A stretch of DNA of 60,948 nt, taken from contig VFZU01000020.1 in the NCBI GenBank assembly GCA_016870995.1, forward strand, positions 1-60,948, given 5' to 3'. The notes under the pieces are model-generated. The model was given only the letters and a program-made list of their open reading frames with translations, was not told the origin of the DNA and ran no database searches. Origin of the DNA: Acidobacteriota bacterium (GTDB taxonomy: Bacteria > Acidobacteriota > Terriglobia > Bryobacterales > Bryobacteraceae). Below, piece by piece: positions 1-60,948 of the stretch; position 1 is the stretch's first letter, and every line of letters begins with the position of its first letter. Position numbers and translations under genes: made by a program.

Positions 1-90
1 ACTTTGGGTAAGCGGATCGGAGGGAACTGGGCTGGACATAAATTGCAACCCGAAAAATTAGGTCGCAACTTTTATTCTAGGCTGAATTGG

Positions 91-1257
91 ATGGCATTGG
101 AATCGAGCCGAGACATCGCATTTCGTATCGCCGCTGAATTGCAGGCCGCTGGCCACCTTGCTTATTGGGTGGGTGGCTGTGTTCGCGACCGGCAACTCGG
201 CCGCGAACCGAAGGATTACGACATCGCTACCTCGGCACTTCCAGATCAGGTTCTCGCTCTGATTCCCGGCACACAAATGGTCGGTGCCAGCTTTGGCGTG
301 GCGCTCGCTCCGGGCAACGTCGAGATCGCAACTTTCCGTTCAGAATCCGCATATACCGACGGACGCCGACCAGACCAGGTAATCTATGAGACGGATCCGG
401 CGCTCGATGCGGCCCGCCGTGACTTCACAATCAACGCCCTCTATTTCGATCCCGTCCGCAATCAACTCCACGACTTCACCGGGGGGCTCAGCGATCTGAA
501 AGAAGGCATTCTCCGCGCAATTGGCGATCCGTCTGCGCGCTTTGAGGAGGATCACCTTCGGCTACTCCGAGCGATCCGCTTTGCGGTTCGCTTTCGCTAC
601 ACCATTGAGCAGAACACCTTTGACGCCATCCGTTCTCAAGCGCCTAACATAAGCCGCATTGCTGGCGAGAGGCTTCATGAAGAGATGCGTCTGATCCTCA
701 CCGGCTCGAATCTCGACCTCGCCTGGCAACTCCTCAACTCAACCGGCTTGCTCAATCAGCTTCTGCCAGAACGCAAGGCAGGCGAACGCCTTCAGGAGCT
801 GCAGACTCCCGCTTCTCTCCCTCTCGCCTGGGCCGCCCTTCTCGAAGGCATGCCGGACACGCGGAGCATTTACGGTCGTTTCCGCTTTTCCCGAGAAGAG
901 GCGGAACAATGTCAGGATCTACTCGATTGCGAGCGCGAGTTTCTGGAGATCGCAAATCTCCCGATTGCGGAACTCAAGCGCTTTGTCCGCAAGCGCAACT
1001 TCAGCGACCACCTCGCGCTGTATCGCGCCAAACACGACAAAGAGTTCCCCGCTCTACCCGCCTGGACACAGAAGCAGCTCTGGCCTGAGCCGCTGCTTAA
1101 CGGCGACGATCTTCTCGCGCTTGGCCTCGCTCCCGGCCCACAGTTTCGAGACATTCTGACCGCTCTCGAGACAGCTCAACTCGAAGACCGCATCCACACT
1201 CGCGACCAGGCTCTAGCCCTCGCGCAAAGCAGCTGTCATATCCATCGAGAAGGCTGA
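91..1257 (+). CDS. cca: CCA-adding enzyme / polynucleotide adenylyltransferase family protein
   Basis: Class II nucleotidyltransferase that builds or repairs the CCA tail of tRNA. The N-terminus has the family signature: a GG-x-VRD helix-loop (WVGGCVRDR), the metal-binding DYDIAT pair of aspartates, then RRDFTINAL and the EDHLRLLRAIRFA motif of the neck domain; the C-terminal half is helical. Length of 388 aa fits the family. The frame is open from a TTG at 4, but the ATG at 91 lies just before the conserved fold and is preferred. The 3' end overlaps the convergent SDR gene by 45 bp. Whether it adds CC, A or the whole CCA cannot be told from sequence alone. Confidence 0.9.
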   Translation: MALESSRDIAFRIAAELQAAGHLAYWVGGCVRDRQLGREPKDYDIATSALPDQVLALIPGTQMVGASFGVALAPGNVEIATFRSESAYTDGRRPDQVIYETDPALDAARRDFTINALYFDPVRNQLHDFTGGLSDLKEGILRAIGDPSARFEEDHLRLLRAIRFAVRFRYTIEQNTFDAIRSQAPNISRIAGERLHEEMRLILTGSNLDLAWQLLNSTGLLNQLLPERKAGERLQELQTPASLPLAWAALLEGMPDTRSIYGRFRFSREEAEQCQDLLDCEREFLEIANLPIAELKRFVRKRNFSDHLALYRAKHDKEFPALPAWTQKQLWPEPLLNGDDLLALGLAPGPQFRDILTALETAQLEDRIHTRDQALALAQSSCHIHREG

Positions 1258-1950
1258 CATCGCCCCATCCACGGGGATTACGGCCCCCGTCAGATAACTC
1301 GCAACAGGCATACACAAGAACGCAGCCACGGCCGCAATCTCTTCTGGCTTCCCCATCCGGCCCATCGGCGTGCGCTCCGCGATCACACCCATTGCCTTCG
1401 GGCTCTGCTGGATCTTCTCGGTCAGCGGCGTCGCCACCCACCCCGGCGCGATCGCGTTCACACGAATCCCGTCCTTGGCCCACTCCACCGCGAGGTATCT
1501 CGAAAGATGCGCCGCAGCCGCCTTGGTCATCGCATAGGCTGCGCTTGACCCCACGGACAAAATCCCGGCAATACTGCCTATATTCACAATGCTGGCTCGC
1601 CCGCTCTTTTTGAGCAGTGGGTACAACAGGCGCGACAGTTCATGCATGCTGGTAACATTGGTGTGGATCACCTTCTCGTATTCAGCAAGCGTGTATTCCG
1701 CCGTTGGCTTTCGCAGATTCGTCCCCGCATTATTCACAAGAATGTCCAAGGCATCCCAATCCGCCGGGATTGCACGCAGGACGGCCTCACGCCCTGCCTC
1801 CGTCCCAACGTCAGCCAGGCAACCATCGTCAAGCGACACACTTAACACAGTCGCACCCTGCCGCCGCAATTCCTCAACGATCGCAAGCCCAATGCCACGC
1901 GATCCTCCCGTGACAACAGCCCGATACCCCTCAAGATTCCAACCGCTCAT
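1213..1950 (-). CDS. SDR family NAD(P)-dependent oxidoreductase
   Basis: Classical short-chain dehydrogenase of 245 aa. Visible are the dinucleotide-binding TGGSRGIG motif near the N-terminus, the NNAG motif, the catalytic Ser and Y-x-x-x-K pair (AAYAMTKAA), and the typical C-terminal tail with the substrate-loop PGWV. The frame is open further upstream, but the ATG at 1950 overlaps the stop of the preceding PIG-L gene (ATGA), which suggests translational coupling and fixes the start. The closest functional type is a 3-oxoacyl-ACP reductase/glucose dehydrogenase-like enzyme; the substrate is unknown. Confidence 0.88.
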   Translation of the reverse strand: MSGWNLEGYRAVVTGGSRGIGLAIVEELRRQGATVLSVSLDDGCLADVGTEAGREAVLRAIPADWDALDILVNNAGTNLRKPTAEYTLAEYEKVIHTNVTSMHELSRLLYPLLKKSGRASIVNIGSIAGILSVGSSAAYAMTKAAAAHLSRYLAVEWAKDGIRVNAIAPGWVATPLTEKIQQSPKAMGVIAERTPMGRMGKPEEIAAVAAFLCMPVASYLTGAVIPVDGAMSAFSMDMTAALREG

Positions 1951-4397
1951 TGCGCCACCTTTCTCCATTCGGCATCTGCCGCTCCAAGACTCACCAGATT
2001 TGCCACAAGACGCGCTGCTCCAGACACTGCAAAAGGCAATTGCCGATACCACGCCATCGAGCAATAAACATACAACCCTTTGCCGTGTCTTGCCTCCAGC
2101 CATACGCCCTTCTGAGGAGCCTGCCCCTGATCGTTCATTTCCACCAACGGCTTCCATTGTTCGGCCCAGGTTGCAAAGAACTTCGATCCTCGCTGTTCCA
2201 CCCAGCCGTCGAAGTCTGCTGCCACAATTCGGTTTGGTCGCGTAAACACATCGGCAGTGGGCGCCAACACTTTCACCGGAGCATCCTCCTCGCTGGTCTC
2301 CTCCGCTCCTCGGCCTTGCGTGTAAGGGAATGGTCCATAGTTTTTGTCGTATTCCTGCGTCTGATACTGCACCACCAACACGCCGCCTCGGCTCACGTAG
2401 TCGAGCAGCCGCGCATTGTGTTTCTTGACATCCTCCCGGGCCGCATAGGCTCGAATGCCGATGAGGATGGTCGAATACGAAGTTAAGTCTGCCGAGGCCA
2501 GCGCAGCTTCACTGAGCATCTCCACCGGCACTCCCAACTGCCGCAACCCTTCCGGCACTTCATCGCCGCTACCCATCACATAGCCCACCCTCAATCCAGG
2601 CGCCACCTTCGCGTCAACAGCTCTCAACGCATGCACCGCTGGCTGGCTGGTATACAGTACCTTCAGGCCCGGCTGTGCGACGGGATGAAAACTCACCCCA
2701 ACTTCGTTTTGTTTAATCACGGCGGCCGCCGTGATCGGGTAGTCTCGGCTTTCGAGCTTTGCGGGCAATCGCAGCGACACACGCAATCGAGCTTCTTCTT
2801 TTTCTTTCGCAAGGTCAAAAACGGGTTCCGTGCCGACCATCTCGATTCCCTCCGGGAGCTTCAATCGCAGCTTGCCCTGCTGCCTTGAAGTCGTGAGGTT
2901 GCGCACCGTCACGCCCAGTTCATAGTTCCGCATCCCCAACGGCACCATACCGAATCCGCTGTCCATCTCAACACTCACCGGCGGCCCAATTGCCAGCGCC
3001 TGGCGCTGCGCACCGGCCCTTGAGTCGACGCTGCTGGTTTCAAACTCACGCTCCATCGTCAAACTGGCCCCGCGATACGTGAAGCTCGCCAGCGCACGAA
3101 TCCCCGAATCCGGCACAGCCCTCCCCAGCAGGCGATCGTCCGCGAGCCGGTACAGGGAATCCCTCACACTGGCACGGCTCCAAAATGCCCCCGTCGTTCG
3201 AGCCTCCGGCAACACGCGCAGCGGATAAACGCCGGTCACATCCGGCTGGCTGATCTCAATCGGCCCCTTCACTCCATAGGCCACCCCACCCACTGCCTCT
3301 TGGCCTCTCTGGTGCAACACCATTCGCGCCTTAAACCGCTGTCCCGGTTGTGCCACCTGCAGCGTTTCGACAGAGCGAAACATGGCAAAAGGCCCAGTCA
3401 ATGGTTGATCCGGTTCTACCAGAGCTTCAAACTCAAGCCCAAGCGCCAACGACAAAGCCTTCTCGATCTGCGGTCGCCACTTGGGCAGTCGTTGCCACGC
3501 GTGTGCGAGGGCCGGCGCGCAAGCTTCTGGCTTCAACGCATCAAAGGCCCGCACGGCTGCGAGAATCGCTTCATCATCGGCTTCATTCGGCACTCGATCG
3601 AGCACACTGTTCTCGCTCGCCGCTTCCCCCACATTCGAGCCCTCCAGCTTGAGATAAGCCCACACCGGGCCCGGCCGCGGAACATTCGCCGCCATCCCCT
3701 GGCTGCGATGCCATCGGTAGCCATCGCGACCGATCTGCGCATAGCTCCGCCCCAGGACTGCATCGTACTGCCCCGTATTCACCTTCAACGTCACGGGCTC
3801 ACCCTCGCGCCAATTCGTGGTGTACAGCTTCAGAGGTTTCCAATCCGTTGTGCCAGCCTCGCGAAAAGCCCGCTTTGCCATCCGCCCGGCCGTCTGATGA
3901 TGCCCGTGACCGTCCCGCTCGCTTTCATTAAACCTGCTGATGATGATCTGAGGCTTCACCTCGCGCGTGATTCGCACCACATCCTTCATCAACTCCTGTT
4001 CTTGCCATTGCCGCAACGCCTCGCCGATGTTTTTGGAATATCCGTAATCCACCGCGCGGGTAAAGCGAACTTCGACGCCATAGTATTCCGCAGCCTTCAA
4101 CATCTCAGCCGTTCGCAACACCCCCAGCGCTTCAAAGAAATCCCCACTCACCACGTTCGCCCCGCCCTCGCCGCGGTTCAGAATCAACATAGTTACCTTT
4201 GCGCCCAGCCCCCGACTCAGGTAAGTCAGCAAGGCTGGATCCTCGTCGTCAGGATGCGCCGTCACATACAACACCCGAGTGCTATTCGACATCTGCTTCA
4301 ACGCATGACGCAATCCAGCCGCTCCGCGATCCTCCGGAAGCGTCTCAGCGCCAAGCAAGGCAACAACAATCGACATCGACAAACAAAATGCACGCAT
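1947..4397 (-). CDS. Secreted PIG-L (LmbE-like) deacetylase with C-terminal glutamine-amidotransferase-like domain
   Basis: 816 aa. An N-terminal signal peptide is followed by a PIG-L/LmbE N-acetylglucosamine deacetylase domain with the zinc-binding AHPDDE motif at about residues 47-52, and a later HGHHQ histidine cluster consistent with the second part of the metal site. The middle is beta-rich, and the last 200 residues resemble a ThuA/GATase-like alpha/beta fold ending in a trimmed-barrel segment. This three-part layout is common in acidobacterial carbohydrate-active proteins. The frame is open to 4433, but the ATG at 4397 gives a clean signal peptide. It lies 30 bp from the divergent cbiM start and is coupled to the downstream SDR by an ATGA overlap. 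The natural substrate is unknown. Confidence 0.82.
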   Translation of the reverse strand: MRAFCLSMSIVVALLGAETLPEDRGAAGLRHALKQMSNSTRVLYVTAHPDDEDPALLTYLSRGLGAKVTMLILNRGEGGANVVSGDFFEALGVLRTAEMLKAAEYYGVEVRFTRAVDYGYSKNIGEALRQWQEQELMKDVVRITREVKPQIIISRFNESERDGHGHHQTAGRMAKRAFREAGTTDWKPLKLYTTNWREGEPVTLKVNTGQYDAVLGRSYAQIGRDGYRWHRSQGMAANVPRPGPVWAYLKLEGSNVGEAASENSVLDRVPNEADDEAILAAVRAFDALKPEACAPALAHAWQRLPKWRPQIEKALSLALGLEFEALVEPDQPLTGPFAMFRSVETLQVAQPGQRFKARMVLHQRGQEAVGGVAYGVKGPIEISQPDVTGVYPLRVLPEARTTGAFWSRASVRDSLYRLADDRLLGRAVPDSGIRALASFTYRGASLTMEREFETSSVDSRAGAQRQALAIGPPVSVEMDSGFGMVPLGMRNYELGVTVRNLTTSRQQGKLRLKLPEGIEMVGTEPVFDLAKEKEEARLRVSLRLPAKLESRDYPITAAAVIKQNEVGVSFHPVAQPGLKVLYTSQPAVHALRAVDAKVAPGLRVGYVMGSGDEVPEGLRQLGVPVEMLSEAALASADLTSYSTILIGIRAYAAREDVKKHNARLLDYVSRGGVLVVQYQTQEYDKNYGPFPYTQGRGAEETSEEDAPVKVLAPTADVFTRPNRIVAADFDGWVEQRGSKFFATWAEQWKPLVEMNDQGQAPQKGVWLEARHGKGLYVYCSMAWYRQLPFAVSGAARLVANLVSLGAADAEWRKVAQ

Positions 4398-4427
4398 GAT
4401 CTGACATGGTAACTTTGAAACTAGTTC

Positions 4428-5324
4428 ATGCATATCCCGGACGGTATCTTATCCGCTCCGATTCTGGCTAGTTTTGGCGCGGCAAGCAGCCTGGGAGTCA
4501 TCTACTCGGCCAGAAAAGCGGAAGCAACCACCCTGGCGCATCGCATCCCCTTGCTCGGTGTCCTGGGTGCTTTCGTATTTGCTGCGCAAATGGTCAACTT
4601 TCCAGTTGGCCCCGGTGCCAGTGGCCACCTGCTAGGCGGTGCACTTCTCGCAGCCACCATCGGCCCCTGGGCAGCCAGCATCACGATGACAGCGATCCTG
4701 ATCATCCAAGCGCTCATGTTCCAGGACGGAGGAGTGCTCGCGCTCGCGGCCAATGTCTTCAACATGGCAATTCTCGGTGTCTGGCTTGCCTGGCTCCCAT
4801 TCCGAGCTCTGTCCAAAATCAATCAGCCTCGGTTGGGCCTCTTTCTGGGTGCCTTGTTATCTGTGCTGCTTTCGGCTGTACTTGCGTTGGCTCAGGTTTC
4901 CTTATCCAGCAGAGTCATGACGCAGGGCCTTTGGGTTTTCTGCCTTGGTTTGTTCATCGTCACCGGAGCCATTGAGGGCTTCATCACTCTCGCTGCCTGG
5001 GAAGCCATCGAGCGGCTCGAAGGTCGCGCCTCTGGTCAAACGCGAAAGCCGATGCATCTGGCAATCCTTGCAGCCAGCATCGCCATCATGCTCATCGGCG
5101 TTTTCTTCGCCTCTGGGGCCCCAGACGTCCTTGAATACTTTCAAACTCAGGCTGGGATTTCATCGAGCGCCACGCCCTTCCCTGCCCTCATGCCTGACTA
5201 CGAATGGGCCAACCTAAATGTCGAGTGGTTGCGCAAATCGAGCGCCGGTGCACTCGGCCTACTTGCCGCCTTCGCCATCAGCTTCCTGATTTCGAAATTT
5301 GTGCCACGCGGACAGCAAGACTAG
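4428..5324 (+). CDS. cbiM: Energy-coupling factor transporter substrate-binding protein CbiM, fused to a PDGLE-type domain
   Basis: Integral membrane S component for Co2+ or Ni2+ uptake. The protein begins MHIPDG, the conserved N-terminus in which the amino group and His2 bind the metal, so the start is certain. About six membrane segments follow, with conserved NFPVGPGASGHLLGG and QALMFQDGG stretches. After residue 200 there is an extra pair of membrane helices around APDVLEYF, similar to the PDGLE/CbiN partner domain, so the small CbiN subunit appears to be fused. It is first in a cbiM-cbiQ-cbiO operon. Cobalt and nickel cannot be separated by motif. No cobalamin riboswitch is visible in the 30 bp upstream. 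Confidence 0.93.
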   Translation: MHIPDGILSAPILASFGAASSLGVIYSARKAEATTLAHRIPLLGVLGAFVFAAQMVNFPVGPGASGHLLGGALLAATIGPWAASITMTAILIIQALMFQDGGVLALAANVFNMAILGVWLAWLPFRALSKINQPRLGLFLGALLSVLLSAVLALAQVSLSSRVMTQGLWVFCLGLFIVTGAIEGFITLAAWEAIERLEGRASGQTRKPMHLAILAASIAIMLIGVFFASGAPDVLEYFQTQAGISSSATPFPALMPDYEWANLNVEWLRKSSAGALGLLAAFAISFLISKFVPRGQQD

Positions 5325-5327
5325 GCC

Positions 5328-5975
5328 ATGAAGCTCGATCCACGCTGCGCCCTTTTGCTCCTGCTTTCTTATCTCATCGCGCTCGCCTCGATACAACCTG
5401 GTGCCAATCGGCTCCTGCTCACCCTGTGTGCATTGCCAGTTGTTCTACTCTTTCTAAGCCCAGTCCCTCGGGCCGAACTCCTCGCCCAGGCTGCTTACGT
5501 TCTGCCCTTCTCGTTTGCCATCGCAGCTGTGGCATTGCTTCGCGGCAACACGGCACAAGCTGTGTTCTTTCTGCTGCGCAGCTATATTTCAATCCTGGCT
5601 GTGCTGATTACGACGAAGCTCGCCACTACACTGGAGCTTCTCCGCGCCATGGAACGTCTTGGCGCTCCCCGCTTCCTCATCGTCGTTTGTGAATTCGTGA
5701 TCCGCTACATCGAAGTGCTGCGCAAAGAAGCTGACAGCATGCGGCTCGCTGCCCTCTGCCGCGGTGCAGCGCAGAGCAAACTCATTGCCGCCTCAAGTCT
5801 GGGCATGCTCTTTGTTCGCAGCCTCGAGCGCTCCACAGGCATTCACAACGCCATGCTCGCCCGTGGTTTCAATGGCAGCCTTCCCCGCGCTTATCCGATG
5901 CAATGGCGCTTGGCAGACACGGTGGCACTGGCGATCGGCATCGCAGGCATCGCCACTTTGAGGTGGGCTGCTTGA
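5328..5975 (+). CDS. cbiQ: Energy-coupling factor transporter transmembrane protein CbiQ
   Basis: T component of the ECF metal transporter, linking the ATPase to CbiM. It has 215 aa with hydrophobic helices at the N-terminus and a cytoplasmic helical region that carries the coupling motif Ala-Arg-Gly in AMLARGFNG and an earlier AALCRGA version of the same signature. It starts 3 bp after the cbiM stop and overlaps the cbiO start (TTGA), so the three genes form one transcription unit. Length is slightly short for the family but nothing essential is missing. Confidence 0.9.
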   Translation: MKLDPRCALLLLLSYLIALASIQPGANRLLLTLCALPVVLLFLSPVPRAELLAQAAYVLPFSFAIAAVALLRGNTAQAVFFLLRSYISILAVLITTKLATTLELLRAMERLGAPRFLIVVCEFVIRYIEVLRKEADSMRLAALCRGAAQSKLIAASSLGMLFVRSLERSTGIHNAMLARGFNGSLPRAYPMQWRLADTVALAIGIAGIATLRWAA

Positions 5976-6649
5976 TCCGCGTCCGCGATCTTCGCTACCG
6001 TTACGCCGATTCGGGACCCGTTCTCAATGGCATCGATTTCGATCTCAAGGCCGGCGAGAGCACCGCTCTACTAGGCTCGAACGGCTCAGGCAAAACCACC
6101 TTCGCCCTCCATCTCAACGGCATCCTTCAAGGTGAAGGAGAAGTCGAAGTCGCGACAATCCGCGTCACTACGGCAACGCTCGAAGAGGTTCGCCGCAAAG
6201 TTGGCTTTGTTTTTCAGTCTTCTGAAAACCAACTCTTCTTGCCCACGGTTCTCGAGGACGTCATGTTCGGCCTTCTCAATCAAGGCGTCCCCGCTGAGCA
6301 AGCCAGATCCCGCGCGATGGAAATGCTCGAAAGGCTGCACCTTGCGAGCTACGCCAACCGTAATCCTTTTCACCTCAGCGCCGGGGAGAAGCGCCGCGCC
6401 GCCATAGCCGGCGTGCTCGTCATGTCGCCCGAGGTGCTAATCCTCGACGAACCAACTACCTTCCTCGATCCCCCTGGCATCCGCGAACTCGCTGCCATGC
6501 TCAATCAACTCCCGATGGCCAAGCTCATCATCACTCACGACTCGCGCTTCGCCATCGACACCACAACCCGAGCTTCCTTCTTCGACAAAGGCCGCATCCT
6601 TGCCGACGGCCCAACGCGCGACATCATTCAGCGTTTCGATTGGTTCTAG
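5972..6649 (+). CDS. cbiO: Energy-coupling factor transporter ATP-binding protein CbiO
   Basis: ABC ATPase of the Co/Ni importer, 225 aa. It shows Walker A GSNGSGKTT at residues 35-43, a Q-loop in FQSSENQ, the signature LSAGEKRR, Walker B VLILDEPT and a switch histidine in ITHD. The start is inferred as the TTG at 5972, which overlaps the cbiQ stop (TTGA) and places the first beta strand correctly; a longer in-frame ATG at 5903 would add 23 arginine-rich residues that are simply cbiQ coding sequence in another frame. The 3' end overlaps the convergent pdeM gene by 26 bp. Confidence 0.9.
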   Translation: MIRVRDLRYRYADSGPVLNGIDFDLKAGESTALLGSNGSGKTTFALHLNGILQGEGEVEVATIRVTTATLEEVRRKVGFVFQSSENQLFLPTVLEDVMFGLLNQGVPAEQARSRAMEMLERLHLASYANRNPFHLSAGEKRRAAIAGVLVMSPEVLILDEPTTFLDPPGIRELAAMLNQLPMAKLIITHDSRFAIDTTTRASFFDKGRILADGPTRDIIQRFDWF

Positions 6650-7331
6650 ACGGCATCAGGGCAATCTGCCTGCCGGTCACCACGTAAACTTCATGCTTGC
6701 CCAACAGGCGCTTTACCTCCCGAGGTAAAGCAATCTGAGAAACATCAAGCCCTGCGGCAAACGGCGAAAATGCGGGCAGCAAGGTCAGCTTGTTTCCCAC
6801 GAGAAACGCCGGCACCCGACGCTTCACACTCGCATCGTCGATCAAGCGAATTGCCGGATGGACATGCCCGATCACATAGTGGTCCGCCTCCGGCAACTCC
6901 AGATGCAAACGATCCCCATGCAATCCAAGCAATCCCTCATGCCGCCAACTCGGGCTCACGGCAATCGGCAACGCGCCGAAATCCCTCGCGAACGCGCGAT
7001 CATGATTGCCCTGCACCACGCTCACACGAGCCTTTTCAAGCAACTGCCGCAACACCATCTCGATCATCTCGCGCTCCGCCGCCATCGGCTTGGGTGCATG
7101 AACCGTATCTCCCAGGAACACCAGTTCTTCCGGCTCATACTTGTCGACGACTGCAGTCAGGCGTTGAGCAATACCGCCATCCGTCACCGGCCCCATCTGC
7201 CCGCGCCGCCGCTGCGCCCAACCATAGCCGAGATGCGCATCGGCAATCATCAGCGTCCGCGTGCTTTCCACAAACAGCGCACCGCTGGCATCAGCAATCC
7301 GGTCTGGCCCTATGCGTAATCTGGTTTCCAT
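6624..7331 (-). CDS. pdeM: Ligase-associated DNA damage response endonuclease PdeM
   Basis: Calcineurin-like metallophosphoesterase, 235 aa. The metal-binding series is visible in order: DAHLG, GDTVH, GNHDR and, near the end, GHVHPA. This is the small phosphoesterase that accompanies ATP-dependent DNA ligase, an Lhr-like helicase and an MBL-fold exonuclease in many bacteria. It is last in the four-gene unit, overlapping the helicase gene by 22 bp. The family role in DNA repair is established; the exact DNA structure cleaved is not known from sequence. Confidence 0.9.
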   Translation of the reverse strand: METRLRIGPDRIADASGALFVESTRTLMIADAHLGYGWAQRRRGQMGPVTDGGIAQRLTAVVDKYEPEELVFLGDTVHAPKPMAAEREMIEMVLRQLLEKARVSVVQGNHDRAFARDFGALPIAVSPSWRHEGLLGLHGDRLHLELPEADHYVIGHVHPAIRLIDDASVKRRVPAFLVGNKLTLLPAFSPFAAGLDVSQIALPREVKRLLGKHEVYVVTGRQIALMPSRTNRNAE

Positions 7332-9844
7332 TGGTCGTACAGCGAAGACACAATCTCATCAAGTGCCTTATCGGGATCCTGCGCCACCAGCGTCTCACGG
7401 TTAAACGATGCGAATAGCGGAATCGCGAACGGGCTCGGGCGCTCCAGGTCTCTCACATCCCACGGTGCGCGATAGATCCGGGCCGCCTCTCGCGCCGCTG
7501 CCGAAGCATCCAGATCGTCCTCCAACACTTCCCGCACGGCTTCTCTCAATAGCGGATGCCCAGGCTCATACCTTCGAAACGTCTCAAACAACAAACGGCC
7601 ATTCCAACTTGCAGAACGTTTCTGTGACCCCGGCACGCCGACATTGCGCCGCGCAAGCAGCTGCCCGGTCTCGCAGATCGGCCGGAATTTCGAACCCAAC
7701 AACTCCGTCTTCTCAAGCGCCGCCTCCAGATCTTCTTCAAAGCGGTACGGCGAAAACGCTTCTCGCAGACGTCCAGGATCGGGCGCGCGTTTTGCGCCAA
7801 AGCTCAACAGGAAGTTGTGGTCATCAAAGTTCCCCGCCATCGAGCCAAACTCTTCGCCCAGCCGATGGCTTAAAGTCCAAATCATCGAGCGATTCACGCC
7901 ACGCCCTGCCACCAGATGAAACAGATACAAGAGGGACCGCTGGCTTGGAATCCTTTCCACCAGCACGGGCTCATCTACTGGAATTGAAGCCGCTCGATGC
8001 TGCATCTCAACAAATGCGCTCACTCTTTCCGCCGTTGCAGAATCGACGTCCCAATCCTTTCGCAACACCTCCACACAACCCTTGGCCCCGCCAATCTCAA
8101 AAGCCCGCCGCAAACTGCGTCGCAGCACCAGCTCTTCTTCTGCCAGCCTCGCCGTCAGGCTCATCTTGCCACCCATCCAACGCGGTGTCCGCACACGCTC
8201 CCCCTTAGCTGGCTCCACCACAGCGACATTTGCGTGAAAGCGCTTCACCACCACACTCTTGCCAGCAATCACAAAAGCTTCTCCCGGCTGTAACCCGGTG
8301 AGAAAGCTCTCCTCCACGTCTCCCAATCGATGCTGATTCCGCGTCACCACGCGTACCGAGTAATCATCGCTGATAGTTCCAATGTTCTGGTAGTAAGCCC
8401 GGGCCACCTTCTTCGACGCCACTGAAAACTTCGTCCCGCTCAATCGAATCTTGCCGTATTCCGCGCTGCCTCCCAACACTTTCCCACCACCGGCGAGATA
8501 CACCAAAACACCGTCAAAATCCTCTCGCAGCAAATCGCTGTAGGGTCCCGCTCGACGAATCAGCTCAAAGACCTTTTCGATCTCCTGCTCCCCTTCCACC
8601 GCCAGCCCCAGCAGAGCCTGAGCCAACACATCCAGAGGTGCCCGTGGAGCTCGCAAACGGTCGAGCCGCCCTGCCTTGACTGCTGTTCGAATCGCAATGC
8701 ACTCCAGCAAATCAGGCAGGCTCAACGGCACCAGTGAACCGCTCGCAATACCGCCGATTCGATGCCCCCCTCTACCCAAGCGTTGCATCGCCCGGCTCAC
8801 GCCCCGTGGCGCACCAATCAGCAGAACCTGATCCACTCCAGAGAAGTCCACCCCCATCTCCAAGCTCGACGAACAGACAACAGCTTTCAACTTCCCTTCT
8901 GCTAGCTGATCTTCCACCCACAACCGCTTGTCGCGATCAAGCGAAGCATGATGCACTTCGATCAATTCATCCAGTTCTGGCAACAAAACCTTTAAAGCCA
9001 GCCCCAATCGCTCGGCCGCACTTCGCGTTTGCGTAAACACGAGCGAGCACTGCGCCTTCCCCACCAATTCCGCCACTGCATGAGCCACGCGGTAAGGATT
9101 GAACCCCGCCGCTGGCAGATGCGTATCATCGGCAAGCTGCGCGATCTCAAGCCGATGCACCTTGCTCGTACTCGCCTCGGCTACTATGCACGGCTGGCTT
9201 CCAGCAAGCAAACTCGCCACAGCTTCAACCGGCGAGGCCGTGGCGCTCAGTCCGATCCGCTGCATCCTGCCTGATCCCCGCTGAGCCAACCGCTCCAGTG
9301 TGATCGAAAGCAAGCTCCCCCGCTTTGACTCGCAGAAGCCATGAATCTCATCCACAATCACCGCCAGCGGCGCAAACCCATCCCGCCAAGGTGACTGGCT
9401 CAACAAGCTCGACAAGCTCTCTGGAGTCGTCAACAGCAGATGCGGCTTCTTGCGTGACATCTGTTGGCGCGCCTCAAGCGATGTATCGCCCGTGCGTGTA
9501 TCCAGACGAATCCGCCGCGCTTCCGGCAAGCTTGCATTCAATGCTTCAAGCGGCCCCTTCAAGTTTCGCTCGATATCGCGATTCAAACTTCGCAGCGGCG
9601 ACACATACACCACATGGGTCGCATCCTTCAGCTTTCCCTTTGCCGCCAGTTTGCCCAAGGTCGACAAAGCGCTCAAAAACGCTGCCAGCGTCTTGCCACT
9701 CCCAGTCGGTGCCAGGATCAAGGTGTTCTCGCCAGCCAACGTATGCGGCAGGGCTTCGCGTTGGATTTCACTGAATCCAGGGAATCTCCCAAAGAACCAC
9801 TCTGCCAGCGCTGGATGCAACTTCTTACGCAAGCGAGCGTTCAT
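7310..9844 (-). CDS. Ligase-associated DNA damage response DEXH-box helicase (Lhr-core family)
   Basis: Superfamily 2 DNA helicase of 844 aa. Walker A APTGSGKT lies at residues 45-52, the DEIH Walker B box follows in VIVDEIHGF, and motif III is SATAS. The second RecA fold has the CSSSLEMGVDF and QRLGRGGHR motifs V and VI. Beyond these are the winged-helix and Lhr-specific C-terminal regions, giving the length of the short Lhr-core type rather than full Lhr. It overlaps the ligase gene upstream by 20 bp and pdeM downstream by 22 bp, indicating one operon. Its family acts on DNA in damage tolerance, probably supplying the ligase and nucleases with unwound substrate. Confidence 0.92.
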   Translation of the reverse strand: MNARLRKKLHPALAEWFFGRFPGFSEIQREALPHTLAGENTLILAPTGSGKTLAAFLSALSTLGKLAAKGKLKDATHVVYVSPLRSLNRDIERNLKGPLEALNASLPEARRIRLDTRTGDTSLEARQQMSRKKPHLLLTTPESLSSLLSQSPWRDGFAPLAVIVDEIHGFCESKRGSLLSITLERLAQRGSGRMQRIGLSATASPVEAVASLLAGSQPCIVAEASTSKVHRLEIAQLADDTHLPAAGFNPYRVAHAVAELVGKAQCSLVFTQTRSAAERLGLALKVLLPELDELIEVHHASLDRDKRLWVEDQLAEGKLKAVVCSSSLEMGVDFSGVDQVLLIGAPRGVSRAMQRLGRGGHRIGGIASGSLVPLSLPDLLECIAIRTAVKAGRLDRLRAPRAPLDVLAQALLGLAVEGEQEIEKVFELIRRAGPYSDLLREDFDGVLVYLAGGGKVLGGSAEYGKIRLSGTKFSVASKKVARAYYQNIGTISDDYSVRVVTRNQHRLGDVEESFLTGLQPGEAFVIAGKSVVVKRFHANVAVVEPAKGERVRTPRWMGGKMSLTARLAEEELVLRRSLRRAFEIGGAKGCVEVLRKDWDVDSATAERVSAFVEMQHRAASIPVDEPVLVERIPSQRSLLYLFHLVAGRGVNRSMIWTLSHRLGEEFGSMAGNFDDHNFLLSFGAKRAPDPGRLREAFSPYRFEEDLEAALEKTELLGSKFRPICETGQLLARRNVGVPGSQKRSASWNGRLLFETFRRYEPGHPLLREAVREVLEDDLDASAAAREAARIYRAPWDVRDLERPSPFAIPLFASFNRETLVAQDPDKALDEIVSSLYDQWKPDYA

Positions 9845-11447
9845 ACAACTCCCTCACTCGTTCGAGCCCGTCAATCTCACTTGCCTCTTTGTCCTTGCGC
9901 CAGCGCACGATTCTCGGAAACCGAAGCGCATACCCACATTTGTGGCGCGGGCTTTTCTGCACGCCATCAAAAGCCACTTCGAGCACCACCTTGGGCTCCA
10001 CCAGCGTTACTCTGCCAAACCTCTCTTTGCTGATCGATCGCAACAGCCGAGTCAACTCGCGAATCTCATCGTCTGTCAGTCCCGAGTAGGCCTTTCCAAC
10101 ATTCAAGAACCGTTCGCCATCCTTCACGGCAAATGTATAGTCGCTCAACAAAGTGGCGCGCCGCCCGCTGCCTTGCTCCGCAGCCGTCACGACCACATCA
10201 AGAGTCCCATACGGTCGCTTCACCTTCAACCACTCGGCACTCCGTTTGGCCGATTCATACAAACTCCCGGTCTTCTTCAGCAACAACCCCTCATTGCCGC
10301 GTATCCGTGCCCCGGTAAAGGTATCCTCCAACGCTTCGCGTGAACTCAACCGCCACTGCCGCGACACCATCAACGGCAACCCAACCCCCTCGAACAAACT
10401 CTCCAGCTTCTGCCGGCGTGTCTCGATCGCAGCATCGAGCAACAATGCGCCATCCCGATACAACAGGTCATACGCCACAAACACAACTGGCACTTTGTCA
10501 ATCAACGATGCGTCCACTTTCTTTCGCGCCAGTCTTTGCTGCAACACCGTGAAGTTCAGCGCCCGCCCCTCTCGCCAGGCCAACAGTTCTCCATCCACCA
10601 CAGCGCTGCCCGGCAAACCTACCAACGCCTCAACCACATCGGGAAACGCAGCCGTCGTATCTTCCATGCCGCGCGTGAAAATTCTCACCTTTCCACCATC
10701 GGTATGCACCTGGCTGCGAATGCCGTCGTACTTGTCTTCCACCCACCAGCTTTCAGGCTCAACTAAATCTTCGACATCATCGAGCGGCCGCGCCAGCATG
10801 AATTCCAGCGGATGAAATAGCTTCATCTCAAGGGCGGCCAGCGTCCCAGCCCGAGCCGCCCGCGCCACCTGCGCCAGATCCCCGGTCCGATTTGCTGCAT
10901 CGCGCACCTCTGCAAGCTTCGCTCCCGTGGCCCGCGCCAATGCATCCTCAACCAGCTTCTGCTGCATTCCGATCCGGAAGTTTCCGGTGATCACCTTCAG
11001 GAAGTACTTCGTTGTTTTCGGCCGCATCCGCTCGAGCATCCCCTGCAGCAGTTCCACCTTCAAAGCTGTCTTTCGCTCGGCAAACAGACGCAAGTACGCC
11101 TGCTCGGCCTCCGCCAGGCTCAGCGACTCTCCAGCCGACTTGCCTTCCATCAACAGCGCAATCGTCTCGCTCGTGTCACCGACCTCCCGATGACACAACC
11201 GGAACAGTTCGATCGGAAAGCCCGTTGCCGCAACCGCCGCCTCGCGCAATATCGAGTGGCCAATGCTCAACTTGCGATCTCCCGTACCCGCCACCGGTTC
11301 TCCGCACAAGAATCTCGCACCTCTCTCGAGATCAGCATCCGGAAGCGCGCTGAGCCAATCCGCGAGCACTCCAAGCTTTCGGTTGCGGCTCGAGGTGTTC
11401 GCAATCCGGTCCAGCACTTCGGCCAGGTGGTCAAAGGTCGCGCTCAT
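9825..11447 (-). CDS. ATP-dependent DNA ligase (ligase-associated repair operon)
   Basis: 540 aa. The nucleotidyltransferase active site is EDKYDGIR with the AMP-accepting lysine at residue 239; motif III (VFVAYDLLY), motif IV (NEGLLLKK) and motif V (AEWLKVKRPYG) follow, then an OB-fold. About 200 N-terminal residues form the helical DNA-binding domain. This is the LigB-like bacterial ATP-dependent ligase distinct from the NHEJ LigD type; no Ku gene is present in the window. It overlaps the exonuclease gene by ATGA and the helicase gene by 20 bp, so the four proteins are likely made together and act in one repair pathway. Confidence 0.93.
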   Translation of the reverse strand: MSATFDHLAEVLDRIANTSSRNRKLGVLADWLSALPDADLERGARFLCGEPVAGTGDRKLSIGHSILREAAVAATGFPIELFRLCHREVGDTSETIALLMEGKSAGESLSLAEAEQAYLRLFAERKTALKVELLQGMLERMRPKTTKYFLKVITGNFRIGMQQKLVEDALARATGAKLAEVRDAANRTGDLAQVARAARAGTLAALEMKLFHPLEFMLARPLDDVEDLVEPESWWVEDKYDGIRSQVHTDGGKVRIFTRGMEDTTAAFPDVVEALVGLPGSAVVDGELLAWREGRALNFTVLQQRLARKKVDASLIDKVPVVFVAYDLLYRDGALLLDAAIETRRQKLESLFEGVGLPLMVSRQWRLSSREALEDTFTGARIRGNEGLLLKKTGSLYESAKRSAEWLKVKRPYGTLDVVVTAAEQGSGRRATLLSDYTFAVKDGERFLNVGKAYSGLTDDEIRELTRLLRSISKERFGRVTLVEPKVVLEVAFDGVQKSPRHKCGYALRFPRIVRWRKDKEASEIDGLERVRELYERSLA

Positions 11448-12448
11448 TCTTGCGCCACCCCTTCTTCTTCGCTGGCCCGGCTGCGTGCATACGCGGGGGC
11501 TTCCGCATGAATGCCGCGCTCGCGCAGAATCCCCGCAAAGGCCTCCGTGTATCCATGAATCACATCCACGTGCCGAGCCCCGGTTGCGCTCACCATTTCG
11601 ATGAGCTCGGCATAGCTGCAGTGATCACTATACGGGATTAGCTTCTCCGCCCCCGCACGCAACCGGGCATTGTCGAGCCGAGCCCAACCCGAGACGTAGG
11701 CAATTCGAATGTCCTTTCCCGTGGCTTCCAGCAGTCGCCGCATCCCAGGCACCACCACCACGGCCTTTCCTTGCACCTGCTTTGAGTCCAAAGGCTCCCA
11801 ACCAGGCACTGAGTATCCGGCCCGCTCATAGTCAGGCAAAAACTTCGCAATCGCCCCGTGCACCGCTAGCGGAATCCCAGCCTGCCCCAATGCGTAGGCC
11901 ACCTCCTGCCCCCGTCCTAGCGGATAACCCAGAAACGCCGGCGTCGCGCCTTCCTCTAGACACTCCCGGGCAAAGTTGACTATTTCGTCCCTCGCCTCGT
12001 CCCGACTCAAGAAGTGATAAATCGGCAATCCAAAGGTGCTCTCAAGGATCAACCGATCGCAGGGTACGATCTCCGTCGCCGCTCCGCATAAAGGAGCCTT
12101 CAGCTTGATGTCACCGGTGTAAACCAGCCTCTGTCCACCAAACTCCACCAGAAGTTGCGCCGCGCCAAGGATGTGCCCAGCCGGATAGCAGGTGAGTTTT
12201 GCTCCGTGCCAGTCCAAAGACTGCTCATATTCCAGTGCAATCAACCGCTGCGGTTGGTCAGAGTCTTCCGGCCAGCGCATCCGATACAGCTCCAAAGTCG
12301 CTGGCGTTCCAATTAAGGTTTTTGAATATCCTCGCGCGTGATCGCTGTGCGCATGCGAAATCCATGCCGTGGGCTTGGAAATCTGTGGATCCAGCCACAA
12401 ATCCAGCTCCCGAACGTGAATTCCATCGGAACTATACTGCAGGTCCAT
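11444..12448 (-). CDS. Ligase-associated DNA damage response exonuclease (MBL-fold, beta-CASP type)
   Basis: 334 aa metallo-beta-lactamase-fold nuclease related to SNM1/CPSF-type enzymes. The metal motif HAHSDHARG is near residue 33, with later conserved histidines (YPAGHILGAAQ), an aspartate (YTGDI) and the C-terminal DHCSY/HGYTEAF beta-CASP motifs. It is the promoter-proximal gene of the exonuclease-ligase-helicase-PdeM unit. The gap to the divergent gene at 12554 is 105 bp and should hold the operon promoter; no clear -35/-10 pair is asserted. Confidence 0.9.
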   Translation of the reverse strand: MDLQYSSDGIHVRELDLWLDPQISKPTAWISHAHSDHARGYSKTLIGTPATLELYRMRWPEDSDQPQRLIALEYEQSLDWHGAKLTCYPAGHILGAAQLLVEFGGQRLVYTGDIKLKAPLCGAATEIVPCDRLILESTFGLPIYHFLSRDEARDEIVNFARECLEEGATPAFLGYPLGRGQEVAYALGQAGIPLAVHGAIAKFLPDYERAGYSVPGWEPLDSKQVQGKAVVVVPGMRRLLEATGKDIRIAYVSGWARLDNARLRAGAEKLIPYSDHCSYAELIEMVSATGARHVDVIHGYTEAFAGILRERGIHAEAPAYARSRASEEEGVAQE

Positions 12449-12553
12449 TACCTAAACTGAATGGATGTCCAAGCAATGGTAAATGATTGAAAATCGCAGA
12501 TCTTCCTATAAAACTGCGCATCATTAAGCCAAGAGGTAAACAAGCTTTTTTTT

Positions 12554-13507
12554 ATGCAATCGCAGTCGTTTCCGTCATGGATGAAGTTGGTTCTCGCCGC
12601 CGCTGGTTTTTACAACATTGTGTGGGGTGCCCTGGTTGTGTTTGCTCCCGGTCTTTTCTTTGACTGGGCTGGCATGGCGCAACCTAACTACCCTGAACTT
12701 TGGCAGTGCATCGGCATGATCGTTGGCGTTTACGGAGTCGGCTACTGGATTGCTTCGAGCGACCCGCTCCGCCACTGGCCCATCGTCCTCGTGGGCTTCA
12801 TGGGCAAAGTGCTGGGTCCTCTTGGAATGGTGAAGGCTCTTTGGGAAGGTCGATTCCCTCTTAGCTTCACCTGGATCAACGTCACCAACGACCTCATCTG
12901 GTGGGTGCCGTTTGGCATGATCTTGGTTGCTGCGGCAAAAACAGCCGAAGAGAATCAACGCGTCTATTCCCCTGACATCCAGGGCTGGGCCATGCGCGCC
13001 AAGTCTCAGTTCGGCATCAGCATCCTGGAACACTCCAAGCTCCGTCCTGTCCTTCTCGTTTTCTTGCGTCACGTCGGCTGCACCTTCTGTCGCGAAGCGC
13101 TCGCGGACCTCAACGCGAACCGAAAGAACATCGAGGCAACCGGAACACAAATCGTTTTGGTCCACATGGGTCGTGAAGAAACAGCAGAATCGGTTCTTGC
13201 GAAATACTCTTTGGGCGACGTGCCCCGCGTCTGGGACCCCAAGTTATCTCTCTACCGTGCCTTCGGGCTCGAAAAGGGTGCGCTGGCCCAGTTGTTCGGC
13301 CCCAAGGTTTGGCTACGAGGCTTTAAAGCTGGCTTTATTGGCAAGCATGGAGTCGGGGGCCCCGACGGCGATGTCACGCAAATGCCGGGCGTTTTTCTTG
13401 TCTTCCACGGTGAAGTACTCAAGTCTTATCGCCACCAAAGTGCCGCGGACCGACCGGATTACATTGCTCTTGTCAGCGAGCTAAACGATTCCCAACCCCA
13501 GGTTTAG
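12554..13507 (+). CDS. Fusion of a four-helix membrane domain with a peroxiredoxin-like (AhpC/TSA_2) domain
   Basis: 317 aa with two parts. Residues 1-130 hold about four hydrophobic helices, similar to small DoxX/DUF-type membrane proteins. Residues 150-310 form a thioredoxin-like domain of the AhpC/TSA_2 type with the redox motif HVGCTFCRE, a CxxC pair. Family members with this motif are usually soluble, so membrane anchoring is unusual. An AAGAGGT ribosome-binding sequence lies about 18 bp upstream, across a run of eight T. It begins a unit with the FAD oxidoreductase downstream (12 bp gap). Substrate and electron donor are unknown. Confidence 0.75.
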   Translation: MQSQSFPSWMKLVLAAAGFYNIVWGALVVFAPGLFFDWAGMAQPNYPELWQCIGMIVGVYGVGYWIASSDPLRHWPIVLVGFMGKVLGPLGMVKALWEGRFPLSFTWINVTNDLIWWVPFGMILVAAAKTAEENQRVYSPDIQGWAMRAKSQFGISILEHSKLRPVLLVFLRHVGCTFCREALADLNANRKNIEATGTQIVLVHMGREETAESVLAKYSLGDVPRVWDPKLSLYRAFGLEKGALAQLFGPKVWLRGFKAGFIGKHGVGGPDGDVTQMPGVFLVFHGEVLKSYRHQSAADRPDYIALVSELNDSQPQV

Positions 13508-13519
13508 CGGCTGGCCGCT

Positions 13520-14767
13520 ATGAGACCGCACCCGGTAATCATTGTTGGAGCTGGCCTTTCTGGCTTGGCTTGCGCCATCGAGCTTCAGGCGAATGGAATT
13601 CCGTTTCTGATCCTCGAGGCCTCCGATTCTCCCGGCGGTCGCGTTAAAACCGACACCCTTGACGGCTTCCAGCTGGATCGAGGCTTCCAGGTTTACCTCA
13701 CCGCCTACCCCGAAGGTCAGCGGCTACTTGATCAAAAAGCCCTTCAGTTTGGTCGATTCTCTCCGGGTGCCATGGTGCGGCTCGACGCCAAGTTCCATCG
13801 TGTAATGGACCCTTGGCGCGAACCCTTCGCCGCACTTTCTCAAATCCTCAGCCCGGTCGGTAGCATGACCGACAAGCTTCTCGTCGCCAGGCTGCGTGCC
13901 GCTTCCCTTGCTGGCCGACCGGAAGACCTGTTTCGCAAGCAAGAGACATCCAGCCTCAAAGCCCTCGAGCGTTATGGGTTCTCCCGCAACATGATCGATC
14001 GTTTCTTCCGCCCATTCTTCGGCGGGATCATGCTCGATGCGAAGCTCGACGTCAGCTCTCGAATGCTTGAATACGTCTTTCGCATGATGGCTTCCGGCGA
14101 CACGGTTTTGCCCGCAAAAGGTATGGGCGCAATCCCGACGCAGTTGGCCTCCCGCATCGATCAATCAGCAATCCGATACAACACAAGCGTGGCCGCAGTC
14201 TCAAGCAACGGAGTCACCTTGAACGACGGTGTTCATCTCGATGCCACCGCAGTCGTAGTCGCCACCGACGGCACCACTGCGCACCATCTTCTCCCTAATC
14301 AGATCAAGCCAGTCGGTGGGCGTCATTCCATGACGCTTTACTTTGCCATCAACGGCAAGCCTCCCGTCAACGACCCCATTATCATTTTGAACGGAAATCT
14401 CGACTTGCCGATCCAAAATGCTTGTCTGCCCAGCCTCGTTTGCCCCAGCTATGCGCCGGCTGGCCAACACCTGCTCAGCGCCACGGTGCTCGGCGACCCA
14501 GCGGAACCAGATGTTGCGATTGAAGCCCAGGTACGTACCCAACTCGGAAGTTGGCTCGACGCAGACACGTCTCAATGGCGTCATTTGCGCACTTACCGGG
14601 TTCACAACGCCCACCCAGTCACACAGCCCGCAACTGTAGCGGAGCAGCCCGTCCACCTCGACAACGGAGTATTCGTCTGCGGTGACCATCGATTTATGCC
14701 AAGCATCCAGGCAGCACTCGTCAATGGTCGCCATGCTGGAATGGCGGTCGCCGCCCATGTCGGCTGA
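13520..14767 (+). CDS. NAD(P)/FAD-dependent oxidoreductase (amine oxidase / phytoene desaturase-like)
   Basis: 415 aa flavoprotein. The FAD-binding Rossmann motif VGAGLSGLACAIEL is at the N-terminus, followed by the glutamate strand ILEASDSPGGR that contacts the ribose and the GGR motif typical of amine oxidases; the C-terminal FAD motif is GVFVCGDHRFMPSIQ. It matches the desaturase/amine-oxidase superfamily in length and motif order. It follows the membrane-peroxiredoxin gene and overlaps the next small membrane gene by 11 bp. The substrate cannot be deduced; no carotenoid genes are nearby. Confidence 0.8.
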   Translation: MRPHPVIIVGAGLSGLACAIELQANGIPFLILEASDSPGGRVKTDTLDGFQLDRGFQVYLTAYPEGQRLLDQKALQFGRFSPGAMVRLDAKFHRVMDPWREPFAALSQILSPVGSMTDKLLVARLRAASLAGRPEDLFRKQETSSLKALERYGFSRNMIDRFFRPFFGGIMLDAKLDVSSRMLEYVFRMMASGDTVLPAKGMGAIPTQLASRIDQSAIRYNTSVAAVSSNGVTLNDGVHLDATAVVVATDGTTAHHLLPNQIKPVGGRHSMTLYFAINGKPPVNDPIIILNGNLDLPIQNACLPSLVCPSYAPAGQHLLSATVLGDPAEPDVAIEAQVRTQLGSWLDADTSQWRHLRTYRVHNAHPVTQPATVAEQPVHLDNGVFVCGDHRFMPSIQAALVNGRHAGMAVAAHVG

Positions 14768-15188
14768 TCGCCTGCTTTGGATCAACCTCGCGACTTCACT
14801 ATATATGACAGGCCTGATCTGGTTCGTTCAGATCGTCCACTACCCCTTATTCGCTCAAATCCCCGCAGAGGGGTTCCAGCCGTATGAGCAGCGTCATCAA
14901 GCGCGAACATCTTATGTGGTCGCACCCGTGATGCTCGCTGAGCTCGCCGTGAGCATCGCCATCCTGGCGGCGGCGCCGACCAACCGTCTTTTCTGGATCA
15001 CTTCAGCCCTAACGGGCGTAGTCTGGCTTTCGACTGTGTTGGTTCAGATGCCTTTGCACGGACAACTCGGCCAGGGCTACTCAATCTCGGCGATCCATCA
15101 GCTCGTTAGTAGCAATTGGATTCGCACGATCGCCTGGTCCCTCCGGTCACTGCTCCTGCTTTATGGCTTAACGCAGTCCGTGCGCTAA
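14757..15188 (+). CDS. Small four-helix membrane protein, function unknown
   Basis: 143 aa from the ATG at 14757, which overlaps the preceding gene by 11 bp. Four hydrophobic segments are visible. A conserved-looking N-terminal stretch includes TGLIWFVQIVHYPLF, which I recognise as recurring in small uncharacterised bacterial membrane proteins. A second half contains VQMPLHGQLGQG. The frame is also open from 14682, but that start would sit deep in the oxidoreductase gene. No function can be assigned; co-transcription with the flavoprotein is likely. Confidence 0.7.
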   Translation: MSADRLLWINLATSLYMTGLIWFVQIVHYPLFAQIPAEGFQPYEQRHQARTSYVVAPVMLAELAVSIAILAAAPTNRLFWITSALTGVVWLSTVLVQMPLHGQLGQGYSISAIHQLVSSNWIRTIAWSLRSLLLLYGLTQSVR

Positions 15189-16150
15189 GCCGCTGGATCT
15201 ACGGGATCCAGCATTTTCGCTGCCCGTTTCTTATTCGAAACCACGACGTTACAACGATGCTTCAGCTTTCCGTTTAACTCCACCGACACCGGCTTGTTGG
15301 CCGGATAATCGAAGCTCAGCACATCGCCCACCTTCAGATTCAGCAAATCCTTGAGCAGCAAATTCGACCCGCGCAGCCTGACGTCCATCTCCACCTTGGA
15401 ATTTCGAACCCGGGAAAACACACGCCGCGTGTCCTCCTCGGTGCTTTCCGTCTTGCGAATCGTCCATTGATCCGTAAACTTGTGGCTCAGCATTTTGATG
15501 ATGATCGAGGGGATCCCGATATTCATCATGCCGCTCACTTCCCCAATGCGGATTTCAATTGATACAGCAACAATCGCTTCATTTGGCGCGAGGATCTGCA
15601 TCAACTGCGACTCAGTCTCATAGCCATTGATATGAAAGTCGATCGCGGCGATTCCCTTCCAGGCTTCTTTCAAGTCGCGCAGCATCACCTTGAAAATGCT
15701 TTCGAGAATCGACTGCTCGATTTCGGTAACTTCCCGCTCCACCTTGGTCAAAGCCGAAACAGACCCGCCCAACAACATCTCCAGCATCGGGAAGATCATC
15801 GTCGGATTCAGTTCGAGCAGGCAGTTGCTATCGAAAGGCTGAGCGTCGATGGTGGCCACGACGGTCGGCGACGGCAACACCTGCTGGAACTCCGTGAACG
15901 AAAGCTGTTCCACGCTGACGAGATTAACCACTACATAGGCGCGCAGATAGGCCGATAAGCTACTGGCTAGAGAGCGCGTCTCCCGCTCCGCGATTTTATA
16001 GATCGAACGCAGCTGATCCTTGGCGATACGATCCGGGCGACGGAAGTTATATGGCTGCGCCCTTCGCGCCAGTTCCGATCGACGAGCATTCGCGCTCGTC
16101 TGCTGGAACATATTATCGATTTCGTTTTGAGACAGAACACGGGCCGACAT
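15185..16150 (-). CDS. fliM: Flagellar motor switch protein FliM
   Basis: 321 aa. The protein starts with the CheY-binding-type helix (LSQNEIDNMF), followed by a CheC-like middle domain and a C-terminal SpoA domain (LLNLKVGDVLSFDYP). These are the hallmarks of the C-ring subunit that sets motor direction. No other flagellar or chemotaxis gene is in the window, so it stands alone here. It overlaps the preceding convergent gene by 4 bp and is divergent from mtaB with 64 bp between starts. Confidence 0.92.
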   Translation of the reverse strand: MSARVLSQNEIDNMFQQTSANARRSELARRAQPYNFRRPDRIAKDQLRSIYKIAERETRSLASSLSAYLRAYVVVNLVSVEQLSFTEFQQVLPSPTVVATIDAQPFDSNCLLELNPTMIFPMLEMLLGGSVSALTKVEREVTEIEQSILESIFKVMLRDLKEAWKGIAAIDFHINGYETESQLMQILAPNEAIVAVSIEIRIGEVSGMMNIGIPSIIIKMLSHKFTDQWTIRKTESTEEDTRRVFSRVRNSKVEMDVRLRGSNLLLKDLLNLKVGDVLSFDYPANKPVSVELNGKLKHRCNVVVSNKKRAAKMLDPVDPAA

Positions 16151-16214
16151 CTTTTCTGTAATCGTCCCGTCTTACCCCCTCCTTCAGTAGGCCACTTGTT
16201 AAATTAGAGGTAGC

Positions 16215-17516
16215 ATGAATACTTTTCATGTCCAGAACTTCGGTTGCCGCGCTTCCCAGGCGGACGGGGCTGCCCTCGAGGCCAGCCTCACCGCCAAGGG
16301 CCTCGCCCCGACTGCCGAAGCCCGCGACGCGAATCTTGTTGTTCTCAACACCTGCACGGTCACGGCCTCGGCCGATCAGGACGTCCGGCAACTCATCCGC
16401 CGGGTCCAGCGCGAAAACCCGGACGCGAAAATCCTCGTCACTGGTTGTTACGCGCAACGGTCTTCTGAAGAAATCGCGGCTTTCGACGGTGTCAGTTGGG
16501 TCGTCGGCAATTCCCATAAAGGCGCCATCGGCGATATCGTTACCGAGAATCCCGCGCCTTATCATGCCGAAATCCACGTCGGCGACATCTTTGCCCAAAA
16601 TGAATTCTTCACCGCTCCGGTAGAAGGCCCGGCCGGGGACCGTTCCCGCCCGAACCTCAAGATCCAGGACGGCTGCAACAATCGCTGTTCGTTTTGCATC
16701 ATCCCAAGCGTCCGCGGCAAGTCCCGTTCTGCCCAGCAGGATTGGGTGCTCGCAGAGACAGAACGTCTGGCGCAGGCAGGCTACCCGGAAATCGTACTCA
16801 CTGGGATCAATCTCGGCCGCTGGGGCCGCGAATGGGGTTCCGGCCGCCAACTGCCAGATCTGCTTCGCCGCATGATCGAAGAGACTTCGATCGGCCTGAT
16901 CCGCCTGTCCAGCATCGAGCCCATGGATTTCTCAGACGGTCTGCTCGACCTCATGGCCACTTCACCGCGGATCGCCCAGCACGTCCATGCACCCCTGCAA
17001 AGCGGCAGCGACACGGTGCTGCGAAGGATGCATCGCAAGTACCGCCCCCGTCACTATGAAGACCGCATTCGCCGCGCTCATTCGCTGATGCCCGATGCTG
17101 CGATTGGTGCGGATGTGATGGTTGGCTTCCCAGGCGAGACCGAAGCAGAATTCCAGCAAAGCGTCGACTTCATCGAGTCTTTGCCGTTTAGCTATCTGCA
17201 CGTATTTACTTATTCCGAGCGTCCTGGCACGAAGGCCGTCGATATGGCCACACCCGTCCCGATGGAAGTCCGCCGCGAACGCAATCGCATTCTGCAAACG
17301 ATCAGTGCCCGCAAGAATCAGGAATTTCGCCGCCGTCAGATCGGCAAGCGCTTCCCCGCCGTCACCATCAGTGACCTCGGCATCGCCCTCACCACCAACT
17401 ACATCCGCGTGGAACTGGCCCAGCCCACACCGGCCAAGCAACGTATCGAAGTTGAACTCGGCTCAGTGAGTGATCGCGGCATGCGCGAAGCCAAACCCCT
17501 GCTGGTCTTAGGTTAA
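16215..17516 (+). CDS. mtaB: tRNA (t6A37) methylthiotransferase MtaB
   Basis: 433 aa radical SAM enzyme that converts t6A to ms2t6A at tRNA position 37. The N-terminal UPF0004 domain has the three cluster cysteines in NFGCR, NTCTV and GCYAQ; the radical SAM cluster CNNRCSFC uses Cys154, Cys158 and Cys161. A C-terminal TRAM-like segment is present. The MtaB-type N-terminus and short length argue against MiaB or RimO. The 3' end overlaps the convergent DUF262 gene by 9 bp. Confidence 0.9.
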   Translation: MNTFHVQNFGCRASQADGAALEASLTAKGLAPTAEARDANLVVLNTCTVTASADQDVRQLIRRVQRENPDAKILVTGCYAQRSSEEIAAFDGVSWVVGNSHKGAIGDIVTENPAPYHAEIHVGDIFAQNEFFTAPVEGPAGDRSRPNLKIQDGCNNRCSFCIIPSVRGKSRSAQQDWVLAETERLAQAGYPEIVLTGINLGRWGREWGSGRQLPDLLRRMIEETSIGLIRLSSIEPMDFSDGLLDLMATSPRIAQHVHAPLQSGSDTVLRRMHRKYRPRHYEDRIRRAHSLMPDAAIGADVMVGFPGETEAEFQQSVDFIESLPFSYLHVFTYSERPGTKAVDMATPVPMEVRRERNRILQTISARKNQEFRRRQIGKRFPAVTISDLGIALTTNYIRVELAQPTPAKQRIEVELGSVSDRGMREAKPLLVLG

Positions 17517-19175
17517 GCTCTCAAAGTCATCCCGCCAGATAGCTACAGCATGCTTAGCGAGTTGGCTCTGAAAGTGCTTCATCCGTTCAAAATTCCAATC
17601 TGGATACTGTGCAACCAACTTTGGAAGCTCGAAGCGGCTTTCTTGATAAAGATGTCGCTTCTTATCAAAGTGGATATTTGCCCCACGCCGGTTCAGCGAA
17701 GCTTCTAGCGGGATCAAGTTGCCAAGTCTGGACATCCAATCCACATCTGAACTCTGTGGTTCGACGTGCTCAATTGACCAATCTGATGCATTTTGATCGT
17801 TGGTTTGGCCGCTAATCCGGTCTTCGATAGCCAACAGGATGTATCCGATCAATCTCCTCTTTTGAGCGAATTCAAGCTCCAAAGTCTCGAAGTTGGCGAA
17901 GAACACCTCGTCGACTGGGTAAACGCTTTGGATCGCTGCTGCAATCGCTCCCGCGCTCAGAAGTCGGCCCTCGCGCACTTCAATGGCCGCGCGGTTAAAC
18001 ACGGGCTCCACGACATGTGTGCTCAACCTTCCGACAACGTTGTATCGAAAAGTTTGATTCACAGCGAGTCGCAATAGCCGAGTCAACTCTCTAGGCGATA
18101 ACTTTGGAATCGCCGATAGAAGCAACGGAAAGATCTGCGACGCACCAAATAACCTGAGCGCCGTGATCAGCCTTCTTGCTTCGGGATTTGTAGCCCAAAG
18201 CTCATGCTCGGGATCGGCCAAAGCAGCATACCTGCCAGCCTCAATTTCGATCTCGTTCAAGAAGGAAAGTGCGTCTGCTGGCGACGGTGACTTTGTTCGA
18301 ACGAGAGTAAAAAGATCCTGAGCTCGCACCTGAGGCTTGAACATGCAGAAGTAATGCCGAAGGAACGGAGTGAAGTGCTCCGCGGAAACTGCAGCGAGAA
18401 TTCTGTCCCAAACCGCTTCCGCATAGGATTGGTCTGAATCTGCTTGAAACTGAGAGAACAACCAATTCTTGATTAGATCGGCAGGACTTAGACGCACTCC
18501 GCGAGCGTTCAAAGTCTCAAACACCCGGAAGGCGCTCAAATGATCCGCGACTTCAATCCCGATAAAGACTAGTTTTCTAGCAACAACCTCATCTATAAAT
18601 GTTGCAAGAGCCGCACCATCGCTGTTCAACCGCACATCTTGTTCGATCTTTTTTAGAAAAAATTGAAAGGCTTCCCAAATTAAACGGTTGCTCTTCGGTT
18701 CCTTCCTGAGGTTGGCTGGGGCTCGAAAGTTGATTAGGTGAGTTTGGAAAAAGCTGTCGTTCACCTTGTTTAAGGTCAACTTGCTATTGCGGGTGAGAGC
18801 CCCTGGGCTGATGAATGAAACCAACGCGCTGTGCAATAGTTCCGCTCTTTGGGTACCTTGCAAATCCCGCCCATCCATTTCCATTGCCTTCAAATGCTCG
18901 ACAGCAGCAAGAATCAGCAGAAGGCAGGAAGTTATGCGTTGCTGCCCGTCGATCAATTCAAAGCTACGTGTGTCCGCTGGACGAAACACAACCGACCCCA
19001 TAAAATGCACTGCTGAATCATGTTCTCGAAGTGGCTGCAAGTCCATCCAAAGCTCTTCCCAATTTTCATCGGTCCACGTGTAGCTCCGCTGGAATCGCGG
19101 AACAAACAGACGGCGGCCATTTCCCAATAGTTCACTCAGAGAATAGCTGTCTGCATTAAAGTCCAGTGCTGCCAT
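17508..19175 (-). CDS. DUF262 and DUF1524 domain protein (GmrSD-like, candidate type IV restriction/defence)
   Basis: 555 aa. An N-terminal DUF262 (ParB-like NTPase/nickase) domain carries PRFQRSYTW and the hallmark DGQQR at residues 76-80. A C-terminal DUF1524 HNH-like nuclease domain has IEHVEPQ (His470), LGNLIPLEASLN and a following K-x-x-x-Y-x-x-S-x-F stretch. Single-chain proteins of this layout include GmrSD-type modified-DNA endonucleases and other anti-phage factors; activity here is inferred. The ATG at 19175 is 4 bp from the recR stop. The gene is visibly more AT-rich than its neighbours and no methylase or partner gene is adjacent, suggesting acquisition by transfer. Confidence 0.82.
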   Translation of the reverse strand: MAALDFNADSYSLSELLGNGRRLFVPRFQRSYTWTDENWEELWMDLQPLREHDSAVHFMGSVVFRPADTRSFELIDGQQRITSCLLLILAAVEHLKAMEMDGRDLQGTQRAELLHSALVSFISPGALTRNSKLTLNKVNDSFFQTHLINFRAPANLRKEPKSNRLIWEAFQFFLKKIEQDVRLNSDGAALATFIDEVVARKLVFIGIEVADHLSAFRVFETLNARGVRLSPADLIKNWLFSQFQADSDQSYAEAVWDRILAAVSAEHFTPFLRHYFCMFKPQVRAQDLFTLVRTKSPSPADALSFLNEIEIEAGRYAALADPEHELWATNPEARRLITALRLFGASQIFPLLLSAIPKLSPRELTRLLRLAVNQTFRYNVVGRLSTHVVEPVFNRAAIEVREGRLLSAGAIAAAIQSVYPVDEVFFANFETLELEFAQKRRLIGYILLAIEDRISGQTNDQNASDWSIEHVEPQSSDVDWMSRLGNLIPLEASLNRRGANIHFDKKRHLYQESRFELPKLVAQYPDWNFERMKHFQSQLAKHAVAIWRDDFESLT

Positions 19176-19179
19176 TGCG

Positions 19180-19779
19180 CTAAACCTCCCGCCGGTTCTC
19201 AAGGCTCTTGAGCATCGTCACCTCATCGGCGAAGTCCAGATCAGACCCCACCGGAATCCCCATCGCGATCCGCGTCACCCTCAGCCCCAGAGGCTTCAAC
19301 AACCGGCTCAGATAGGCAGCCGTCGCCTCGCCTTCCACTGTCGGATTCGTCGCCAGAATGATCTCTTCAATACCCGCATCCGACAACCGCTCGAGCAAGC
19401 TCTTGATCTTCAACTGCTCCGGCCCCACTCCACGCAGCGGCGAGATCGCCCCATGCAGCACGTGATACAGCCCATCAAAGGACCGAGTCGTCTCGATCGG
19501 AATAATGTTGTGCGGATCCTCAACAACGCAGATCGTCTTCTGATTCCGTCGCGGATCCGAACAGAACACACATAACTCCGAAGAGCTGATGTTATTGCAG
19601 ACCTTGCACAGAGTCAGATTGTCCTTGACGTCGATCAATGCCTGACTCAGGCGCAGCGCATTCTCCCGCGGCGATCGCATCACATGAAACGCCAATCGTT
19701 GCGCCGACTTCTGCCCGATCCCGGGCAACCGGCGAAACTCGGCGATCAGCCGCTCCAGTGGTTCGGCGAAGTCCGGCAT
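19180..19779 (-). CDS. recR: Recombination mediator protein RecR
   Basis: 199 aa, the usual length. A helix-hairpin-helix ([15 protein letters not shown]) is followed by a C4 zinc finger with Cys58, Cys61, Cys70 and Cys73, then a Toprim domain containing VVEDPHN and [10 protein letters not shown]. RecR helps load RecA with RecF/RecO during gap repair. It overlaps ybaB by one base (TAATG) in the conserved dnaX-ybaB-recR order. Confidence 0.95.
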
Positions 19780-20087
19780 TAGAACATGCCAGGCGGCAAG
19801 CCCATGCCCCCAAGCATGGAACTCGTCTTCTTCGACGTCTCGTCGTCCACCTTCTTGGCGGCCTCGTTGAACGCAGCCATCACCAGGTCCTGCAGCATTT
19901 CGACGTCACCAGCCACCTCAGCGTCGATCTTCACTTCAAGCACCCGCTTCTGTCCGTCCATCTTCACATTCACCATGCCGCCGCCCGCTCCGGCTTCAAC
20001 GCGAATCGCGGCAATATCCTGCTGCAGACGCTCCTGCATGGCCTGCGCCTGCTTCATCATGGCTTGCATGTTTCCGGGTAATTTCAT
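19779..20087 (-). CDS. ybaB: YbaB/EbfC family nucleoid-associated protein
   Basis: 102 aa. The first half is a long helix rich in Met, Gln and Lys, followed by the typical acidic beta sheet ([21 protein letters not shown]) and a helical C-terminus. Dimers bind DNA and bend it. Position between dnaX and recR is the classic bacterial arrangement. It starts 2 bp after the dnaX stop and overlaps recR by one base. Confidence 0.92.
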
Positions 20088-20089
20088 GG

Positions 20090-21739
20090 TTATTCCTGAT
20101 CTGACAAGTCTCTCACGCCGCGCACCGTGGAATCCTTAAAGATCTCCCGATACCGTTGCACTTGCGGATTCGCAAGCGCTCTCTCGCGCGTCGCTTCATC
20201 ATCCTCGGCTGGTTTCGGGGCGGCGGCCTTCGCCTCCACCACCGTATCGTCCTGCACCACTTCAATCCGCACCAGCCGCCCTGTCACGGCCTGCAGCGCA
20301 GCTGCAATATCTCGCGATTGCAATGGCCGCACAAACTCGCGCGGAGCGGAGAACTTCACGCCAGTCCCTGTTTCTTCAAGTCGCGCATTCTGCACCGCGT
20401 CGGCAGAGAACTTTTTCTTCTGCTCAGTCAGATAAGCGAGCAAGCGCTCCTTGAGCGGCGAATCGGGAGCGACTTCAACTTTCGCCTTCTCCACCACCGG
20501 AGCAACGACTGGCTCAGCAGCTGGCTCAGGAACCGGCACCGGCGCCGCCACCCGCAAATTCAGCCGCTCCCTCGGCGCACTCGCCGAAGCACTCAGCGCC
20601 ACCGGCTTCGATTGCGGCAGGCTCGCCAGCACTTCCTCAATCGCCGTCAACTTACCCGCCTGCACCATGCGGATCAATCCCAATTCCATGTGCAACCGCG
20701 GCTGCAGCGAATGCTGCAAAGCTCCGAACAAATCGAGCGTCAACTGCAGGTACCGCGTCAGGTCGAGTTCGCTGAATTTTTCCGCCGTCGCCGCCAACCG
20801 CTGGATCTCGGCCGGCGAAGCCGCAATCAACCGGGTATTTCCACCCGTAACCTTCGCCACCAGCAGATTCCGGAAGTACCGCGCCAATTCCCTGCAAAAA
20901 TGCTGCAAGCTTTGCCCGCTCCGCTCAAGTTCCATCACGATCTCAAGCATCCGTGCGGAATCCTGCTTTTCGAGCGCGATCGCGACATCCCCCAGCGCAT
21001 CCATCCCGAAGATGCCCAACAACTGCCGCACTTCCTTGGCATGCAGCGTTGAGCCGCAACAGGCGATCGCCTGGTCAAGCGCCGACAGAGAATCTCTAAC
21101 GCTCCCCTCGCCCGTTTGCGCCAATACCGCCAGCGCATCCTCATCCGCCGTAATACCTTCTTCTTTGCAGATGAACTTCATCCGCTCCATCAACTCGGCA
21201 AACTCAACCGACCGGAAGCTAAACTGCTGGCACCGCGAAGCAATCGTCACCGGGATCTTGTGGGTCTCCGTCGTGCACAGGATAAACACCGCCCATTCCG
21301 GCGGTTCCTCAAGCGTCTTCAGCAGGGCGTTAAACGCTTCCGTCGTGATCTGGTGCGCCTCGTCAATGATGAATACTTTGTAGCGATCACGCGAAGGCCG
21401 AAACCGCACATTCTCGCGCAACTCGCGCATCTCGTTGATGCCGCGATTGGACGCCGCGTCAATCTCGATCACATCGATCGCATTGCCTTGAAGCACTTCA
21501 AGACACGACGCACACTTCCCGCATGGATTCGCCGTAGGCCCCTCGACGCAATTCAAACATCGCGCCATGATTCGCGCCACCGTCGTCTTGCCCGTTCCAC
21601 GCTGCCCCGCAAAAATGTAGCCATGCGCGATCCTCTTTTGCGTGATGGCATTATCGAGGGTGTGCTTTACATGTTCTTGCCCAATCAGTTCATCAAAATC
21701 GCGAGGTCGATATTTGCGGGCAATGACCTGATAGGACAT
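20090..21739 (-). CDS. dnaX: DNA polymerase III subunit gamma/tau
   Basis: 549 aa clamp-loader ATPase. It has Walker A GQRGTGKTT, a zinc module with four cysteines (CLNCVEGPTANPCGKCASC), Walker B VFIIDEAH, the sensor region LCTTETHKIP and an arginine-finger/SRC motif (ASRCQQF). The region after residue 380 is proline/valine-rich and resembles a short tau tail. It lies just downstream of the SRP RNA gene, as in many bacteria, and leads the dnaX-ybaB-recR unit. Whether a shorter gamma product is made is unknown. Confidence 0.94.
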   Translation of the reverse strand: MSYQVIARKYRPRDFDELIGQEHVKHTLDNAITQKRIAHGYIFAGQRGTGKTTVARIMARCLNCVEGPTANPCGKCASCLEVLQGNAIDVIEIDAASNRGINEMRELRENVRFRPSRDRYKVFIIDEAHQITTEAFNALLKTLEEPPEWAVFILCTTETHKIPVTIASRCQQFSFRSVEFAELMERMKFICKEEGITADEDALAVLAQTGEGSVRDSLSALDQAIACCGSTLHAKEVRQLLGIFGMDALGDVAIALEKQDSARMLEIVMELERSGQSLQHFCRELARYFRNLLVAKVTGGNTRLIAASPAEIQRLAATAEKFSELDLTRYLQLTLDLFGALQHSLQPRLHMELGLIRMVQAGKLTAIEEVLASLPQSKPVALSASASAPRERLNLRVAAPVPVPEPAAEPVVAPVVEKAKVEVAPDSPLKERLLAYLTEQKKKFSADAVQNARLEETGTGVKFSAPREFVRPLQSRDIAAALQAVTGRLVRIEVVQDDTVVEAKAAAPKPAEDDEATRERALANPQVQRYREIFKDSTVRGVRDLSDQE

Positions 21740-21766
21740 AGAATCAGTAGGGTAAAGAAAATGATA

Positions 21767-21873
21767 GCCAGACCCTGGGTGATCCGCGGCACACGGGCTA
21801 AACCACTACCGTTGCTTCCTTCCGGACCTGGCGGGGTTTGCAGCCGACCGTTGCACGGAGCCCAAAGCCTGGC
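21767..21873 (-). ncRNA. ffs: Bacterial small signal recognition particle RNA (4.5S type)
   Basis: On the minus strand the region carries the diagnostic SRP loop: CCAGGTCCGGAAGGAAGCAA (complement of about 21812-21831), with the GGAA tetraloop and the asymmetric internal loop that bind Ffh. The two ends can pair over about 13 bp, with some G-U pairs, closing a rod of about 107 nt. A T-rich run follows the 3' side toward dnaX. Location upstream of dnaX is usual. Exact ends are estimated from pairing. Confidence 0.93.
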
Positions 21874-21914
21874 AATTCATTAGTCTAACATCCGCAGCTG
21901 AAGGGAATCACAGC

Positions 21915-22574
21915 ATGAAAGAATTAACCCGGGGCGTAGTCCGCTTCGAAAAAGAAATTTACCCCAAACGAAAAGACTTCTTCGACAAACTCATCGCGAA
22001 ACAGTTTCCTCGCGCTCTGTTTATCACCTGTTCCGATTCCCGCGTCGTCCCGAACATGATCACAGACTCCGAGCCGGGTGACCTTTTCACCATCCGCAAT
22101 GCCGGCAACATTATCCCGCCCTACGAAGAGGCAATGGGTGGCGTCTCGGCCTCGATCGAGTACGCAGTCATGGTGCTCAACATTAAGAACATCATCGTCT
22201 GCGGACACACCCGCTGTGGGGCGATGCACGCCGCCATGCACCCGGAATCGGTTTCCCAAATGCCGATCGTCAAGAGCTGGCTCAACCATTCTGAAAGCGC
22301 CCGCCGTATTGTCATGGGACACAAAGACCTCCCCGAAGAAAAGCGCGCCCTGATCATGGTCGAGGAAAATGTCCTCGCTCAGCTCGATCACTTGCGCACC
22401 CATCCTAGCGTCGCGGCAGCCCTGGCCCGCGGCGACATGGAACTCTACGGCTGGGTCTTCGATATCGTCCACGGCAATGTGACATCCTACGACGGCGAGC
22501 AGGGCGAGTTCGTTCCGATCTCCGCAGAGCATATGCCGACTGCGACCCCGCCCCGCCGGAGACGCGTACTTTGA
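21915..22574 (+). CDS. Beta-class carbonic anhydrase
   Basis: 219 aa enzyme interconverting CO2 and bicarbonate. Zinc ligands and the active dyad are visible: Cys39, Asp41 and Arg43 in CSDSR, and His98 and Cys101 in CGHTRCGAM. The remainder is the normal beta-CA fold with a slightly extended C-terminus. The stop overlaps the start of the SulP gene (TGATG), implying translational coupling and a joint role in bicarbonate handling. Confidence 0.93.
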   Translation: MKELTRGVVRFEKEIYPKRKDFFDKLIAKQFPRALFITCSDSRVVPNMITDSEPGDLFTIRNAGNIIPPYEEAMGGVSASIEYAVMVLNIKNIIVCGHTRCGAMHAAMHPESVSQMPIVKSWLNHSESARRIVMGHKDLPEEKRALIMVEENVLAQLDHLRTHPSVAAALARGDMELYGWVFDIVHGNVTSYDGEQGEFVPISAEHMPTATPPRRRRVL

Positions 22575-24070
22575 TGCAAACGCTCTCCAAGGACCTTCTC
22601 GCCAGTTTCGTCGTATTTCTGGTCGCCCTGCCGCTGTGTCTTAGCGTGGCGGTCGCCTCCGGTGTGCCGCCAGAGGCGGGCCTCATCACGGGCATCGTTG
22701 GCGGACTGGTGGTCGGCTCTCTCTCCGGTTCACCCCTCCAGGTCAGTGGCCCCGCTGCTGGCTTGGTTGTGTTGGTCTTCGACCTCAAAAGCGAGCATGG
22801 CATCGCCTCGCTTGGCCTCATCCTCATATTGGCTGGCCTCATGCAAGCAGCCATGGGGCTCTTGCGCGCGGGCGAGTGGTTCCGCGCCATCTCACCCGCG
22901 GTCGTCTACGGCATGCTGGCTGGCATCGGCATCCTCATCATGGTCGGCCAATTCCACGTCGCGGTAGACGATAGCCCCAAGGGCAGCGGCATTAAGAATA
23001 TCGTTTCCATCCCTGAGGCGATCTTCAACGGCATTTTCCCTATCGACGGAAGCCCCCACGAAATGGCCGCACTCCTTGGCCTGCTCACTATGGCCGTGAT
23101 CCTGCTTTGGAACACCTACCGTCCCGATAGCCTTAAGTTTCTGCCGGGTCCTCTGATGGGGCTTCTGGCGGCAGCCATCGCCAGCTATTTCTACAAGCTC
23201 GAAATCAAACATGTCGTGGTGCCGGACAACCTGCTTGGCAATCTGGCTCCGCCCAGTCTGGCCACGCTAGGCGAACTCAAGCACATGAAATACTGGGCCG
23301 AAGCCGCCGCCCTGGCCTTTATTGCCAGTGCGGAAACTCTGCTCAGCGCCGCCGCCGTCGACAAGATGGTTGCCGCCACGGGCCGTCGCCACCTGCGCAC
23401 CAAATATGATCGGGAACTGGTCGCCCAGGGCGCTGGTAACCTCATCTGCGGTGCCTTTGGCGCACTCCCCATGACCGGCGTGATTGTTCGCTCCAGCGCC
23501 AACGTCCAGGCCGGCGCTCAAACTCGGGCCTCGGCTATTATGCACGGCGGCTGGCTTCTCGTCACGGTTTTGCTCATCCCCCATGTGCTCGAACGCATCC
23601 CAACATCCGCCCTCGCCGCCGTCCTGGTGCTCACAGGTTGGAAGCTCGTCAACATCGAACACATCAAGAAGCTTCGTGAATACGGCTGGATTCCAGTCAC
23701 AATCTACTTCTCAACCCTCATCGGCATCGTCGCCTTCGATCTGTTGACGGGCGTCCTCATCGGCATCGGCCTGACACTTACCAAAATGGTGTTCAAAGCC
23801 TCCCGGCTCGGCATCAAGTTGGTGAGCCACCACTCCGGCAGAAGCGATCTTTATCTCGAAGGTTCCGCGACCTTCATACGATTACCTTTTCTCGCCGACA
23901 CGCTCGATAAAGTACCCGCCACAGGCGAACTCCACATCCACTTCGAAAAGCTCGTGTATCTCGACCACTCCTGTCTCGACCTGATTCAGGAATGGCGTTC
24001 GGCCCATGAAGCAAATGGGGGCAAAGTACTCGTCGACTGGCCTCGCTTGGTCGAACGCTACACACGCTGA
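22574..24070 (+). CDS. SulP family inorganic anion transporter (bicarbonate/sulfate type)
   Basis: 498 aa with about 11 membrane helices. The first helix region contains the SulP-type pattern ALPLCLSVAVASGVPPEAGL and a later NLICGAFGALPMTG. A short STAS-like domain ends the protein (LHIHFEKLVYLDHSCLDLI). A TTG lies 3 bp earlier at 22571, but the ATG at 22574 overlaps the carbonic anhydrase stop and is preferred. The partner enzyme makes bicarbonate the likely substrate; this is inference from context, since SulP proteins carry several anions. Confidence 0.88.
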   Translation: MQTLSKDLLASFVVFLVALPLCLSVAVASGVPPEAGLITGIVGGLVVGSLSGSPLQVSGPAAGLVVLVFDLKSEHGIASLGLILILAGLMQAAMGLLRAGEWFRAISPAVVYGMLAGIGILIMVGQFHVAVDDSPKGSGIKNIVSIPEAIFNGIFPIDGSPHEMAALLGLLTMAVILLWNTYRPDSLKFLPGPLMGLLAAAIASYFYKLEIKHVVVPDNLLGNLAPPSLATLGELKHMKYWAEAAALAFIASAETLLSAAAVDKMVAATGRRHLRTKYDRELVAQGAGNLICGAFGALPMTGVIVRSSANVQAGAQTRASAIMHGGWLLVTVLLIPHVLERIPTSALAAVLVLTGWKLVNIEHIKKLREYGWIPVTIYFSTLIGIVAFDLLTGVLIGIGLTLTKMVFKASRLGIKLVSHHSGRSDLYLEGSATFIRLPFLADTLDKVPATGELHIHFEKLVYLDHSCLDLIQEWRSAHEANGGKVLVDWPRLVERYTR

Positions 24071-24075
24071 AACAT

Positions 24076-25215
24076 TTAGGGCCGCAAAATCGCCACACTC
24101 GGCCCAGCAGGAATCGTCTGCGAATCCAGCACCTCGCCTCGCTCCACATCCAGATGCAGCGCCTGCTGCCCAGCCCCGTCGCGCACAATCAACACGTCGC
24201 CGCTCGGAGTGAACTCAAGCCCCTGCGGCTGTATCAATCTTGGCAACGAGATCCGACGCAACACACGCCGCGCCTGCACATCGTATTCATCGAGCCCGAA
24301 TGTCGAAGGAAACGCCCAGTAAATCCGCTGCCCATTCGGATGAATCACAATCTGATCCGCTGCAATCGGCAGGCCAGTCGCCGCCACGCTGGAGGCCCCG
24401 GTCAATGTGTCAAACACCGTCATGCTGGGTTCCGTGGTGTTCAGCTCATTTAAGCTCGTCCCCGTAATGTAGATCACCGCTCCATCCGGACTCAACACAG
24501 CAGAGCTCGGGTTCGTTGTCCCCAACGAAAACTGGTTTCGGATCTGCCGCGTCGCCGGGTCGATCACAAAAACAAACCCTCGATCTGTCGCGCTCTCCGG
24601 GTTCCTCACCACCGCATAAGCGGTTCGTCCCGAAGCGGAGAAGAACAACCCCACTGGCACGGCTTGCGGATTCAGCCGGAAAGGAATCGAACCTACGACG
24701 CGCTCACTCACCGGGTCGCTGATCGAGATCTGATTCGCGCTTCCGGAGTGCGTTACCCAAACCTCACCATTCCCGGGCCGTAGCGCGATTTGCCTGGCAA
24801 GAGCTGGCAACACAACGGAGCGCCCCACCGTCAAGGCCTGCAGATTCAAAAACCGCAGCGTAAACTCAGCACCGCCGCACAACACCGCCATTCGGTTCTC
24901 GGCCAGCGCCGCATTCGGATTGGCGAAATTGGCAAAGGGGAAATCATAGAGCTCGCGTGCGATGGCCCGCGGGTCCGGAATCTGCAATTCTCTCTCCTGC
25001 AACCGCGTCCGAGTGTACCGCCCACCCTCGCGCTTCGAAGTCCACAACTGTACGCGCGAAAATCCGTTCACTCCCGGTGCAGAATACATCGCCACTTCGA
25101 GAAACTGGCCAGTCCCATCTGCGCGATCCCCCTGCTGCTGTTGTGCCACGCGCCTGCCACTTGGCCCCAGCAATTCCACCACTCCTGCGATTACGAGCAA
25201 CCCGAGCGTCTTCAT
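24076..25215 (-). CDS. Secreted YncE-like beta-propeller protein
   Basis: 379 aa from the ATG at 25215, which overlaps the stop of the upstream gene (ATGA). It opens with a hydrophobic signal peptide (MKTLGLLVIAGVVELLG). The rest is made of repeated strands with turns such as LSPDGAVIYITG, IHPNGQRIYWA and FTPSGDVLIVRD, the pattern of a seven-bladed YVTN/YncE propeller. No enzyme motif is seen. It is likely exported and made together with the Solibacter-domain protein before it. Confidence 0.7.
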   Translation of the reverse strand: MKTLGLLVIAGVVELLGPSGRRVAQQQQGDRADGTGQFLEVAMYSAPGVNGFSRVQLWTSKREGGRYTRTRLQERELQIPDPRAIARELYDFPFANFANPNAALAENRMAVLCGGAEFTLRFLNLQALTVGRSVVLPALARQIALRPGNGEVWVTHSGSANQISISDPVSERVVGSIPFRLNPQAVPVGLFFSASGRTAYAVVRNPESATDRGFVFVIDPATRQIRNQFSLGTTNPSSAVLSPDGAVIYITGTSLNELNTTEPSMTVFDTLTGASSVAATGLPIAADQIVIHPNGQRIYWAFPSTFGLDEYDVQARRVLRRISLPRLIQPQGLEFTPSGDVLIVRDGAGQQALHLDVERGEVLDSQTIPAGPSVAILRP

Positions 25216-26867
25216 TGGATGTATACCGCCTTTGTCTGCCACTGGCTAAACAACAACAGCCCGCCATCGAGGCCGCTGCTGGAAAAGGGCACAGCCCGCG
25301 TCAACGGCACCACACCAATCCCGATCATCGCGAGTGACCCATCGGGCCGGCCAAAGGACGGGGGCAAATTCGCGAGCAAATCCGGCGAGAGTATGAACTC
25401 GCTCACTCCCGGCGCCGCCACACACGTAATCGCGGTCGTCGCGTTATGCACCGCCGAATAGGCTACCAGCGACAGTTCGCTCGTCGCGTTAAAGTCATTC
25501 GGCGTGAAAGGAATCCGCGTGTTCACACTCCTGCGAATCCGGTCCAGATTCGCTCTGCCGCTCCAGGCAAACAGATTCGTCTGATTCGGCTGCACGGTCG
25601 TGCTTCCGATCGCACCGTCATAGCTCACCGTCACCGTATTGGGAAAATCCAGGCGCAACTGGCCTACACCGTCGTTCGCCCGTAAGCTCCCCACTGTTCC
25701 TGAGTAACCTGCTTGCGGCACAGTGACGCCCGCCGCCTCCGTCTCGCCAGCAAATGGAGTGCTCAATCGAATCGCCGACCCGGCATCGAGAGCGCTTGAC
25801 GCCGCCGCTACACCGCGCAATGCGGCCCCGCGGAATACATTGCCACTCGTCTGCTGCACCATGCAAGTCCCAGGGGGCGGATAAGAAAACAACGGGTCAA
25901 ACACAAACGACGAAGCGGGGCGATTCCAGAAGTAAGCCCGCATCGAATCGATCGTGTTCTGCTCCACCGTCGTGACATGCGTATCTACTTGCAATTGCGT
26001 CCGGTCGAGCCAGATCATTCCCTGACGCCGCGAATTGCGAATCAAATCCGTAAAAGGGTTAAAGGCATCAGAGCAGCGCGCCCCTGCTGTCGCCGCAATC
26101 GCCATCGTCACCGTATTCGAAACTCCGCTACCAGCCTTCACGCGCACCGGCACATAACAACCCTGCGGCGCATCCTCAGGCACTCGCACCACAATCTGAT
26201 CCACACCCGCGCAACAAGGGCTGCGTCCCGCATAGAGCCTCACCGCATCACGCTCTCCAATCGTGATCGTCACCGGCGCTTCCACATCTTGCGCCGTCGG
26301 GGCCACGTTATCGCCGAACGGCACTCGGCCAAGTCCTGTCGCCCAGATCGTAATCACCTGTCCTCGCGCCGCGCTGGTGTCGAGAGAATTGACGGGCTGA
26401 TCCGCCGTTGTATTGAAGTTCTGCACCACTCCAGGGCCAAAGCCACCTGAGGAAATCGCGAAGATCCCAGGCCCGTTTTCCACCACCTCCACCGCCACCG
26501 GCGGGCTCGTCCGCCCCCCAAAAGAGATCCGCATCGAGCAGGTCCCCAGCGGCGTGTTCGACGGCAGAATCGCATTCACCTGGCCTGCCGAAACAAAGAT
26601 CGGAATCGCCGAGACGCTGATGCCGCCTTGCGCCACCGTGATATTGACGCCGTTAAACGTAGGAGTCAGCGGAAATGCGCTCACAGTCGCTGGCGTTGTC
26701 GGCCCAAGGTTCGTACCAAAGATCGTAAACACGCCTCCCCGGCCCAATCCGCCGTTCGGCAATCCGGGCGGTGCCAGGCTGGCTGCGTTCAGCACACCGC
26801 GATACGTGATCACCGGCTGCCCAAACGCACACACTGCCATCAGCAACAAAACGAAACGAAATACCAT
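25212..26867 (-). CDS. Secreted protein with Solibacter-type C-terminal domain (TIGR03437-like)
   Basis: 551 aa. After a signal peptide (FVLLLMAVCAFGQP) the N-terminal 250 residues match the domain known from Solibacter proteins: VLNAASL, GGVFTIFGTNLGP, VSAGQVNAILPSN and GQVITIWATGLG. The remaining half is beta-rich with five cysteines and no known catalytic motif. Here the domain lies at the N-terminal side rather than at the end. The ATG at 26867 is preferred over the TTG one codon earlier. The domain is an acidobacterial hallmark; its function is unknown. Confidence 0.75.
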   Translation of the reverse strand: MVFRFVLLLMAVCAFGQPVITYRGVLNAASLAPPGLPNGGLGRGGVFTIFGTNLGPTTPATVSAFPLTPTFNGVNITVAQGGISVSAIPIFVSAGQVNAILPSNTPLGTCSMRISFGGRTSPPVAVEVVENGPGIFAISSGGFGPGVVQNFNTTADQPVNSLDTSAARGQVITIWATGLGRVPFGDNVAPTAQDVEAPVTITIGERDAVRLYAGRSPCCAGVDQIVVRVPEDAPQGCYVPVRVKAGSGVSNTVTMAIAATAGARCSDAFNPFTDLIRNSRRQGMIWLDRTQLQVDTHVTTVEQNTIDSMRAYFWNRPASSFVFDPLFSYPPPGTCMVQQTSGNVFRGAALRGVAAASSALDAGSAIRLSTPFAGETEAAGVTVPQAGYSGTVGSLRANDGVGQLRLDFPNTVTVSYDGAIGSTTVQPNQTNLFAWSGRANLDRIRRSVNTRIPFTPNDFNATSELSLVAYSAVHNATTAITCVAAPGVSEFILSPDLLANLPPSFGRPDGSLAMIGIGVVPLTRAVPFSSSGLDGGLLLFSQWQTKAVYIQ

Positions 26868-26905
26868 CAATCCCTAATCTACAGCTAAACTGGAGTTTCC
26901 CTCAC

Positions 26906-28009
26906 ATGTTGCAAGCAGGAATTGTTGGGTTGCCCAACGTAGGCAAGAGCACGCTCTTTAACGCATTGACCAAGTCACGAAAAGCGATGGCCGCAAACTA
27001 TCGCTTCTGTACCATCGAGCCAAACGAAGGCATGGTCACCGTCCCCGATGACCGTCTGGAAGTTCTCAGCAAGCTCTCCGGCTCGGAGAAAGTCGTCCCC
27101 GCCGTCTTCCAGTTCGTCGATATCGCCGGTCTGGTCGCCGGCGCCAGCAAAGGGGAAGGTCTCGGCAACCAGTTCCTCGCCCACATCCGCGAGGTCGACG
27201 CAATCGTTCAAGTCGTCCGTTGCTTTGAGAACACTAATATCGAGCACGTCATGGACACGGTTGATCCGGTTCGCGACATCGAGATCATCAACACAGAGCT
27301 CCTGCTCGCCGACATGGATTCGATTGAGAAACAGAAAGCCAAGCTCCAGAAGCTCGCCCGCAGCGGCGACAAGAAAGCCTCGGCTACTCTCGATCTGATC
27401 GCACGCCTCGAGCCCCATCTCTCCGACGGCAAATACGCCGTCACCATGGAGATGACTCCCGAAGAGAAGGCCCTCGCCAAGCCCCTCTTCCTGCTCACCA
27501 ACAAACCCACGATCTACGCCTGCAACGTCTCGGAAGGCGATCTGGCCAACCCCGAGGCGAACCCCTTCGTCGGCAAGGTCCGCGAATACGTCGCCACACA
27601 TCACGACACCAGCGCCGTTGTCGTCTCGGCTGAAATCGAAGCCGAACTTGTGATGCTCGCCGCTGAAGAAGCTGCGGAATACCTCGAAGGCCTCGGCGTC
27701 AAAGAGAGCGGCGTCGGCAACCTGATCCGCGAGGCCTACCATCTGCTCGGCCTGCGCACCTATCTCACCACTGGCGTGAAAGAAACCCGCGCCTGGACGA
27801 TCCACGCTGGCTGGAAGGCCCCCCAGGCCGCTGGCGTGATTCACTCTGATTTCGAGAAGTCCTTCATCAGCGCCGACACCATCGCTTATTCCGACCTCAC
27901 CTCCCTCGGCAGCTTCGCCAAGGCCCGCGAAGTCGGCAAGCTCCGCACAGAAGGTAAGGAGTACGTCGTGCAGGACGGCGACGTGATGGAATTCAAAACC
28001 TTCGTCTAA
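26906..28009 (+). CDS. ychF: Redox-regulated ATPase YchF (Obg family)
   Basis: 367 aa, the normal length. It has the P-loop GLPNVGKST at residues 8-16, switch regions (VDIAGLVAGASKGEGLG), the ATP-preferring NVSE motif in place of NKxD, and a C-terminal TGS domain (GVIHSDFEKSFI). The protein associates with ribosomes and prefers ATP over GTP. It is divergent from the Solibacter-domain gene with 38 bp between starts and ends 3 bp before the convergent VOC gene. Confidence 0.94.
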   Translation: MLQAGIVGLPNVGKSTLFNALTKSRKAMAANYRFCTIEPNEGMVTVPDDRLEVLSKLSGSEKVVPAVFQFVDIAGLVAGASKGEGLGNQFLAHIREVDAIVQVVRCFENTNIEHVMDTVDPVRDIEIINTELLLADMDSIEKQKAKLQKLARSGDKKASATLDLIARLEPHLSDGKYAVTMEMTPEEKALAKPLFLLTNKPTIYACNVSEGDLANPEANPFVGKVREYVATHHDTSAVVVSAEIEAELVMLAAEEAAEYLEGLGVKESGVGNLIREAYHLLGLRTYLTTGVKETRAWTIHAGWKAPQAAGVIHSDFEKSFISADTIAYSDLTSLGSFAKAREVGKLRTEGKEYVVQDGDVMEFKTFV

Positions 28010-28012
28010 CGA

Positions 28013-28453
28013 CTAGACGTGCTGGTCAAACAGGATCTGGTTCCCGTCCGGATCCACCACAACAAAACTGGCCGGCCCCTTGGTGGTCTCATCCGCCTCC
28101 AGCGTCGGCTTGATACCCTTCACCTTCAATTGCTTCTGCAACTCACGCACATCCGTGAACGCAGCCACCTTCTTCGCATCGCTATCCCAACCCGGGTTGA
28201 AGGTCAGAATGTTTTTATCAAACATCCCTTGAAATAGCCCGATTACGGTGTCGCCGTTCTTCATGATCTGCCATTTCGTTTTGTTGCCCATGAAGGGAGT
28301 GAAGCCCAGCTTCTCGTAAAACTCTTGCGAGGCCTTGATGTCCTTCACTGTCAGGCTGATCGAGAATGCCCCCAGTTGCATCCCGGTGGGCGCAGCCGCA
28401 GCCGCCAGCGCTACTCCAGCTGCAGCCTGTCTTCGTGTGATCTTGCGTGCCAT
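28013..28453 (-). CDS. VOC (glyoxalase/bleomycin-resistance fold) family protein with an export signal
   Basis: 146 aa. The N-terminus has a twin-arginine-like start (KITRRQAAAGVALAAAAA) and then a VOC domain: FSISLTVKDIKASQEFYEKLGF, and near the end SFVVVDPDGNQILFDQ. A paralogue sharing these segments sits at 29079-29525, with a DinB gene between. The expected metal ligands of glyoxalase I are not all obvious, so activity is uncertain. Confidence 0.75.
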   Translation of the reverse strand: MARKITRRQAAAGVALAAAAAPTGMQLGAFSISLTVKDIKASQEFYEKLGFTPFMGNKTKWQIMKNGDTVIGLFQGMFDKNILTFNPGWDSDAKKVAAFTDVRELQKQLKVKGIKPTLEADETTKGPASFVVVDPDGNQILFDQHV

Positions 28454-28489
28454 GACGAAGCATCATAGCAGCCCACCTAAGATAAGGGA

Positions 28490-29014
28490 ACGCATCCCGA
28501 TTTCCTCGCCGAATCGATCGCCATCCTCGAACGCACTCCAGCCACAGTCCACAGCCTGCTCCACAATCTCCCCAGTAGCTGGACCACTGCCACAGACGGT
28601 CCGAACACCTGGAGCCCCTACGACGTCATCGGCCATCTCATTCACTGCGAGCGAGCCGACTGGATGCCCCGCCTCGAAATCATCCTGACGCATGGCACCT
28701 CGCGCCCCTTCGACCCGTTTGATCGCGAAGCTCAATTCCGCGAGAGCGTTGGCAAAACCCTCACCGATCTACTCGATGAATTCACCACTCTGCGGCACTC
28801 GAACCTCACCAAGCTCGAATCACTCCAGCTCACCGAAAGCGATCTTTCACTCGAAGGCACCCACCCCGCCTTCGGCACCGTAACCGCCGGCCAACTCATC
28901 GCAACCTGGACGACACACGATCTCGCACACATCATCCAAATCAGCCGCACCATGGCCCGCCGATACAAAGAAGAAGTCGGCCCCTGGGCTCAATACCTCT
29001 CCGTGATGGCGTAA
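28490..29014 (+). CDS. DinB-like metal-binding protein lacking a standard start codon
   Basis: The reading frame opens after a stop at 28478 and runs to 29014 (about 175 codons). The three metal ligands of the DinB/YfiT fold are present: His in VIGHLIHCE and two in THDLAHI. The first standard ATG (28664) falls after the first histidine, so a protein starting there would be incomplete. No ATG, GTG or TTG occurs in the conserved N-terminal part; an ACG at 28490 preceded by AAGGGA is the most plausible former or unusual start, with spacing that is too tight. It may be a start-codon mutant. Confidence 0.55.
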   Translation, partial: THPDFLAESIAILERTPATVHSLLHNLPSSWTTATDGPNTWSPYDVIGHLIHCERADWMPRLEIILTHGTSRPFDPFDREAQFRESVGKTLTDLLDEFTTLRHSNLTKLESLQLTESDLSLEGTHPAFGTVTAGQLIATWTTHDLAHIIQISRTMARRYKEEVGPWAQYLSVMA

Positions 29015-29078
29015 AGCTTCATGGCTCATGCGCGAAGTCGTCAACCTGAGGGAATTCAATCACCTCGTTGAACTAGGA

Positions 29079-29525
29079 CTAGCGCTGCGTGAAGAGAATC
29101 TGGTTCCCATCTGGATCCACCACAACAAACTCTGCCGGCCCCTTGGTGGTCTCATCTGTTTCTATCTTCGGCTGGATGCCCTTCGCCTTCAGTTGCTTCT
29201 GAAACTCCCGGATGTCGGTGGACTCAGCCAGTTCCGTTCCGTTGCCTGCCGAGCTGAAGTCAATCGTAATGATTTGGTCAAAACCAACCGCAGCCACTGA
29301 AAGAAAGATCGTGATTTCGCCGTTTTTCATGATGATCCTGCCCGTTGAGCTCCACACCTCCCTCGTGAATCCCAGCTTGAGGTAAAACTCTTCTGAAGCC
29401 TTCAAGTCTTGCACTGCAATTCTGATCACGGACATCCCCAATTGCATCCCATCTGGCGTGGCGGTTGCGTTAGCACTCAAGCTAACTCCAACGGCAAATG
29501 CTTCTTTTCCAGCCTGGGGGGCCAT
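29079..29525 (-). CDS. VOC family protein, paralogue of 28013-28453
   Basis: 148 aa with a VOC domain: SVIRIAVQDLKASEEFYLKL near the N-terminus and AEFVVVDPDGNQILFTQR at the end, both close to the gene at 28013-28453. The middle has diverged more, and the twin-arginine start is replaced by a less clear signal. The pair looks like an old duplication on the minus strand flanking the DinB frame. The ligand is unknown. Confidence 0.72.
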   Translation of the reverse strand: MAPQAGKEAFAVGVSLSANATATPDGMQLGMSVIRIAVQDLKASEEFYLKLGFTREVWSSTGRIIMKNGEITIFLSVAAVGFDQIITIDFSSAGNGTELAESTDIREFQKQLKAKGIQPKIETDETTKGPAEFVVVDPDGNQILFTQR

Positions 29526-29544
29526 GACGTTTCTCCGTGATGGC

Positions 29545-30213
29545 CTAACGCTTCCCAGCCACGCTCACTTCGATATCGTCCGGCGTCCCCTCGCCCACGC
29601 AAGCTGCGAACTGGAACTTCTTGTCGTAGCAGATCAGCGCTTCCGAAAATCGATTGCCCGACACCACACTGATACGCACGTGTTCGCGCTTTAAGCCCTT
29701 GCTGCGATTTGCGTCCACCAGCGTCTTCTTGATCGCCCCCGCCGTTGTACGGCCACCCTTCAAATCAGGCAATGTCACATTGCGATACAAAGTCTCCACT
29801 TGCTGCAGATAAGCCTTGGCATTCGGCCACGCGCAGGTGCCGTGCTTCACCCACTCATCCTGAATCAACTGCGCCCCGGGCATCGTGCACAAATACGGCT
29901 TCATCGTCTCCGTTGACAAAATCTCTGGTGCTTTGCAGTGCCGCGGATGCTCATCACTCCGGCGCGCACGCGCCGACTGCGGCCACAGCCCATGCACAAC
30001 AAACCCAAACCGATTCTCTTCACACTGCCAGCGATTCCTCGCGCTCTGGCCCGCCGGAGAATTGCAAAACTGCGGCGACCAACTCACCGCCAGTGCATAG
30101 TAATCCGTCGCAATATCCCGGTTCTTGTAATCCACGCGCGTCTCTCGTGTCGGAGGCACATTCCCCGGAATCGTACACTGCTGCGCCAACAGCAATAGCA
30201 ACAAATAAGCCAT
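29545..30213 (-). CDS. Secreted ribonuclease T2 family protein
   Basis: 222 aa. A hydrophobic N-terminal leader is followed by the RNase T2 catalytic segments CAS1 (FVVHGLWPQ, His74) and CAS2 (EWVKHGTCA, Glu120, Lys123, His124), with the cysteines expected for disulfides. Such enzymes cut single-stranded RNA to 3'-phosphate products outside the cytoplasm or in the periplasm. It begins 5 bp after the PhzF stop, so the two are probably co-transcribed. Confidence 0.88.
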   Translation of the reverse strand: MAYLLLLLLAQQCTIPGNVPPTRETRVDYKNRDIATDYYALAVSWSPQFCNSPAGQSARNRWQCEENRFGFVVHGLWPQSARARRSDEHPRHCKAPEILSTETMKPYLCTMPGAQLIQDEWVKHGTCAWPNAKAYLQQVETLYRNVTLPDLKGGRTTAGAIKKTLVDANRSKGLKREHVRISVVSGNRFSEALICYDKKFQFAACVGEGTPDDIEVSVAGKR

Positions 30214-30218
30214 GTTCC

Positions 30219-31124
30219 TTATCCTATCCGGTTCACTCGGCCTTCCAGCACAAGTACGCTCGAACCCCCAACCTTTACTTGCTCCACTGTGCCATTGCCC
30301 AGCTTCACTGCCGACAGCAACAACTCACTCGGCCGCCCCATTAAATGCCCCTGCTCCATCTTCACAACCGTGCCGCTCTTCACCACACCATGCTTCACCA
30401 GATACGCCGCAGCCGAGCCCGCAGCCGAACCCGTCGCCGGGTCTTCCAGCCGAGGTGTGATCTTGCGGGCATGCACCGCCGCCGAATTGTCAAGCGTATC
30501 CCGCGTCAGCAAATAAACCCCGCGCTGCACATCACCCTTGGCGAAGTACTCGCTCAAACGAACCCAATCGAACTTCACACCCTTCATCGCCGCCATCGAC
30601 TTCAACATCACAATCAGATTCGGCCGCCCTGTCGACACATTCTCCACCGGCAAATCTTCAAGATCCTCCGGCTTCAAACCCAGCATCGGCGCGATCAGTG
30701 CGCGATCATGCACCTCGCGAAACTCTGGCTTGGCTTGCAACATCATCGCCCGCTCGCCTTCAAACTCCACCGGCACCGGCCCTTGCGGCACATTCACAAC
30801 AATCTTCTTCGCATCCGGCATCGTGCGCCGCAACGCAAACGCCGTCCCCAACACGGGATGCCCGGCAAATGGCAACTCCTGCGTCGCCGTGAAGATCCGC
30901 ACCTTCCCATCCCGCATCACGAAAGTCGTCTCGGAGTGATTCATTTCCCGCGTCAACCCGAACATCTGCTCCACGCTCAACCCATCCGCATCAAAGAACA
31001 CGCCCAGCGGATTCCCCCCAAACGCCTTCGAAGTAAATACATCCCAAACTTCGTAGCGCATCGCCGCCCGCGCCACCTGCATCGCCACACCTTTCAGCAA
31101 AGTCCGCCGCGCAATCATGCTCAT
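30219..31124 (-). CDS. PhzF family isomerase-like protein
   Basis: 301 aa with the diaminopimelate-epimerase-like fold of PhzF. The conserved opening FTSKAFGGNPLGVFFD, the proposed catalytic glutamate in NHSETTFV (Glu65), the ELPFAGHPVLGTAFA segment and the GHLMGRPSE stretch are all present. A short twin-arginine-like leader (MIARRTLLKG) precedes the domain, which is unusual for a cytoplasmic enzyme. The start at 31124 overlaps the preceding stop (ATGA); MIARR at 31118 is an alternative. No phenazine genes are nearby, so the substrate is open. Confidence 0.8.
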   Translation of the reverse strand: MSMIARRTLLKGVAMQVARAAMRYEVWDVFTSKAFGGNPLGVFFDADGLSVEQMFGLTREMNHSETTFVMRDGKVRIFTATQELPFAGHPVLGTAFALRRTMPDAKKIVVNVPQGPVPVEFEGERAMMLQAKPEFREVHDRALIAPMLGLKPEDLEDLPVENVSTGRPNLIVMLKSMAAMKGVKFDWVRLSEYFAKGDVQRGVYLLTRDTLDNSAAVHARKITPRLEDPATGSAAGSAAAYLVKHGVVKSGTVVKMEQGHLMGRPSELLLSAVKLGNGTVEQVKVGGSSVLVLEGRVNRIG

Positions 31125-32473
31125 TCTGTTCCTTTCAAAAACCGTGCCTGAGAGATCCTCACCCCTGTCTTTGCCGTTGCTTTCACAAACTCGAGTGACA
31201 GAATTCCGCCCCGGTCCGTCTTCAACTCATCCAGTTCCTGATCATCGATCTCAAGGTCATAAATCGTATCGGGCCGCAAGCCGACGATGTACCACGCCTC
31301 GCGATCCGATCCTTCCAACTCAAATTGAATCGGCTTCAACAAATCCTTGCCTCCCACCAGAATCGTCGCCCCGCCCATTTCAACCGCAGGCGTCGCTGGA
31401 GACACTTTCAATTCCTTCCGCTTGCCGTCTTCAAACAACTGGATCTTCCCGTCGTAGTAGCAAAGAAACTTCGCCTCCTCCTCCCAATGGCTTCGAATCA
31501 ACAATCGTCCATTGCGCCGGTCATGATACGAGTTCGGCAAATGATGATAGGTCAGTCCTGGCTGGTAGGGATTGGCCCAGAGAAACTCATAGGGAATTCC
31601 CAACGTCGACCGCAACAAATATCGATCCTGCAGCAACCAACCCTGCAAGGACTGCGCTAGCTCCGCATTGTTATCGAGCGCAACCAGCGACAACTCCGCC
31701 GCCCGCAGCATGGTCGCCAGTTTCAAATCCGGTTCGCCATCCCCGCTGAAAAACGCAACCCGAAACTCGTTATCCTGCCCTGGATACGGTGCCGGATAAT
31801 AGCCCAGCATTTGCGTCAGCGGCAGATCAAGAAAGTACTGCGCCGCATCCTGCCTCAGATCGATCTCAAGATTGTCCCGCACCACATGCAGAAACTCGAG
31901 CAGCGGATACAACTGCTCCCCAGCCACCGCCACCGCCTGCCTCAATCCAGGAGCCACCACCTTCCGCCAATGCTCCACCGCTTCACGCAAAACCTTCTCG
32001 GACAGTGCAGCATCAACATCCGCCAAAGCGAGCGCCACAAAGGCCCTGTCCCGCAAGGTGGCATAGTTTCCAATCGCAGGGTACCCTGCCCGCATGGCGT
32101 CTACTAATGCAGACTTCTGCCCCTCCTTCAACATCGGCTCGCACCAGTCGTACACGATCGCCTTCTGCCGCAGGTCGGCCTCTTTTGCTTTCATGACCCA
32201 CGCGTGAGCAGTCCCGCAATGCGATTCGCTGCTTGCAACTCTTCCCGCTAGCGCCAGCGCAAACCCCGCCTCAGGCATCGCCGAACGATTCTGGATGTAC
32301 ATGTCGAATTGTTGAAACCGGATCGTTTGCCGTTCTCGCTCCCGCGTCAACAACCTTAAGCGCGACGGCCGCAGCAATAGCCGCGGCGCCTCTGTGTAGG
32401 CTTTGTAATTCTCCTCGCTTGCCGTCTGCGCCATCAGCGGCAAACTCAACAACACTGCCAGCATCACCCGCAT
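31121..32473 (-). CDS. Secreted helical-repeat protein, possibly a heparinase/alginate-lyase-like fold
   Basis: 450 aa from the ATG at 32473, giving a signal peptide (VMLAVLLSLPLMAQT); the frame is open to 32560. The N-terminal 250 residues are helix-rich and resemble an alpha/alpha toroid of polysaccharide lyases; the C-terminal part is beta-rich with a segment RLLIRSHWEEEAKFLCYYDG that fits a carbohydrate-active beta domain. No catalytic set can be pinned down by eye, so this is a fold guess. It overlaps phzF by ATGA. Confidence 0.5.
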   Translation of the reverse strand: MRVMLAVLLSLPLMAQTASEENYKAYTEAPRLLLRPSRLRLLTRERERQTIRFQQFDMYIQNRSAMPEAGFALALAGRVASSESHCGTAHAWVMKAKEADLRQKAIVYDWCEPMLKEGQKSALVDAMRAGYPAIGNYATLRDRAFVALALADVDAALSEKVLREAVEHWRKVVAPGLRQAVAVAGEQLYPLLEFLHVVRDNLEIDLRQDAAQYFLDLPLTQMLGYYPAPYPGQDNEFRVAFFSGDGEPDLKLATMLRAAELSLVALDNNAELAQSLQGWLLQDRYLLRSTLGIPYEFLWANPYQPGLTYHHLPNSYHDRRNGRLLIRSHWEEEAKFLCYYDGKIQLFEDGKRKELKVSPATPAVEMGGATILVGGKDLLKPIQFELEGSDREAWYIVGLRPDTIYDLEIDDQELDELKTDRGGILSLEFVKATAKTGVRISQARFLKGTE

Positions 32474-32619
32474 GTGTCTCAGTGTGTCACAGCGCACCGC
32501 CTCTGTGTCCATCCGCCCTCCCTCTCGCCCCAATCCAATCAACAACTCCAATGTTTTCAATACATTTTTTTAGCCCACTGTGGCCAAAGATTTGCTATCT
32601 TATCTAGTGAATTGATGGA

Positions 32620-32780
32620 GTACCTTTAAAACCTGCCCTCTGATGCAATCGGCAGGCGGTAAAGCGAGCGGGTCCAAAAGACTTGCGTGCTTGCGGGAGT
32701 CGGGATCAGTATTTTACGAACCGCTCACTCATCCGTTTTGACGGTTGCACCAGAGGTTTTTTTATCGCCTCTTTTCTTTA
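32620..32780 (+). ncRNA. Candidate structured RNA or leader, unidentified
   Basis: No protein frame covers this stretch, but several helices can be drawn on the plus strand: CCTGCC/GGCAGG (32632-32637 with 32651-32656), GAGCGG/CCGCTC (32666-32671 with 32721-32726) enclosing a GACT/AGTC helix, and CCGT/ACGG with a TTTG loop (32733-32744). It ends in an AGAGG/CCTCT hairpin and a T-rich run. I compared it with SRP, tmRNA, RNase P, cobalamin, TPP and c-di-GMP riboswitch consensus elements from memory and found no match. 6S-like RNA remains possible. Confidence 0.28.
32752..32780 (+). terminator. Terminator-like hairpin with T-rich tail
   Basis: AGAGG at 32752-32756 pairs with CCTCT at 32768-32772, followed by TTTCTTTATT. 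The stem is short and the loop is T-rich, so termination is plausible but weak. It would end the candidate structured RNA. Confidence 0.3.
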
Positions 32781-33170
32781 TTAACTTCCCTTAATGAGGC
32801 AACCAAGTTGCTGCACAAAATTCTTGAAACGGAGTACGCCACTCCCGGATCTTTCTAAATTGTGTTTCTTCACAGCCGGAGTACCGGCAGTGCAGGTAGC
32901 TGTCAGATGAGAGTTTGAATTAGGACGCGGGCTCTTGTTTGGCAAGATGGCGGGAACCGTTACGCTACCAGCCGCTGGCGCACCGATTGTAGCCCATGTA
33001 GTTACCGAGGGCGGACCGCATCGGAGGAGGATCTAGCAAAACCCACCCACCCGATTCCGATGCGGTCTATCTATGAGAATCGCCCTTCGGTATCAGTGCC
33101 GCGGTTTGCGATTACGCAAACTATCGGCAAACTTAAAGAATATTCTAAGTTAGCACGAATTCCAACCCAC
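32781..33170. other. Gene-free stretch with small hairpins
   Basis: No convincing gene. It contains a GCCGG/CCGGC hairpin near 32875-32888, a 29-codon plus-strand frame starting with the ATG at 32947 that I cannot support as a gene, and the long-arm inverted repeat at 33014-33067. It separates the large secreted-protein gene from the zinc-ribbon gene, and is more AT-rich at both ends. Confidence 0.5.
33014..33067. repeat. Perfect 12-bp inverted repeat with 30-nt loop
   Basis: GACCGCATCGGA at 33014-33025 is the exact reverse complement of TCCGATGCGGTC at 33056-33067. The spacer contains ACCCACCCACCCG. It could be a hairpin of an RNA, a protein-binding palindrome or a remnant of a small mobile sequence; no T tail follows directly, so it is not a standard terminator. 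Confidence 0.6.
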
Positions 33171-33395
33171 CTACCAGGCCAGCGTCGCCGTCCGTGGCTC
33201 CTCTTCCGGGTTCGGCAAGTAAATCGTCTTGCACTTCTCGCAACGATACAGCTCCACATTAGCACCGAAACGGCTTCGTAACACTTCGTCATAGTGATAC
33301 CAGCGCTTCAGATGCCCAGCGCAAATCTTGCCCTTCTCATTCTTCTCGTTGCACGCTCTCTGCTTCAGCAATCGCGTCTTGATCAGCGGTTCCAA
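33171..33395 (-). CDS. Small cysteine-rich (zinc-ribbon-like) conserved protein
   Basis: 74 aa. Two cysteine sets frame a short domain: an N-terminal CNEKNEKGKICAGHLKRW and a C-terminal YRCEKCKTIYLPNP with CxxC. Charge and composition look like a genuine small protein rather than chance, and similar short proteins are familiar to me from acidobacteria. In-frame sequence upstream has a stop before any ATG, so the TTG at 33395 is the likely start. Function unknown. Confidence 0.6.
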   Translation of the reverse strand: MEPLIKTRLLKQRACNEKNEKGKICAGHLKRWYHYDEVLRSRFGANVELYRCEKCKTIYLPNPEEEPRTATLAW

Positions 33396-33457
33396 ATCAC
33401 CAGCATAGCGTGAGTCTCAATGACACAGTCTCGCGTCCGTGCGATACACTCGCGAGA

Positions 33458-34708
33458 ATGCTTGTCCTCGCCGCTCTCCTCTTGCACGCCCAGATCGACA
33501 CTCTCGCCATGGCCGAAATGCAGAAGCAAAAGATCCCCGGTCTGGTCGTCATGGTCGTCGAAAAAGGCAAGCGCATCCACGAGAAAGCCTACGGGGTCGC
33601 AAACGTCGAAACCAAAGAGCCTCTCACCACCGGCCACCTCATGCGCATCGGCTCGACCACAAAAATGATGGTCGCCGGCTGCCTCGTCAAACTCTCTAGC
33701 CAGGGCAAGCTCTCGCTCAACGAACCCATCGGTAAATATCTCCACGACCTCCCCGCCCCGCTCCAACAACTGACAGCCAACCAACTCCTCAGCCACACTG
33801 CAGGTCTCATGGACCGCACACTCATGTATGGCTCCCACGACGACGAAGCGCTCGCCATCAACGTCAACAGCCTGCAGCCTGACGTCCTGTTCACCAAGCC
33901 CGGCGAAGTCCATTCGTATTCCAACCTCGGCTACGCCATCGCCGGCCGCCTCATCGAAGCCGTCACCGGCAAGGCCTTCGCCGACGCTATGAAGGATGAA
34001 ATCTTCGATCACCTCAACATGAGCCGCAGCACCTTTCGACCCACCCTCGCCATGACCTACCCGCTCTCCCAGGGTCACGAACTCAAGAGCAATGAACCGA
34101 ACGTCGTCCGTCCTCTCGCCGACCACGCTGGCTACTGGCCCGCCGGCTCGGCGTTCTCCAGCGGCAATGACCTCACCAACCTCCTGCAGACCATCGCCGA
34201 CAATGGCCCCGTGGCCAAGATGCTTTCAAAGCCAATCGTCACAACCGTCTCAGGCTCTACCTACGGCTACGGCATCTCAACCGAGACCGTCAACGGCCAC
34301 AGCCTGGTCGGACATGGCGGCGCACGCCGCGGCTACGCTACCAACATCCTGACACTGCCATCAAAGGGAATTGGCGTACTGATAATGTCGAACCTCGAAG
34401 GCGTCAACCTCGTCCCACTCACCCGCAAAATCTTCGAATCCGTTTCGAGCCTCGACCTCACTCCCAAGCCACAACCACACATCAATATCTCAATTGCGGG
34501 CACCTACACCCAGTACACAACTCTCTTCACGATCAAAGACACCAACGGCAAATTCACTCTGGAGCAAAACGGGAAATCCACTGAACTCCAACCCGCCCCC
34601 GGGCCCTGCTACTCCGGCGGCACAACGCGCGCCTGCTTCACCCTCGATGCAACCGGCAAACCGAAATACGCCCACCTCGGCTCCCGCGCCTTCCTCAGGC
34701 GAAATTGA
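33458..34708 (+). CDS. Secreted serine hydrolase of the beta-lactamase/class C family
   Basis: 416 aa from the ATG at 33458, giving a short signal peptide (MLVLAALLLHAQ); the frame is open from a GTG at 33410. The nucleophile motif S-x-x-K is GSTTK (Ser66, Lys69), the second motif is SYSN, and the third is GHGG in place of KTG. This set marks the esterase/D-aminopeptidase-like branch rather than true beta-lactamases. A beta-rich C-terminal extension of about 90 residues follows. It ends 2 bp before the convergent gntP gene. Confidence 0.85.
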   Translation: MLVLAALLLHAQIDTLAMAEMQKQKIPGLVVMVVEKGKRIHEKAYGVANVETKEPLTTGHLMRIGSTTKMMVAGCLVKLSSQGKLSLNEPIGKYLHDLPAPLQQLTANQLLSHTAGLMDRTLMYGSHDDEALAINVNSLQPDVLFTKPGEVHSYSNLGYAIAGRLIEAVTGKAFADAMKDEIFDHLNMSRSTFRPTLAMTYPLSQGHELKSNEPNVVRPLADHAGYWPAGSAFSSGNDLTNLLQTIADNGPVAKMLSKPIVTTVSGSTYGYGISTETVNGHSLVGHGGARRGYATNILTLPSKGIGVLIMSNLEGVNLVPLTRKIFESVSSLDLTPKPQPHINISIAGTYTQYTTLFTIKDTNGKFTLEQNGKSTELQPAPGPCYSGGTTRACFTLDATGKPKYAHLGSRAFLRRN

Positions 34709-34710
34709 GG

Positions 34711-36033
34711 CTACCGCAGCGCATCCACGGCGAGAATAATTCCGATCCCCACCACCGACGTGATCACCTTCATCACCGTCCACGTCCGCAGCGTCTCCGG
34801 CACCGTCAGCCCCATATACTGATTCACCAGCCAGAACCCCGCATCGTTCACGTGCGACAAAATCGTCCCGCCAGCGCAAAGCGCCAGCACGATCAACTCC
34901 GCCGACTGCCCCGGGATGTCCTTCACTAGCGGCGCAACAATCCCCGCCGCTGTAATGATCGCCACCGTCGCCGAGCCCTGCGCCACCCTCAACCCCGTCG
35001 CCACAACATAGGCAACCAGAATCGGCGAGATCGACGACGACGCGAGCAACTGCCCCGCGTAAGGCCCCACACCAGAATCCACAATCACCTGCTTAAACGC
35101 CCCGCCCCCACCCATAATCGCCAGTAACGATCCAATCGGCGCCAGCGACTCAGTCGCCATATTCGAAATCTGCGCGCGGCTCATTCCACGCTGCACACCC
35201 AGGCAGATCAAAGTCAGCCCGCACGTCAACAGCAACGCCGAAAACGGATGCCCAATCAACGTGTAGACGTTGTCCGCCTTCGCATCCCCCAAATTCACAA
35301 ACGTCGCAATAAAGATCAACGTCACGGGCATCAACAGCAGCAACAACACCAGCCTCACCCCGGGCGGATTCTCGACGCGCACATCCTTCGTCGCGATCTC
35401 TGGCACCGGCACATACATCCGGTTCGCGATCCACAACCCATACCCAATCCCGCCAACGATCGCCATCGGAATCGAGATCGCAATCCCCCACAAAATCGTC
35501 TTCCCCAGATCCGCATGAAACAATTGCGCCGCAGCCGCAGGCGCCGGATGCGGAGGCACCATCGCATGCACCACCGTCAACGCACATCCCATCGGCAGCC
35601 CATAGTAAAGCAGGCTCTTCTTCGACTCGCGTGCTAGGCTCCACGCCAGCGGCACGATGATGATAAACCCCACCTCAAAGAACAACGGCAACCCCACCAG
35701 AAACGCCGCTGTCAACAACGCCCACGGCGTTAGCTTCGGCCCAAACTTGTCCAACAGCCACTCCGCCAAATGCCTGCCCCCGCCCGAGTGCTCGAGAAAT
35801 CGACCAATGATCGCCCCCAGCGCCACAACGACCGCAATAAACCCCAACGCCTCACCAAACCCCGTTTGCAAACTCTTCAACAACCGCGCCGGAGACATCC
35901 CCGTCATCATCCCCAACGCAAAGCTCGCCAGCAGCAATGCCAAAAACGCATGCAGCCGCAAATACAGAATCAGAAAAAGCAGAAACGCCACGGCTCCCAG
36001 CGTGGCAAGAAGCAGTGGCGTTCCAGGTGTCAT
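34711..36033 (-). CDS. GntP family gluconate/sugar-acid:H+ symporter
   Basis: 440 aa with 11-13 hydrophobic helices. Typical GntP stretches are visible, for example GFGEALGFIAVVVALGAIIG, LPLFFEVGFIIIVPLA and VVHAMVPPHPAPAAAA. The family imports gluconate, ketogluconate or other sugar acids. It lies 9 bp downstream of an aldolase of the HpaI/GarL type, which is interrupted by a stop codon, so the pair would have formed a sugar-acid uptake and cleavage unit. Confidence 0.88.
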   Translation of the reverse strand: MTPGTPLLLATLGAVAFLLFLILYLRLHAFLALLLASFALGMMTGMSPARLLKSLQTGFGEALGFIAVVVALGAIIGRFLEHSGGGRHLAEWLLDKFGPKLTPWALLTAAFLVGLPLFFEVGFIIIVPLAWSLARESKKSLLYYGLPMGCALTVVHAMVPPHPAPAAAAQLFHADLGKTILWGIAISIPMAIVGGIGYGLWIANRMYVPVPEIATKDVRVENPPGVRLVLLLLLMPVTLIFIATFVNLGDAKADNVYTLIGHPFSALLLTCGLTLICLGVQRGMSRAQISNMATESLAPIGSLLAIMGGGGAFKQVIVDSGVGPYAGQLLASSSISPILVAYVVATGLRVAQGSATVAIITAAGIVAPLVKDIPGQSAELIVLALCAGGTILSHVNDAGFWLVNQYMGLTVPETLRTWTVMKVITSVVGIGIILAVDALR

Positions 36034-36042
36034 CGTTACAGC

Positions 36043-36882
36043 CTACAGCAATGCCGTCGGGCGTCTCGTCCAGGGCTTGCCCTTCTCGGCGGCAATCCCC
36101 TCCATCGCTGCCACATGCGCACCGGCTTGCGTCAGCACATGATGCAGATCATTGCCAATCGAAATAAACGTGAAGCCCTTTTCCAGAAACTCTCCAACCC
36201 TCGCAGTTCCAAACAGGAACAACCCGAGAATCACATTGTTCTTCTTCGCTTCCGCAATCAGCTTGTTGGTCGCCGCAAGCAGCTCAGGGCTCGTGTACAT
36301 CTCCGGGAACACATAGGTCTCAAACAACCCCATCGACATGCACAAATCGTTCTGCCCGAGGAACAGAATGTCCACACCCGGCACGGCCGCGATCTCTTCC
36401 ATGTTCTTGATGCAATCGTGAGTCTCTACCTGCAAAGCCACGATGATGTTCTTGTTGGCGTTCGGCACATAGCCCAGCAACCCGGCCTTGTTCGTCGATC
36501 GTTGCGGAAAGTAAACGCTACGCGTCCCTGCCGTCGGGTACAGGCAACAGCTCACCGCCTGCTTGGCTTCTTCCGCATTATTGATGTACGGAACCAGCAC
36601 GCCATCGGCCCCGAGGTCGAGCGCCTGCTAGATCCCTTGCCGGTCTCCATACCCCGCCACACGCACCATCGATTTCGCGCCGCCACTCGCAATTGCACAC
36701 AGCATCGCGCTCAGCTTTTCGTATCCCATCGGCCCATGCTGCGCATCCACCAGCAGCCAGTCATACCCGCTATGCGCCAACTGTTCAGCCACCGTCGGCG
36801 ATGCGGAATTCAAAAACAACCCCATCTTCGGGCTTCCATTGCGCAGTTCTGCTTTGAACTCTGCGCCACTCTGTGTCGACAT
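36043..36882 (-). pseudogene. HpcH/HpaI-type aldolase interrupted by an in-frame amber codon
   Basis: The frame encodes a class II aldolase of the 2-keto-3-deoxyglucarate or 4-hydroxy-2-oxovalerate type. DAQHGP near the N-terminus and VETHDC and GQNDLC later supply metal and substrate residues. Codon 85 (36628-36630) is TAG; reading continues in the same frame with QALDLGADGVLVPYIN exactly as the family requires, so a single base change from CAG or AAG explains it. Start is the ATG at 36882, with a GTG-like extension to 36912 unlikely. Unless the stop is suppressed or a sequencing error, the enzyme is lost. It precedes gntP. Confidence 0.8.
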
Positions 36883-36925
36883 ACTTGCTCCTTGTGAATT
36901 TTCTTCAGACAACTTGAAAATGATA

Positions 36926-39661
36926 TCAACGCAGCGCCAACGTCAAGTAAGCGCCCGGTGGCGTTGCCACTCCATCGACGGTCACCGACACCGGCTGGTT
37001 GCTCGCTGGCAACCCCGTCGGCACCCTGAAATTAATCTGATAGATCAACGACCCTGGCGAGTAACCCGCATACAACACCGGCACCACTTGCCCCGCGATT
37101 CGCAACTCCAAACTCCCGCGCACCGTCGATGCCCCCGTCGCAATACTTCCGGCCGCAACTGCGGGCGTCGCTGCCCCTAAGCCCGACAGATACATCGTCA
37201 CAAAGTCACCTGGCCGAGCCGGCTTCGCATTCCCTTCAAACAGCGTCAGCGGCCCAAAGAACTGGCCCGTTACTGCATCTACTGCCGCCACCGCATTCAC
37301 ACCCGTCGCATTTGCCTCAAAGAAGAAAAACTCCGGTGCCGTCTGCACAATCGCCACCGTCTGCGGATCAGTTCTCTCCTCATTCGGCGACCCGCAATTC
37401 TTCGCTACTCGCAACTCCGCACTTGTACCCGTCAGCGGTGGCACCACGATATTCAATTGCGTCGGGTACGCGTCCAGCATAAACGCAGGCACGGTCCCAA
37501 AGTACACACAAACACCTTCAAGTACTGTCGGCAAACGCCCTTCTTGCAAAGCAGCACGCCGCCCCACACCCGCCCTCACAAAGTCAGCACCATAGATCGA
37601 CAGGATCGCCCCCGGCGCAGCACTGCGCGCACTCGGCACGCTTCCGCCCACGCCCGCCACGCCACCCGGCGTCAACTTCGGATCCTCGCCACGAGCCGTC
37701 GCTTGAAACACAACCGGTGCCGCACCCGAAGTGCGCGCAGTCACACGCGTTGTCCCACTCCTTGCTCCCAGCGTCAACCTCGCATAAGCCACTCCGAAAG
37801 GATCGGTCAACGCCGAAGACGGCTCCACCACGCCGCCCACTGCCGTAAACTGCACCAGCACATTCGGCACCGGCACGCCCGACGCCGTCCTCACTCTCGC
37901 CCCTAGCCGTTCTGGCAACGCAGCCCGCGTCGCCCCAGTTTGATCATTCCCCACAAACGCATCGAGCAAAGGCGAGCTCAGCGGATTCAACTCCTGCGGC
38001 GCCAGAAACAGGCAGCTCGTATTTGCCGACGCTGCATAAGAAACCAGTGGCCTTCGCGCATATCCACTCAATCCCAACCGGCTTCGCAATCGCCCGGCAA
38101 TCGCACTATCCGCAAACCGCGAAAGATAAATCTCCACCCAAGCCGCTGGAGCACCCGCACCCGGCCTCAATTCCAGAGCCGTCCTCTCCATCGGCGTCGT
38201 GTTGATCAATTCACACTCAGCCCCCGCGTTGTTGTAGCGCGAGATCAACGCCACGTTGTCGTAAGCATCAAGAAAGAATGTAATCGCCGTATCGAGACTC
38301 TTGCCATCCACCCGCAACCCATATAAATCGAACCCCTGCGCCGCAGCCGCCTCGGCCATTGTCACCATGCTGTTCAGCGCCAGGTTTGTATACGTCAACG
38401 CGCACGGCCCGCGCTGCGCCTCCATCGGCAACGATCCATCCGCCCGCATCATATGTAACGCCGCAAAGTAACGCTCCACCGTCAACCGGAACGCCGCATC
38501 ATCCCGCCGCACAATCGCGTCCATCATGCGAATCGAGGCGGCCTCCGTTCCGCGCCAATCCCACAAGCTCATCGCGTTCGCCACGGTCTGGTAGAGCGGG
38601 CGCAACCAGTTCGTGATGTTCGTCCGGTCCACTGCAGGCAGCACTACATCCTGCGACAAGACAGGCCAAAACAAACTCAAAGGCTTCAGCACACTCAAAA
38701 CATTTCTGGGTGTTGTTATTCCCAGCGCCCCAGCACTAGCCCAGGCCGACAATTGTCCTCCGATTAAACGTGCCGGCGTCGCCGCCCCAGTCGCCAGATA
38801 CTCGGACCCATTGCGCGCCAGCAAATCACCAAAGCCTTGCAACGCATGCTGCGCCGCGCAATTCGTAAACGGCCCCTTTACGCAATTCGCATCCAGCACC
38901 GGCGCCACCGTCGGGCTTGCATAATTCAAAACGGTTCGAGAAATCGCCGTCGCAAAGCCCCTCACTTCCGCCGGGGTAAACAACTGCCGCCCAAACGGCG
39001 TCGGGTCAGCAACACGAATCTCGGCTCGCTCCATCAAAGACCCAAGATTCACCGCCACCGACCAATACAGTCGCAACAGCTGCGCCGCCCCCGGCTTCTC
39101 CGTCACGAACGTCACACGCCCACTCACAGGATCCACACCCAAAATCAACACGCTCGTGTAATCCGCAATCGTCACGCCAGAGGGCAAATACGCCGGGCTC
39201 AGCGTCAAGAGCAGCTGCTCAGTTCCCCGCACTCGCGTAATGCGAAATGCAAACTGCGGCAACGACAACCCATCCGACAAAACCACATTGAGAACGCTCG
39301 CCTGCGCAAACACTTCCTGGTTTAGCTGCCCCGCCACCAGCGTCTCCACCTCACTCACCTGCGCACTCACCGCACCAAACCGTATCGTCGGCGCACCCAG
39401 AGTCGCCGCCGCATCCGCATTCGCCACACACAACGGGTTCCGGTTCTCCAGCGAAATCTGCCCCAGATGCGCTCGCCGCACATCCAGATTCACCAGCGGA
39501 GCCGCCGGGTTCGTCACCCGGTAATCTTCAAATCGAAGCGCCCCAATCCGCGAACTCTCAACCGTCGTACACGCATTCGCGTTTCCATCCGCACCGCAAA
39601 CCGTCGTGGTCCGCTGCCCCAACAAAGTCCCGACAAAGAAAAACAACAGAAAAATGCGCAT
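36926..39661 (-). CDS. Large secreted protein with Ig-like and Solibacter-type C-terminal domains
   Basis: 911 aa from the ATG at 39661, which gives a signal peptide (MRIFLLFFFVGTLLGQ); the open frame extends to 39703, where it would overlap the divergent NIPSNAP start. The first 600 residues are beta/helix-mixed with no recognised motif. Around residue 630 an invasin-like repeat appears (PVPNVLVQFTAVGG, followed by ARTSGAAPVVFQATA). The last 220 residues are the Solibacter-type domain (GAILSIYGADF, PTQLNIVVPP, GDFVTMYLSGLG). Probably extracellular or outer-membrane attached; role unknown. Confidence 0.75.
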   Translation of the reverse strand: MRIFLLFFFVGTLLGQRTTTVCGADGNANACTTVESSRIGALRFEDYRVTNPAAPLVNLDVRRAHLGQISLENRNPLCVANADAAATLGAPTIRFGAVSAQVSEVETLVAGQLNQEVFAQASVLNVVLSDGLSLPQFAFRITRVRGTEQLLLTLSPAYLPSGVTIADYTSVLILGVDPVSGRVTFVTEKPGAAQLLRLYWSVAVNLGSLMERAEIRVADPTPFGRQLFTPAEVRGFATAISRTVLNYASPTVAPVLDANCVKGPFTNCAAQHALQGFGDLLARNGSEYLATGAATPARLIGGQLSAWASAGALGITTPRNVLSVLKPLSLFWPVLSQDVVLPAVDRTNITNWLRPLYQTVANAMSLWDWRGTEAASIRMMDAIVRRDDAAFRLTVERYFAALHMMRADGSLPMEAQRGPCALTYTNLALNSMVTMAEAAAAQGFDLYGLRVDGKSLDTAITFFLDAYDNVALISRYNNAGAECELINTTPMERTALELRPGAGAPAAWVEIYLSRFADSAIAGRLRSRLGLSGYARRPLVSYAASANTSCLFLAPQELNPLSSPLLDAFVGNDQTGATRAALPERLGARVRTASGVPVPNVLVQFTAVGGVVEPSSALTDPFGVAYARLTLGARSGTTRVTARTSGAAPVVFQATARGEDPKLTPGGVAGVGGSVPSARSAAPGAILSIYGADFVRAGVGRRAALQEGRLPTVLEGVCVYFGTVPAFMLDAYPTQLNIVVPPLTGTSAELRVAKNCGSPNEERTDPQTVAIVQTAPEFFFFEANATGVNAVAAVDAVTGQFFGPLTLFEGNAKPARPGDFVTMYLSGLGAATPAVAAGSIATGASTVRGSLELRIAGQVVPVLYAGYSPGSLIYQINFRVPTGLPASNQPVSVTVDGVATPPGAYLTLALR

Positions 39662-39701
39662 GAGATGAATATGATGAATATACCGAAAGGACAGTTTCAT
39701 C

Positions 39702-40118
39702 ATGAAAAAAATCGCTCTCTCCCTTGCAGCCCTTTGCGCCGTGTTCGGCCTCGGCTACACCTCAGGTGCCAAGGCCGCCGCAGGCAATCACGTTTTCGAA
39801 CTGCGCACCTACACCGCCGCCGAAGGTAAACTGGCTGACCTCAATGCCCGCTTCCGCAATCACACCGTCAAGATTTTTGAAAAGCACGGCATGAAGAACG
39901 TCGTCTACGGCGTCCCCACGGATGGCGAAAAGTCGAAGAACACACTTATCTATCTGCTTCAGCACGACAGCCGCGATGCCGCCAAAGCCAGCTGGGACAA
40001 GTTCCGCACCGACCCCGATTGGACCAAAGCCCGCGCTGCATCTGAAGTCAACGGTAAACTCACCGACAAAGTGGAAAGCGTCTTCCTCGAGCCCACCGAT
40101 TACAGCCCTATGAAGTAA
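39702..40118 (+). CDS. Secreted NIPSNAP family protein
   Basis: 138 aa with a signal peptide (KKIALSLAALCAVFGLG) ending near AKAA, then a single NIPSNAP ferredoxin-like domain: HVFELRTYTAAEGKL, KNTLIYLLQHDSRDAAKASW and VESVFLEPTDYSP. A good ribosome-binding site (AAAGGA) lies about 13 bp upstream. The protein is likely periplasmic. Its biochemical role is unknown. The last 11 bp overlap the convergent antiporter gene. Confidence 0.85.
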   Translation: MKKIALSLAALCAVFGLGYTSGAKAAAGNHVFELRTYTAAEGKLADLNARFRNHTVKIFEKHGMKNVVYGVPTDGEKSKNTLIYLLQHDSRDAAKASWDKFRTDPDWTKARAASEVNGKLTDKVESVFLEPTDYSPMK

Positions 40119-41706
40119 TTGCTGCCCGGGCCAGCGCGACGCCGCCTTCCCGCTCCGGCTGGATCACGGCGTCCGCTCCCATGGCCATCAACTTCTCCGC
40201 GTGCACTGCATTCACGGCTCGCGCCACCACCTTCACGCCTGGCCTCAACCTCCGCGCCTGCTCCATCGCCCTTTCCACCCCAGTCTCATTTGGCATGGTC
40301 AGGATCAACGCCTTTGCCTTCTCGATCCGCGCCGCATGCTGAATTTCCGCACTCGTCACATCGCCCAGGATGGAATCCACCCCCTTTACATCCGCGAACC
40401 GCACGTAGTCTCCCTCCACTATAACCACCGCTTCCCCGCGCGCTATCAACTCCTCCACTGCTCCGCGCCCACTCCGCCCATAGCCAGCCACAATCACATG
40501 ATTCTCTGCCATCACGCAATACGGATCGGCTACCACTTTTGCCGCAACACGACGTCGTGCCCAATTCCCCACCTTCGGAGCAAGGCCAGCCAGGATGGGC
40601 GACACCGCCATCGTCAACACAGTCGCAGTCAGCGCCAGATCATACGTTCCCTTCGATAACGACCCACTCGAAAGCCCCGCCCGCGCCAGTACAAACGAGA
40701 ACTCACCAATCTGGCTCAACCCCATCCCCACAATCCACGGAGCCAGATTCACATACCCGAACAACCAGGTTGACCCTCCAATCACCACCGCCTTCATCAC
40801 CAGAATCAGCACCACCACGATCACAATCCGCCCTGCATTCGCCACCAGATAACCGGGGTCGAACAACATCCCTACGGACACGAAAAACAACAATCCAAAC
40901 ACATCCCGCAGAGGCACCACATCACTCAGCGCCTGATGGCTGAACTCCGATTCGCTCAGGATGATTCCCGCCACGAAAGCCCCCAACGCAAACGACAACC
41001 CCGCCGCATGCATCGCGTATCCAACGCCAATTCCAACAGCCACTACCGAGACAAGAAACAACTCACGTGACCCCCACGAGATCACCCACTTCAGAGCCAC
41101 CGGCAACACTCGCGTGCCTACAACATAAGTCCCGGCCAACACCACCGCCGCCACCAGCACCGCTTTCGCAACTTTCGGCCCCGCATTCTCAAGATCATTC
41201 AATTGGGGCAATACTGCCAACATCGGGATCACCGCCAGATCTTGCACCACTAGCAACCCAACCATCACCCGGCTTGCCAGCGTCGCCGTCATCCCGGTAG
41301 CCGACAACGTCTTCAACACCACCATCGTGCTCGACAGCGATACCATTGCCCCCAACCACGCTGCCTCGACACCGGTCATCCCCAGCCATGCCTGAGGCGC
41401 CGCCGCAGTGATGCCACCCACCAAAACGATCTGTAACGGTCCCCCCAACAGCGCCACCCGCTTCACGGGCCCCAGGTCGCGAAACGAGATCTCAAGCCCC
41501 AACGAGAACAACAGCAAAGCCACACCAATCTCGGCCAGCAGTTCAATGTCCCGCACCTGCACCACAGTCGGCCCAGCCGTATGCGGCCCCACAAGCACAC
41601 CCGCCGCAACATACCCTAAGAGCAACGGCAAACGCAGGTATTGCGCAAGGATCCCCCCCAGCAATCCAGCCAGGATGATCAACACGAAATCTGCTGCAAT
41701 CCCCAA
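40108..41706 (-). CDS. Monovalent cation:proton antiporter with TrkA-N domain (CPA2, KefB/YbaL type)
   Basis: 532 aa. About 12 membrane helices (residues 1-385) carry CPA2 motifs such as LLLFSLGLEISF and GAFVAGIILSESEF. A Rossmann RCK domain follows with HVIVAGYGRSGRG, an acidic GDVTSAEI strand and NETGVERAME, as in K+ efflux systems gated by nucleotides. The start is TTG at 41706, with an upstream in-frame stop and a clear AAGGA site 9 bp away. No KefF-like partner is nearby. Confidence 0.88.
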   Translation of the reverse strand: MGIAADFVLIILAGLLGGILAQYLRLPLLLGYVAAGVLVGPHTAGPTVVQVRDIELLAEIGVALLLFSLGLEISFRDLGPVKRVALLGGPLQIVLVGGITAAAPQAWLGMTGVEAAWLGAMVSLSSTMVVLKTLSATGMTATLASRVMVGLLVVQDLAVIPMLAVLPQLNDLENAGPKVAKAVLVAAVVLAGTYVVGTRVLPVALKWVISWGSRELFLVSVVAVGIGVGYAMHAAGLSFALGAFVAGIILSESEFSHQALSDVVPLRDVFGLLFFVSVGMLFDPGYLVANAGRIVIVVVLILVMKAVVIGGSTWLFGYVNLAPWIVGMGLSQIGEFSFVLARAGLSSGSLSKGTYDLALTATVLTMAVSPILAGLAPKVGNWARRRVAAKVVADPYCVMAENHVIVAGYGRSGRGAVEELIARGEAVVIVEGDYVRFADVKGVDSILGDVTSAEIQHAARIEKAKALILTMPNETGVERAMEQARRLRPGVKVVARAVNAVHAEKLMAMGADAVIQPEREGGVALARAAITS

Positions 41707-41741
41707 GATGATGTTTCCTTAAGACAGCATAGAATAGGGAC

Positions 41742-44201
41742 ATGCGATTCGTTCTCTTGCCGCTGATTTCCCTAAGCCTGATGCAAGCTGCCAACTTCGC
41801 CACCGATGTGCAGCCCGTCCTCGCCAAACGCTGCATCATGTGTCACGGTGGTGCGCAACAGATCTCAGGCCTTCGCCTCGATAATGCCGCTGACGCCATG
41901 AAGGGCGGCTACTCTGGCCCCATCATCGTCGCCGGCAACTCGGCAACCTCCAAGCTGATCGAGCGCATCGCATCCACTAAAGACGGCTTCCGCATGCCTC
42001 CCTCCGGCCCGGCCCTCAATCCAGCCGAGATCGCCGCTCTCAAAGCCTGGGTCGACGAAGGCGCCGTTTGGCCGGCTGGTGTCACCATCGGCAAGTCCGT
42101 CACGAAGAAATCCACTCACTGGGCCTTTCAGCCCCTGCAAAAGCCTTCCGCCCCTGCGGTAAAGAACACGGCCTGGCCACGCAACTCGATCGACAATTTC
42201 GTCCTCGCCACCCTGGAAGCGAAAAACCTCAAGCCCGCAGCCGAAGCTTCGAAACTCACCTTGCTCCGTCGCGCCGCCCTCGATCTCACTGGCCTGCCCC
42301 CCACACCCGAGCAAACCCGCGCCTTCCTCGCCGACAATCGTCCCGACGCCTATGAGCGAATCGTCGACGAACTTCTGCGCAGTCCTCACTACGGCGAACG
42401 CTGGGCCCGCCAATGGCTCGATCTCGCCCGCTATGCCGACACCGACGGCTTCGAGAAAGACCTTCCTCGGCAGCACTCCTGGCGCTGGCGCAATTACGTC
42501 ATCGACTCTCTCAATTTCGACAAGCCTTTCAACCAATTCACCATTGAACAACTCGCGGGCGACCAGCTCCCCAACCCCTCTCTCGAACAAAAAGTAGCCA
42601 CCGGCTTCCACCGCAACACACTCATCAATCGCGAAGCTGGCGTCACCCGCGCTGAAGATCGCTTCGACACTTTGGTCAATCGCGTGAGCACCACATCTAC
42701 TACCTGGATGGGCCTCACGATGGGCTGCTCTCAGTGCCACGACCACAAGTACGATCCCATCTCGCAGAAGGAGTTCTACTCCACCATGGCGCTGTTCTCC
42801 AACTCCTTCGACACCGACATGGACGCCCCCGTCCCCGGAGAACTCGGCCCCTGGCTCGCCGCCCGTCCTGCCTATCTCAAGAAGCGTCAGGAACTTCTCA
42901 ACTCCGCTCCCGTCAGTACCTGGTTCGCCACCTGGCAGGACAAAATGCGCGCCGCCGTCACCAAGCCCGGCACCGACATCGAATGGGACTTCTCCGTCAC
43001 CAGCTTCCGCGTCATGTTCGACCATGCCGAAAAAGTCCTCATGATGCCTGCAGAGCAACGCAGCGAGCGCGATCAAAACCGCCTGCTCAGCTATTTCCTC
43101 AGCAACCCCAGCCACACGCTCCGCGGCGAAAAAGAGAAAGCCGACAATCTTAAAGAAATCCGCGACGCCATACGCAAGCTCGACGAAGAAAACCCCAAGC
43201 TCACCCAGGCCTACGTCATCATCCCAGACCCCTCTGCTCCTCCGCAGCGCATCGCAGTCCGTGGCGATTGGAAGACCCCCGGCATCGAGGTCCAGCCCGG
43301 CACCCTCGCCGTCCTTCCCGAATTCAAACCGGGTGACGATCCAACGCGGCTCGCCTTTGCCAAATGGCTCGTCAACGATGCGAACCCGCTCACGCCTCGC
43401 GTCATCGTCAATCGCTACTGGCAGGAATTCTTCGGTCGCGGACTTGTCAAGACCAGCGAAGACTTCGGTACCCAGGGCGAAAAGCCTTCACATCCTGAAC
43501 TCCTCGACCACCTCGCCAATCAGTTCCGTGAGAGCAACTGGTCCGTCAAACAGCTCCACAAGTCAATCGTCCTCAGCGCCACCTACCGCCAAAGCTCCAA
43601 GGCCCGGCCTGAAGTCGAAGAGATCGATCCAGACAACGCCCTGCTGGCCCGGCAGCAACGCCTGCGCCTCTCTGCGGAATCCATTCGCGATTCAGCCCTG
43701 CTCGCCGCCGGCCTGCTCAACACCAAGATTGGCGGCCCCAGCGTGCGCCCGCCGCAGCCCAAAGGCGTCTCAGAACTGGTCTACGGCAACAGCGCCAAGT
43801 GGATCGAATCCACAGGCCCCGACAAGTATCGTCGCGGCCTCTACACGTTCTTCCAACGCACCGCTCCATACCCGATGCTCACCAACTTCGACGCCCCTGA
43901 CATGAGCGTCTCTTGCAGCCGCCGCCGCACATCGAACACGCCGCTGCAAGCCTTGAATCTCCTCAACGACCCCGTCTTCTTCGAGGCTGCTGGAGCCCTG
44001 GCATACCGCCTCCAGACCGAAGCACCCGCAGGCGTCGAAGACAAAATCAACTACGCCTTCGATCTTGCCCTCGGCCGCCCTGCGAGCGCACGCGAGCTCA
44101 CTCGCCTCAAGCGCTTCCTCGACGAACAACCCCAAGATACGGCCTGGACCAGCCTCGCCCGCGTCATCCTCAACACCGACGAATTCATCGTCAGAGAGTA
44201 A
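41742..44201 (+). CDS. Planctomycete-type cytochrome c domain protein with DUF1549 and DUF1553
   Basis: 819 aa, exported. After a signal peptide comes a heme motif KRCIMCHGG (CxxCH) and the cytochrome domain, then DUF1549 (about residues 150-350) and DUF1553 (about 520-780, ending with SRRRTSNTPLQALNLLND). It is 6 bp upstream of a DUF1501 gene, the usual partner in Planctomycetes and Acidobacteria, where the pair is thought to be involved in degrading complex polymers. Start ATG 41742. Confidence 0.92.
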   Translation: MRFVLLPLISLSLMQAANFATDVQPVLAKRCIMCHGGAQQISGLRLDNAADAMKGGYSGPIIVAGNSATSKLIERIASTKDGFRMPPSGPALNPAEIAALKAWVDEGAVWPAGVTIGKSVTKKSTHWAFQPLQKPSAPAVKNTAWPRNSIDNFVLATLEAKNLKPAAEASKLTLLRRAALDLTGLPPTPEQTRAFLADNRPDAYERIVDELLRSPHYGERWARQWLDLARYADTDGFEKDLPRQHSWRWRNYVIDSLNFDKPFNQFTIEQLAGDQLPNPSLEQKVATGFHRNTLINREAGVTRAEDRFDTLVNRVSTTSTTWMGLTMGCSQCHDHKYDPISQKEFYSTMALFSNSFDTDMDAPVPGELGPWLAARPAYLKKRQELLNSAPVSTWFATWQDKMRAAVTKPGTDIEWDFSVTSFRVMFDHAEKVLMMPAEQRSERDQNRLLSYFLSNPSHTLRGEKEKADNLKEIRDAIRKLDEENPKLTQAYVIIPDPSAPPQRIAVRGDWKTPGIEVQPGTLAVLPEFKPGDDPTRLAFAKWLVNDANPLTPRVIVNRYWQEFFGRGLVKTSEDFGTQGEKPSHPELLDHLANQFRESNWSVKQLHKSIVLSATYRQSSKARPEVEEIDPDNALLARQQRLRLSAESIRDSALLAAGLLNTKIGGPSVRPPQPKGVSELVYGNSAKWIESTGPDKYRRGLYTFFQRTAPYPMLTNFDAPDMSVSCSRRRTSNTPLQALNLLNDPVFFEAAGALAYRLQTEAPAGVEDKINYAFDLALGRPASARELTRLKRFLDEQPQDTAWTSLARVILNTDEFIVRE

Positions 44202-44207
44202 CTGAAC

Positions 44208-45611
44208 ATGAACAACCGTAGACAATTCCTCAACAACTTCGCCGGCGGCATCACCGGCATGGCTCTTGCCGATCTGTTGCAGCGCGACGGCTACGCGGCC
44301 AACTTGAATCCCTTAGCACCAAAGAAGCCCCACTTCCCCGGCAAGGCCAAGCGCGTGATCTACATGTTCATGGAAGGCGGCCCCAGCCAGATGGATCTCT
44401 TCGATCCCAAGCCCGCCTTGGCGAAGTGGCACGGCCAAAGCCTCCCCGAGAGCTTCACCAAAGATCTCAAGCTTGCCTTCATCAAGCCCACTGCTGCAGT
44501 CTTGGGCAGCCCCCGCGTCTTCACCAGACACGGCCAATCGGGCATGGAGCTCAGCGACTACATCCCCAACATCGCCAAGCAAGCCGACAATATTTGTCTC
44601 GTCCGCAGCATGCACACCGAGGCGTTCAACCATCACCCCGGCCAGCTCCTCATGTTCACTGGTTTCACCGTTCCCGGCCGCCCCACGCTCGGCGCGTGGT
44701 CTGTCTACGGCCTCGGCAGCGAGAGCGAAAATCTCCCCGGCTTCGTCGTTCTCAGCTCGGGCGTCGGCACCTCAGGCGGGGCTTCCAACTTCTCAAGCGG
44801 CTTCCTGCCCTCCACCTACCAGGGCACCCAGTTCCGTTCCGGCGGCGACCCAATCCTCTACATGTCGAGCCCCGACGGAGTCGACAAGAAAACCCAACGC
44901 GCCACCATCGACGCCATCTCCGACCTCAACAAAGAGCACCTCGGCGAAACCGGCGATCAGGAAATCGCCTCCCGCATGGCAGCCTACGAGCTCGCCTACC
45001 GCATGCAGGTCGCAGGGCCAGAGCTGATCGACTTTAGCAATGAATCGCAGGCCACCCTCGACATGTACGGCATTGGCAAAGAGCCAACAAACCAGTTCTC
45101 CACCAACTGCCTTCTTGCCCGGAGACTCATCGAACGCGGCACCCGCTTCGTCCTCATGATGCACGCCTCCTGGGACCAGCACACCAATCTCAACAAGGCT
45201 CTCAAGGCCAATTGCGAGAAGACCGACCAAGGCACTGCCGCTCTCATCCAGGACCTCAAGCAGCGTGGCCTCCTCGAAGACACCCTCATCGTTTGGGGCG
45301 GCGAATTCGGTCGCACTCCGATGCAGGAAGTGCGCAATCTCATGGACCCGGACGGCGCCGGCCGCGACCACCATCCCAACGCCTATTCAATGTTTCTCGC
45401 CGGCGGCGGCATCAAGCCCGGCACCGTCATCGGTGAAACCGACGACCTCGGCTTCACCATCACCAAGGACCCCGTCGGCGTCCACGACCTCCAGGCAACA
45501 ATCCTGCACACGCTAGGCTTCGACCACACGAAGCTCACCTACCGCTTCATGGGCCGCGACTTCCGCCTCACCGACATCCACGGGGAAGTCATGCGCAAAA
45601 TGTTGGCATAG
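44208..45611 (+). CDS. DUF1501 family protein with a Tat-type signal
   Basis: 467 aa. The N-terminus has a twin-arginine-like signal (NNRRQFLNNFAGGITGMAL). The body is a sulfatase/alkaline-phosphatase-like fold with VIYMFMEGGPSQMDLFDPK and a later VWGGEFGRTPMQEV segment typical of DUF1501. Co-transcribed with the upstream cytochrome protein (6 bp gap). The pair probably acts in the periplasm; the substrate is not known. Confidence 0.88.
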   Translation: MNNRRQFLNNFAGGITGMALADLLQRDGYAANLNPLAPKKPHFPGKAKRVIYMFMEGGPSQMDLFDPKPALAKWHGQSLPESFTKDLKLAFIKPTAAVLGSPRVFTRHGQSGMELSDYIPNIAKQADNICLVRSMHTEAFNHHPGQLLMFTGFTVPGRPTLGAWSVYGLGSESENLPGFVVLSSGVGTSGGASNFSSGFLPSTYQGTQFRSGGDPILYMSSPDGVDKKTQRATIDAISDLNKEHLGETGDQEIASRMAAYELAYRMQVAGPELIDFSNESQATLDMYGIGKEPTNQFSTNCLLARRLIERGTRFVLMMHASWDQHTNLNKALKANCEKTDQGTAALIQDLKQRGLLEDTLIVWGGEFGRTPMQEVRNLMDPDGAGRDHHPNAYSMFLAGGGIKPGTVIGETDDLGFTITKDPVGVHDLQATILHTLGFDHTKLTYRFMGRDFRLTDIHGEVMRKMLA

Positions 45612-45615
45612 TCTT

Positions 45616-46134
45616 GTGCTCAAGTTGTCAGCCAGCCATCACTTCACGGCCGTTTCGCCATTGCACATCACGCAGTGCCATGAAGTTTTGACCACGCTCA
45701 CAGACGCTAATCCAATACTCGGAGTGCGCAGAGGAGATAAGCCTCTCGTCGGAACGATTTACGAAAGGTGGGCGCATATTCGAAAACAAACCGGTGGTCG
45801 GAACACGTTCGCTGTATGCCTCGACCTGGACTTCTCGCCAAACAACCACGGCACCCAATTCACTGGCAGTTTCAACGTGAGCATCGGAAACCGGCCATTC
45901 CTCTTGCTGTTCATTAGCGTGTGTGCTTTCGTCGTATTCGTAATTCTCAACGCAGCATACGAGAATCCCGCAAGCAATCCTTGGCACGCGCTCTACCCAA
46001 TCGCGATGATCGGCTTCGCAATTGCTGTCTATGATACTGGCCGTATGAGCTCTGAGGACGACATCCCGGAAATTATCGCCCTATTGGAGAAGTCCCTGAA
46101 ACTGAATCTGACGCATGCCAAACTGAAGCAATGA
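45616..46134 (+). CDS. Two-helix membrane protein of unknown function
   Basis: 172 aa, starting with GTG at 45616, four bases after the DUF1501 stop. Two hydrophobic helices in the middle (PFLLLFISVCAFVVFVIL and HALYPIAMIGFAIAVY) separate a cytosolic-looking N-terminal domain from a short charged tail. I do not recognise the family. It overlaps the next small gene by ATGA, and its base composition is more AT-rich than that of the genes before it. Confidence 0.5.
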   Translation: MLKLSASHHFTAVSPLHITQCHEVLTTLTDANPILGVRRGDKPLVGTIYERWAHIRKQTGGRNTFAVCLDLDFSPNNHGTQFTGSFNVSIGNRPFLLLFISVCAFVVFVILNAAYENPASNPWHALYPIAMIGFAIAVYDTGRMSSEDDIPEIIALLEKSLKLNLTHAKLKQ

Positions 46135-46352
46135 GAGCCCGGCGCCGCCAAGACGAACAACGCATGAAAGCCCGCGCAAAGCGACTGGTGCGAGCTTGGA
46201 GTTTCGGGTTCTCCACGGACAACATTCCACCACGCGAGGTCGGCCGTATCGCCTCAACACACGGCCGCCCCTGCTCTTGCTTCTTATGTAGAAATGAAAA
46301 TGGAAGCTACTCCATCGCCGACCGCCGCAGGATCGACTCGCTCCAAAACTAG
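46131..46352 (+). CDS. Small basic cysteine-containing protein
   Basis: 73 aa, overlapping the preceding gene by ATGA. It is rich in Arg and Lys at the N-terminus, then shows a VGRIAST and a PCSCFLCRNE stretch. Short proteins with this P-C-S-C-x-x-C pattern are familiar from many bacteria but have no known role. I am fairly sure it is a real gene because of the overlap and cysteine motif. Confidence 0.55.
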   Translation: MRARRRQDEQRMKARAKRLVRAWSFGFSTDNIPPREVGRIASTHGRPCSCFLCRNENGSYSIADRRRIDSLQN

Positions 46353-46406
46353 GCGCAACTCACACCCGATCAAACACTCTCCGCGCTGTATCCCACAACA
46401 CGCCCC

Positions 46407-46645
46407 TCACAGCGCCCCCACAATCAGCCTCGTCATCTCACTCGTACTCAACTTCCCACCCAAATCCCCAGTTGCATTCGCAGCATCCGCCATTACAGTC
46501 TCAACCGCCTTGCGAACCTTGCCCGCAGCCTCTACACATTCAGGCTCTTCAAACGACTCCAGCATCATCGCGACCGACAGAATCGTCGTCACCGCGTTCG
46601 CCTTGCACTGCCCCGCGATATCCGGAGCCGATCCATGCGCTGGCT
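46407..46645 (-). pseudogene. Duplicated 3' fragment of the dehydrogenase gene at 51133-52161
   Basis: Reads in frame for about 75 codons as QPAHGSAPDIAGQ, then ILSVAMMLE and GKVRKAVETV, ending with the same terminus as the intact dehydrogenase, including its stop. By eye, nucleotide identity to 51133-51371 is about nine in ten. The homology stops abruptly near 46645, where unrelated sequence begins. It lacks the front 75 percent of the gene and cannot be functional. Confidence 0.85.
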
Positions 46646-46719
46646 GACGCCCGCCAGCGCAGTCATGCGCGCCGCCGTCAACGCTTTCCCCCTTTGCTGT
46701 TCCTGCCCAATACCCGTTC

Positions 46720-46842
46720 TACAGCTGCTTCACCACCGCCACCTCGAACTCGCGCGCAAGCATCCTTCGCGTTTCAAACCTGACTCAAATTCTCCTCGTT
46801 GGAATTTTCTGAGTCGAGTCTCGTGTCTCATTTTTGGGGACA
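46720..46842 (-). mobile_element. Degraded left end of an IS3-like element
   Basis: On the minus strand this matches the IS end at 60828-60948: the terminus TGTCCCCAAAA, then a GAGACACGAGAC stretch, the CCAACGAGGAGAA ribosome-binding area and the first codons of the transposase. The start ATG has become AGG, and the frame reaches TAG after codon 20. It is a dead relic about 120 bp long next to the duplicated dehydrogenase fragment. Confidence 0.85.
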
Positions 46843-46903
46843 AGTCCATTTCAGACACAAGGCTGTTGAAGTGTGGTAGTTTTATTTCAGATTTCAGGTT
46901 TCT

Positions 46904-49900
46904 ATGTTTCGAACCATTCCCACTCTCCTTCTCCTGGCTCTGTTCGCCTCCTCCAGCATCTGGGCCCAACTCCAAACAGGTACGATCTACGGAACCGTAA
47001 CGGACCAGCAAGACGCGGTCATCGCGAGCGCCACCGTCGAAGTTCGCAATGTAGGAACAAACGCCACCTTTCGTACGCAAACAAACGAGCGAGGCTATTT
47101 CACCGCGCCCGGTCAGCCCATTGGCGAATATCAAGTCACCATTCAGAAGACAGGCTTCAAGCGCGGCGTGCGCAGCGGCATCGGTCTACAAGTCAATCAA
47201 AACGCCCAGATCGATGTTCGACTCGAAATCGGCCAAGTGGCCGACACGGTCGAAGTAACGGGAGAGGCGCCTCTCGTGGATACGGGCTCCGCGACTCTGG
47301 GCACCGTTATCGAAAATCGGCGCGTCACCGATCTGCCCATCAATGGCCGTAGCGCCCTTGCCTTGGCTATGCTGAACCCCGGAGTGATATCGAACGCCGG
47401 CCCGACCAACTCCGGCTTCGGAGATCGCGGTATCCAACTTTCTTCCATTTCAGTGAATGGATCGCCAAACTCGATGGTCAACCAGACGCTGGACGGCAAC
47501 AACAACGTATTGAGCTTCGTGGGCGAAGTCGGCATTCCTCCGGCTGTGGATTCTGTTGAGGAATTCAAAGTGCAAAGTGGCGCAATGTCGGCTGAGTTCG
47601 GCTTCACCGCCGGTGGCGCCGTAAACCTGGTCACAAAATCCGGAACCAACCAAATCCATGGCACAGCCTATGAGTTCTTGCGCAACAATGAACTCGACGC
47701 GCGCAACACATTCGCACCGGTCCGCCTCCCTCTCCGCTACAACCAATTCGGAGCTTCCGCCGGTGGGCCAATTATCAAGAACAAGACCTTCATCTTTGGC
47801 AACTGGGAAGAGTACCGCCTGCGCCGCAGCAGCCCGCGCATTCTAAGCGTGCCCATTACCTCTTGGAAGAATGGGGATTTTTCCAACCTTTTCAATGCCA
47901 CCGGAGCCCTGATTCCAGTTTTCGATCCGAACACCACACGGAACAACCCAAACGGTGCGGGCTTGGTTCGCGATCAGTATCCTGGGAACGTAGTGCCGCG
48001 GAGCCGCTTCGACTCGATCACCCCCAAGATCCTGGCCTTTTGGCCCGAGCCCAATCGAACAGCCACCAATCCATTCACGCAAGCAAACAACTTCCAGGAC
48101 AGCGCTCTGACCCGCACCAATTGGACCCAGTGGAACTTCCGCTTGGATCATCGCTTCAACGACAACAATTCGATGTTCTTCCGCTACACCTCGGCAGAGC
48201 ACGCCCCCTCCGGTAACAGCATCTTCACCGACCCCACCGTCGGCCAGGATCGCGTCGACAATCAGCTCAACCGCAACGTGATGATTTCCGATACGCACAC
48301 GTTCTCGCCCACCCTGATCAACAATCTCCGTATTGGCTTGATGCGACAGTTCTTCACTTTCCGCGCGATCAACGGGGGCCAAGGTTGGCCTCGCAAATTA
48401 GGCCTGCCGGAAATCGTGCCCAACGATCAATTTCCCCAGATCAACTTTGGCTTCGGCACCATTGGCGGCCAGGCCTTTGGAACCCGGGGCAGCTTGAACT
48501 GGGACATCCAGAACATGCTCACAAAGATTGCGGGCAACCACACCTTGAAGATGGGTTATAACCATCGCATCCTTTACGGCGGCAATCAACAGGGTGCCGC
48601 GCTTTCCGGCGACTTCGCCTTTGGCGGCTTAACTTCGAACCCCCAAGCTCCGGCCAATACGGGAAGTAATCTCGCCCAGTTCCTGACTGGCGATGTCAGC
48701 AGCGCTGCGATCGACCGCATCTTGGGGAATTCGAACCACGGCATCGCCATCAGCATGTTCCTCCAGGATGATTGGAAAGTCTCCCGGCGGCTCACCGTAA
48801 ACGTGGGCCTTCGTTGGGATTGGCAGCAACGGCCCTATGAACGCAACAACGGTCTCATCGATTTCGACCCGAGCCGTCGCGTTACGGGCACGCCGTTCGC
48901 CGGCACCACAGTCTATGCAGGAAGAGATGGACAGCCGCGTAGCTTCTTACGAAATGACTTCAATGATTTTGGGCCGCGCTTCGGCTTCGCCTACGACGCC
49001 TTCGGTAACAGCAAAACGGTCATTCGCGGCGGCTACGGCGTCTACTATCCCTCCATCTTCTTCCGTCCTTTCATGGGCAACCCACAACTCTTCTCCGCCA
49101 CTCGCACTGACTATGTGGCTCAAGGCCCGGGGCTAGCGTCCTTCAAGTTTGCACAAGGCTTCCCGCGCGCTCCGCTCTCTTCTCCTGGCGCCGCCGCTGG
49201 CCCGCTGGCTTTGTTGGGTCAAGGCGTGAGCTTCACTCAACGCGACGAGACCACACCGCTGTCGCAGCAATGGAATCTGGGCATCCAACAGCAATTGGGT
49301 GGTTGGCTCTTCGAAGCGAATTATGCAGGCGCGAAGGGCAATGGCTACATGGCCTCTGGCTACAACCTCAATCAGGTGGACCCGAGAGTGCGCTTGGAAC
49401 TAAAGCAAAACCTCTTCACCCCGGTGCCGAACCCCTTCGCTGGCTTGGTGCAAGGCGGGCTTGGCGCCGCCACCATCACACGCGAGCGCTCTTTGATGCC
49501 CTTCCCTTACTACACGGGCGTTTCGGTGAGCAATCCGCTGCTGGGCAACTACAATTCCCACCAGATCCAAATCACCGTCCAACGCCGCATGCGGAATGGC
49601 CTTCTGTTGAACTTTGCCTACACGGGCGGCAAGAAGATCAGCGATTCTGCCATCGTCCCTGTGGATTTCGGCCCTATAGAGCAAGTTAATGACAACGGGT
49701 TCCAGGATGCTCTCTACAATCGTCGCTTGAACAAGGCCGTCGATCCGGCCGATGTAAGCCAACGTTTGGTGACCAGCGCCATCTACGAATTGCCTTTTGG
49801 CAAGGGTAAGCCCTTCAATCCCTCCAATCGCATTGTGGGGGGATTCGTTGGAGGCTGGCAGATCAACATGATCAGCATCATGCAGACCGGCATCCCTCTT

Positions 49901-50308
49901 ACCGTGCGCGGGGCCACCAACAACGCAGCGGATCGGCCGAACTCGACGGGACGCAGTGCACTGCTACCCAGAGGGCAAAGAACAGCGGACCGCTGGTTCG
50001 ACACTTCCCAATTCGTGAACCCGCCAGACTTTCAACTCGGCAATGTCAGCCGCACTGTCCCCGATGTCCGCCATCCTGGAACGGTGAACTTCGATCTGTC
50101 CTTGATCAAGGACACGCGCTTTCGCGAGCGCTTCAACCTACAGTTCCGCGTGGAGGCCTTTAACGCATTCAACCAAGTCAACTACGGCCTGGTCGATGAT
50201 ACCTTTGGCGCCGGTCCGGACGGCCGCAATGCTCGTGCCCAATTTGGCACGAGCGTCTCGGCCCGCGATGCCCGCATCGTGCAGCTGGGTTTGAAGCTGG
50301 TCTTTTAA
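46904..50308 (+). CDS. Oar-like TonB-dependent receptor with carboxypeptidase-regulatory domain
   Basis: 1134 aa. A signal peptide precedes an N-terminal Ig-like CarboxypepD regulatory domain (TGTIYGTVTDQQDAVIA), a plug domain with LVDTGSATLG and DLPINGRS, and a large beta barrel ending in a terminal Phe (QLGLKLVF), the outer-membrane sorting signal. Acidobacteria use such proteins for uptake or attachment of plant-type polymers, but the substrate is not evident. It lies directly after the IS remnant, and its own start has only a weak ribosome-binding site. Confidence 0.88.
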   Translation: MFRTIPTLLLLALFASSSIWAQLQTGTIYGTVTDQQDAVIASATVEVRNVGTNATFRTQTNERGYFTAPGQPIGEYQVTIQKTGFKRGVRSGIGLQVNQNAQIDVRLEIGQVADTVEVTGEAPLVDTGSATLGTVIENRRVTDLPINGRSALALAMLNPGVISNAGPTNSGFGDRGIQLSSISVNGSPNSMVNQTLDGNNNVLSFVGEVGIPPAVDSVEEFKVQSGAMSAEFGFTAGGAVNLVTKSGTNQIHGTAYEFLRNNELDARNTFAPVRLPLRYNQFGASAGGPIIKNKTFIFGNWEEYRLRRSSPRILSVPITSWKNGDFSNLFNATGALIPVFDPNTTRNNPNGAGLVRDQYPGNVVPRSRFDSITPKILAFWPEPNRTATNPFTQANNFQDSALTRTNWTQWNFRLDHRFNDNNSMFFRYTSAEHAPSGNSIFTDPTVGQDRVDNQLNRNVMISDTHTFSPTLINNLRIGLMRQFFTFRAINGGQGWPRKLGLPEIVPNDQFPQINFGFGTIGGQAFGTRGSLNWDIQNMLTKIAGNHTLKMGYNHRILYGGNQQGAALSGDFAFGGLTSNPQAPANTGSNLAQFLTGDVSSAAIDRILGNSNHGIAISMFLQDDWKVSRRLTVNVGLRWDWQQRPYERNNGLIDFDPSRRVTGTPFAGTTVYAGRDGQPRSFLRNDFNDFGPRFGFAYDAFGNSKTVIRGGYGVYYPSIFFRPFMGNPQLFSATRTDYVAQGPGLASFKFAQGFPRAPLSSPGAAAGPLALLGQGVSFTQRDETTPLSQQWNLGIQQQLGGWLFEANYAGAKGNGYMASGYNLNQVDPRVRLELKQNLFTPVPNPFAGLVQGGLGAATITRERSLMPFPYYTGVSVSNPLLGNYNSHQIQITVQRRMRNGLLLNFAYTGGKKISDSAIVPVDFGPIEQVNDNGFQDALYNRRLNKAVDPADVSQRLVTSAIYELPFGKGKPFNPSNRIVGGFVGGWQINMISIMQTGIPLTVRGATNNAADRPNSTGRSALLPRGQRTADRWFDTSQFVNPPDFQLGNVSRTVPDVRHPGTVNFDLSLIKDTRFRERFNLQFRVEAFNAFNQVNYGLVDDTFGAGPDGRNARAQFGTSVSARDARIVQLGLKLVF

Positions 50309-50475
50309 GTGCGGACAGCGAATCTCGCCAGGAGTTCGGGCAATTCGTCCAGGTGTCTCGCGCGGAGGGCGTCAAAGCCTGCCGCGTGAGCACTGGCCAA
50401 ACCTGCCTCGGAATCTTCTTCAGAACTACTACACACCGAATCACTTTGGATGGCCACATCCCCAAAGGAATCCAT
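50305..50475 (-). pseudogene. 3' remnant of a HAD-family phosphatase
   Basis: A 56-codon frame from an ATG at 50475. Its C-terminal part contains EEDSEAGLASAHAAGFDAL, which matches the motif IV region of beta-phosphoglucomutase-like HAD enzymes (an E-D-S-x-x-G-x-x-A-A-x-A-A-G pattern), and it ends with LDELPELLARF, like family C-termini. The catalytic N-terminus and cap are absent and the sequence before the motif is not HAD-like. It overlaps the receptor stop by 4 bp on the opposite strand. Confidence 0.45.
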
Positions 50476-50504
50476 TTCCAAAAAAAACGATATCTAAGGT
50501 GAAG

Positions 50505-50999
50505 TCATAGAGAAAATACTTCGCTAGCCCTCCAGGCCCACAGCCCTGCTACCAAGGTTGAATATGCAACAGCGAGCATAGTTGCGGCCAGCCGGTTGTG
50601 GGTCCGCACTCCAAGCCAAGCCTGCAAGAGAACAGCCGGCCACATCAGAACCAGAATCCATTTGGTGCTGGCATTGAACTCTATCGGCAATTCTGAGCAG
50701 TCCAGAATATGCACGAAGAGAAAGGCGATTGCCCAGGAAATCGGGTTTGCAAGCAGTAGTGACCTCCACAAAGTGTCGACTCGACACAAGCTCCTGCTCA
50801 CCACTCCGTAGACAACCAGCAACAAGAATCCGCCGACAGCGATAACAAAACTGATGCCTCTCCAGTCAGCTGCATCGGTTGCAGTAAATGGCAATCTCGG
50901 AGTGCCGAGCAACCAAAGCAAAACTGCACCGAATAGCCCGAATCCCTTGAGCACAACAATCGGGGCTGCTATGCCCAAAATCAGCAGCAAGAACCGCAT
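50505..50999 (-). CDS. Membrane protein of unknown function, about four or five helices
   Basis: 164 aa with hydrophobic segments from the N-terminus (LLLILGIAAPIVVLKGFGLF) through VIAVGGFLLLVVYGVV and two more before the end. No family recognised. It is flanked by the HAD remnant and 133 bp of empty sequence upstream, and is less GC-rich than the dehydrogenase gene that follows. It may be part of the rearranged block. Confidence 0.5.
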   Translation of the reverse strand: MRFLLLILGIAAPIVVLKGFGLFGAVLLWLLGTPRLPFTATDAADWRGISFVIAVGGFLLLVVYGVVSRSLCRVDTLWRSLLLANPISWAIAFLFVHILDCSELPIEFNASTKWILVLMWPAVLLQAWLGVRTHNRLAATMLAVAYSTLVAGLWAWRASEVFSL

Positions 51000-51132
51000 A
51001 GTCGAATGGACTCCAATTCTGGTTCTAAAGTTTAAACTCGACCGCCAGCAAGACTTGAAAAGCTAGCGCATTCGCGCGCGAAGCTGCGTAGGAATTTGGT
51101 CGCCATGCTTCTCAAGGCTTAAGAGAACTCCG

Positions 51133-52161
51133 TCAGAGCGCCCCCACAATCAACCCTGTCATCTCACTCGTACTCAACTTCCCACCCAAATCACCAGTCG
51201 CATTCGCAGCATCTGCCAGCACAGTCTCAACCGCCTTGCGAACCTTGCCCGCAGCCTCTACACATTCAGGCTCTCCAAACCACTCCAGCATCATCGCCAC
51301 CGACAAAATCGTCGCTACCGGGTTTGCCTTCCCCTGCCCCGCGATATCCGGAGCCGATCCATGCGCCGGTTGAAACACCGCCTGCGCATCCCCGATATCC
51401 GCCGAAGGAGCCATCCCCATCCCCCCGACCGTCGCCGCCGCCAGGTCCGACAAAATATCCCCAAACATATTCTCCGTCACCATCACGTCAAACGTATGGG
51501 GCCGCTGCACCAAGTAGAGCGCCATCGCATCCACATACACGCGCTCTGTCTCGACTTGCGGATACTCTTTCGCAATCTCGTCAAACACCTCACGAAAGAA
51601 CGCCATCGACGGCAGCACATTCGCCTTATCAATCAGCGTCAATTTCTTCCGCTGCTTCATCGCCAGCTCAAACGAAAATCGGAACAACCGCTCCGATCCC
51701 GCCCGCGTCACCAGCATCTCGTCCTTCACAAATTCTGTCGACTCCCGCCCCCGCAGCCTCGTCGAGAACAACCCTTCCGTCGACTCCCGAATCAGCACAT
51801 AGTCAATCTTCGGCGCCTTCAACGGCGAATGCGACGCGTTATACAAACGCGTCGGCCTCACACCCGCATAGAGCCCAAAGATCTCGCGAATATCGATCTG
51901 CGGTGCCATCTCTCGCCCATCCGCCCAACGCACATTCGGCATCCCCATCGCACCCAGCAGAATCGCATCGGCCTGCCTGCAGATCTCAATCGTCTCCTCC
52001 GGCAACGGGTTCCCGTTCTTCAAATATTCCCCGGCCCCACACGGCATCTCCAAGTACTCAAAGTCAATCTCAGACAGCGCCCGCAACACGGCCACACCCG
52101 CGTCCAACACCTCAGGCCCGATCCCGTCCCCTGGCAGCAATGCAATCTGTTTTTGAACCAT
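51133..52161 (-). CDS. Isocitrate/isopropylmalate dehydrogenase family protein
   Basis: 342 aa. NAD-dependent beta-decarboxylating dehydrogenase: opening LLPGDGIGPEV, substrate-binding arginines in GVRPTRLY and ESTEGLF, catalytic Tyr and Lys in ESTEGLFSTRLRG and LIDKANVLP, magnesium aspartates in TENMFGDILSD, and the adenine-binding HGSAPDIAGQ. It could act as 3-isopropylmalate, tartrate or a related dehydrogenase; motif reading does not decide. A copy of its last 75 codons is present at 46407. Confidence 0.88.
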   Translation of the reverse strand: MVQKQIALLPGDGIGPEVLDAGVAVLRALSEIDFEYLEMPCGAGEYLKNGNPLPEETIEICRQADAILLGAMGMPNVRWADGREMAPQIDIREIFGLYAGVRPTRLYNASHSPLKAPKIDYVLIRESTEGLFSTRLRGRESTEFVKDEMLVTRAGSERLFRFSFELAMKQRKKLTLIDKANVLPSMAFFREVFDEIAKEYPQVETERVYVDAMALYLVQRPHTFDVMVTENMFGDILSDLAAATVGGMGMAPSADIGDAQAVFQPAHGSAPDIAGQGKANPVATILSVAMMLEWFGEPECVEAAGKVRKAVETVLADAANATGDLGGKLSTSEMTGLIVGAL

Positions 52162-52201
52162 AAACTGTCCAGTCTATCGCCACTGCCGATATCATCAACA
52201 A

Positions 52202-54703
52202 GTGAACCTCAATGACCTCCAGACGAAGGTCGTCAACCACTGGGACAAGCCCATCCTCGTCATGGCCCCGGTCGGCACTGGCAAAACGATGGCTCTCGCG
52301 GAACGCGCCGCCCGCGCCATCGACAACGGCATCAACCCCGAGCGCATGCTCTGCCTCAGCTTCACCAACCGCGCCGCCCGCGAAGTCGCAACGCGCCTGG
52401 CCAATCGCGTGCAGTGCTCCACCTTCCACGCCCTCTGCGCCCTGATCCTCCGCACAGAATCGAACGCCCTCGGCCTGCCCACCGACTTCATCATCTACGA
52501 CGAAGAGGACGCAACCGAAATCTGCGGGCGCCTCGCTAACCGGCACGAGATCGACATCCCAGGCCAATGGAATCGCGTTCGCTACGTCTTGTGGCAAGCG
52601 CTCTCCGAAGCCCGCCTTGCTAAGTACGAATCAAACCGCAAGCCCCGCGAAGTCTTCAATCAAACCCTCCAACAGAGCGGCCTCTGGCCCGCCTACAAAG
52701 CTCCAGACCTCAACTTCCCCGCCCTCCTGCAAGACTACGTCGCCATGCTCCGCGACTCCCACGCCGTCGACTTCACCGACCTCATCCTCGGCGTCGTCAC
52801 ACTCTTTGAAGAGAACCAGGAACGCCTCAACTGGTGGCGCTCCCGCTACGATTGGATCCAGGTCGACGAAGTCCAGGACACCTCCCGGGCGGAATACCGC
52901 ATCCTCCACCTCCTCACCCAAAACCATCACCAGCTCAGCTTCTTCGGCGACGTTGATCAAACCATCTACGAGTGGCGCGGCTCTGCCCCCTACGAAATCC
53001 TCGAACACTACAAGCGCGAATACAAACCCACCGTCGTTCACTTCGAAGAGAATTTCCGTTCCACCAAACGCATCCTTGAGGCCTGCGAACGCTTCATCGT
53101 TTCGCTGCCTCTAGCTCTCACCAAACGCATCGTCCCCAAAGTTGCCCGCGAAGGATCTCCCGTGCTCATCAAACCATTCGTCACTGCTCGAGAAGAATAC
53201 GATTGGGTCGCCACAGAAATCCTCACCGCTCATGACCGCGACAAAAAGCACTGGAGAGACTACGCCATCCTGGTCCGCACCAACTTCACCGCCCGCGACG
53301 TCTCCGAAGCCCTCGAGCGTTCCGGCGTCCCTCACGTCCGCGTCGAAGAAGAAAAGTTCTTCCAACGCGCCGAGATCAAGGCCGCGATCGCTCACCTTCG
53401 AATTCTTCGAAACACCCAGGAATCGAACGCACTCCACCGCTTTCTCCAGGTCCCGCCCAAAGGTATCGGCGAAGCCACGCTCGACAAGATCAGCGGCCTC
53501 CCCAAAGAAGTTGGCCTTCGCCTCGGCGATCTCCTCTTGCCAGCCACTCACGAGCATGGCGACCCATTCGCGCTCCTCAACTCACACCCCACCGTGATAG
53601 TCGATACCGAAACAACCGGCCTCGACACCAACCTCGATGAAGTCGTCGAATTAGCCGCCTTAAAAGGCGATGAAGAGTTTTACCGCATCCTCAAACCAAC
53701 ACGTCCTGAAACCTGGGCCCGCCTCGAGCAAGCCGCCAAGATCCACGGCGTCACCAGAGAACGCATCGAAGCCGAAGGCATCCCCGCCGAACAGGCCTTC
53801 GAGGAATTCCGCCAATTCGTTCAGGGCTGCGTCGTGGTCGGCCACAATCTCGAAGCTTACGATTGGCCTCTCATCCTCAACCAGTCCCAAATCACATTCG
53901 ACATCGCTGGCACTGCCGACACGCTTGAGATCAGCCGCCGCATGCTCAAGCTCACGCGCTACAGGCTCTCAAGCGTCGTCGAAGCCCTCAAGCTTCCTCA
54001 ACGCGAAGCCCATCGCGCCATGGACGACGTTCGTATGACCGCCGACGTCCTCGAACAACTCAAGCTCCTCCTCAATACTCACCAGCAAACAAGACGCGAG
54101 GCGGTCGCGCAAGTCGGCAAACGCTTCGTCGAACTCGCCGCTCAACTCGAAGACTGGCGCAAGCGCGCCCGCTCCCAGTCTCCAGTCGAATCTCTCGACA
54201 TGGTCCTTTACGAAGGCCTCCTTAAAGAGCACTTCGGCCGCGAGACCAATGGCGAAGAACGCCTGTCGAATCTCGACGAACTCCGCCGTATCATCTCGAA
54301 CATGACCACACTCGATGAAGCCCTCGAAGTAGCTTCCTTGGGCCTCGACCTTGAGCGCCAACTCGGCGACGAAGATCGCGTCCGCATCCTCACCGTGCAT
54401 CAATCGAAAGGCCTCGAATTCGACACCGTATTCGTCGTCAAAGCTGTCGAAGGCGAGTTCCCCTCCTGGCGCAGCATCAAAGACGGCAAGCTCGACGAAG
54501 AACACCGCCTCTTCTACGTCGCCGTCAGCCGCGCACGCGAAAACCTCTACGTCTCCTACCAGCAGCGCGATTCCCGAGGCAAAGGCCAAACGCCCAGCCG
54601 CTACCTCAAGTCGCTGCGCAACCAAAACCAAGAGCTGAGCCAAAACAAAGCGGCCTCCCCGCATCAGGGAGGCCGCTCAAACAAACACTGCAGCAACAGC
54701 TAA
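52202..54703 (+). CDS. UvrD/PcrA-type helicase with an inserted DEDDh exonuclease domain
   Basis: 833 aa, starting with GTG at 52202. Helicase motifs in order: Walker A APVGTGKT (22-29), DEVQD (222-226), GDVDQTIYEWRG, then later TVHQSKGLEF (about 730) and VAVSRARENLYV. Between the motif-IV region ending near PPKGIGE and motif V sits a complete DnaQ-like exonuclease at about residues 463-625: Asp468 and Glu470 in DTET, Asp554 in GHNLEAYDW, His604 and Asp609 in HRAMDDVR. So a 3'-5' exonuclease is inserted in the 2B area. Likely unwinds DNA and trims one strand. The 3' end contains a terminator of the next gene. Confidence 0.88.
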   Translation: MNLNDLQTKVVNHWDKPILVMAPVGTGKTMALAERAARAIDNGINPERMLCLSFTNRAAREVATRLANRVQCSTFHALCALILRTESNALGLPTDFIIYDEEDATEICGRLANRHEIDIPGQWNRVRYVLWQALSEARLAKYESNRKPREVFNQTLQQSGLWPAYKAPDLNFPALLQDYVAMLRDSHAVDFTDLILGVVTLFEENQERLNWWRSRYDWIQVDEVQDTSRAEYRILHLLTQNHHQLSFFGDVDQTIYEWRGSAPYEILEHYKREYKPTVVHFEENFRSTKRILEACERFIVSLPLALTKRIVPKVAREGSPVLIKPFVTAREEYDWVATEILTAHDRDKKHWRDYAILVRTNFTARDVSEALERSGVPHVRVEEEKFFQRAEIKAAIAHLRILRNTQESNALHRFLQVPPKGIGEATLDKISGLPKEVGLRLGDLLLPATHEHGDPFALLNSHPTVIVDTETTGLDTNLDEVVELAALKGDEEFYRILKPTRPETWARLEQAAKIHGVTRERIEAEGIPAEQAFEEFRQFVQGCVVVGHNLEAYDWPLILNQSQITFDIAGTADTLEISRRMLKLTRYRLSSVVEALKLPQREAHRAMDDVRMTADVLEQLKLLLNTHQQTRREAVAQVGKRFVELAAQLEDWRKRARSQSPVESLDMVLYEGLLKEHFGRETNGEERLSNLDELRRIISNMTTLDEALEVASLGLDLERQLGDEDRVRILTVHQSKGLEFDTVFVVKAVEGEFPSWRSIKDGKLDEEHRLFYVAVSRARENLYVSYQQRDSRGKGQTPSRYLKSLRNQNQELSQNKAASPHQGGRSNKHCSNS
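54641..54677 (-). terminator. Rho-independent terminator of the Oar-like gene, inside the helicase coding end
   Basis: An 11-bp perfect GC-rich stem: AGCGGCCTCCC at 54649-54659 with GGGAGGCCGCT at 54667-54677, loop 7 nt. On the minus strand the stem is followed by TTGTTTTG, giving a termination signal 22 bp after the stop of the 54700-57855 gene. The same bases encode residues near the C-terminus of the plus-strand helicase. Confidence 0.75.
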
Positions 54704-57700
54704 AACAAGAATTTCAACGCCATCTGCATCTGACGCATATTCGTCGAAGTCCCGGTGATATTTCCGAAGATCGTCGACCCCGGCAAGAACGTGTTGTTGG
54801 GGTTCGAGAAGTTCGGATGGTTCAACGTATTGAACGTCTCCCAACGGAACTGCAGCTTGTACTTTTCAGTGAACGCAAAGTTCTTAAACAAGCTCCAATC
54901 GAGCGTCGTGATCCCAGGCCCTCTCATGAAGTTGCGCGGCGTATTACCGTAGGTAAATTCAGCCGGTAGCGAGAACGCGCCAATATCCACACACCGCACG
55001 AGCTTGCCCGATCCGCAATCCACTCGCACAGGGCTTCCAGAATAATTGGCCCGCTGCGTACCTTGCCCAACATTCGCGCGGTCAACAGAAAGGATCGCCC
55101 CAAACGGGAACCCGCCCTGCGCCGTAAAGATACCATTCATCTGCCACCCGCCCAGCGTCAACCGCAGCGCTGCATTCGGGCTCGATTTCATAAACGGAAT
55201 CTCGTAGTTGAAGCTCGTCACAAACCGGTGACGCAAATCCCAGTTCGCCTGTCCATAGTCAAGCTGCGTATTGAACGGATTCATCACATTCGATCCGCCG
55301 TTGCTGTCCGTTGCCATGTCCAGCATCTTCGCCCAGGTATACGACGACATCATCGTCAAGCCCTTATATCCGTTCTGCCGGAACACCGCCGACAGCCCGT
55401 TGTACTTGCCAACCGTGTCGTTCTGAATCATACGGATCACGCCATATCGAGGATTCGGACGGCGGTCATTGATCGCCCCCGGCCCCGGTCGCGGCGTATT
55501 CAAGAAGAAACTGCGATCCAGGTGATATGAGTAGCTGCCCAGATACTCGAGCGCCACGCCAGCCGACTTCCACAACCCGCGCTCCAGCGACATGCTCCAC
55601 TGATTCATCGTTGCGTTCTGCAAATAGGGATTGATGTGGAATGCATTCGGCCGGTTGTTCGCCGCCCCGCCACCAGCCGGCACGGGAGCCGACAAACTCA
55701 GCGGTGGATTCACTGTCGGATTGTTAAACGTAAAGATCGTCGAGAATGGAGGATTCGTCGTCGCCAGCGTATAGGAGTTCATCTGGTTCGGGTTGTAGTA
55801 CAACCCAAAGCCTGCTCGCAAAACAAACTTCGACGGCATACGATAAGCCAGCCCGATGCGCGGTGCGAAGTTGTTGTGATCTCCCGTGTGATACGGAATC
55901 TTCGACGGCACCGTCGACGGAATAAATGCTGTCTGCTCTGGATTCAGAATCGTTCCGTTGCCGGTCGTTGATTGAGGCACCGTCGGCAACTCATAGCGCA
56001 GACCGTAGGTCAACGTCAGCCGCTGGTTCACCTGCCACTTGTCCTGAATAAAGAATCCATAGCGCCACTGCTCACCACCGCCTGGGAATAACGGCCCCGG
56101 CGTCGTCACTGCCTGCGGCACACCCAACATGAAGTCGGAAGGCCCAAAACCGGTCAACTGTGCGTTGAAGTTAAACCCGCCGCGAGGATTGTTGTTGGCC
56201 GTACGATCCGTGCGCACGCGACGCGAGTCAAACCCACCCGCAATGCTATGCGCTCCCTTAAACACCGAGAACGTATCGGAGATCTGATAGGTCCAGTCCT
56301 TCTGGAACCAGTTCGACGAAGACATGTTCTGTCCGCCAATCGTCATGTAGTTCGCAATCGCCAAGCTCGGCAACCCCGGATTCTTGTCATCCGTGGTAAA
56401 GCCCGGAATCCCCAGCGCCGTCCCTGCATTGGCCGGGAATCGGCTCCCAGGAGTAAAGAAATTCAAGCTATCGATCGAAGTCCTCTGCCGTCCAAAGCGG
56501 AAGTCGTTGATCATCGAGCTCGTGAACACTCGCGTGTACCCAGCAACCCAGTTCACATCGCCCACCGGCTGCGTGTATCCGTTAAACGGATTCGAGTTCT
56601 CCTGCAGCAGCAGCGTATCGCCCAGCGTGTAGCGGAAGAACAACCGGTTCTTATCTCCAAACGACTGATCCACGCGGCCAATATACTGATTCGTCGTATT
56701 GTTATTCGCCGGGTTCACATTGTAGTTCTGAATAAACCCAGGCGCATTCTGCGCGGGCATGTACGCCAGTGCCCGCGTCGCGATCGGCGACAACCGGCTC
56801 GCCGGAATCACATTCCCCGCAAACGGAGCCCGTGCATTGAAAGGATCCACCACCACGGTCGGTTGCTCGCTAAAGTCCCCACCGCGCATCCGCGAAGTCA
56901 AAACGCTATCCACTGCAGGAGCCGCAGTCTTCGCGATCAATCGCTCAAAGGCGAACATGAAAAACGTCTTGTTCTTCCCGTTGTACACCTTCGGAATCGA
57001 TAACGGCCCACTCACCGCCAACCCGAACTGATTCTGACGGAACGGTGCCTTCGGCGCTCCCTGCCTCAGAAAGAACGGCTTCGCGTCCAGCACCTGATTC
57101 CGCAAAAACTCAAACACCGACCCGTGATAATCATTCCCACCCGACTTTGTCACCATGTTTAGCTGCACGCCCAGATAACCGCCATACTGCGCCGGATAAG
57201 TCCCCGTCTGAATCTGCACTTCCTGCACCGCATCCGCATTCGGCCGCAGCGTCGTGGTCGTGATCAGGTTGTTCATGATCGACACACCATCAAGCGAAAC
57301 CGAGTTCATAATCTCGCGCGTTCCCGCGCCGATGTAGCCCTCGCCGCCACCAGGATTTCCCGCTGGATTCTTGAACCCAGGAATCACACCCGGAGTCGTA
57401 ATCGCAAGGCGCATCACATTGCGTGAAGGTGTCGGCAGATCCACCGTCTGCCGGGTCGACAATACTTCGTTCACACTCGCATCGTCTGTCTTGATCGGGG
57501 GAATATCCGCCGTCACTTCCAGCTTCGTATCAACACTACCCACCTTCAACGCCACATCCGTGCGCACCGTCTGATTGGCGGACAACGCAATATCCTTCGT
57601 CGTCGCAGTCGAAAATCCCTGCTGCACCACCGTCACCGTGTAAACGCCGGCCTTCAAAAACTGAAACTCGTAGTATCCGGTCTCGTTCGTCGTGGTCTTG

Positions 57701-57855
57701 AGCACTTCGCTCGTACCCTGGTTCAGCGCAGTCACTTGCGCTCCACCCACAGCGGCTCCCGCCGCATCGGTCACGTTGCCTACCAGTGAAGTATTGGAGG
57801 CAAGCTGCCCCATCACACTCGCGCAACACAGCGTCAACATCAGGATTAGCTTCAT
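54700..57855 (-). CDS. Oar-like TonB-dependent receptor with carboxypeptidase-regulatory domain
   Basis: 1051 aa. Signal peptide (MKLILMLTLCCASVMG), N-terminal regulatory Ig-like domain (SLVGNVTDAAGAAVGGAQ), plug domain around DLPTPSRNVMRL, and a long beta barrel ending MQMALKFLF, with terminal Phe. AAGGAG lies 6 bp before the ATG. Convergent with the helicase, overlapping its stop by 4 bp. It is not a close duplicate of the 46904 gene by eye. Ligand unknown. Confidence 0.88.
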   Translation of the reverse strand: MKLILMLTLCCASVMGQLASNTSLVGNVTDAAGAAVGGAQVTALNQGTSEVLKTTTNETGYYEFQFLKAGVYTVTVVQQGFSTATTKDIALSANQTVRTDVALKVGSVDTKLEVTADIPPIKTDDASVNEVLSTRQTVDLPTPSRNVMRLAITTPGVIPGFKNPAGNPGGGEGYIGAGTREIMNSVSLDGVSIMNNLITTTTLRPNADAVQEVQIQTGTYPAQYGGYLGVQLNMVTKSGGNDYHGSVFEFLRNQVLDAKPFFLRQGAPKAPFRQNQFGLAVSGPLSIPKVYNGKNKTFFMFAFERLIAKTAAPAVDSVLTSRMRGGDFSEQPTVVVDPFNARAPFAGNVIPASRLSPIATRALAYMPAQNAPGFIQNYNVNPANNNTTNQYIGRVDQSFGDKNRLFFRYTLGDTLLLQENSNPFNGYTQPVGDVNWVAGYTRVFTSSMINDFRFGRQRTSIDSLNFFTPGSRFPANAGTALGIPGFTTDDKNPGLPSLAIANYMTIGGQNMSSSNWFQKDWTYQISDTFSVFKGAHSIAGGFDSRRVRTDRTANNNPRGGFNFNAQLTGFGPSDFMLGVPQAVTTPGPLFPGGGEQWRYGFFIQDKWQVNQRLTLTYGLRYELPTVPQSTTGNGTILNPEQTAFIPSTVPSKIPYHTGDHNNFAPRIGLAYRMPSKFVLRAGFGLYYNPNQMNSYTLATTNPPFSTIFTFNNPTVNPPLSLSAPVPAGGGAANNRPNAFHINPYLQNATMNQWSMSLERGLWKSAGVALEYLGSYSYHLDRSFFLNTPRPGPGAINDRRPNPRYGVIRMIQNDTVGKYNGLSAVFRQNGYKGLTMMSSYTWAKMLDMATDSNGGSNVMNPFNTQLDYGQANWDLRHRFVTSFNYEIPFMKSSPNAALRLTLGGWQMNGIFTAQGGFPFGAILSVDRANVGQGTQRANYSGSPVRVDCGSGKLVRCVDIGAFSLPAEFTYGNTPRNFMRGPGITTLDWSLFKNFAFTEKYKLQFRWETFNTLNHPNFSNPNNTFLPGSTIFGNITGTSTNMRQMQMALKFLF

Positions 57856-57903
57856 TAAGGACTCCTTGTATTCTCTTTAAAGTATATCCAAATTAACAAA
57901 AGC

Positions 57904-59026
57904 TTACGGCAGGCTCGCTTCTTCTACGTTCCCAGCCGCCAGGTCCACGCTGTACAACTTCATCTCATCGCTCATCAATCCGAGGTACTTTGCCTCGGGC
58001 AACACTTGATCCAACTTTCGGATCCCCGTATCGAACTCCCACAACTTCTTACCACTCATATCCACACGCGTCAACATCAGCGTGGCCTCCTGCCCCAGCC
58101 GCCATCGATGCATCACAATGTATCCCTCGGGCTCGGCCAAGCGCAATCCTTTGTTGGCTCTCGCATCGCGCAGCAACCCTGCGTGGAGATAAGAATCTTT
58201 CCCCATCTGCTCGATCACTCCACCCCGACTGCGATAGAGCCGCTTTCGCTTCTGGTCGAGGATCGCTCGCCGCGGCCGCGACCAAAATTCACCCTTCTCC
58301 GCCGCCTGTTCCTCGGCCAAAAAAACCAACCCAATCCACTTCCCCAAGCTTCTCACCGGTAGAGAAAAACCGCTCCGGCCCCACACCAAACATCGACATT
58401 TTCTCGTTGTAGAGTTCAATCTGCTTCATGTATTCCACGTGATCCTTCGCGGGTTTCGGGGGCCTCGGCTCCGCATACGGAGAAGCCTTCAAGCTCTCAG
58501 GATCAAACGAGAAAATCCTCCCATCCCCCACGGTCGCCACCAGCCGCCCCTCGTCGATCTTGAAGAACTTGCTCTCCATTACCCACAGCCCGCCCAGCTC
58601 GGGATTCACACGAGCCAACTCTTCGACACCAACCTTTTCCTGCGTCTGCAAATTCAAGCCAAAAACAGAATGTGAAAACAACCACAACCGCCGCCCATCA
58701 TGGCCAAGAATCCGCGCATAATTCCGCAACGGGATATCCTTGCCCCGCTCGGTCATCGCAATCACTGCGCCCCGCTTCAGGTCGCGAGCGTCATGCAAAA
58801 ACAAATCAACACCATAGTTTTCGCCGCGCCGATTGTTACCTAAAAACTGAAAGGGCCGAGGCAGTACAACCAACGTTGCATAGAGCTCACCCACGCGCAT
58901 CGATTCCCCAGCCAACCGCGCATCAGTTCTCCGCTACGTCGGTCCGCTCAATAGAAACACCGCCGCCATCAGCCCCACAAACACTGTCGCCAGCAACGCA
59001 GCCAGCCACAGCATCTTCACTTTCAT
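57904..59026 (-). pseudogene. Membrane-anchored protein gene broken by an amber codon and a homopolymer frameshift
   Basis: From the ATG at 59026 (ATGA overlap with the upstream gene) a membrane anchor MKVKMLWLAALLATVF is followed after 30 codons by TAG at 58934-58936. The same frame continues with DARLAGESMRVGELY and a beta-rich propeller-like body to about 58326. There a run of seven A (58319-58325, T on the coding strand) separates VDWVGFF in one frame from LAEEQAAEKGEF in the next, which then runs to 57904. Two independent lesions suggest decay. The intact form is unidentified; it resembles PA2928-type proteins. Confidence 0.72.
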
Positions 59027-60312
59027 TCGAGCGACCACGGTTTCCGCATCGGCCGCGAAAGCATCTCATTCGCCTTCTCGTCTCCAATAAACTTTTCTGC
59101 CGTGGGATCCCATTTCACATTCCGGCCCAACCGCAATGCGATGTTTCCCAAATGCGCCACCGTAATCGAGCGGTGCGCCTGCTCAATCGGTGCCACCGGT
59201 TCCTGCCTCGACTTCACGCAATCGATGAAGTTCCGCATATGCCCGGGGCTTCGCGGCAATCGAATCTCATTCTCGGCTGGTTCATAATCCATCAACGATG
59301 TCGGCCCAGTCTCCATCCCACCGCGATTCACCCAAACCCAGCCCTCGCTGCCTTGAAACGTCACACCACCTCGAACCTTGTTCGAGACAATCATCTTCAC
59401 GCCATTCGCATACACGGCCTCAAAGTGAAACTCCGTCGCCGTATTCCAGATCTTCTCTTTCGCCCAGGTTACCTTGCCATTCTCGATCGCAATCGGCCCG
59501 CCCATCTCGACGCCCATGCCCCATTGCGCAATATCCGGATGATGCCCACCCCAATCCGTAATCTGTCCACCGGAGTAATCCAGCACCCACCGGAAGTTCA
59601 CATGACACCGTCCCGGCGCGTAAGGCGCATCCGGCGCCGGCCCCAACCACATGTCGTAGTTAAACCCATCCGGCACTGCCTCGGGTTCCTGCCTGTCCTG
59701 CGTCTTCCCAAAGTCAGGCGTGCCTCCCGGCAATCCGCACAACACCGTATGCAGCTTCCCGATCCGCCCATTGCGAACAATCTCACAAGCCTTGCGAAAT
59801 CTCGCATCACTCTTCTGCTGGCTGCCGCACTGAAACACGCGCCCGTACTTCTTCACCGCATTCGCCATCGCCCGTCCCTCGGCGATCGTCAACGCGAGCG
59901 GCTTCTCCCCATAAATATCTTTGCCAGCCTTCGCCGCCTGGATCACGGGAATCGAGTGCCAGTGATCCGGCAGCGCAATCAATACCGTATCGATATCCTT
60001 ACGCGCCAGCAATTGCCGGAAGTCTTCATACGTGGAACATCCTCGATACGTGCCGCTCTTCCTCTCGCGCGCATACTGCCACTCGACAAATTGCCGTGCC
60101 GGTTCTCGTCCCCCGATGGCACCATCCCAATATCCCGGCGACTCCTTGTTCACATCGCACACAGCCACGATCTGCACACGCTCATCTCTCAGGAAGCCCT
60201 TCAGGTCACCAATCCCCTGGTTCCCCGTCCCGATCACACCCATCGTGATCCGCTCACTCGGCGCAGCAACAGCCGCCGCCGCTCCACTTGCCAAAAACGA
60301 TCTACGTAGCAT
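59023..60312 (-). CDS. Gfo/Idh/MocA family oxidoreductase with a Tat-type signal
   Basis: 429 aa. The first 20 residues are a twin-arginine-like leader (MLRRSFLASGAAAAV), then a Rossmann fold with GVIGTGNQGIGDLKGF, the conserved EKPLA motif and a substrate domain with GGHHPDIAQWGM. This exported branch is common in Acidobacteria and Planctomycetes and likely oxidises or rearranges a sugar derivative. The stop overlaps the start of the broken downstream gene (ATGA). Confidence 0.88.
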   Translation of the reverse strand: MLRRSFLASGAAAAVAAPSERITMGVIGTGNQGIGDLKGFLRDERVQIVAVCDVNKESPGYWDGAIGGREPARQFVEWQYARERKSGTYRGCSTYEDFRQLLARKDIDTVLIALPDHWHSIPVIQAAKAGKDIYGEKPLALTIAEGRAMANAVKKYGRVFQCGSQQKSDARFRKACEIVRNGRIGKLHTVLCGLPGGTPDFGKTQDRQEPEAVPDGFNYDMWLGPAPDAPYAPGRCHVNFRWVLDYSGGQITDWGGHHPDIAQWGMGVEMGGPIAIENGKVTWAKEKIWNTATEFHFEAVYANGVKMIVSNKVRGGVTFQGSEGWVWVNRGGMETGPTSLMDYEPAENEIRLPRSPGHMRNFIDCVKSRQEPVAPIEQAHRSITVAHLGNIALRLGRNVKWDPTAEKFIGDEKANEMLSRPMRKPWSLE

Positions 60313-60326
60313 GCATGGATGTTATC

Positions 60327-60827
60327 TCAGAACCCATACAAACGCGCCGGGTTCTCAACCAACTGCTTCGCCCCGCCACCCCATTTCACGAACTGGTTCA
60401 ACCCCACCGCATCATCCACGTCCTTAAACGGCGAAACATCCGTCGCCTTTCTACCCGGATAACTGCGATTATCGGGATGCGGCCAATCTGTCCCCCACAA
60501 CACGCGATCCTCATTGGCGGCAAGTATCGCCCGCACCATCGCCTCCATCCCGCCCGCTCCCAAAAATCGGTTCGTCACCTTCACATACGCCTTTCCCGCC
60601 TTCATCATCCGCAACAGCGCTACAAACCCCGCCTCATCTACGCTCTTCATCCCAGCCACATGATCCACCACCACCGGCACTCCAGCCTTCATCACAACCC
60701 CTTCAATCCCTGCCAATTCTGCACCATTCGAATACAACTGCAAGTGCCACCCCAATCCCGCCACTCGATCGAGCGCCCTCTCCACCAGCGGCCCAATCCC
60801 CTTCGGCGCATTCACACGAACTGGAGT
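60327..60827 (-). pseudogene. Amidohydrolase, N-terminus removed by an IS insertion
   Basis: About 165 codons of the C-terminal part of a TIM-barrel amidohydrolase of the 2-pyrone-4,6-dicarboxylate lactonase type: VVVDHVAGM, ANEDRVLWGTDWPHPD and a VENPARLYGF ending. The frame enters IS DNA at 60827-60828, where the upstream part is replaced by a TTG-started chance extension from the IS terminus. It would have been co-transcribed with the gene at 59023-60312 (14 bp gap). Confidence 0.85.
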
Positions 60828-60948
60828 TGTCCCCAAAAGTGAGACACGAGACTAGACTCAGAAAATTCCAACGAGGAGAATTTGAGTCATGTCTGAAACG
60901 CGAAGGAAGTTCACGCGGGATTTTAAGGTAGCGGCGGTGAAGCGGCTG
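60828..60948 (+). mobile_element. Left end of an IS3-like insertion sequence (continues past the window)
   Basis: The junction with the amidohydrolase is at about 60827/60828. The terminus TGTCCCCAAAAGTGAGACA follows, then a transposase leader. The opposite end, inverted repeat and target duplication lie outside the window. The same terminus is found in degraded form at 46720-46842, which helps to define this edge. Confidence 0.85.
60889..60948 (+). CDS. IS3-family transposase, first 20 codons only
   Basis: ATG at 60889 with an AGGAG site about 11 bp before. The visible residues MSETRRKFTRDFKVAAVKRL are the standard start of the OrfA helix-turn-helix protein of IS3-type elements. The gene runs off the right edge of the window. 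Confidence 0.85.
   Translation, partial: MSETRRKFTRDFKVAAVKRL

Follow-up and report, generated by a model that had tools for sequence, protein, structure and literature searches.

The open reading frame at 52202-54703 (+) of the window (the whole stretch of 60,948 nucleotides analysed here, from a member of the Bryobacteraceae, Acidobacteriota) encodes a UvrD/PcrA-like helicase of 833 aa, with GTG as start codon and a DEDDh exonuclease inserted into the helicase fold. The insertion is confirmed as real and lies far beyond chance. Such proteins are currently annotated as "3'-5' exonuclease" or "ATP-dependent helicase", and under these generic names an enzyme type present in several distant bacterial groups has been little noticed. 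The combination of unwinding and 3'-5' trimming in one chain can fairly be inferred from the domains, and at a probability of about 0.55 the protein is read here as a self-contained helicase-exonuclease that would unwind and trim DNA in repair or at stalled 3' ends. The features referred to below are the following.

52202..54703 (+): open reading frame, helicase with inserted exonuclease, GTG start, 833 aa (frame and Pfam)
52208..53014 (+): N-terminal motor, UvrD-helicase, residues 3-271, GxGKT at 25-29 and DEVQD at 222-226 (Pfam and residue conservation)
53036..54565 (+): UvrD_C, residues 279-788, split by the exonuclease (Pfam PF13361)
53357..53500 (+): 2B arm part 1, residues ~386-433, with the PPKGIG motif (PcrA 1pjr and family alignments)
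53585..54067 (+): predicted inserted DEDDh 3'-5' exonuclease, residues ~462-622 (Pfam, 2p1j match, conserved residues)
54137..54346 (+): 2B arm part 2, residues ~646-715, helical (PcrA alignment from 463 on; model helices 628-713)
54347..54601 (+): motifs V-VI, residues ~716-800 (sequence and family alignment)
54620..54700 (+): C-terminal tail, probable recent read-through, residues ~807-833 (stops of relatives; pLDDT <50)
51133..52161 (-): isocitrate/isopropylmalate dehydrogenase, divergent neighbour (Pfam scan)

Domain architecture and insertion site

Three Pfam domains are recognised: (i) UvrD-helicase (PF00580, residues 3-271, E 1.2e-54), (ii) UvrD_C (PF13361, residues 279-788, E 1.4e-82) and, nested within the latter, (iii) RNase_T (PF00929, residues 465-617, E 2e-18), matched over profile positions 1-164 of 164. 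An initial annotation made from the sequence had claimed a complete helicase core with all UvrD motifs as well as a full DEDDh set (Asp468, Glu470, Asp554, His604 and Asp609). Both claims were borne out: the protein has DEVQD, Arg286, Lys736 (the lysine of motif V) and Arg777, and the five exonuclease residues stand at the given positions inside the full-length RNase_T match, identifying the segment as DEDDh-type. Assignment to the SF1A UvrD/PcrA-like helicases is based on the helicase motifs together with the UvrD_N and UvrD_C domains (Pfam, alignment) and on a 2B accessory arm recognised by PcrA alignment on both sides of the insert and by model helices. The best NCBIfam helicase model is pcrA with two matched stretches (the better one covering 2-439), and PolC/DnaQ models match residues 464-631. 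None among the best 25 of 43 NCBIfam models reaches its cut-off, and the scores for the equivalogs pcrA, rep and uvrD are 378.1 of 911.2, 329.7 of 951.5 and 296.6 of 1144.5 bits, respectively. For the exonuclease alone, the nearest solved chain in a sequence search is the PolC exonuclease 2p1j (E 7.4e-20). G+C content is uniform across the parts of the gene (0.58-0.59; third positions 0.70-0.77). A recent fusion or an assembly artefact is ruled out by this uniformity and by the same architecture in independent genomes and phyla.

In a phmmer search against solved structures, residues 2-433 align to PcrA 11-433 and residues 644-815 to PcrA 463-651 (1pjr), such that ~30 residues of PcrA 2B are exchanged for ~210 in the window protein; the 2B arm was delimited here by the domain limits of PcrA. 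The stretch between positions 433 and 645 of P0001 comprises 211-233 residues in members of the family versus 39-58 in 12 of 13 chosen non-members, the exception (L131) having 153 residues. The 2B part upstream of the insert carries the PPKGIG motif, which aligns to the GIG of PcrA and is kept in most Acidobacteriota members, but is absent from the Bacteroidales and Acetoanaerobium rows. The insert follows just after this GIG-type motif, which touches duplex DNA in PcrA and UvrD.

An AlphaFold2 model from a 17-row alignment (mean pLDDT 86.2, pTM 0.81) places strands and helices fitting an exonuclease at 464-626, between helices 390-461 and 628-719 of the 2B arm. The location of the insert within 2B, proposed from the sequence, is thus found alike in PcrA alignment, family alignment and model. 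As to whether the exonuclease replaces or extends 2B, which had been left to structure prediction, 2B helices flank residues 464-626 in the model; judging from these 2B-like flanks and the 211-233 versus 39-58 residues, the exonuclease is an extension of 2B rather than a replacement. UvrD and PcrA rank first in a Foldseek search with the window model. Target TM reaches 0.79 for 4c2t_C and 0.78 for 3pjr_A, compared with 0.65 for 1pjr and 0.63 for 3lfu; given the open or closed states of these single PDB entries, 2B seems to adopt a closed-like position in the model. A model of a Bacteroidota member (pLDDT 87.9, pTM 0.85) displays a similar order of elements, again with UvrD and PcrA as top matches.

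All six Bryobacter relatives examined stop at most ~4 residues past an SRYL-x2-L motif. The window copy has no stop after this motif and continues for another 27 residues (807-833). Because of the earlier stops and a pLDDT below 50 at residues 810-833, these last residues probably represent a recent read-through tail. An inverted repeat (54648-54678) lies within the tail, and in L007, L008 and L018 similar sequence follows the stop; a scan for terminator-like sites yielded 5 versus 3.9 expected in the stretch and lends weak support to 54648-54678 as such a site.

Conservation, distribution and origin

The nested domain order is present in all ten relatives picked for Pfam analysis, which belong to the Acidobacteriota, the Bacteroidota and Acetoanaerobium noterae (Clostridia, one record). 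Of the 13 loci obtained by a scan of genome contigs, 12 (L017-L028) possess this architecture, L029 being the exception. In the last alignment of 59 member rows, some of which represent the same gene as near-copies or in truncated form, D468, E470, D554, H604 and D609 as well as the DE of motif II, R286, K736 and R777 are kept in 59/59 rows; Walker A is kept in 58, the remaining row (L203) running off its contig. Motif II reads DEVQD in 27 of 32 distinct members, and DEYQD is the commonest form in non-members. Since five viral helicases that lack the exonuclease have DEVQD as well, it is not diagnostic of exonuclease-bearing helicases. Pairwise dN/dS with L007, L008 and L009 is 0.19-0.24 for the exonuclease, 0.24-0.29 for the N-terminal motor and 0.12-0.14 for the 2B flanks (comparisons with L010, L011 and L012 being wholly or partly saturated). 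Judged by these ratios, the exonuclease is under purifying selection. In the comparison with L010, identity is 66 % for the exonuclease, lower than the 81 % of the motor.

A survey of 61 genomes gave 11 matches: the own genome, six of seven genus mates, four of 29 family members outside the genus and none of 24 genomes beyond. Across the host's family (Bryobacteraceae), the gene was found in 29/237 genomes, one match (G1027) being cut by a contig end, and in 7/76 genera, including 7/8 genomes of the own genus. The own-genus genome without the gene is a 620-contig draft of 94 % completeness, and due to this absence the gene looks dispensable. Further matches were obtained in 3/396 genomes of an Acidobacteriota sample (including the own genome; single-protein query, E 1e-80), 6/395 of a Bacteroidota sample (including the centre genome) and 18/251 in the family of a Hoylesella genome (including the centre), and the architecture also occurs in two other Acidobacteriota families. 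The Spirochaetota, surveyed without a positive control, yielded 0/198. The large surveys scored the top 2-4 candidates per genome, and their counts are lower bounds. The gene is therefore stable inside some genera and patchy between genera. It is no speciality of the Bryobacterales, and the idea of a lineage-specific enzyme of this order had to be abandoned in view of its 29/237 family genomes and its occurrence in other Acidobacteriota, the Clostridia record and many Bacteroidota. Apart from this gene, the own genome has an 884-aa frame coding for another UvrD/PcrA-like helicase.

In a tree based on motor columns (all of 2B removed; four long-branch non-member rows left out), 26 exonuclease-bearing proteins form one group versus 28 others with support of 100/100. 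A core tree without the insert columns likewise separates the 26 from 32 others (SH-aLRT 96); of the 95 non-redundant rows available, it includes every one of the 26 members and 32 of the 69 non-members, 58 in total. The exonuclease-only tree (25 inserted, 9 free) gives no resolution, one clade being compatible (AU p 0.633). Phage and Acidobacteriota PcrA types made up most of the helicases used for comparison, with Gabija and RecB-type bacterial sets left out. Since the motor columns alone already yield one group, the trees, unrooted for the insertion as they are, suggest one old insertion followed by patchy spread. Independent insertions per lineage are disfavoured, as the motor-only tree forms one group and the core tree agrees. 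With regard to a viral origin, among 80 loci listed in a viral scan only the IMG/VR contig L042 carries the insert. A motif pattern scan returned four stretches, i.e., L127 (identical with the L042 contig), L126 and L129 (helicases without exonuclease) and L128 (no helicase match); a search of the phage collection with the L042 protein gave no match.

Genomic neighbourhoods and possible function

The gene starts 41 bases from the divergent dehydrogenase gene and its end abuts an outer membrane protein gene. The four nearest ORFs of the window encode this isocitrate/isopropylmalate dehydrogenase, two outer membrane (TonB-type) proteins and a small protein without Pfam match, in agreement with the earlier remark that no obvious partner stands next to the gene. 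The dehydrogenase neighbour is shared by four Bryobacter loci (L018-L021), and G006 of the same genus carries the gene at a different site, next to an enolase-like enzyme (L170). The dehydrogenase is not a functional partner. Neighbours at other loci are mostly unrelated (TilS-like, SPFH, GDSL lipase, PFOR, amidase, radical SAM, EamA transporter, RNase Y), and no conserved repair-gene neighbour was found among the loci inspected. Because neighbours mostly differ between lineages, the enzyme probably acts alone.

Two side observations concern these surroundings. On either side of a segment that contains a small ORF and a gene for an outer membrane protein lies a 259-bp direct repeat (46404-46661 and 51130-51388, 90 % identical), which holds the end of the dehydrogenase gene. 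L018 and L019 lack this segment; there, the dehydrogenase gene comes after the gene that matches the window up to 45.6 kb. The segment looks inserted or duplicated in the genome of the window. Genes for PFOR and an M20 peptidase lie near the helicase-exonuclease gene in L026-L028 (Prevotellaceae; both Pfam-confirmed in L026) and in L030 (Acetoanaerobium), this likeness across two phyla reflecting either a shared neighbourhood or a coincidence of common genes.

A few copies lie in defence-like surroundings. A cluster in which genes for kinase, VWA, PP2C, FGE-sulfatase-like and unknown proteins accompany the helicase-exonuclease recurs on a Prevotella plasmid (L032:1-18577) and the IMG/VR contig (L042:1-10613); FtsK follows the helicase-exonuclease in L032 and had no match in L042. 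In an excerpt of PMC11090510, the kinase/VWA/PP2C trio is described as TerY-P and tied to restriction and anti-phage systems, and the L032/L042 cluster is possibly an uncharacterised defence system. On a Chryseobacterium plasmid (L034, 1-10526), the gene follows those for a methyltransferase, a type III restriction subunit and a TmtA-like protein, the latter being a 1612-aa Sacsin/SF1 helicase protein that scores as PADLOC TmtA. At L022, a SNF2/ResIII-type helicase is encoded ~1.3 kb downstream.

For the proposed unwinding and trimming, the UvrD/PcrA-type motor would, as expected from its family, move 3'-5' on one strand, entering at a nick, gap or 3' overhang before unwinding. The DEDDh exonuclease would ride in the mobile 2B arm, just past the GIG-type motif, and trim the exposed 3' end; rotation of the arm may control the activity, with the DNA presumably led to the exonuclease site. 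In E. coli strand excision, UvrD works together with 3'-5' exonucleases that are proteins of their own, among them ExoI and ExoX; here one chain would do this job. The gene would serve as an accessory beside the other UvrD/PcrA-like helicase, in DNA repair or the cleaning of stalled 3' ends, and some Bacteroidota have apparently enlisted the enzyme in clusters resembling defence systems.

This repair reading is supported by domain order, kept residues, selection, models and the single group in the trees, by the separate UvrD/PcrA-like helicase of the genome and the same dehydrogenase-side site in four Bryobacter loci, and by the precedent of SaDinG, an SF2 helicase with fused exonuclease, both activities of which are required in crosslink repair and resistance of S. 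aureus according to an excerpt of PMC12345164. It is weakened by the patchy distribution, the dispensable look and the other site in G006, by the lower conservation of the exonuclease than of the motor versus L010, and by the missing repair neighbour among the loci inspected. In some lineages, a defence role would account for patchiness and defence-like clusters no less well. An anti-phage or anti-plasmid effector degrading invading DNA, alone or in clusters, with the Bryobacter copies as stand-alone defence genes, is possible though not probable: the kinase-VWA-PP2C cluster, the position in L034 behind restriction subunit and TmtA-like protein, the helicase near L022 and Gabija GajB profile scores of up to 256 bits point in this direction, but the window and most inspected loci have metabolic or otherwise unrelated neighbours, the site is the same in four Bryobacter loci, no Gabija-type partner is found among the nearest window ORFs, and the PADLOC profile RTasHel is unspecific, matching E. 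coli and B. subtilis as well. Tentatively, one may speculate that these helicase-exonucleases form one old family of single origin, in which the position of the swivelling arm switches between unwinding and 3'-trimming and which moved between phyla and was repeatedly recruited as an effector to defence clusters of the kinase/VWA/PP2C or restriction-like kind.

Two further readings concern the exonuclease itself. A mere regulatory or DNA-gripping module of 2B, with no relevant nuclease activity, would fit the known regulatory nature of this arm, the orientation of which is coupled to unwinding in Rep and UvrD and the state of which sets helicase activity (as given in an excerpt of PMC10557133); the conservation of all five catalytic residues in 59/59 rows across phyla argues for catalysis and renders such a module unlikely. 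Most improbable is that the inserted exonuclease stands in for a missing proofreader of the replicative polymerase. In its favour, 159 of 237 family genomes have no RNase_T at E 0.001, and the inserted copy is the only RNase_T in 11 of 29 carriers, including G006 (4 contigs); in G006 and G011, none besides the inserted copy appears even at E 1. However, a second RNase_T match is present in 18/29 carriers versus any such match in 49/208 non-carriers (Fisher p 8e-5, ignoring kinship), which disfavours replacement of a lost DnaQ. Moreover, G001 of the same genus shows neither an inserted nor another RNase_T, and many bacteria use the PHP domain of DnaE as proofreader. Returning to the helicase-exonuclease for repair, its domain arrangement is of wider interest: rotation of 2B decides on unwinding in UvrD, Rep and PcrA, and a nuclease placed there offers a natural test of the arm's reach and control.

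Comparison with known systems

With the SF1A helicases PcrA, UvrD and Rep, the window protein has all checked motifs in common (best structures 4c2t_C and 3pjr_A), but differs by ~175 additional 2B residues constituting the exonuclease, by a motif II that mostly reads DEVQD in its family and by scores below the equivalog cut-offs. A complete RNase_T domain is shared with PolC/DnaQ-type DEDDh exonucleases, which are free or part of a polymerase, whereas that of the window protein sits in the arm of a helicase. No open-licence paper describing a UvrD-type helicase with inserted DEDDh exonuclease was found; domain databases may list the architecture uncommented.

Gabija GajB is a UvrD-like helicase (best profile match 256 bits, best stretch only 2-408); a scan of the four ORFs nearest to the gene in the window found no GajA-like product. 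The best PADLOC match, RTasHel (PDLC03802), was rejected as unspecific, since at E 1e-95 it is found in 7/14 control genomes (E. coli and B. subtilis among them) as well as in 96/149 Acidobacteriota genomes; a reverse transcriptase, as called for by the RTasHel (DRT) rule, is absent from the four nearest ORFs. This profile would over-call without the neighbour rule.

AddAB, RecBCD and AdnAB, recovered as structural matches, also join a UvrD-like motor to a nuclease. They are multi-subunit enzymes with a C-terminal nuclease of the RecB type. MrfAB of B. subtilis consists of two proteins and has an SF2 helicase, unlike the single chain of the window. It resembles the latter in pairing a helicase with a DEDDh exonuclease in repair (excerpt of PMC11194089). 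ExoDinG of S. aureus, according to PMC12345164, likewise combines a bacterial helicase and a 3'-5' exonuclease in one chain. ExoDinG is an SF2 helicase of 5'-3' polarity with an N-terminal, not inserted, exonuclease (portions of PMC12345164 and PMC11981726), whereas the window protein is a UvrD-type SF1 helicase with an internal exonuclease and thus no ExoDinG. The present family adds an SF1 counterpart from at least three phyla to this recently characterised SF2 helicase-exonuclease.
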